From an uncultured Uliginosibacterium sp. (GTDB lineage: Bacteria > Pseudomonadota > Gammaproteobacteria > Burkholderiales > Rhodocyclaceae): a stretch of DNA of 35,545 nucleotides. The notes under the pieces were generated by a model. The model was not told the origin of the DNA and did not search any database. It saw only the letters and a list, made by a program, of their open reading frames with translations. Shown one piece after another: positions 1 to 35,545 of this stretch. A program made the translations under genes and the position numbers. The stretch lies in NCBI GenBank assembly GCA_945957295.1, contig CAMFLH010000016.1, forward strand, positions 1 through 35,545, written 5' to 3'. The first letter of the stretch is position 1; every line of letters starts with the position of its first letter.

Positions 1-2679
1 GGCCAGCACCACGCCGATCAACGACAGCGGCAGCGACAGCATCACCGGCAGCGGCGCGGTGAAGGAGCCGAACTGGATCACCAGCACGAAGTACATCATG
101 CCGACACCCGACACCAGCGCGATCAGCATGGCACCGAACACTTCCTGCTGGTCCTTCGATGCGCCGCCCAGCTCAAGCCCGAAGCCGGGCGGGAACTGGA
201 TCGCCTGCGCGAGCTTCATCGCGTCCGCCGTCACTTCGCCGGAGGAGCGCCCCTGCGCGTTGGCCGACACGGTGACCATGCGCTTGCCGTCGATATGCTG
301 AATCTTCGACGGGCCCTTGCCGGTCGTGATCGTCGCAATCTGGTCGAGTGGCACCACCGCACCGCTGCCGGCCACGGCAATCGGCAGCCGTTCGATGTTG
401 CCGGCGTCGATCCGGTCCTCCGGTGCGAGCCGCACCGATACGTCGCGCGTCTCGCCGGCCGGGTCCACCCAGTCGCCGACCTCGACCCCAGCGAAGGCCA
501 CGCGCAGCGCCTGCGCCGCGTCGTTGGCCGAGATGCCCAGTGCGTTGGCCAGGCCTCGGTCCAGTTCGATTCGGAGTTCGTCCTGCGGGTCCTGTTCAGA
601 CAGACCGACATCCACCGCGCCCGGCACCTGGCGCAAGCGCGCCATGAAGTCGCTGGTGATCTCCTGCAGCCGGCGTGCATCGGTGCCATGAAAACGGATC
701 TGCACCGGTTTCTGTGCGCCGTTCGACAGATCGTCCAGCACCACATACTCCGCACCGACCAGGCGCTTGAGCTTCACGCGCAGTTCGCTCGCGATCTCCT
801 GCGCCGAACGCTTGCGGGTCGAGCTCTTGCCGATATCCACATAGATGCGGCCGCCGTCCGGGCGCACCTGGGTGTTGGTCGCCGTCGTTTCCTTGATCGT
901 GTGCGCCAGCGTGGCGGCACTCTCCAGCTTGCGGCGCGAGTACTCCAGGCTGCTCGATGCCGGCGTGCGCACATCCACCGCAATCACCGGGTTATCGGAC
1001 GCAGGCAGGAAGCTCGAACCGCCCAGCGTTATCTGCAGCACGATCGCCAGCACAAAGCTTGCCGCCGCGAAGGCGAACATCCAGGCACGGTGGTGCAGCG
1101 CCCAGGCCACGATGCGGCCGTAGCGTTCCGACTGACGATCGAACCAGGCGTTGAACACCGCCAGCTTCTTGCCCAGCCCGCGCTTTTCCGCGAGGTGATG
1201 CCCGGCCGGGTCGCCCCAGTAGGCCGACAGCATCGGGTCCAGTGTGAAGCTGATGAACAGGCTCACCAGCACCGACGTAACGACGGTGAGGCCGAAGGGG
1301 CGGAACCACTCGCCCGACATGCCTTGCATGAAGGCCACCGGTACGAACACTGCGACGATGGAGAAGGTCGTCGCCGCCACCGCAGGGCCGATTTCGGCCG
1401 TGCCGCGCAGCGCCGCCGTCATGCGGTCTTCGCCTGCCTCCATGTGCCGCACGATGTTCTCTCGCACCACAATCGCATCATCGATCAGCACCCCGATCGC
1501 CAGCGACAGCCCCAAAAGGCTCATGAAGTTCAGCGAGAAGCCGCACAGCCACACCGCGATGAATGCCGCGATCACCGAGGTCGGCAGCGACAGCGCAGTG
1601 ATCAGCGTCGAGCGCCAGGAATTCAGGAAGGCGTACACCACCAGCACGGTGAGCCCGGCGCCGAAGATCAGGGCGTGCACCACGTTGTTAAGGCTGTCCT
1701 GCGCCTCTTCGCCACCGTCGCGCGTAACGACCAGCGTGGTGCCTTTCGGCAACTCCTTGCCGATCGTTTCGACCAGCTTGCGCACCTGATTCGCGATCGC
1801 CACGGTCGAAGAATCGCGCGAACGCATCACCGAGATGCCCACGTTGGGCTGACCGTTACGTACAGATTGCGTATCGATTTCGGCAAAACCATCGCGCACC
1901 GTTGCGAGCTGCCCCAGGCGCACGACCTGTTCGCCGCGGCGTTGCACGACGATCTGCTCGAACTCCGCCGGCCGTTCGATTCGGCCGACCAGCCGGATGC
2001 TCTGGTCCTGCAGTTCGCCGCGCACCTTGCCAACCGGCGCGGTGGCGTTCTGCGTTCGCAGCGCGGCCACCACTTCGGCCACCGAAATATTGAACGCGCG
2101 CAGCTTCTCGGCATGCAGCAGCACCGACAGTTCGCGCTTCAGCGAACCATGCACTTCGACCACCGATACACCCGGAATCGAACGGAAGCGATCGGCCAGC
2201 TGGTCTTCCGCCAAGCGCGAGAGTTCCGCATGGCTCATTGCCGAGGACGACAGCGCGAGTTGCATGATCGGTTCGGCCGAGGGGTCGACCCGTTCGAGCA
2301 CCGGCTCACGCATTTCCACCGGCAGCTTGTAGCGCACCGACGCGATTGCGTTGCGCACCTCGTCGGCCGCTTCGATCAGGTTCTTGCTGAACTTGAAGAT
2401 CAGCACGATCGTCGCGTTGCCCTCGGCCGCGGTGGAGCGCACTTCGTCGATGCCGGTGATGCTCTGCAGGGCCTTCTCGACGCGGTTGATGACCTCGCGC
2501 TCGACCGAATCGGGTGAGGCGCCGGGGTAGGCGATATTCACTACCAGCACCGGCGGCTGCACATCCGGGATCTGGTTCACGCGCAATTTGTTGAGGGCAA
2601 GAAGGCCCGCGAACATCAGGGCCAGGATGATCACCACCATCGCAATCGGGCGGCGGATACTGAAATCGGACAGGAACAT
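1..2679 (-). CDS. RND (HAE1/AcrB-type) efflux permease, partial: N-terminal part, C-terminus runs off the left edge
   Basis: Minus-strand reading from the ATG at 2679 gives MFLSDFSIRRPIAMVVIILALMFAGLLALNKLRVNQIPDVQPPVLVVNIAYPGASPDSVEREV..., a typical RND permease N-terminus. Open to position 1. Followed on the same strand by an adaptor-protein gene. Confidence 0.93.
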   Translation of the reverse strand, partial: MFLSDFSIRRPIAMVVIILALMFAGLLALNKLRVNQIPDVQPPVLVVNIAYPGASPDSVEREVINRVEKALQSITGIDEVRSTAAEGNATIVLIFKFSKNLIEAADEVRNAIASVRYKLPVEMREPVLERVDPSAEPIMQLALSSSAMSHAELSRLAEDQLADRFRSIPGVSVVEVHGSLKRELSVLLHAEKLRAFNISVAEVVAALRTQNATAPVGKVRGELQDQSIRLVGRIERPAEFEQIVVQRRGEQVVRLGQLATVRDGFAEIDTQSVRNGQPNVGISVMRSRDSSTVAIANQVRKLVETIGKELPKGTTLVVTRDGGEEAQDSLNNVVHALIFGAGLTVLVVYAFLNSWRSTLITALSLPTSVIAAFIAVWLCGFSLNFMSLLGLSLAIGVLIDDAIVVRENIVRHMEAGEDRMTAALRGTAEIGPAVAATTFSIVAVFVPVAFMQGMSGEWFRPFGLTVVTSVLVSLFISFTLDPMLSAYWGDPAGHHLAEKRGLGKKLAVFNAWFDRQSERYGRIVAWALHHRAWMFAFAAASFVLAIVLQITLGGSSFLPASDNPVIAVDVRTPASSSLEYSRRKLESAATLAHTIKETTATNTQVRPDGGRIYVDIGKSSTRKRSAQEIASELRVKLKRLVGAEYVVLDDLSNGAQKPVQIRFHGTDARRLQEITSDFMARLRQVPGAVDVGLSEQDPQDELRIELDRGLANALGISANDAAQALRVAFAGVEVGDWVDPAGETRDVSVRLAPEDRIDAGNIERLPIAVAGSGAVVPLDQIATITTGKGPSKIQHIDGKRMVTVSANAQGRSSGEVTADAMKLAQAIQFPPGFGLELGGASKDQQEVFGAMLIALVSGVGMMYFVLVIQFGSFTAPLPVMLSLPLSLIGVVLA

Positions 2680-2714
2680 GGCTGTTCGGCTCTATGTATG
2701 AGGGGCGCGATGGC

Positions 2715-3827
2715 TTACTGCTTGGGCTTCAGCACGACGCGTTCGACCGGCTGGCCGTCGACGAGGCCGGTGCTCGGCGCGCGCAGCACTTCGTCGCCCG
2801 CCGCGACGCCAGCACGCACCACCCACATGCCACTGCGTGCATCGCGTTCGCCCAGTTTTAGCGCCACCTTCGCGAGCTTGCCGCCGGCCACGCGCCAGGC
2901 GTAGGTATGCTCGCCCTCGCGCGTCAGTGAGGCTTCCGGCAGCATCGGCACCATGTCGCTCGTCGTAACGACCTGCCCTTCGGCATAGAGGCCAGCAACC
3001 CGCGGCACATCCCCTTCCACCGCCACACGCACCGAGACCTGGCGGGTTACTTCATCCGCGCTCGGTGCGATGTGCTGCACCCGGCCGGAGAACGCCGCCT
3101 GGCTGGCGCCGGCGACACGGAAGTGCACCGCCTGGCCGGCCTTGAGTTCGGCGACGCGCTCCACCGACACCAGGCCTTCGAAGCGCATGCTGGCGGGGTC
3201 GATCACCTTGAGCAGTTCCTTGCCGACCTGCGCGGTGTCGCCGGCCGAGACCTTCCGGTCGCTGATCACGCCGTCGAAGGGGGCTCGCACTTCGGTGCGC
3301 TGCAGCTGCTGCCGCGCTGCCACCACCCGCGCACGGGCCGCGGCCAAGTCGCTCTGCGCCTGATTGCGGCGCGCCTCGGCGTCTTCCACCGACTGCGTCG
3401 AACTCATGCCCTGCCCTTGCAGCGTGGTAAGACGCTTGAACTGACGCTCGGACTGATCGAGCGAACGCTCGGCGGCACGCGCGGCTTCCTCGGCCGACGA
3501 CAAGCTGTCGCGGATCGCGGTGTCGTCCATGCGCACCAGCAGATCGCCCTTGCGCACCACGTCGCCGTTGTCGCGCAGTACCTGTAGCACGGTGGTCGAC
3601 ACCTCAGCGCGCAGATCGGCGCGGCGCTCGGGTTGTAGCGAGCCGGTCAGCACCGGGCCGCCGGCGTTCAGCGCGCTGTCGACGCGGCGAACGTCTTCCG
3701 GCGCCAGCAGCAGCGGCTGTGCGGCGGCCTTCTTGGCGGCCTCGGCCGATTCATGCTTGTTGGGACTGCAGGCGCTCAGCGTTGCGCCGAACAGCACAAC
3801 GGCGAAGAAGGCAACAAAACGCGACAT
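2715..3827 (-). CDS. RND efflux periplasmic adaptor (membrane fusion protein, AcrA/HlyD type), probable lipoprotein
   Basis: MSRFVAFFAVVLFGATLSACSPN signal/lipobox; 'VRAPFDGVISDRKVSAGDTAQVGKELLKV' lipoyl/barrel-sandwich motif. The ORF track start at 3872 is probably too far upstream. Confidence 0.92.
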   Translation of the reverse strand: MSRFVAFFAVVLFGATLSACSPNKHESAEAAKKAAAQPLLLAPEDVRRVDSALNAGGPVLTGSLQPERRADLRAEVSTTVLQVLRDNGDVVRKGDLLVRMDDTAIRDSLSSAEEAARAAERSLDQSERQFKRLTTLQGQGMSSTQSVEDAEARRNQAQSDLAAARARVVAARQQLQRTEVRAPFDGVISDRKVSAGDTAQVGKELLKVIDPASMRFEGLVSVERVAELKAGQAVHFRVAGASQAAFSGRVQHIAPSADEVTRQVSVRVAVEGDVPRVAGLYAEGQVVTTSDMVPMLPEASLTREGEHTYAWRVAGGKLAKVALKLGERDARSGMWVVRAGVAAGDEVLRAPSTGLVDGQPVERVVLKPKQ

Positions 3828-4085
3828 GCGAAACACTCCGGGGCGGGCCATCATTTCGGAATTCCGTGGCAAAGCAAGACGAAAAGTCCCGCGAGCTTAC
3901 CGTCGCCCTCGCGCCTATGTATGGCAATTGCGACATAAAGATACATTGGCACACACAAGCCCTTGTCGCGCGGCGATGCCAATTCCGGCCGAAACCCTGC
4001 CGACAGCCCTGACCGGCGTCAAAAGCCAGGTGTCCATCGAGCGCAAGATCGACGTTCCGCGGCACCACAAAGGGGGAGGAACACC

Positions 4086-4658
4086 ATGCATGCACGGCTC
4101 ATCGGCGGCGCGCTCGCGCTGCTTCTCGCGCTTGCGCCGGCCTTCGCTTCGGCGGCCATGAGCGCAAAGGAAAAGAGCAAGGAACGCGCGGAGATCCGTA
4201 AGGACGTGAAGGCAACGCTGAACAAGCTCTACAAGAAGCAACCATCGGCGAAGTCGCTGATCGCCAAATCGGCTGGCTACGCCGTGATGAACAACTTCGG
4301 CATGAAGATCCTCGTCGCCGGCGGAGGCTCGGGCAAAGGCATTGCCTACGACAAAGCAGGCAAGGAGCTCTTCATGAAGATGGTTGAGGTGCAAGCCGGG
4401 CTCGGCATGGGCGCCAAGAAGTTCTCGCTGGTCTGGGTGTTCCGCGACGACGCGAAACTGAAGAAGTTCATGTCCGGCAGCTTCGAGACGTCCGCCCAAG
4501 CTAACGCGACCGCGCAATACAACAAGAACGGTACGGCCTACGCGGGTGCCTTCACCGTGTCCGACGGCGTGTGGCTCTACCAGATCCAGGGTGACGGCTT
4601 GGCGCTGGAGCTTACTGCGAAAGGTACCAAGTACTACCGCTACGACGATCTGAACTGA
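4086..4658 (+). CDS. SYLF/YSC84-like lipid-binding domain protein, exported
   Basis: Start moved to MHARLIGGALALLLALAPAFASA (signal peptide). The GYAVMNNFGMKILVAGGGSGKGIAYD region is typical of SYLF proteins. Preceded by the GGGGGAGG RBS. Confidence 0.82.
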   Translation: MHARLIGGALALLLALAPAFASAAMSAKEKSKERAEIRKDVKATLNKLYKKQPSAKSLIAKSAGYAVMNNFGMKILVAGGGSGKGIAYDKAGKELFMKMVEVQAGLGMGAKKFSLVWVFRDDAKLKKFMSGSFETSAQANATAQYNKNGTAYAGAFTVSDGVWLYQIQGDGLALELTAKGTKYYRYDDLN

Positions 4659-4673
4659 GTTCGCCGCAGGCAA

Positions 4674-4706
4674 AAATAACGGGGGCCGCGGCCCCCGTTT
4701 CTGTTT
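4674..4706. terminator. Rho-independent terminator, possibly bidirectional (between convergent SYLF gene and lgt)
   Basis: aaaataac GGGGGCCGCGGCCCCC gtttctgtttt: GC-rich stem with A-rich left flank and T-rich right flank. Confidence 0.75.
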
Positions 4707-5561
4707 TCAGCGCAGCTTGCCCTTCAGGCTCAGCGCCATCACGGCGCCGCCGATCAGGATCATCGGCAGCGAGAGCCACTGCCCCATCGACAGCTGCCCT
4801 GCGAGCAGACCGAGGAAGTCGTCCGGCTGGCGCGCGAATTCGGCGATGAAGCGGAAGCAGCCATAGCCGATCAGGAAGCTCGCACCCATGAAGCCCACCG
4901 GGCGCGACTTGCGCGAGAGCAGCCACAGGATCACGAAGAGGCACACGCCCTCCAGCGCGAACTGGTAGAGCTGCGAGGCGTGACGCGGCAAACCGCCGTA
5001 CTGCGCGAGCTGCGTCATCAGCGCCGGGTCCAGCAGCGCGGCGGCGCGGTCTTCGTTCGCCGCTTGCGGGAACACCATCGCCCACCAGGCGTCCGGCGAG
5101 GTGATGCGGCCCCACAGCTCACCGTTGATGAAATTGCCCATGCGGCCGGCCGCCAGGCCCAGCGGCACCAGCGGCGCGACGAAATCGCCCACCTGCAGGA
5201 AGCTGCGCCCGGTCTTGCGACCGAAGAACCACAGTGCGACCAGCACGCCAAGGAAGCCACCGTGGAAACTCATGCCGCCCTGCCAAACGGCGAGGATTTC
5301 GGCCGGATGCCCGAGGTAGTAAGCCGGTTTGTAGAACAGCACATAGCCCAGGCGGCCGCCCAACACCACACCCAGTACCCCCCAGAACAGCAGGTCGTCG
5401 AGATCCTTTTCGACCCAGCCCTTGATGGGCCCGTGCTTGGCGCGCCACTTGCCAAGCGTGACGAAAAGCATGAACGCGACCAGGTACATCAGGCCGTACC
5501 AACGCACGGCCAGCGGGCCGAGCGAGACAGCAATCGGGTCGAACTGCGGATGAACAAGCAT
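4707..5561 (-). CDS. lgt: Prolipoprotein diacylglyceryl transferase
   Basis: 284 aa. Contains '[14 protein letters not shown]' and '[13 protein letters not shown]', diagnostic of Lgt. Confidence 0.97.
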
Positions 5562-5584
5562 TGACGGGCTTCCAGTTTCGCTAG

Positions 5585-5770
5585 AATTAATCTTTTAGGT
5601 CGGATGCGAGGCGGTGCAACCCACCTCTGGCTTCCGGGCGGTCCGGGTTGTCGTGCAGGGGCTCATCAGCCCCTAGCTGCGCAATCCACCGCGCCGGCCC
5701 CGCGTTCCGGAAAAGCTGAATTGTATCGGTGCCGCTGTGACAAACAGCGTCGCCGGGCGCCGACGGCGCC
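5585..5770 (+). other. Candidate structured RNA leader of ilvD
   Basis: Hand-found complementarities: AATT 5585-5588/5719-5722, CTTTT 5592-5596/AAAAG 5711-5715, GCGGTG 5611-5616/CACCGC 5687-5692, CAACCC 5617-5622/GGGTTG 5645-5650, GCAGGGGCT 5655-5663/AGCCCCTAGCTGC 5668-5680, CGCTGT 5733-5738/ACAGCG 5744-5749, GGCGCC 5756-5761/GGCGCC 5765-5770. No family assigned. Confidence 0.4.
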
Positions 5771-5789
5771 ATTTCCTGGAGTGAGCACC

Positions 5790-7652
5790 ATGCCCGAGTA
5801 CCGTTCCCGTACGTCCACCCACGGCCGCAACATGGCCGGCGCACGCGCCCTTTGGCGCGCCACCGGCATGAAGGATGGCGACTTCGGCAAGCCGATCATC
5901 GCGATCGCCAACAGCTTCACGCAGTTCGTGCCCGGCCATGTGCACCTGAAGGATATGGGCCAGCTGGTCGCACGCGAGATCGAAGCGGCGGGCGGCATCG
6001 CCAAGGAATTCAACACCATCGCGGTGGACGACGGCATCGCGATGGGCCATGGCGGCATGCTGTACTCGCTGCCGAGCCGCGAGCTGATCGCCGACTCGGT
6101 CGAATACATGGCCAACGCGCACTGCGCCGACGCGCTGGTGTGCATCAGCAACTGCGACAAGATCACCCCGGGGATGCTGATGGCCGCGCTGCGGCTGAAC
6201 ATCCCCACCGTGTTCGTCTCCGGCGGCCCGATGGAGGCTGGCAAGGTGACCGTGGCAGACCCCGCGGGCCAGAAGATCATCAAGCTCGATCTGGTCGACG
6301 CGATGGTGAAGGCGGCCGACAAGGCAATCAGCGACGCCGAGGTCGACGAAGTCGAACGCTCGGCCTGCCCGACCTGCGGCTCGTGCTCCGGCATGTTCAC
6401 CGCCAACTCGATGAACTGCCTCACCGAAGCGCTGGGCCTTTCGCTGCCGGGCAACGGCACGATCGTCGCCACGCACGCCGATCGCAAGCAACTCTTCCTG
6501 CGCGCCGGCCGCCTCGCGGTGGAGTTGTGCAAGCGCTACTACGAGCAGGACGACGCCTCGGTGCTGCCGCGCTCGATCGCGACCTTCGAGGCCTTTGAGA
6601 ACGCCGTCGCGCTGGATGTTGCGATGGGCGGCTCCACCAACACCGTGCTGCATCTGCTGGCGGCCGCGCACGAAGCGCAGGTGAACTTCACGATGAAGGA
6701 CATCGACCGCATGTCGCGCAAGGTGCCCTGCCTGTGCAAGGTCGCGCCGATGACCGACAAGTACCACATCGAAGATGTGCATCGCGCCGGCGGCGTGATG
6801 GGCATCCTCGGTGAACTCGCGCGCGGCGGCCTGCTGCACCGCGAATGCCACACGGTGCACAGCAAGACGCTAGGCGGCGCGCTCGACACCTGGGACGTGA
6901 TGCACGCCCACAGCCAGGACATCTTCAACTTCTACATGGCTGCGCCCGGCGGCGTGCCGACCCAGGTCGCCTTTAGCCAGGACAAGCGCTTCCCCGAGCT
7001 GGATCTGGACCGCACGGCCGGCTGCATCCGCGATGTGGAGCACGCCTACTCGAAGGACGGTGGCCTCGCCGTGCTGACCGGCAACATCGCCGAAAAGGGC
7101 TGCATCGTGAAGACGGCCGGCGTCGATGAGTCGATCTGGAAGTTCACCGGCAAGGCGATCGTGTTCGAAAGCCAGGAAGACGCCGTCGAAGGCATCCTGT
7201 CCGAGAAGGTGCAGGCCGGCCATGTCGTCGTGATCCGCTACGAAGGCCCCAAGGGTGGCCCCGGCATGCAGGAGATGCTCTACCCCACCAGCTACCTGAA
7301 GAGCCGTGGCCTGGGCAAGCAATGCGCACTGCTGACCGATGGCCGCTTCTCCGGCGGCACCTCCGGCCTCTCGATCGGTCACGCCTCGCCGGAAGCGGCG
7401 ATGGGCGGCGCGATCGGCCTGGTGCAGGACGGCGACACGATCGAGATCGACATCCCGAACCGCCGCATCCACCTCGCCGTGAGCGACGAAGAACTGGTGC
7501 GCCGTGAGGCCGCAATGGAAGCACGCGGCGACAAGGCCTGGAAGCCCGCCTCGCGTGTCCGCCACGTCTCGCAGGCGCTGCAGGCCTACGCAGCGATGAC
7601 CACCAGCGCGGACACCGGCGCCGTGCGCGACCTCTCGCAGCTCAAGCGCTAA
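5790..7652 (+). CDS. ilvD: Dihydroxy-acid dehydratase
   Basis: [29 protein letters not shown]...; '[13 protein letters not shown]' and '[20 protein letters not shown]' Fe-S motifs; 620 aa. CTGGAG RBS upstream of 5790. Confidence 0.98.
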
Positions 7653-7657
7653 GCACC

Positions 7658-7687
7658 AAGGGCCACGCCGCAAGCGTGGCCCTTTTT
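7658..7687 (+). terminator. Rho-independent terminator of ilvD
   Basis: AAGGGCCACG ccgcaag CGTGGCCCTT followed by TTTT. Confidence 0.9.
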
Positions 7688-7725
7688 GTATCCGGCCCCG
7701 CCCCGATGCTTGTTACGCCCTATAG

Positions 7726-8211
7726 ATGAACCCCGCCAGTCACCCCACCGCACTGCGCACCCAGCAACTGCTGCACGACAGCGGCCTTGATGTGAAGGTC
7801 GTCGAGTTCGACCAACCCACGCGCACCTCGGCCGAAGCCGCCGCGGCGATCGGTTGCAGCGTCGCGGAGATCGCCAAGTCGATCGTCTTCCGGGGCGCGC
7901 ACAGCGGGCAGGCAATCGTGGTCGTGGCGAGCGGCGATAACCGCGTCAGCGAAGACAAGGTCGCCGCGCTGGTGGGCGAAAAGCTCAAGCGCGCCGACGC
8001 CGACTTCGTGCGCAGCGCCACCGGCTACGCCATCGGCGGCGTCGCACCGCTGGGCCACGCGCAGCCGGTACGCCTGCTGCTCGACACCGATCTGCAACGG
8101 TTCACCACGGTCTGGGCGGCTGCCGGCACGCCCTTCTCCGTCTTCCCCCTCGCCCCCACGCAGCTCGCCACCCTCACCGGCGCCGCGTGGAGCGATGTCC
8201 GCGCCGGCTGA
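7726..8211 (+). CDS. YbaK/EbsC-family (Cys-tRNA(Pro) deacylase-like) protein
   Basis: 161 aa; '[13 protein letters not shown]', '[47 protein letters not shown]' is typical of the YbaK fold. Confidence 0.88.
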
Positions 8212-8240
8212 ACACACACAAGAAAACGAGACCACGCGTA

Positions 8241-8621
8241 ATGAAAACAGTCGCCCTGATCGCCCACGACGGCAAAAAAGACCAGATCGTCGCCTTCGCC
8301 AAAACCCACCGAGACCGGCTTGAACGCTGCAAGCTGCTCGGCACCGGCACCACCAGCCGCCGCATCCGCGACGAAACCGGTCTCGCCGTCCACGGCCTGC
8401 TCAGCGGCCCCTTGGGCGGCGACCAGCAGATCGGCGCCATGGTTGCCGAAGGCCGCATCGACCTCGTGATCTTCCTGCGCGACCCGCTGACGGCACAGCC
8501 GCACGAACCCGACATCGCGGCCTTGATGCGAGTGTGTGATGTGCATGATGTGCCGTTGGCGACTTGCCTTAATAGCGCGCACCTGCTGACGGTGGCGATT
8601 CTTTTGGATGAGGTGGTCTGA
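8241..8621 (+). CDS. mgsA: Methylglyoxal synthase
   Basis: [38 protein letters not shown]...[58 protein letters not shown]-like block; 126 aa. Confidence 0.95.
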
Positions 8622-8746
8622 TCGGTCGAGCAGATGGCGGGTTACGACTAACGCAACCCGCCGCGGAACCGAGCATCTACTTCCGTCGTGGCCGGAGTTC
8701 GCGGGCACCCATGACTGAGTTGCAACAAGCCCGCTAAAGACAAGCG

Positions 8747-9856
8747 TCAGTCGCCTGCTGGCGTTAAGTACGTAGCGGCTGTCGCCTTTAGCTGTTCGGC
8801 ATAGAGATAGATGTCATCCACTGTTTCAAGTGAATGCAGCACCTCCTCCTTGCTCTCGCTAAAGACGCCCAAACGCAGCTTCTGGGTGTTGTTGAACCTC
8901 AGACGGCAGATCGGCTTGCGATTGTTGTCATCAAGCAGAATGGCGCAATAGCTCTGTGCGTCTCTCATGACGATTCGCTTGGAGGCCACCAACGTGCGCA
9001 GAATTGCTCGAACGATATGGAACCCCTCAACCTCTTCAGGACTAGTAACGATAGCGGGTTCCGCGTTTGAAGCAGGCGCTGCCGGTGCCGTAGCCTCCTG
9101 ACCGGTACTTGCAGGAACCGGATCCGGCACTGAGATCGACTCCGGGGCCATCGCTCCCTTTAAGCGTTCATTGATGCGTTCACCTATCAACTGCTCGAAC
9201 GCACGTTTCGTAATCAACGTGAACTGGTCTTTCACGGCCGGCGTAAACCGCCGACTGCCAAGCAGATCGGATGACACCAAACGCACGAAATCTTCGGATG
9301 GAGCAGCCATCCATTCAGATAGTCGCGTTTGAATAGCTCGCGTGTACTTCAGCTCATTTGCGGTTGTAAGAATAGTGTCGAGATCGAAAGCCGCCTTTGC
9401 GAACTTCTTGAGTTCCTCAACATCTCGCTCCTTGAAGTCCAGAATATTGAACTCGAAGAAGGGCTTCTCATCCATCTTGTTAGGCTGTTCGAGGTCAGTG
9501 AAGAATCGATAGACCAAGCCATTTGTTAGGACGCCAAAGCGAGCCTCCGTCACATGGAAATATCGGAACAGTTGCCCCGCGTGATTGATATTGAGTTCCG
9601 CACCGGCCTTCTTGCACTCAAAGAGAATGATCGGTTTCCCGTCTCGCAGGATTGCATAGTCGACTTTCTCGCCTTTTTTGGAGCCTACATCTGCCACAAG
9701 CTCCGGAGTGACTTCCAAGGGATCGAAGACGTTGTAGCCGAGGATCTGAATGAACGGCATAACCATCGCGTTCTTCGTCGCCTCTTCGGTCTGGATCATT
9801 GACTTGGTGGTTGAAATACGCGAAGCAAGCAGCCGCAATTGGTCAATAACGTCCAC
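8747..9856 (-). CDS. Orphan type I restriction HsdR N-terminal-domain-like protein (PD-(D/E)xK nuclease)
   Basis: 369 aa; 'KVDYAILRDGKPIILFECKKAG' matches the D...ExK nuclease core of HsdR-N domains. Visibly lower GC than its surroundings. No helicase, hsdM or hsdS next to it. Confidence 0.8.
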   Translation of the reverse strand: MDVIDQLRLLASRISTTKSMIQTEEATKNAMVMPFIQILGYNVFDPLEVTPELVADVGSKKGEKVDYAILRDGKPIILFECKKAGAELNINHAGQLFRYFHVTEARFGVLTNGLVYRFFTDLEQPNKMDEKPFFEFNILDFKERDVEELKKFAKAAFDLDTILTTANELKYTRAIQTRLSEWMAAPSEDFVRLVSSDLLGSRRFTPAVKDQFTLITKRAFEQLIGERINERLKGAMAPESISVPDPVPASTGQEATAPAAPASNAEPAIVTSPEEVEGFHIVRAILRTLVASKRIVMRDAQSYCAILLDDNNRKPICRLRFNNTQKLRLGVFSESKEEVLHSLETVDDIYLYAEQLKATAATYLTPAGD

Positions 9857-10034
9857 GGAAAATCCTCCATGCGAGTTGTGCAGAGGGTGGTTTTATCACG
9901 GGCGACGACCACCACCATAGCCGTCGATCAATCAGATGTAGCGAAATTTGCATAGTTGTGTTGAGTGTCGCTGAACCCAACGTTCCAGCTAGGGCTCGCG
10001 ATGCACGACGGACTTGCGTACAGCTTTCCCATTC

Positions 10035-10564
10035 AAGCCGGGTCCCGCCCCGGCGGGCGTCTTACTTTCTGGCAACAGCACCAGAAAGTAAGCAAAGAGT
10101 GCCGCCCGGCGTTCGCGGTCAGGCGCATAGCGCCTGACTTCCCTGCGTTGCTCGCGCAACCGGGGGCCTGCGGAACTCGCCCTCGCTGCGCTCGGTGCTC
10201 AGACAGTCCTCGGCCTTCTTCCCGGTCGCGCTCCGCTACTTGGCGCTCTCGACGGGACCCAAAGTCAGAACCATCGCAGTTTTCGCGCACTGAGAAGTTG
10301 CAACGGCTGATCGTCGACGCTTTTCTTCCCCCTCTGAAACGCCGAGCAGCGCAGATGCATCAGGGTCCGACGCGCGCAGTGCGGCGGTGGCGAGCACTGT
10401 TCGAGCACCGAGCGCAGCGAGGGCGAGTTGCGCAGACACCCGATGCTTCGAGCAGCGCAGGGGACCGTGCGCGAAGCGCGCGGCGTTGAAGCGGGGGCCG
10501 CTTCTTTGGTTCCTTTCTTGTCGGCACAAGAAAGGAACCCGCCCGCCGGGGCGGGACCCGGCTT
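10035..10564. repeat. Nested-palindrome intergenic element bounded by 25-bp perfect inverted repeats
   Basis: AAGCCGGGTCCCGCCCCGGCGGGCG (10035-10059) is the exact reverse complement of CGCCCGCCGGGGCGGGACCCGGCTT (10540-10564). Adjacent hairpins lie at 10061-10092 and 10508-10539. Internal 27-bp perfect inverted repeat at 10174-10200/10403-10429. Confidence 0.85.
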
Positions 10565-10677
10565 CAGCGGACAAACGACCGCAACGCGACACGGCCGATC
10601 GCAAGCCGAAGCGTTGAGCGTCGCGACACGAAGTACCAAAACAAGCCCGGCGCGCCGCTTGCTAGTCATCCCGCGCC

Positions 10678-13600
10678 ATGCCACCCGAAACCAACCAAGA
10701 CACAGCCAACTCCGCCCCCGTCCAACGGGTCATCAAAATCCGCCGCGACTACAACAGCTGGGTCGCGCGCGAGACGATGGAGGACTATGCGCTGCGCTTC
10801 ACGCCACGCAGCTTCCGCCGCTGGAGCGAGCTGCGGGTGGCGAACACGGCGTTCGGCGTTGCATCCTTTTTGGTGCTTGAAGCGGTCGGGGCCACCATGT
10901 TGGTGCAGGCGGGCTTCATCAATGCACTGTTTGCGATCATCGCGACCGGCCTGATCATCTTCCTGGCCGGCTTGCCGATCAGTTTCTACGCCGCCCGCCA
11001 CGGGCTGGACATGGATCTGCTCACGCGTGGTGCAGGCTTCGGCTACATCGGCTCGACGATCACTTCGCTGATCTACGCCTCCTTCACCTTCATCTTCTTC
11101 GCGCTCGAAGCGGCGATCATGGCCTACGCGCTGGAGATGGCCTTCGGCATTCCGCCCGCGTGGGGCTATGTGTTGTGCGCGCTGGTGGTGATTCCACTGG
11201 TGACGCACGGCGTGACGACCATCAGCCGCTTGCAGACGCTGACGCAGCCGCTGTGGCTGCTGATGCTGGCGCTGCCCTTCGTGTTCGTGTTGTGGCAGGA
11301 GCCCACCGTGCTGGCTGGGCTGGTGAGCTACGCGGGGGTCGATGGCCGTGGCGGCAGCTTCAGCGTGCCGCTGTTCGGCGCGGCGCTGACCGTGGGCATT
11401 GCGCTGATCACGCAGATGGGCGAGCAGGCGGACTACCTGCGCTTCATGCCCGAGCGCACCGCAGTCAACCGCACACGCTGGCTCGCCGGCGTGATCGTCG
11501 GCGGGCCAGGCTGGGTGGTGCTGGGTGTCGCGAAGATGCTGGGCGGCGCGCTGCTGGCCTGGCTCGCGCTACGCAACGCAGTGCCCGCCGACAAGGCGGT
11601 CGACCCGAACCAGATGTACCTGATCGGCTTCTCGCATGTATTCAGCGCGCCGGGCTGGGCCTTGTGGGCAACGGTGCTGTTCGTGGTGATCTCGCAGTTG
11701 AAGATCAACGTCACCAACGCCTACGCCGGCTCGCTTGCATGGTCCAACTTCTTCGCGCGGCTGACGCACAGCCACCCCGGCCGCGTGGTGTGGATGGTGT
11801 TCAACACGCTGATCGCGCTGATGCTCATGGAGCTGAACGTCTTTCAGGCGCTGGGGCAAGTGCTGGGGCTGTATTCCAACATCGCGATCAGCTGGATGAT
11901 GGCGGTGGTGGCGGATCTGGTGATCAACAAGCCGCTCGGCCTGTCGCCGCCCGGTATCGAGTTCAAACGTAGCCACCTGTACGACATCAACCCCGTCGGC
12001 GTCGGCAGCATGGCGATCGCATCGGCGCTGAGCATATCGGCGTGGGTCGGGCTGCTCGGCCCCGCCCTGCAACCCTTCGCCTCCTTTATTGCGATCGGCA
12101 CGGCGATGGTGTGCTCGCCGCTGATCGCGTGGGCAACCGGCGGCAAGTACTACCTCGCGCGCAAGGCGGAACCGCGGCGGGCCGGCGCGCATCGCTGCTG
12201 CATCTGCGATCGCGAGTACGAATCGGACGACACCGCACACTGCCCCGCCTATCAGGGGCCGATCTGCTCGCTGTGCTGCTCGCTCGATGCGCGCTGCAAC
12301 GACTTGTGCAAGCCGCATGCGCGCCTGTCGTCACAATGGAACGGCGTGCTGCGCAGCCTGTTGCCACGCGCCGCACTGCCATACGTGGAAACCGGCCTCG
12401 GCCACTACCTGCTGCTGATGGCCGGCATCGTGCCCTTCCTCGCGCTGCTGATGGGCCTGCTGTACTACCACGAGTGGGTCGTCGTCGGCAGTCAGCATGC
12501 GGCCCTGCTGCCGCACTTACAGCAGAGCTTCATCAAAGCCTTCGCGGCGCTGCTGCTGGTGAGCGGCGTGGTCGCCTGGTGGATGGTACTGACGCACAAG
12601 AGCCGGCAGGTGGCACAGGAAGAATCCAACCGCCAGACCGCGGCGCTGATGCAGGAGATCGCCTCACACCAGCGCACCGATGAGCAACTGCAGAAGGCGC
12701 GACAGGTGGCCGAACAAGCCAACCTAGCGAAGAGCCGCCACATCACCGCGATCAGCCACGAGTTACGCACGCCGCTCAACAGCATCCTCGGCTACGCACA
12801 GATCCTCGATGGCGACGAGGCGATCCCGCCGCATCGGCGGCAGGCTGTGTCGGTGATCCGGCGCAGCGGCGACCATCTGCTGTCGCTGATCGAAGGCACG
12901 CTGGATCTCGCGCGCATCGAAGGCGGCAAGCTCACGCTCGACATCCGCCCGCTCGATTTCCCGGATTTCATTGCGCAGATCGTCGGCATGTTCGAGCTGC
13001 AAGCACGCAACAAGGGCCTCGCCTTCCACTTCGAACAACTCGGCGAACTGCCCCCGGTGGTGCGGGCCGACGAGAAGCGGCTGCGCCAGATCCTGATCAA
13101 CCTGCTCGGCAACGCGGTCAAGTTCACCCCGCGCGGCGAGGTGCGCTTCCGCCTGCGCTACCAGCGCGAGATGGCGCTGTGCGAAATCATCGACAGCGGC
13201 CCCGGCATCGCGCCGGACGAGATCGAACACATCTTCGAGCCCTTCGCACGTGGCCGCGCCGCGAGCCAGGGCGGCGCCGGCGGCACCGGACTGGGCCTCA
13301 CGATCACGCGCATGCTGACCGACCTGATGGGCGGCGAGCTTTCGGTGAGCAGCACGCCGGGCAGCGGCAGTACCTTCCTCGTTCGGCTCTTCGTGCCACA
13401 GGTGCACGGCCTGCAGGCAGTGCGCGCACGTGCCGACAAACTGCGCGTCGGATATGTCGGTGTGCGGCAGCGGATTCTGATCGTCGACAACGAGCGCGTG
13501 GACCGCGAACTGCTCGCCAGCATCCTTGCACCGCTGGGTTTCGAGCTCGCGCAGGCCGCAAACGGTTACGAGTGCCTGGAACGCTGGGCGGATTTCAAAC

Positions 13601-14115
13601 CGCATCTGATCTTCATGGATCTCGCGATGCCCGGCATCGACGGCTGGGAGACCCTGCGTCGCCTGCGCGCAAAGGGATGCGACGCGAAGCTCGCGGTGCT
13701 CTCAGCAAACGCCTTCGACCGCGGCCTGGAGAACGACGTCGGTTTGCCGGCTGAGGACTTCCTCGTCAAGCCGCTGAGGGTGCAGAACCTGCTCGACTGG
13801 ATCGGGAACAAGCTCACGCTCGAATGGGTCTGCGCGGACTCGACGCCAAGGCCATCTCCCTCCGCCGCTGCATCACCGGCACCGATGAACTATCCGGACG
13901 ACACAACGCTGACCGCGCTGGAATCGGCCATCACGCTCGGCTACCTGCGCGGCATTCTCGATACGCTGGCCACACTCGAGGCGCAAGACGCACGCTATGT
14001 TGAATTCGTCCGCGTGATGCGTGGCCTCGCACGACAATTCCAGTTCGAACCCATGCACGAAATCCTTCGCAAGGCGCGCAGCGCGCAGCACGGAGACGCC
14101 CATGCCGGCCATTGA
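10678..14115 (+). CDS. Hybrid sensor histidine kinase with N-terminal NCS1 (nucleobase:cation symporter-1)-like permease module, Cys-rich linker, HisKA/HATPase and REC domain
   Basis: 1145 aa. N-terminus 'RVANTAFGVASFLVLEAVGATMLVQAGF...ADYLRFMPERT...YAGSLAWSNFF' resembles NCS1/cytosine-purine permeases; H-box 'HITAISHELRTPLNSILGYAQIL'; 'NLLGNAVKFTP', 'GGTGLGLTITRML'; REC 'LIFMDLAMPGIDGWETL'. Confidence 0.93.
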   Translation: MPPETNQDTANSAPVQRVIKIRRDYNSWVARETMEDYALRFTPRSFRRWSELRVANTAFGVASFLVLEAVGATMLVQAGFINALFAIIATGLIIFLAGLPISFYAARHGLDMDLLTRGAGFGYIGSTITSLIYASFTFIFFALEAAIMAYALEMAFGIPPAWGYVLCALVVIPLVTHGVTTISRLQTLTQPLWLLMLALPFVFVLWQEPTVLAGLVSYAGVDGRGGSFSVPLFGAALTVGIALITQMGEQADYLRFMPERTAVNRTRWLAGVIVGGPGWVVLGVAKMLGGALLAWLALRNAVPADKAVDPNQMYLIGFSHVFSAPGWALWATVLFVVISQLKINVTNAYAGSLAWSNFFARLTHSHPGRVVWMVFNTLIALMLMELNVFQALGQVLGLYSNIAISWMMAVVADLVINKPLGLSPPGIEFKRSHLYDINPVGVGSMAIASALSISAWVGLLGPALQPFASFIAIGTAMVCSPLIAWATGGKYYLARKAEPRRAGAHRCCICDREYESDDTAHCPAYQGPICSLCCSLDARCNDLCKPHARLSSQWNGVLRSLLPRAALPYVETGLGHYLLLMAGIVPFLALLMGLLYYHEWVVVGSQHAALLPHLQQSFIKAFAALLLVSGVVAWWMVLTHKSRQVAQEESNRQTAALMQEIASHQRTDEQLQKARQVAEQANLAKSRHITAISHELRTPLNSILGYAQILDGDEAIPPHRRQAVSVIRRSGDHLLSLIEGTLDLARIEGGKLTLDIRPLDFPDFIAQIVGMFELQARNKGLAFHFEQLGELPPVVRADEKRLRQILINLLGNAVKFTPRGEVRFRLRYQREMALCEIIDSGPGIAPDEIEHIFEPFARGRAASQGGAGGTGLGLTITRMLTDLMGGELSVSSTPGSGSTFLVRLFVPQVHGLQAVRARADKLRVGYVGVRQRILIVDNERVDRELLASILAPLGFELAQAANGYECLERWADFKPHLIFMDLAMPGIDGWETLRRLRAKGCDAKLAVLSANAFDRGLENDVGLPAEDFLVKPLRVQNLLDWIGNKLTLEWVCADSTPRPSPSAAASPAPMNYPDDTTLTALESAITLGYLRGILDTLATLEAQDARYVEFVRVMRGLARQFQFEPMHEILRKARSAQHGDAHAGH

Positions 14116-15040
14116 TCGCCCTGGCGTCGTACTGATCGTCGACGACGTACCGGACAACCTCGCGTTGTTGCACGACGCGCTCGACGAGGCCGGCTACACC
14201 GTGCTGGTCGCGACCAATGGCCACGACGCACTGATGCGCGCGCGCCAGAGCCTGCCCGATGTGATTCTGCTCGACGCGCTGATGCCCGGCATCGATGGAT
14301 TCGAGACGGCGCGTCGGCTGAAAGCCGACTTCGCGACGCAGGCGATCCCGATCGTGTTCATGACCGGTCTCACCGAGACCGAACACGTCGTTGCCGCTTT
14401 CTCGGCCGGTGGAGCGGATTACGTTACGAAGCCGATCCGCCCGCAAGAGGTACTCGCCCGCATTGCCGCCCACATGCAGAACGCCCGCCAGATGCGACAG
14501 GCGCGCAGCGCGCTCGACGCCTTCGGTCAGGCGACGGTGGCAGTACGCGCAGCCGACGGCAAGCTGGTCTGGCAGACGCCGCTCGCACGCGAACTGCTGC
14601 ACGCCCACTTCGGCACCGAACGCGATGAGACGCCAGCGCGCCTGCTCGAATGGATCGCGGCAGCCGAGGGCGCGCGCCGTGAGGGGCGTGATCACAGCAG
14701 CTTGCTCGTCGCGAGCGGCGCCCGCCGGCTGCTCGCCACCTTCCACGACCAGACCGGCGACGATGAATGGTTGGTCGTACTGCGGGAGGAAAACGACGCA
14801 TCCGCGATCGAAGCACTGATCGCCACGTTCCGGCTGACCACCCGCGAAGCGGAAGTGCTTTACTGGGTCACGCAGGGCAAGACCAGCCCCGATATCGGGC
14901 AGATCCTCGGCAGCAGCCCGCGCACCGTAAACAAACACCTCGAACATGTTTTCGAAAAGTTGGGCGTCGAAACCCGCACTGCGGCAGCGGCCCTCGCGAT
15001 GAACCGCCTGCGCGGCACGCAACGCGCCGCCTCCACCTGA
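14102..15040 (+). CDS. Response regulator: REC domain, middle PAS-like region, C-terminal LuxR-type HTH
   Basis: ATG at 14102 overlaps the kinase gene by 14 bp. 'VVLIVDDVPDNLALLHDAL...VILLDALMPGIDGFE' REC; 'LTTREAEVLYWVTQGKTSPDIGQILGSSPRTVNKHLEHVFEKLGVETRTAAA' LuxR HTH. Confidence 0.93.
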   Translation: MPAIDRPGVVLIVDDVPDNLALLHDALDEAGYTVLVATNGHDALMRARQSLPDVILLDALMPGIDGFETARRLKADFATQAIPIVFMTGLTETEHVVAAFSAGGADYVTKPIRPQEVLARIAAHMQNARQMRQARSALDAFGQATVAVRAADGKLVWQTPLARELLHAHFGTERDETPARLLEWIAAAEGARREGRDHSSLLVASGARRLLATFHDQTGDDEWLVVLREENDASAIEALIATFRLTTREAEVLYWVTQGKTSPDIGQILGSSPRTVNKHLEHVFEKLGVETRTAAAALAMNRLRGTQRAAST

Positions 15041-15227
15041 GGGCGCAGCAGCGCTGGCCCGTTACAGTCGCTTTCAAGCGTAACGGAGCAACTCGCGACA
15101 AACCGCAGTCAAATTTGCAGGCTACTCGGCCCGCACCGCATGTTGGGCGCGGTGCCCGGAGCTCGGGGTGGGTGCCCGCTCACGCCCGCGTGGATGTGAA
15201 TCCGTTGTTGTTGAAGGAGGACTCACG

Positions 15228-15392
15228 ATGCCTGCAATCCGATCGACCCTCATCACCGCCCTCGTCGCAACGCTCTGTTTGCTCCAGGGCTGCGCGTTTG
15301 CCGTCGGCGCAGCGGCTGGCGGCGCCGCCGGTTACATGCTCAAGGACAAGGGCTACACGGTTCAGTCGCCAGTGACGCACGAACACCGCTAG
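15228..15392 (+). CDS. Small glycine-rich lipoprotein
   Basis: MPAIRSTLITALVATLCLLQGCAFAVGAAAGGAAGYMLKDKGYTVQSPVTHEHR; lipobox LLQGC; AAGGAGG RBS just upstream. Confidence 0.75.
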   Translation: MPAIRSTLITALVATLCLLQGCAFAVGAAAGGAAGYMLKDKGYTVQSPVTHEHR

Positions 15393-15533
15393 CAAGCGTC
15401 TGAATCACTGACTGTTTCGCGGCATCGCGAGGCGCCCGCCAGATCCGCTCGACTGGCTCAACGCTGATTGCGGCCTGCGCCGCGGGGGTTTCGCGCCCAT
15501 ATTCAGCACATCCCGGCGCGTCGCGCAGCAATG

Positions 15534-15560
15534 AAAAAGCCCCGGTCGGGCCGGGGCTCC
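15534..15560 (-). terminator. Rho-independent terminator for the minus-strand gene 15583-15804
   Basis: aaaaAGCCCCGGtcGGGCCGGGGCT; the A-run on the + strand is a T-run on the - strand after the stem. Confidence 0.75.
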
Positions 15561-15582
15561 TTTGCCTTGCAGCGGCGGGTAC

Positions 15583-15804
15583 TTACTTGGCCGGCTTGGC
15601 TTCCGGCGTTGCGGCGGGCTTGGCCTCGGCGGCGGCGGTCGGCGCCTTCTTCGCGTGGTGCTTGGTCTGCTTGGTCGACTTGGTCGTCTTCGCCTCGGCA
15701 GCCGGCTTGGCAACCGGGGCCGATTGGGTCGCGGCCGGTGCATCGGCGGCAAACACGCCAGCAGCAAAGGTCAGTGCGCTCAGGGTCAGGATCAGCTTCT
15801 TCAT
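15583..15804 (-). CDS. Small exported Ala/Lys/Pro-rich low-complexity protein
   Basis: MKKLILTLSALTFAAGVFAADAPAATQSAPVAKPAAEAKTTKSTKQTKHHAKKAPTAAAEAKPAATPEAKPAK; clear signal peptide; RBS and downstream terminator. Confidence 0.75.
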   Translation of the reverse strand: MKKLILTLSALTFAAGVFAADAPAATQSAPVAKPAAEAKTTKSTKQTKHHAKKAPTAAAEAKPAATPEAKPAK

Positions 15805-15915
15805 GGTCAGGCTCCTTGTGTTCGAGTTAAGTGCCTTCTCGCTGAAGGCATGGCTGCATTCTGCGAGTGCGATCCTTAAGCCCGACTGAGCCCGGATTAA
15901 GCCGGACTTAAGCCC

Positions 15916-16779
15916 TCAGCCGGCGCCGTAAACACTGAGCGCGGGGTGATCGGGGGCGACTTCTGCAATCGTTGCGTTGATCAGGCGACGCGCAATCGTG
16001 ATCTGGTGCGGCAGCGGGGGGAGCGCATCGATCGGGAACCACGCTGCATCAAGGATCTCCGCGGGATCCGCGACGATCTCGCCACTCGCCCAGTCCGCCA
16101 CGAAGGCGATCATCAGCGAATGCGGGAAGGGCCAGCACTGGCTGCCGAAGTAGCGCAGGTTCTTCACCCGCAGGCCCACTTCCTCGAACACCTCGCGATG
16201 CAAACAGTCCTCCACCGATTCGGACGGTTCGACAAAACCGGCGAGCGCGCTGTAGATCACGCCGGGGAAGCGCGCACCGTGCGCGAGCAAAAGTTCGCGC
16301 CCGTTTGGGCCATCGCGCTTGATCAGCGCCATCATCGCTGGCGCGAGGCGCGGATAGGCCACCTGCCCGCACGCAGGACAGCGCCTGGCACGCCCCTCGT
16401 CGAACAATTCGTTGGCTTGCCCGCAAGCGCCGCAGAAGCGATGGCTGCGCGCGAAATCGAGCAACTGCTGCGCGCGACCGGCGACCGCCAGCAGCGTTTC
16501 CGGCAGCAGGTTGAACAACTGCCGCAGCGGCACCGCTTCAAGCCCCTCCGGCAAGTCGGGTGCGAGCAGTTCGCCCATGTGACAGGCGCGACCATCGAGC
16601 ACGCCAACCGAGTGCAGTTCCCCGAGTGGCAGGTCGCGATATGCCGCATCGGGCAGACGCGCGACATCGCCATCGCGAATCACGACCAGCGCGCCGCGCA
16701 GGAAGAGGAAGCGATGAGCCGACGCGTCGTCAGGGTCGGCAGGCGCCCAGCCGGGCTGAAAGTCGATGGAGAGCTGCAT
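15916..16779 (-). CDS. nudC: NAD+ diphosphatase (NADH pyrophosphatase), Nudix family
   Basis: 'FCGACGQANELFDEGRARRCPACGQVAYPRLAPAMM' zinc ribbon; Nudix box 'GFVEPSESVEDCLHREVFEEVGL'; 'GSQCWPFPHSLMIAF' NudC motif. Confidence 0.95.
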   Translation of the reverse strand: MQLSIDFQPGWAPADPDDASAHRFLFLRGALVVIRDGDVARLPDAAYRDLPLGELHSVGVLDGRACHMGELLAPDLPEGLEAVPLRQLFNLLPETLLAVAGRAQQLLDFARSHRFCGACGQANELFDEGRARRCPACGQVAYPRLAPAMMALIKRDGPNGRELLLAHGARFPGVIYSALAGFVEPSESVEDCLHREVFEEVGLRVKNLRYFGSQCWPFPHSLMIAFVADWASGEIVADPAEILDAAWFPIDALPPLPHQITIARRLINATIAEVAPDHPALSVYGAG

Positions 16780-16858
16780 CGTGGTCAGATTTGAGACGGG
16801 CGCACAGCATAGCGCGGGCGCCCGTCAGCCGGCAGCCATGCCGCCGGCACCGTCATGC

Positions 16859-17953
16859 TTAGCCGAGCCGGCTACGGCGACGGGCGATCGCGCCCATCAT
16901 GCCAACACCGCACAGCATCAGCGCCCAGGTGGAGGGCTCAGGTACGGCCGGCGTCAACAGCACCAGCGATTGGCCCGCCGGGGTGTAGCGCGTCGTCAGC
17001 ACCTGGCCTTGGTCGTTCAGTGCAGATACGAGCCACTGCGAACCGTACACGCCTTCCTCACCGATGAACTGGCTCACACCGTTGTGCCAGAGGACGAGCC
17101 TGGAATTGCTGATGCTGTCCCAAGTATCACCATTCCAAACGGTACCCAGCACATCACCGCTCGCGTTGACGTCGAACGCACGCGAATGGCTGTAGCCCGT
17201 CGCGCCCAGCGCCAGCACGTTGCCGGTGGATTCGCGCAGGAAGGCCTTCTGATTGAAGAAGTCGCCGCCCGAGTAAATCGCGTTGTAGCTGACATCGCCG
17301 TCGTCATTGATGCGCGAACGGTTGTAGTAGATCACGCCCGGGTAGGAGTCCTTGGCGATATAGCTGACCACGCCATCCTTCGCCGTATAGACGCCCGTCA
17401 TGCCCGGCTCGCCAACAACGGCTGCGGTACCGGTGATCACGCCATGGTTGTTGATGTCCCATGCGGCCGAGCCTTCATCCCCCGCAATGACCTTGCTCGG
17501 GGCCGAGCCGGCAACGCCGACCTGGGAGTTCGCCCCCCAACCCTGCATGCCGCTGCCGCCGACGACCACGCCGGCGTTGTTGATCGACTGCGCGGAGCTG
17601 TCGCCGTAGCCCGGCAGGATCCCGATGTCCTTGCGCGGGCCGCTGGACGACCACACGACGCCCTTGTAGGCACCTTGAACAACATCACCGCTGATCTGGC
17701 CGACGTCGTTCATGCCAGTGAGCTGTTGCACGTTGCCTTTGAGCTTGGACCAGGTTTCGTAGGCATAGACGTAGCCTTCGCCCGAATAGTTGGACACCGC
17801 AAAGCCGCCAACGTTGTTCATCACAACACTGCTGAACGAGCCTCCTTGCGGGATCCCCTCCATGTCCAGCGCAACCTCATTCCACGCGGCATGCGACAGG
17901 GGAGCCACGAAGAAGGACAGCGCCAGGGCGATAGTCCGTTTGTTCAGATACAT
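16859..17953 (-). CDS. Exported protein with PEP-CTERM sorting signal
   Basis: N-terminal signal peptide; repeated 'NDxGxxxG' segments; C-terminal 'VPEPSTWALMLCGVGMMGAIARRRSRLG'. Confidence 0.92.
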   Translation of the reverse strand: MYLNKRTIALALSFFVAPLSHAAWNEVALDMEGIPQGGSFSSVVMNNVGGFAVSNYSGEGYVYAYETWSKLKGNVQQLTGMNDVGQISGDVVQGAYKGVVWSSSGPRKDIGILPGYGDSSAQSINNAGVVVGGSGMQGWGANSQVGVAGSAPSKVIAGDEGSAAWDINNHGVITGTAAVVGEPGMTGVYTAKDGVVSYIAKDSYPGVIYYNRSRINDDGDVSYNAIYSGGDFFNQKAFLRESTGNVLALGATGYSHSRAFDVNASGDVLGTVWNGDTWDSISNSRLVLWHNGVSQFIGEEGVYGSQWLVSALNDQGQVLTTRYTPAGQSLVLLTPAVPEPSTWALMLCGVGMMGAIARRRSRLG

Positions 17954-18044
17954 CCAACATCTCCTGAAATTTGTTTTGTGGTCACGCCGCTACGCGGCGC
18001 TCCGGGGATGCTAGCCATTGGCGCACCCGGCCACGGCTCTCGTC

Positions 18045-18069
18045 GTGACCTACATGCGTAGGCAGTCAC
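18045..18069. promoter_or_regulatory. Candidate operator: imperfect 25-bp palindrome in the urtA/PEP-CTERM divergent intergenic region
   Basis: GTGACCTACATGCGTAGGCAGTCAC: GTGAC...GTCAC and CCTAC...GTAGG arms. GTGACCTAC recurs at 18132-18140. Confidence 0.45.
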
Positions 18070-18238
18070 GCTGGGCATGAGATTTCTTCGACGGCCGACC
18101 GAATCCGCGCGCCGCCAAGCACGAAGCGCACGTGACCTACGCAATCTGACGTATTCCTCGATCCGGGGCGCGGCCCTAATGTGGCACCGCAGCATCCCAC
18201 TGACCCCGTGACCCCAACTGATTCGAGGAAGAGCGTCC

Positions 18239-19510
18239 ATGAGCACCCGTCGCAATTTCGTGAAAATGACTGCAATGTCCGCCGCGCTCGCCGTGTGCGG
18301 TTTCACTTCGCTGGCCGCGCAGGCGGCCGACACGATCAAGGTCGGCATCCTGCATTCGCTTTCCGGCACGATGGCCATCTCGGAAACGGCGCTGAAGGAA
18401 ACCGCGCTGATGGCGATCGAAGAGATCAACGCCAAGGGCGGCGTGCTGGGCAAGAAGCTTGAACCGGTCGTCGTTGACCCGGCCTCGAACTGGCCGCTGT
18501 TCGCCGAGAAAGCGCGTCAGCTGTTGTCGAAGGACAAGGTCGCCGTGACCTTCGGTTGCTGGACTTCGGTGTCGCGCAAGTCGGTACTGCCGGTCTACAA
18601 GGAACTCAATGGCCTCTTGTTCTACCCGGTGCAGTACGAGGGTGAAGAGCTGGAGAAGAACGTGTTCTACACCGGTGCCGCGCCCAACCAGCAGGCGATC
18701 CCGGCGGTGGAATACCTGATGAGCAAGGACGGCGGCGAGGCCAAGCGCTTCGTGCTGCTGGGTACCGACTATGTGTACCCGCGCACCACCAACAAGATCC
18801 TGCGCGCCTTCCTGAAGAGCAAGGGCGTGAAGGACGAAGACATCATGGAGGAGTACACCCCCTTCGGGCACTCCGACTATCAGACCATCATCGCCAAGAT
18901 CAAGAAGTTCGCCTCCGAGGGTAAGAAGACCGCCGTGGTATCGACGATCAACGGTGACTCCAACGTGCCCTTCTACAAGGAACTCGGCAACGCCGGCCTG
19001 AAGGCGACCGATGTGCCGGTGGTGGCCTTCTCGGTGGGTGAAGAGGAACTCCGCGGCGTCGATACCAAGCCGCTGGTGGGCCACCTCGCCGCGTGGAACT
19101 ACTTCCAGTCAATCAAGAACCCGACCAACGCCGCCTTCATCAAGGCCTACCAGGGCTGGGCGAAGAAGAACAACCTGCCGAAGGCCGACACCGTCGTCAC
19201 CAACGACCCGATGGAAGCCACCTACATCGGCATCTACATGTGGAAGCAGGCGGTCGAGAAGGCCAAGAGCACCGACGTCGACAAGGTCATCGCGGCGATG
19301 GGCGGCCAGAAGTTCAAGGCGCCGTCGGGTTTCGAGGTCGAGATGGACCCGAAGAACCACCACCTGCACAAGCCGGTGTTCATCGGCGAAGTGAAGGCCG
19401 ACGGCCAGTTCAACGTGGTGTGGAAGACCAAGGGCCCGATCAAGGCCCAGCCGTGGAGCCCGTACATCCCCGGCAACGACAAGAAGAAGGACGAGCCGGA
19501 CAGCAAGTAA
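18239..19510 (+). CDS. urtA: Urea ABC transporter, substrate-binding protein
   Basis: 'DTIKVGILHSLSGTMAISETALKETALMAIEEINAKGGVLGKKLEPVVVDPASNWPLFAEKARQLLSKDKVAVTFGCWTSVSRKSVLPV' is diagnostic of UrtA. Followed by urtBCDE. Confidence 0.97.
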   Translation: MSTRRNFVKMTAMSAALAVCGFTSLAAQAADTIKVGILHSLSGTMAISETALKETALMAIEEINAKGGVLGKKLEPVVVDPASNWPLFAEKARQLLSKDKVAVTFGCWTSVSRKSVLPVYKELNGLLFYPVQYEGEELEKNVFYTGAAPNQQAIPAVEYLMSKDGGEAKRFVLLGTDYVYPRTTNKILRAFLKSKGVKDEDIMEEYTPFGHSDYQTIIAKIKKFASEGKKTAVVSTINGDSNVPFYKELGNAGLKATDVPVVAFSVGEEELRGVDTKPLVGHLAAWNYFQSIKNPTNAAFIKAYQGWAKKNNLPKADTVVTNDPMEATYIGIYMWKQAVEKAKSTDVDKVIAAMGGQKFKAPSGFEVEMDPKNHHLHKPVFIGEVKADGQFNVVWKTKGPIKAQPWSPYIPGNDKKKDEPDSK

Positions 19511-19614
19511 GCCCGGCACGCACCTGAACGCTGCACCGCCGCGCGGTGCAGCCCTCCCGGCCGGTGTGCCCACGGGCACGCCGGCCGGCACCACGCACAC
19601 GGAACGGCCTTCCC

Positions 19615-21216
19615 ATGGTCAGACTCCTCTTTCTGCTCGCGCTGCTCGCCCGCCTCGCCTGGTCGCCGGCCTTCGCAGCGCTTGATCCAGCCCAGCTCGC
19701 GCGCCTTGGCGCGGACGATTCCGACGAGAAGATCGCTGCGATCGCAGCCCTCGCCGGCGCCGACCCCGAAGCGGTGCTGCCGATCTTCAAGGCGTTGTCG
19801 GAAGACGCGCTGTTCGTTGCGGGCGACAAGCTGTTGCGCCTGGATGGCGAAACCTACTTCGACGCCGCCACTGGCAAAGCGCTAACCGCGCCGCCCGAAA
19901 ATGCCGAAGCGGTCAGTATCAACAACCGCGTCCGCCGCACGCTGGACGCCGCACTCGCGGGCCTGCGACTTTTCGCCAGCGAGCGCGAGGTGCGACTCAC
20001 CGCCGCCAAGGACGTCAGCACCAACGCAAGCGCCGAGATCCTGCCCCTGCTCGACAAGGCCCTCGCGAAAGAGGCCGACCCGCAGATCAAACAGTTGCTC
20101 GTACTCGCGCAAGCCAAAGCCAGCCTGGGGTCGCCGGATGCCGCAGCACGCCTGAAGGCGGTCAAGTCACTCGCCGACAGTGCCGACCCGGCCGTACGCC
20201 AACTGCTCGCCGCGATGCTCGACAAGAGCAGTGGCAGCTACACCGAACCCGATGAGGCGGTGCGCATCGCCGCGGTCGCCTCGCTCACCCAGATCGAGCG
20301 CCGCATCGCGGTGGGTGAGAACCTCGGCCGCATTTTCACCGGCATCTCGCTCGGCTCGATCCTGCTGCTCGCCGCACTTGGGCTCGCGATCACCTACGGC
20401 GTGATGGGCGTGATCAACATGGCGCACGGCGAGTTGCTGATGGTCGGCGCCTACACTACCTGGGTCGTGCAAGGCCTGTTCCGCAGCTACGCGCCGCAAT
20501 GGCTCGACGCCTACGTGATCGCCGCGATCCCGCTCGCATTCATCGTTGCCGCACTGGTCGGTGTCGCGATGGAGCGCCTCGTGATCCGCCACCTCTATGG
20601 CCGTCCGCTGGAAACCCTACTCGCCACCTGGGGCCTGTCGCTGGTGCTGATCCAGGCAGCGCGCGTGATCTTCGGGCCGCAGAACCAGGAAGTGGCCAAC
20701 CCGAGCTGGATGAGCGGCGGCATCGAGCTGTATGCCGGCGCCATGCTGCCGCTGAACCGCATCGCCATCATCGGCTTCGCGCTGTTCGTGCTGCTGATCG
20801 TATGGCTGATGATGCAGAAGACGCGGCTCGGCATGTTCGTGCGTGCCGTCACGCAGAACCGTGCGATGGCCGGTTGCGTCGGCGTACCGACGCGGCGCAT
20901 CGACACGCTGGCGTTTGCCATCGGCTCCGGCATCGCGGGCCTCGGCGGCGTGGCGCTGTCGCAGATCGCCAACGTCGGGCCCGACATGGGCCAGGGTTAC
21001 ATCGTCGATTCCTTCCTCGTCGTCGTGCTCGGCGGTGTCGGCCAGTTGGCCGGTGCGGTGTGGGCAGCGCTGGGGCTGGGCATCGTCACGAAGTTCCTCG
21101 AAGGCTGGGCCGGCGCGGTGATCGCGAAGATCCTCGTGCTGCTCTTCATCATCGTCTTCATCCAGAAACGTCCGCAGGGGCTGTTCGCCCTCAAGGGCCG
21201 CTTCGTCGAGAGCTGA
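19615..21216 (+). CDS. urtB: Urea ABC transporter, permease UrtB
   Basis: Signal-like N-terminus MVRLLFLLALLARLAWSPAFA, long soluble N-terminal segment, then LivH-like permease 'GVMGVINMAHGELLMVGAYTTW'. Confidence 0.95.
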   Translation: MVRLLFLLALLARLAWSPAFAALDPAQLARLGADDSDEKIAAIAALAGADPEAVLPIFKALSEDALFVAGDKLLRLDGETYFDAATGKALTAPPENAEAVSINNRVRRTLDAALAGLRLFASEREVRLTAAKDVSTNASAEILPLLDKALAKEADPQIKQLLVLAQAKASLGSPDAAARLKAVKSLADSADPAVRQLLAAMLDKSSGSYTEPDEAVRIAAVASLTQIERRIAVGENLGRIFTGISLGSILLLAALGLAITYGVMGVINMAHGELLMVGAYTTWVVQGLFRSYAPQWLDAYVIAAIPLAFIVAALVGVAMERLVIRHLYGRPLETLLATWGLSLVLIQAARVIFGPQNQEVANPSWMSGGIELYAGAMLPLNRIAIIGFALFVLLIVWLMMQKTRLGMFVRAVTQNRAMAGCVGVPTRRIDTLAFAIGSGIAGLGGVALSQIANVGPDMGQGYIVDSFLVVVLGGVGQLAGAVWAALGLGIVTKFLEGWAGAVIAKILVLLFIIVFIQKRPQGLFALKGRFVES

Positions 21217-21218
21217 TC

Positions 21219-22423
21219 ATGCGCACGCCACTCACCATTCGATTCCTCACGGCCATGCCACGCAGCGGCTGGATCGCGATGGCGCTGTTTGCCCTCGTGG
21301 CCTGGGTGCTGGTGCCGATCGCGCACCTCGCGCTGCCCGAGGGCCACCCGCTGCATGTATCGGACTACTTCGTGACGCTGACCGGCAAGGTGCTGTGCTA
21401 CGCGGTGGTCGCGGTGGCGATGGACCTGATCTGGGGCTATGCGGGCATCCTGTCGCTCGGCCACGGGCTGTTCTTCGCGCTCGGTGGCTACGCCTTCGGC
21501 ATGTACCTGATGCGCCAGATCGGTCGCGACGGCAGCTACCACGCGGATCTGCCCGACTTCATGGTGTTCCTCGACTGGAAGGAACTGCCCTGGTACTGGG
21601 TGGGTAGCGACAGCTTCCTGTGGGCGGTGGTGCTGGTGATCGTGGTGCCTGCGGCAATTGCCTGGGTGTTCGGCTACTTCGCCTTCCGCTCGCGCATCAA
21701 GGGTGTGTATTTCTCGATCATCACGCAAGCCCTCACCTACGCCGCAATGCTGCTGTTCTTCCGCAATGAAACCGGCTTCGGCGGCAACAACGGCTTCACC
21801 GACTTCAAGCGCGTTCTCGGCTACTCGATCACCGCGCCTGAAACCCGGCTGTTGCTGTTCGGCCTCTCGGCGCTGCTGCTGATGTCCACCTTGTTGCTCG
21901 GTCGCTACCTCGTCACGTCGAAGTTCGGCCGCGTGCTCGCAGCGATCCGTGACGCTGAATCGCGCGTGATGTTCATCGGCTACAACCCGCTGCACTACAA
22001 GCTCTTCATCTGGACGCTGTCGGCCGTGCTGTGCGCGCTGGCCGGCGCCTTGTACGTGCCGCAGGTCGGCATCATCAACCCGGGTGAGATGAGCCCCGCG
22101 AACTCGATCGAGATCGCGATCTGGGCGGCGGTCGGCGGGCGCGGCACGCTGATCGGTCCGGTCCTCGGCGCCTTCACGGTAAGCCTGGCGAAGAGCTGGT
22201 TCACGGTGAGCTTCCCCGAGTACTGGCTATTCTTCCTCGGCCTGCTGTTCATCCTGGTCACGCTCTACCTGCCGGAAGGTCTGGTCGGGCTATGGCGGCG
22301 CATTCGCAGTGCCCGCGACACCACGCCTGCCGTGCCTAAAGTCGTTACGAAACCAGCCCCGCCCCCCGCGACGAACAAGACCGGCAACACAGCGCCCGAC
22401 GCCGCAGCAGAAGGAGCATCCGC

Positions 22424-22427
<4 letters not shown>
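21219..22427 (+). CDS. urtC: Urea ABC transporter, permease UrtC
   Basis: LivM-like permease 'DLIWGYAGILSLGHGLFFALGGYAFGMYLMRQIG'. Start 21219 lies directly after the urtB stop. Confidence 0.95.
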
Positions 22428-23266
<839 letters not shown>

Positions 23267-23328
23267 GCACGCCGCGCTGCGCTTGCCTCCCTTTGCCGTG
23301 GCGGCCCGCGGCCTGCTACGCTACGGGC

Positions 23329-23778
23329 ATGGTTACCGGCACCGGCAAGTTCGACTACTTCCTCTGGCGCACCTCCCTCAAGTGGGAGGATGCGGTTGCC
23401 GCGGCCGCAGCGGTGATCGAACGCTGGAACACCCTGACCCCGTTCGTGACCACCACGGACAAGCGCGACGCGGTGTGGATCGTGCGTCACGGCTCCACCG
23501 CGGCGCCCTTCTTCCAGCTACGCGAGGATTCGCTGCGCGGCTCGGTGCCGCGTGTTGGCGATCCACTCGGCGCGCTGCTGCTGCTATGTCTGGTGAGGCT
23601 GCATGGCGACAAGTTCCGCCTGACCTTTACCGATGGTCAGCCGATCGATGCTGCCAAGCTGGACCCGAACGAGCTTGCATCGCTGCTGCCCCATGCGAAT
23701 CACGCGGTGTTCCGCAAGCTGCTGATCGTTGGCAGCGAAGCACCGCCCCCGCCCAGCGAAACGCCCCCGGCGGCCTGA
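23329..23778 (+). CDS. Uncharacterised protein encoded between urtD and urtE
   Basis: ORF in the urtD-urtE gap, 149 aa from MVTGTGKFDYFLWRTSLKWEDAVAAAAAVIERWNTLTPFV...; plausible globular composition. Other frames here read as Arg-rich shadow ORFs. Confidence 0.7.
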   Translation: MVTGTGKFDYFLWRTSLKWEDAVAAAAAVIERWNTLTPFVTTTDKRDAVWIVRHGSTAAPFFQLREDSLRGSVPRVGDPLGALLLLCLVRLHGDKFRLTFTDGQPIDAAKLDPNELASLLPHANHAVFRKLLIVGSEAPPPPSETPPAA

Positions 23779-23863
23779 CCGCCGCTCCCCGCAACACCCC
23801 GCAGACCCGGTGGCCGTTTTGGCACACCGGTGCCCGCCCTCGTCCGCACGTTGGAGCCTGACC

Positions 23864-24556
23864 ATGCTCACCGTCTCGAACCTGAACCAGTACTACGGCG
23901 GCAGCCACATCCTGCGCGACCTCTCATTCGAAGTGCCGACCGGCAAGGTCACCACCCTGCTCGGCCGCAACGGCGTCGGCAAGACGACCCTGCTGAAGAC
24001 ACTGATGGGCTTGGTGCCCGCCAAGACCGGCAGCGTGCGCTTCGGCGATGCCGACCTCACGCGCAGCGCCTCCCATGCGAGGGTGCGCGCCGGCATCGGC
24101 TATGTGCCGCAGGGGCGCGAGATATTCCCGCGCCTGACGGTGGCGGAGAATCTGGAAATGGGCCTCGCGGTGAAGCCCGCCAGCGCACAGGTACCCGAGC
24201 GCATCTTCGAGATGTTCCCGGTGCTGCGGCAGATGATGAAGCGCCGCGGCGGCGACCTCTCCGGCGGGCAGCAACAGCAGCTCGCGATCGGCCGCGCGCT
24301 GGCCGCCGGCCCGAAGCTCTTGATCCTCGACGAACCAACCGAGGGCATCCAGCCGTCCATCATCAAGGACATCGAACGCGCGATCCGCGCGCTGGCCGAA
24401 TCCGGCGAAATGGCAATCCTGCTCGTCGAGCAGTACTACGACTTCGCCCGCTCGCTGGCCGACCAGTACATCGTGATGGAACGCGGCGAAATCGTCATGC
24501 GCGGCGAAGGCAAGAACATGGATGCCGACGGCGTGCGCGAGCGCCTGTCGGTCTGA
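23864..24556 (+). CDS. urtE: Urea ABC transporter, ATP-binding protein UrtE
   Basis: MLTVSNLNQYYGGSHILRDLSFEV...; Walker A 'GRNGVGKTT'; 'LSGGQQQQLAIGRALAAGPKLLILDEPTEGIQPSII'. Confidence 0.96.
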   Translation: MLTVSNLNQYYGGSHILRDLSFEVPTGKVTTLLGRNGVGKTTLLKTLMGLVPAKTGSVRFGDADLTRSASHARVRAGIGYVPQGREIFPRLTVAENLEMGLAVKPASAQVPERIFEMFPVLRQMMKRRGGDLSGGQQQQLAIGRALAAGPKLLILDEPTEGIQPSIIKDIERAIRALAESGEMAILLVEQYYDFARSLADQYIVMERGEIVMRGEGKNMDADGVRERLSV

Positions 24557-24578
24557 GCATCCGGATCGCGATAAGCAC

Positions 24579-24612
24579 AGCGCCGGCTCCGGGCCGGCGC
24601 TGAGTTCATTTC
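24579..24612. terminator. Candidate terminator between convergent urtE and the minus-strand iron operon
   Basis: AGCGCCGGC tccgg GCCGGCGCT stem (24579-24601), followed by a weak T-containing stretch gagttcattt. Confidence 0.4.
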
Positions 24613-24818
24613 TGGGCAGCGGATACCGCAGGCGCCCGCCGCAGCCAGCCGTGCCAGATACCGACCAGCGCCGGCACCCACAGGCACGCGCCAGCGATCT
24701 GGTCGCCAAGGCCGCCGTCGCTGAACAGGGCCGCCACCAGCCCGACACTCGTCAGCACACCCAACGCGATCGGCCAACCCCAGATCGCCGCCGAACTCAA
24801 ACTGCGTGGCGCATTCAT
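24606..24818 (-). CDS. Small hydrophobic membrane protein (last gene of PepSY/TonB operon)
   Basis: MNAPRSLSSAAIWGWPIALGVLTSVGLVAALFSDGGLGDQIAGACLWVPALVGIWHGWLRRAP; two apparent TM helices; overlaps the PepSY gene start/stop by 4 nt. Confidence 0.75.
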   Translation of the reverse strand: MNAPRSLSSAAIWGWPIALGVLTSVGLVAALFSDGGLGDQIAGACLWVPALVGIWHGWLRRAPAVSAAQK

Positions 24819-25957
24819 GCCGCCACCTCGACAACGACCATCTGCGCTCCATGCCGCGAGGCAGCGCGCCGCTTACGCAACCACAGGTACAGCCCGCTGC
24901 CCAGCACCACGATGGTGGCGAGGTCCAGCACCGCCCAGACGATCTGCATCGGCCGCCCACCGTAGTCGCCAAAGTGCAGCGGCTGCGATACCAGCAGCGC
25001 CGTCAGGTACCACGGCAGCTTCGGCGCAGCGGTGACCTGCGACGTCCTTGCATCCACCAGCACCGGCTGCAGCAGGCGCGAGGTCAGCGGCGTATTGCCG
25101 CGCAGGAAGTAGGTATGGTGGTGGGGGCTGGAGAACGCAGTGCCGGGAAAGGCGACGAACGAGAGCTTCATGCCTGGCGCCTGCTTCAGCGCTGCGTCCA
25201 GCCCCTGCTGCACCGAGGCGCGCTCGGCCACCGGCACCGTTGGCTGGCCCGCGTACGGCGCCAGCAGCGCCGAGAGCTGGTCGTGCTGCCAGTACTTGAT
25301 CAGCAGATCGGCCCAAGTGTTGATCATGCCGGTCGCACCGACGACGAACAGCCAAACCAGCGTGACGATGCCGAGCAGGTTATGCAGATCCAGCCACTTC
25401 ACGCTGGCACGTCGTTCGCGCCGCACCGTGCCGAAATCGAGCTTGCGCATGAAGGGGCCGTACAGCACAACCCCGCTGACGATCGCGACCAACAACAGCA
25501 GGCCCATGAACCCGAGGAAGAGCTTGCCCGGCAGGCCCGCGAACAGGTCAACATGCAGCTTGAACATCACCCACATGAAGCCGCGGTCAGAGCGCGGCTG
25601 CGCCAGCAGTTCACCGCTGCGCGCATCGACCGCGACCGAACGGAAATCGTCGGTTGGGGCCGGCGTCGGCGTCATCGTTACAAACCAGATGTCCTCGCTA
25701 TCCTCCGGTTGAGAGGCGTACTGCGCCACCCGGTCGGGGAACTGTGCGCGCGCGACCTCCAGCGCCTTGTCCAGGCTCACTCGCGGCGTCGCCGCGGGCA
25801 TCGCGGGCGCCTCCACCTCGGTGCCGAGCAGATGCCCGATCTCGTGGTGGAAGATCAGCGGCAGGCCGGTCAGGCACAGCAGCAGCATGAACAGCGTGCA
25901 GATCAGGCTGCTCCAGGTATGCACCCAGGACCAGCGGTGAAGCGTTTTCGCTTGCAT
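24815..25957 (-). CDS. PepSY-associated TM helix protein (iron-regulated membrane protein type)
   Basis: 380 aa; 'LHRWSWVHTWSSLICTLFMLLLCLTGLPLIFHHEI' and 'WLDLHNLLGIVTLVWLFVVGATGMINTW' typical of PepSY_TM proteins. Confidence 0.9.
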   Translation of the reverse strand: MQAKTLHRWSWVHTWSSLICTLFMLLLCLTGLPLIFHHEIGHLLGTEVEAPAMPAATPRVSLDKALEVARAQFPDRVAQYASQPEDSEDIWFVTMTPTPAPTDDFRSVAVDARSGELLAQPRSDRGFMWVMFKLHVDLFAGLPGKLFLGFMGLLLLVAIVSGVVLYGPFMRKLDFGTVRRERRASVKWLDLHNLLGIVTLVWLFVVGATGMINTWADLLIKYWQHDQLSALLAPYAGQPTVPVAERASVQQGLDAALKQAPGMKLSFVAFPGTAFSSPHHHTYFLRGNTPLTSRLLQPVLVDARTSQVTAAPKLPWYLTALLVSQPLHFGDYGGRPMQIVWAVLDLATIVVLGSGLYLWLRKRRAASRHGAQMVVVEVAA

Positions 25958-25961
25958 GGTG

Positions 25962-28139
25962 TCAGAAGCGGTAGGTGGCCGATAGCATCGCGTTGCGTGG
26001 CGCGCCGTAGGTGAATTGGCTGTACGCGTCGAACATGCCGTAGTAGGTCTCGTCCAGCAGGTTGTTGACGTTCAGCTGGGCCGACCACTGCTTGTTGATG
26101 TCGTACCGCGCCATCAGGTTCACCAACGCATAGGCCTTCTGGTCAATTTTCTCGGTCACGCCGAGCGGGTTGGCCGCGTAGGTATAAGTCTCGCCCTGCC
26201 AGTTCACGCCACCGCCCAGCGTCAGGCCCGCGAGCTCGCCCGGCAGGCGATAGCTGGTGAAGATGCGCAGCAGCTTGCGCGGGTAGATCGTGTTGATGTC
26301 GGCGCCGCTCGCATCCTTGAGCTTGAACTGGGTGTAGCCGGCGCTGGCGTTCCAGCCTTTGGCCAGTTCGCCCGCGACTTCAAGCTCGAAGCCCTTGCTG
26401 GTCGCGCCTTCCGAAGCGCGGTAGGCCGTCTCGGGCGGCGTCGTGCCCGCAATCATTTCGCCGGTGCTTTGCGCCAAATTGTCCTGCTTGATATGGAACA
26501 GCGCCGCCGAGGCGTTGAGGCGCCCTTCGAAGAACTCGCCCTTCACACCGATCTCGGTGCTCTTGCCGACAATCGGATCGAGGTACTGGCCGTTGATGTC
26601 GCGCTTCTGCTGGGGCTGGAAGATGCTGGTGTAGCTGGCGTACAGCGAGGTGTTGGCACTGAGGTCGAACACCACACCGGCGTAGGGCGTCAGTTCATGA
26701 TCGAACTGCATCGCGTAAGGGGCGCTGGATGCAGCGTCGCCCGCGCGTTCGTACTTGGTCAGACGTGAGCCGAGGATCAGCTTGAGCGGATCGGCGATGC
26801 TGAAGCTGGCTGCGGCGTAAATCGCCTGCTGCGTGGTCGTCGCATCGCCGTAGTACGACAACGGCCCCCAAGTCGGCTCGGGAAGCGCGCCGTTCCAGGC
26901 ATTGAAATCCGGTGCTGCACCGCCGGCCGCGGCGCGGCTGTCAGCCGTGAAGTCCTGCTTCGAATAGGCGTAGCCCGCTGCCAGTTCATGGCGCCGCCCC
27001 AACAACTCAAACGGTCCGCCGACCTGAATGCTGGCGTCGCTCTGCTTCGTGTGAACCTGGTAGGAGCCCGGCCAGGTGTACATGCCCAGCCCGGTCGTGC
27101 GATCCGACGCACCGTACATGTACAGCAGGTAGGAATCAGCAGTGCGGTCGCCGTAGCTGTAGCTCGCTTTGATCGCCCAGTCGTTGGCGAGCCGGTGTTC
27201 AATCGACGCGAAGTAGTTCGTATAGACCGAGTTCCAGCGCGTCCAGTCGGCAGCGGTGGTTTTCGAGCGATCCCAGTCGGTGTGGCTGCCGTCGCTGTAC
27301 CACACCGGCAGGCCGCCCCACATCGAGCCCTTCGGGTCATTTTCCTGGCGGCTGACGCCGACCGACAGCAAGGTGCGATCGGTCAGGTCGGCTTCCACGG
27401 TGGCAAACAACGTCTGACGACGCTCCTTCAGATTGTCGACCCAGCTATCGCTGCTGGCGTATTCGCCGACGGCGCGCGCGCGTACCGTCTTGGCCTCATT
27501 GACCGGCGTCGACACATCAACCGTCGTCCGCAGCGCATTCCAGCTGCCGACGCCGACTTCCGCGGTACCCTTGAATTCCTTGCTGCTCGCGCGCTTGCGA
27601 ACCAGGTTCACCGCACCGGACGGATCGCCAGCACCGGTCGTGAGGCCGGTCGCGCCGCGTACTACTTCCACGCGGTCGTAGATCGCAAGGCTGCTCATCG
27701 CCTCGCCCGAACTCCAGGACTGCTCCCAGGTGGTCGGCACGCCATCGATCATCAACGCATTGATGTCGAAACCACGCGCCGTGAACTGCGCCCGGTGTGT
27801 CTCGTACTGATTCACCGAAACGCCGGTCACGCTGTTGAGCACGTCGGTGATGGTCTGCAGCCCCTGATCCTCGATCTGCTGCTGCGTGACGACGGAGACT
27901 GACTGCGGCGTATCGCGCGGCGCCAGGCTCAAGGGCGTGGCGGTCCTGGCCCGACCCGTCGTGTACGAACCCGTGCCTTCCGTCGTTTCCCCCATCACCC
28001 CGGCGCGCACCGCCACTTCCGGCAGCACCGTTTCAGTGGCCGTATCGGCCGCGCGCGCCAGCGTCGGCAGCGCGAGCGCCACCATCAGGGAGAGGGTCTT
28101 GAGTTTGCTCGAGTGGTGGGATGTGCTCAGTGCTTGCAC
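25962..28139 (-). CDS. TonB-dependent siderophore receptor
   Basis: 725 aa; plug 'LPEVAVRAGV...APRDTPQSVSVVTQQQIEDQGLQTITDVLNSVTGVSVNQYETHRAQFTARGFDINALMIDGVP'; C-terminal 'GAPRNAMLSATYRF'. Confidence 0.95.
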   Translation of the reverse strand: MQALSTSHHSSKLKTLSLMVALALPTLARAADTATETVLPEVAVRAGVMGETTEGTGSYTTGRARTATPLSLAPRDTPQSVSVVTQQQIEDQGLQTITDVLNSVTGVSVNQYETHRAQFTARGFDINALMIDGVPTTWEQSWSSGEAMSSLAIYDRVEVVRGATGLTTGAGDPSGAVNLVRKRASSKEFKGTAEVGVGSWNALRTTVDVSTPVNEAKTVRARAVGEYASSDSWVDNLKERRQTLFATVEADLTDRTLLSVGVSRQENDPKGSMWGGLPVWYSDGSHTDWDRSKTTAADWTRWNSVYTNYFASIEHRLANDWAIKASYSYGDRTADSYLLYMYGASDRTTGLGMYTWPGSYQVHTKQSDASIQVGGPFELLGRRHELAAGYAYSKQDFTADSRAAAGGAAPDFNAWNGALPEPTWGPLSYYGDATTTQQAIYAAASFSIADPLKLILGSRLTKYERAGDAASSAPYAMQFDHELTPYAGVVFDLSANTSLYASYTSIFQPQQKRDINGQYLDPIVGKSTEIGVKGEFFEGRLNASAALFHIKQDNLAQSTGEMIAGTTPPETAYRASEGATSKGFELEVAGELAKGWNASAGYTQFKLKDASGADINTIYPRKLLRIFTSYRLPGELAGLTLGGGVNWQGETYTYAANPLGVTEKIDQKAYALVNLMARYDINKQWSAQLNVNNLLDETYYGMFDAYSQFTYGAPRNAMLSATYRF

Positions 28140-28228
28140 GCCGGAGTCCTTTGTTATCTGAATGGGTCGGTCGGCGGCCCGGTTGCAACGCCGATCTTCG
28201 ACGACGCACCGCGCTCACCGCATTCACC

Positions 28229-28247
28229 AATGATAACGATTCGCATT
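28229..28247. promoter_or_regulatory. Candidate Fur box upstream of the TonB receptor
   Basis: AATGATAACGATTCGCATT partially matches the Fur 19-bp consensus; lies ~90 bp upstream of the receptor start. Confidence 0.55.
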
Positions 28248-28480
28248 TACGAACGCAAACGTGCCACCGCGGCGAACACGTCGCCGCGAAGCGCTGCGTT
28301 GCCCTGAAGCGCCCGGCCAGCCCGCTGGCCGCCCATGAGGCCCATGAGGCCGTGCGTGTGCGTCGCATCATAGCGAGTCGGAATTCCACCCCGCTATCGC
28401 CGCCCGCCCGCGATTGACTTCGATCCGCACCGCCCAACCCTATCGCGCGACGGTGTAGCGAAAACAGGCGGGAACAGCCC

Positions 28481-28505
28481 GACTTTCAATCCTTAATAGA
28501 AAGTC
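28481..28505. promoter_or_regulatory. Candidate operator: inverted repeat upstream of the SnoaL-like gene
   Basis: GACTTTC-N11-GAAAGTC, perfect 7-bp arms. Confidence 0.4.
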
Positions 28506-28589
28506 ATTCTCTAGCACGCCTGATTATCAAATATCCATCACATCATCAGAATGGGCTCCGCCTCATTCAATCCATTTTCAGGAGCACTC

Positions 28590-29129
28590 ATGATGTTGAA
28601 ACCCTCGCTCATTACCTGCGTCGCCAGCCTCGTCGTATCGGTTGGAGGGCTCGCCAGTACTGCCACAGCGAGCGACTTGCCGGTCGCCCGACACATGGCG
28701 GTATCGGGCGACGCAACAGTTGCCGCACCGATGATCCTGGCAGCCCTGACGTACGCCGCGTTCTGGAACACCGGGGACGAAGCTTTCGCGCATCGCGCCC
28801 TCGCGGCCGATTTCACCGACCGCACACTTCCGAGCGGTCGGCCGCAGGGCGTCGTCGGCCCGCTGCAGGCGTCCAAGGCTTTCCGCCTCGCAGTGCCCGA
28901 CTTGAACGCCGAGGTCGAGGATCTCGTCGTCGCCGGTGACCGCGTCAGCGTGCGCCTGCATTTTCGCGGGCATTTCACCGGCCAGTTCGGCGCGCTGCAG
29001 GGCGCCGGCCAGACGGTGGATTTCCAGGCCTTCGATCTCTACCGCGTCGCCGACGGACGCATCGCAGAGAACTGGCATCTGGAGGACAACCTCAGCTTGA
29101 TGCAGCAACTGGGCCTCGTAAAACCGTAA
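28590..29129 (+). CDS. Exported SnoaL-like / NTF2-fold protein (ester cyclase-like)
   Basis: Signal peptide MMLKPSLITCVASLVVSVGGLASTATA; 'FRLAVPDLNAEVEDLVVAGDRVSVRLHFRGHFTGQFGALQGAGQTVDFQAFDLYRVADGRIAENWHLED' typical of SnoaL-like proteins. Confidence 0.88.
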   Translation: MMLKPSLITCVASLVVSVGGLASTATASDLPVARHMAVSGDATVAAPMILAALTYAAFWNTGDEAFAHRALAADFTDRTLPSGRPQGVVGPLQASKAFRLAVPDLNAEVEDLVVAGDRVSVRLHFRGHFTGQFGALQGAGQTVDFQAFDLYRVADGRIAENWHLEDNLSLMQQLGLVKP

Positions 29130-29308
29130 GCGGCGCGGCGCCGGGGCGCACTTCAGAACGGAGCCGGCTTCGGCCGGCCGCCGACTTGACCAAACTTGCG
29201 ATCAAGCGATTTCATCATTCGATGTAAAAGCTTTTGTGTGATGCAACAAGGACTTGCGTAGAGTACGTCTCAGAGAAAACGAGTTGAGACGACGAAGGAG
29301 AACGCAAC

Positions 29309-29419
29309 ATGATGATGCTTGCACTGACCGTTCCGATGGTGATCCTGGCCGCCTGGCCGAAGCGCGACGACATCGCCGAATTCATCGAAAAGCTGGAACA
29401 GGAAGAGCGCGCGCAGTAA
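29309..29419 (+). CDS. 36-aa small protein with an N-terminal hydrophobic segment
   Basis: Hand translation MMMLALTVPMVILAAWPKRDDIAEFIEKLEQEERAQ*; AAGGAG RBS at the expected distance; followed by a strong terminator. Below the ORF-track length cutoff. Confidence 0.6.
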   Translation: MMMLALTVPMVILAAWPKRDDIAEFIEKLEQEERAQ

Positions 29420-29467
29420 GCGCCACCGATACCGGCCCGCCGCCTAAACGCGGCGCCGCACAAATGG

Positions 29468-29496
29468 AAAGCCCGCCTTTCGGCGGGCTTTCTTTT
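29468..29496 (+). terminator. Rho-independent terminator after the 36-aa ORF
   Basis: AAAGCCCGCC tttc GGCGGGCTTT ctttt. Confidence 0.88.
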
Positions 29497-29603
29497 GGTT
29501 CCGTTCTTGAGGCAGCCGCCTCTCGGAACCGGGGTTTGCGCGCTGGGCGCGCGGGCGACTCAAGGTCGCCGGGGGCTGCGCCCCCACTGGCCCTTGAAGG
29601 GCC
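29497..29603. repeat. Run of five consecutive GC-rich hairpins
   Basis: GGTTCCG...CGGAACC (29497-29530, inner GAGGC/GCCTC); GCGCGC-tgg-GCGCGC (29538-29552); GGCGAC-tcaag-GTCGCC (29554-29570); GGGGGC-tgc-GCCCCC (29571-29585); GGCCC-ttgaa-GGGCC (29589-29603). Confidence 0.75.
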
Positions 29604-29616
29604 GCATGGTGAAGTG

Positions 29617-29832
29617 CTACGCCTTGACGTTGATCACTCGTCCGATAGTCTGTCCATTGAGATTCGTCGTCTGGGCGACCTGCTGAGCTTGCTGAGCCTG
29701 TTCCGGGCGCTCTTCTGCCCTTGCACGCTCCGCTTGCTGCGCCTGACGGGCAGAGGCGGCTTCCCTAGCCTGAGTAGCCTGCTGCGCATCGGGTGTCTGG
29801 ACGACGCTCCCCGAAAGGGGACTTACCTCCAT
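29617..29832 (-). CDS. Small Gln/Ala/Arg-rich protein of unknown function
   Basis: MEVSPLSGSVVQTPDAQQATQAREAASARQAQQAERARAEERPEQAQQAQQVAQTTNLNGQTIGRVINVKA; GAAGGAGGG RBS before the ATG at 29832. Confidence 0.65.
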   Translation of the reverse strand: MEVSPLSGSVVQTPDAQQATQAREAASARQAQQAERARAEERPEQAQQAQQVAQTTNLNGQTIGRVINVKA

Positions 29833-29964
29833 TGACCCTCCTTCGCTGAACCGACCGATACGAAGTCATCGGCCTGACTTCACTATAGGCACCCCAGCGA
29901 ACTTGTGCAGGGTACGACGTGCCTCGTAGTTATAAAAAATGTGACATCCCGTAAAATCGCACCC

Positions 29965-30807
29965 GTGAGCACCGACCAGAACCCTTTGAACGCCCCGGAA
30001 GCATCGCCGCTCGGCAAGGCCGTGGCCTATTGTGACCACTACGCGCCGGAACTGCTGTTCCCGATTCCACGCAGCGGAAAACGGGCCGAAATCGGCGTCG
30101 GCGCCGACTTGCCCTTCACCGGGCACGACCTCTGGAACGCCTACGAAGTGTCGTGGCTGAACCCGCGCGGCAAGCCGGTCGTCGCGATCGGCACGCTGAC
30201 GGTGCCGGCCACTTCGCCGAACCTGATCGAATCCAAATCCCTGAAGCTTTATTTCAACAGCTTCAACCAGACACGCTTCGAATCGGTGCAAGCCGTTCAG
30301 GACACGATTGCGCGCGACCTGTCAGCCGCCGCCGGTGCACCGGTTGCCGTGCAACTCGAAACGCTGGATCGGCGGCCAGCCCGCGCCCTCGGCACGCCGG
30401 ATGGCGTATTGCTCGATACGCTCGACATCGATATCGACACCTACGAACCCGCGCCGGAACTGCTTGCGGCGAGCGGCCCCGTGGTTGACGAAACGCTCTA
30501 CTCGCACCTGCTCAAATCGAACTGCCTTGTGACCGGCCAGCCAGACTGGGGCATGGTGGTGATCCGCTACCGCGGCCCGGCGATAGACCGCGCCGGCCTG
30601 CTGCGCTACATCTGCTCGTTCCGCACGCACAACGAATTCCACGAACAATGCGTGGAGCGCATCTTCGTCGACATCACGCGCCAATGCCGCCCGCAACGAC
30701 TTGAAGTCTGGGCCCGCTACACGCGGCGAGGCGGGCTGGACATCAACCCCTGGCGCGCCAGCGAAGCAACGAGCGGCCCCGGCAACCTGGGCGAAGTCCG
30801 GCAGTAA
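29965..30807 (+). CDS. queF: NADPH-dependent 7-cyano-7-deazaguanine reductase
   Basis: '[26 protein letters not shown]' and '[20 protein letters not shown]...[19 protein letters not shown]' are diagnostic of QueF. GTG start at 29965 gives 280 aa. Confidence 0.95.
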
Positions 30808-30964
30808 ACCGCGTTTCGCACCGACCTGGTGCGCTCAATTTGCGGCCTTTTTTTTCGTGCATCACGCCGGTGCATGTCGGCTCAGCCGCGGTGCGGATAG
30901 CCGCCTTCCTGCCTGAGATACCGACGAACCCCGCCCTTGGCCCGAGTTTTGCTCAAGCATCGGG

Positions 30965-31873
30965 ATGCGGGCGAACTCCCAATCCTTGCAGAGAGACGAG
31001 AAGAGCGACTGCGTGCCGGACATCGCCCAGCGCGATGCCGGCCACGCGGCACCCTCCTTTGGCTGGCGCGCCCGCCTGGCGCTGGACTTCGAACGCCGCG
31101 GCGAACGCAGCGTGCTGGCGCGCCGCGAACACACTGGCCCGCTGCGCGTGCAGAAAGCGCTGTACCCGGAGGGCGATGCGGTCAGCCACGCGATCCTGCT
31201 GCATCCGCCGGCCGGGATCGCGGGCGGCGATTCCCTCGCGATCAACGTATCGGTCGGCGAAGCCGCCAGCGCGCTGCTGACCACCCCCGGTGCCGGCAAG
31301 TGGTATCGCGCCGACGGTCGCCCCGCTGAGCAGAAAATCAAACTGAGCATCGCTGCCGGCGCCAGTCTCGAATGGCTACCGCAGGAAAGCATGGTGTTCG
31401 ACGGCGCAGACGGCGACGCCACGCTCGACGTGCAACTGGCGGGTGACGCCTGCTTCATCGGCTTCGACCTCTGGTGCCTCGGCCGCCGCGCACGTGGTGA
31501 GCGCTTCGAACACGGCCGCATGGACACCCGCCTGCGCGTCGCACGCGATGGCCGCCCAGTCTTCGCCGAGCAGGCAAAGCTGCGCGGCGACGATGCGCGC
31601 TTCGCCTCCGCCGCGGTACTCGGCGGCGCCACCGTCTTCGGTAGCCTGCTGGCTGCCGCCCCCGACATCGATGCTTCGCTGGTGGAAGCCTGTCGACTTG
31701 AGTGCCCCACGGCCGGGCTAGGCGCGGTCACCCGCCTGCCCGGCCTGCTGGTGGCGCGCTATCGCGGCGACGACGCCGAAGCAGCGCGCCACTGGTTTGC
31801 GCGCCAGTGGGCCATTGTTCGCCCCGCCCTGCTGGGCCGCCCCGCCTGCCCGCCCCGCATCTGGAACACCTGA
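30965..31873 (+). CDS. ureD: Urease accessory protein UreD
   Basis: 'HPPAGIAGGDSLAINVSVGEAASALLTTPGAGKWYRADG' and 'WLPQESMVFDGADG' typical of UreD/UreH. Confidence 0.96.
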   Translation: MRANSQSLQRDEKSDCVPDIAQRDAGHAAPSFGWRARLALDFERRGERSVLARREHTGPLRVQKALYPEGDAVSHAILLHPPAGIAGGDSLAINVSVGEAASALLTTPGAGKWYRADGRPAEQKIKLSIAAGASLEWLPQESMVFDGADGDATLDVQLAGDACFIGFDLWCLGRRARGERFEHGRMDTRLRVARDGRPVFAEQAKLRGDDARFASAAVLGGATVFGSLLAAAPDIDASLVEACRLECPTAGLGAVTRLPGLLVARYRGDDAEAARHWFARQWAIVRPALLGRPACPPRIWNT

Positions 31874-31888
31874 TTCCGCGAGAGACCC

Positions 31889-32191
<303 letters not shown>

Positions 32192-32214
32192 CACTCAGGT
32201 ACTCACGACTCGCC

Positions 32215-32517
32215 ATGGAAGACAAGATCGAACACGCCCGTCTGCTCGCCCGCTTCAAGCTGCAGGTTCGTCGCCAGCTCGACCAGAGCATCGACCTCGA
32301 CCGCCTGGTGCAAGACCCCGACTACGCGCGCACCCGATTGGCGGAAATCGAAGACTTGGCCGAGGACGAAGAGCTGCTGGTGATGGTGCTGACCCTGCGC
32401 GACATCCTTATGCCGCGCAAGGCCGCCCCCGCCGCGCCGGCCGCAGCGGCCGATCTGGCGCCACCGCCGAAGTCCGCCGAATCACGCAACTACAAGTTTG
32501 GCGCTCGGGGCTGGTAG
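32215..32517 (+). CDS. Uncharacterised 100-aa protein between ureA and the GNAT gene
   Basis: MEDKIEHARLLARFKLQVRRQLDQSIDLDRLVQDPDYARTRLAEIEDLAEDEELLVMVLTLRDILMPRKAAPAAPAAAADLAPPPKSAESRNYKFGARGW; 2-nt gap to the next gene. Confidence 0.8.
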   Translation: MEDKIEHARLLARFKLQVRRQLDQSIDLDRLVQDPDYARTRLAEIEDLAEDEELLVMVLTLRDILMPRKAAPAAPAAAADLAPPPKSAESRNYKFGARGW

Positions 32518-32519
32518 CC

Positions 32520-33050
32520 ATGCAGATCGAGCAAGTGACGCCCGCCACCTTCGCGGCGCACCGCGAGGCGCTCGCCGCGCTGCTGATCGACGCGGTCGAG
32601 GGCGGCGCCTCGGTTGGCTTTGTACTGCCGATCAGCCGCGACACCGCGATGGCGTGGGTTGACGGCCTTGCCGATTCGATTGCCGATGGCTCCCGGCTGG
32701 TGTGGCTTGCACACGATGCGGGCAGCCCGCTCGGCACGGTGCAACTCGAACTCGCCATGCGCCAGAACGGCCGCAACCGCGCCGAAGTGCAGAAGCTGCT
32801 CGTAATGCGCAGCGCACGGCGCCAAGGCATTGCCCGCGCGCTGATGGCAGCACTGGAAGACGCCGCGCGTGGCTTGCAACGCGGCCTGCTGTTCCTCGAC
32901 ACCGAAGCCGGTTCGCCCGCCGAAGGCTTCTATGGCGCAGAAGGTTGGCAGTACGTCGGCGGCCTGCCCGAATTCGCGTGCTCGCCTGACGGCGTCTGGG
33001 CCGCCAACGCGATCTATTACAAAACCCTGTTCCGCAGGAGCACCGCATGA
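32520..33050 (+). CDS. GNAT-family N-acetyltransferase
   Basis: '[64 protein letters not shown]' is an acetyl-CoA-binding GNAT core; overlaps ureB by ATGA. Confidence 0.92.
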
Positions 33051-33352
33051 TTCCCGGAGAACTCGACACGCCCGAGGGCGACATCGAACTCAATGCCGGC
33101 CGGCCAACGATCACCCTGGTCGTCGCCAACACCGGCGACCGCCCGATCCAGGTCGGCTCGCACTACCACTTCGCCGAAACCAACGCGGCGCTGGATTTCG
33201 ACCGTGCCGCCGCGCACGGCTTCCGCCTCGATATCGCCGCCGGCACTGCGGTGCGCTTCGAGCCGGGTCAGACCCGCACGGTGACCTTGGTGGCGCTGGC
33301 GGGCGAACGTAAGGTGTTCGGCTTCCGCGGCCTCGTGATGGGAGACCTCTAA
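33047..33352 (+). CDS. ureB: Urease subunit beta
   Basis: [46 protein letters not shown]... Confidence 0.98.
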
Positions 33353-33353
33353 C

Positions 33354-35054
<1,701 letters not shown>

Positions 35055-35061
35055 GAACGTC

Positions 35062-35544
35062 ATGCTGCTGATCGAAACCCTCTACACCGGCGACACCGCG
35101 CCGACTGAAAAACTGGTACTCAATTTCGACGCCCGCACGAAGAGCCGGCTGCGCACGCAGCTCTCAACCGGCGAGGAGGTTGGTCTGTTCCTGCCGCGCG
35201 GCACCATTCTGCGTGGCGGCGATCTGCTGCAGGCGAAGGACGGCCGTGTGGTTGAAGTGGTGTCGGCGCCCGAGGCGCTGCTTGAGGCGCAATGCGCGGG
35301 CGCCTTCGAACTCGCCCGCGCTGCGTACCACCTCGGCAACCGCCATGTTGCGGTGCAGGTGGGTGCAGGCTGGCTGCGCATCCAGGCCGACCATGTGCTC
35401 GAAACAATGCTGGTCGGATTAGGCGCACAGGTGCGACCGGTTACCGCCGCCTTCGAACCGGAAGCCGGCGCCTACGCACACGGCCATCACCACAGCGAGC
35501 GCGGCGCCACCGAAGCCAAGATCCACATGATGGCGGGCGCATGA
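35062..35544 (+). CDS. ureE: Urease accessory protein UreE (nickel chaperone)
   Basis: '[34 protein letters not shown]...[18 protein letters not shown]' typical of UreE; His-containing tail HGHHHSERG; follows ureC. Confidence 0.96.
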
Positions 35545-35545
35545 C

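Follow-up and report, generated by a model that had tools for sequence, protein, structure and literature searches.

What does a bacterium sense when a permease and a histidine kinase are built as one protein? The question is raised by a gene in the window, the whole 35,545-nucleotide stretch of DNA analysed here, from an uncultured Uliginosibacterium sp. Transporter-fused kinases are a known kind of protein, represented by CbrA, CrbS and RpuS of the SLC5/STAC type (PMC7096432, PMC5715377, PMC9100948, PMC13022988) and by Ks-Amt5, an ammonium-transporter histidine kinase and a single characterised anammox protein (PMC5764959). An earlier note had described the gene as joining an NCS1 (cytosine/purine/hydantoin) permease to a hybrid histidine kinase and, with CbrA as precedent, had suggested that transport or binding of a ligand is read as a phosphorylation signal. 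We find the reading frame unbroken, with the following layout.

10678..14115, plus strand: putative NCS1-type transceptor hybrid histidine kinase, a single ORF of 1145 aa with an ATG start
10750..12138, plus strand: NCS1-like transporter-fold module, a region of 12 TM helices, aa ~25-487 (hhalign, Foldseek, AlphaFold)
12190..12315, plus strand: 8-cysteine domain, motif at aa 507-544, probably metal-binding (motif conservation, AlphaFold model)
12385..12612, plus strand: TM13/TM14 hairpin, aa ~570-645, leading into the signalling helix (hydropathy, AlphaFold helices)
12727..12927, plus strand: HisKA, aa 684-750, phospho-acceptor H694 in SHELRTP (PF00512, 64.3 bits)
13069..13392, plus strand: HATPase_c, aa 798-905 (PF02518, 99.7 bits)
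13474..13797, plus strand: receiver domain (REC), aa 933-1040, with D937-N938, D981 and K1031 (PF00072, 68.6 bits)
13840..14112, plus strand: C-terminal helical tail, poorly conserved, 40% mean identity (alignment)
14102..15040, plus strand: partner response regulator, REC plus LuxR/GerE HTH, 312 aa (Pfam, sequence)

The 8-cysteine domain, the extra TM hairpin and the overlapping response-regulator gene had escaped the earlier note.

The kinase half of the protein is unambiguous. HisKA, HATPase_c and REC all score far above their Pfam cut-offs, the SHE-RTPL motif of HisKA is invariant among aligned relatives, and the receiver residues D937, N938, D981 and K1031 are invariant in a 22-sequence alignment. 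The response-regulator gene overlaps that of the kinase by 14 nt and is present in 76 of 80 sensor loci; this REC/LuxR partnership, together with the HisKA, HATPase and REC domains and their intact phospho-acceptor residues, marks the protein as a hybrid histidine kinase with a LuxR-type partner. The D-N pair (VDNE) to which the earlier note had drawn attention is indeed present, but it marks the near clade and does not set the family apart, as more distant members carry VDDx or IEDx in its place. The C-terminal tail was considered as an HPt domain, a reading rejected since a conserved histidine is absent from the alignment.

A frameshift or a misassembly might have created such a fusion; none was seen. 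All 80 loci retrieved from other genomes keep the permease-kinase architecture, although a contig end truncates three, and nearly all matches to an N-terminal profile, which hits 53 of 399 Pseudomonadota genomes in a phylum-level sample and 15 of 274 in a class-level sample, fall within open frames of at least 890 aa. Because of both observations, the fusion is no accident of assembly. The sensor is carried by hundreds of bacteria, mostly under the bare public name 'ATP-binding protein', and its module matches 537 plasmid records, 342 of them from Klebsiella, a set in which public annotation is incomplete. Among relatives, the module feeds into outputs of several kinds: hybrid kinases, PAS-kinases, kinases lacking a REC domain and, at one locus (L110), PAS-GGDEF-EAL. 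Such variety is what one would expect if the module serves for sensory input, and not if it were a transporter to which an accessory domain had been added.

Assigning this module to NCS1 was less direct. Searches against Pfam (to an E-value of 10), NCBIfam and a PDB sequence set returned no match to it, the PF02133 gathering cut-off was not reached, and a PF02133 search of the home genome found nothing, an outcome that by the test set out in the earlier note counts against NCS1. With direct sequence searches empty, we aligned profile to profile, used an intermediate protein as a bridge and searched for similar folds. Alignment of the module to NCS1 proteins with hhalign gave a probability of 99.5% over 417 columns. 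The bridge, a free-standing permease (L178), is 30% identical to the module over 487 aa and itself scores 36.4 bits against PF02133, above the cut-off of 23.5. An AlphaFold (AF2) model of the module, built from 78 diverse sequences, is confident (pLDDT 88, pTM 0.87), and its best five Foldseek matches in the PDB are CodB and Mhp1 structures (probability 1.00, target TM-score 0.66-0.76), NCS1 structures matching better than those of the SSS family; an earlier full-length model from 22 close sequences (pLDDT 63) was excluded from claims about fold. A Pfam scan of the fusion protein likewise detected neither SSS nor STAC families. Because these three independent lines agree, we place the module in NCS1 by homology and by modelled fold, so that the original label holds at that level and fails as a direct Pfam or NCBIfam domain call.

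How the module is conserved bears on what it might bind. Its mean pairwise identity of 79%, with 222 of 463 positions invariant, is close to that of HisKA (81%) and above that of HATPase (66%) and REC (65%), as expected if a pocket within it were under strong constraint. Like CodB and Mhp1, the sensor has a D-x-x-R motif after TM6 and a tyrosine in TM8 (D252, R255 and Y349); unlike them, it has output domains fused to it, draws no Pfam or NCBIfam match, and has replaced both the stacking aromatics and the Na2 threonines. In CodB, Trp108 and Phe204 stack on the base, a pair conserved across NCS1, and Thr278/Thr279 form the Na2 site (PMC9379551). Mapped through an alignment that is ~15% identical and has a one-residue gap where TM6 breaks, the Trp108 position is F or L at residue 140 in receptors, the Phe204 position is a gap flanked by L243/I244 at the shortened TM6 break, and the threonine pair is K342/I343, so that neither stacking aromatic nor the Na2 pair has a counterpart. 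By its alignment offset (Trp108+4), the invariant E144 would be the equivalent of Mhp1 Gln121. The lysine at the Na2 position recalls the Na+-independent CbrA (PMC13022988), in which K196 occupies Na2; both proteins thus carry a lysine at or next to this site. Loss of the aromatic sandwich would speak against a nucleobase and suit a small, non-aromatic ligand.

Gene context carries the most weight in our reading, and the genes downstream point to such a ligand.

18239..19510, plus strand: urtA (TIGR03407, 596.9 bits, cut-off 492.75)
19546..21216, plus strand: urtB, start uncertain (TIGR03409, 426 bits, above cut-off)
21348..22427, plus strand: urtC, start approximate (TIGR03408, 444 bits, above cut-off)
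22424..23266, plus strand: urtD (TIGR03411, 394 bits, above cut-off)
23864..24556, plus strand: urtE (an ABC ATPase sequence directly after urtD)
30965..31873, plus strand: ureD, opening the urease cluster (PF01774)
31889..35054, plus strand: urease structural genes ureA (31889-32191), ureB (33047-33352) and ureC (33354-35054), with UreC called from PF00449/PF01979 and UreA and UreB from orthologue clusters

Between the regulator and urtA, which starts 3.2 kb further downstream, the opposite strand carries a NUDIX gene and one more ORF. Because the home genome holds only two strong UrtA loci, adjacency to urt by chance would be of the order of 1%. As urease is present and no formamidase (FmdA) match was detected in this 93%-complete genome, urea is the likeliest ligand here.

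The same association recurs well beyond the window. Among 76 loci of at least 19 kb, 51 have urt, ure or fmdA genes near the sensor, and of 20 loci picked from across the phylum, 18 have urt (by itself or together with ure or fmdA) or fmdA by itself, which is the genomic linkage looked for in a urea or short-amide transceptor. The usual arrangement among these 20 is a divergent unit in which sensor and regulator are transcribed away from urtABCDE followed by ure or fmdA-fmdB, and it reappears in public records of Burkholderia vietnamiensis, Mitsuaria, Klebsiella oxytoca, Rhizobium and Novosphingobium; one genome paper describes an unnamed hybrid kinase and LuxR regulator adjoining urtABCDE (PMC13296017). 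We therefore consider it likely that the protein is a transceptor, an NCS1-fold receptor for urea or short amides that would signal through HisKA and REC to the adjacent regulator of urt and ure.

The ligand range first proposed (nucleobase, hydantoin, allantoin or a urea-related compound) accordingly narrows to its last member, widened to short amides. That the sensor reads a nucleobase, hydantoin or allantoin, as the NCS1 family names would have it, strikes us as very unlikely: its fold is NCS1, free-standing relatives are publicly annotated as 'cytosine permease' or 'allantoin permease', and T137 and F140 fall at the positions of CodB Gln105 and Trp108, but the aromatic sandwich is replaced, the TM6 break is shortened, most linked loci have urease, urea ABC transporter or formamidase genes as neighbours, and neither purine-catabolism nor hydantoinase genes were recognised beside the sensor loci inspected. 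We give equally little credence to general nitrogen control through a signal such as ammonia, in which the urea linkage would be incidental. Twenty-five of the 76 long loci, about a third and mostly from Rhodocyclales, have no urt, ure or fmdA gene within about 10 kb, and one locus (L012) has nifH-like and draT genes as neighbours; against this, the urea/amide linkage recurs on mobile plasmids as well as in alpha-, beta- and gammaproteobacteria. Urea-linked and amide-linked receptors interleave when the module is placed on a tree, and ligand preference may therefore have shifted more than once. A residue signature separating the two groups was sought and rejected, as the differences track clade and give no clean switch.

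Further evidence comes from relatives of the module that stand free of any kinase. They are found in Actinomycetota, Moraxellaceae and Klebsiella and annotated as 'cytosine' or 'allantoin permease'. In Klebsiella pneumoniae the permease gene directly follows ureG, and on an Acinetobacter ursingii plasmid it sits within the urease cluster. Moraxella, Tsukamurella and a further genome (G263) have it adjoining fmdA, and in A. baumannii it lies divergently from the sensor at a distance of ~0.2 kb; two Actinomycetota examples have different neighbours, in Arthrobacter (genes reading as biotin synthesis) and Streptomyces. The whole set is 43-54% identical to the receptor module. Two members from the Klebsiella and Acinetobacter urease operons (WP_002916878 and WP_052024140, 44-45% identity) share the receptor's pocket residues and its urea/amide context, but lack the kinase and read YLAD(F/Q) at the TM1 break where the receptor reads FL(A/V)LE. 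More broadly, T137, F140, E144, Q246, E249, Q250, K342, N344 and N347 are common to receptors and free-standing permeases with rare exceptions, whereas at the TM1 break F64, L67 and E68 (20 of 20 receptors) face Y, D and F/Q (8 of 8 permeases), a comparison based on eight free-standing sequences, of which several are very similar to one another. We found no description of free-standing permeases in urease operons in the open-licence literature. On balance, though by a narrow lead, we favour an unrecognised urea/short-amide branch of NCS1, comprising permeases within urease and formamidase operons and receptors that would have derived from them through a second cysteine set and exchanges at the TM1 break (D67 to L, F/Q68 to E) and that drive kinases or c-di-GMP enzymes. 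If so, the names 'cytosine permease' and 'allantoin permease' inside urease operons come into question.

The same comparison bears on whether the module still transports urea or an amide, with the kinase reading transport rather than occupancy. This would be a sub-variant of the receptor reading, and our confidences in the two overlap; we regard it as a possibility, if a doubtful one. Most pocket residues are identical to those of the free-standing permeases, and the transport-competent CbrA imports histidine (PMC7096432, PMC13022988). Yet the TM1 break is precisely where receptors and free-standing permeases part ways, the sensor often has dedicated urt ABC transporters, or else a separate permease, as neighbours, and transport has been lost in the related Ks-Amt5 (PMC5764959).

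Between the permease module and the TM hairpin lies the 8-cysteine motif, C-x2-C-x11-C-x7-C-x2-CC-x5-C-x3-C, which all 80 close relatives share with every distant fusion that is intact, the GGDEF-EAL form among them. The domain is modelled by AlphaFold as a beta-hairpin with a short helix and probably binds metal, probably zinc. Chance-level matches to CRIPT and RING finger 113A (E 2.4-5.4) were not counted. Since every receptor examined has the eight cysteines while most free-standing permeases have a single quartet or none, the second cysteine set tracks signalling, and the domain might itself be the true sensor (of redox state, of zinc, or of nickel supply for urease) with the permease as scaffold. 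We judge this improbable: the permease pocket is extremely conserved, formamidase-linked receptors have the same cysteine set, so that nickel is not the common factor, and one free-standing permease (L107) also carries all eight.

Returning to the urea/short-amide receptor, we envisage that the central NCS1 pocket would bind urea (in relatives, formamide or further short amides), and that binding would shift the equilibrium between bundle and hash domains, with a change in the TM1/TM6 bundle. The cysteine domain and the TM13/14 hairpin, whose modelled helices (558-588 and 590-629 in the model, aa 573-603 and 605-644 of the protein) are such that the second continues towards HisKA by hydropathy and AlphaFold alike, would relay this change to the HisKA signalling helix and set autophosphorylation of H694, in whichever direction the kinase may respond. 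The LuxR-type regulator encoded by the overlapping gene would then receive the phosphate, the cis REC domain acting as intermediate or sink, and the phosphorylated regulator would switch the neighbouring urt (and ure) genes, its putative regulon.

Set against known systems, what is new is the NCS1 version, the transceptor being an established kind; no description of an NCS1-kinase fusion was found in the open-licence literature. CbrA, CrbS and RpuS likewise couple a LeuT-fold permease module to a (hybrid) histidine kinase in a nutrient-linked two-component system, in keeping with the CbrA-like arrangement first suggested, but theirs is an SLC5/SSS module with a STAC helical bundle, whereas the sensor combines an NCS1-derived input with the 8-cysteine domain, the extra TM hairpin and a urea/amide linkage. 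In Ks-Amt5, too, a permease has become a receptor, fused to a HisKA kinase and devoted to a small nitrogen nutrient; it differs in having the Amt fold and neither REC nor cysteine domain, while the sensor family is widespread in Pseudomonadota.

How permeases evolve into receptors is an open question, with few transporter-kinases characterised (the SLC5 type and Ks-Amt5). Here, receptors coexist with likely permease relatives that have nearly the same pocket and few differences, which makes the switch from transporter to receptor directly testable. Our reading further offers a candidate, a dedicated urea/amide sensor, for clusters whose regulator has gone unnamed in published work, such as the plasmid urt-amiF (UTS) cluster discussed in Klebsiella (PMC13060141).

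The window also encodes, beside the genes for the sensor (the hybrid histidine kinase with an NCS1-like permease module) and the urea ABC transporter (urt), the following features:

8747-9856, minus strand: stand-alone protein whose only domain is the N-terminal one of HsdR, the R subunit of type I restriction systems; it is encoded close upstream of the sensor gene.
23293-23778, plus strand: 161-aa ORF of unknown function, with urtD on one side and urtE on the other.

Elsewhere in the home genome, G000:C182:1118-2215 (L196) codes for another UrtA-like protein, a substrate-binding protein with 42% identity, on a 9.9-kb contig where no further urt or formamidase (fmd) homologues were detected.

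Sensor loci recur in other genomes. In Klebsiella (L192:9989-14252), a plasmid-borne urtABCDE-amiF cluster is adjoined divergently by the sensor and its regulator, and the sensor module has matches in 342 plasmid records from this genus. In Dechloromonas hortensis (L012:8034-9946), draT and a NifH-like gene precede the sensor, so that its setting here is one of nitrogen fixation and not of urea.

Among the free-standing, kinase-less relatives, the 'cytosine/allantoin permeases' enclosed by the urease clusters of K. pneumoniae (L198:7953-9560) and A. ursingii (L197:7956-9563) are candidate urea permeases. The C-terminal domain of an Arthrobacter relative (L193:5935-7608) has lost almost every Cys; the gene for this relative is divergent from neighbours that, judged by eye, appear to encode the biotin biosynthesis enzymes BioB/BioA/BioF/BioD.

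The sensor's NCS1-like, Cys and TM-hairpin input is also joined to a PAS-GGDEF-EAL output, the kinase being absent (L110:6849-10520, minus strand); this fusion is likely a c-di-GMP protein responsive to urea/amide.
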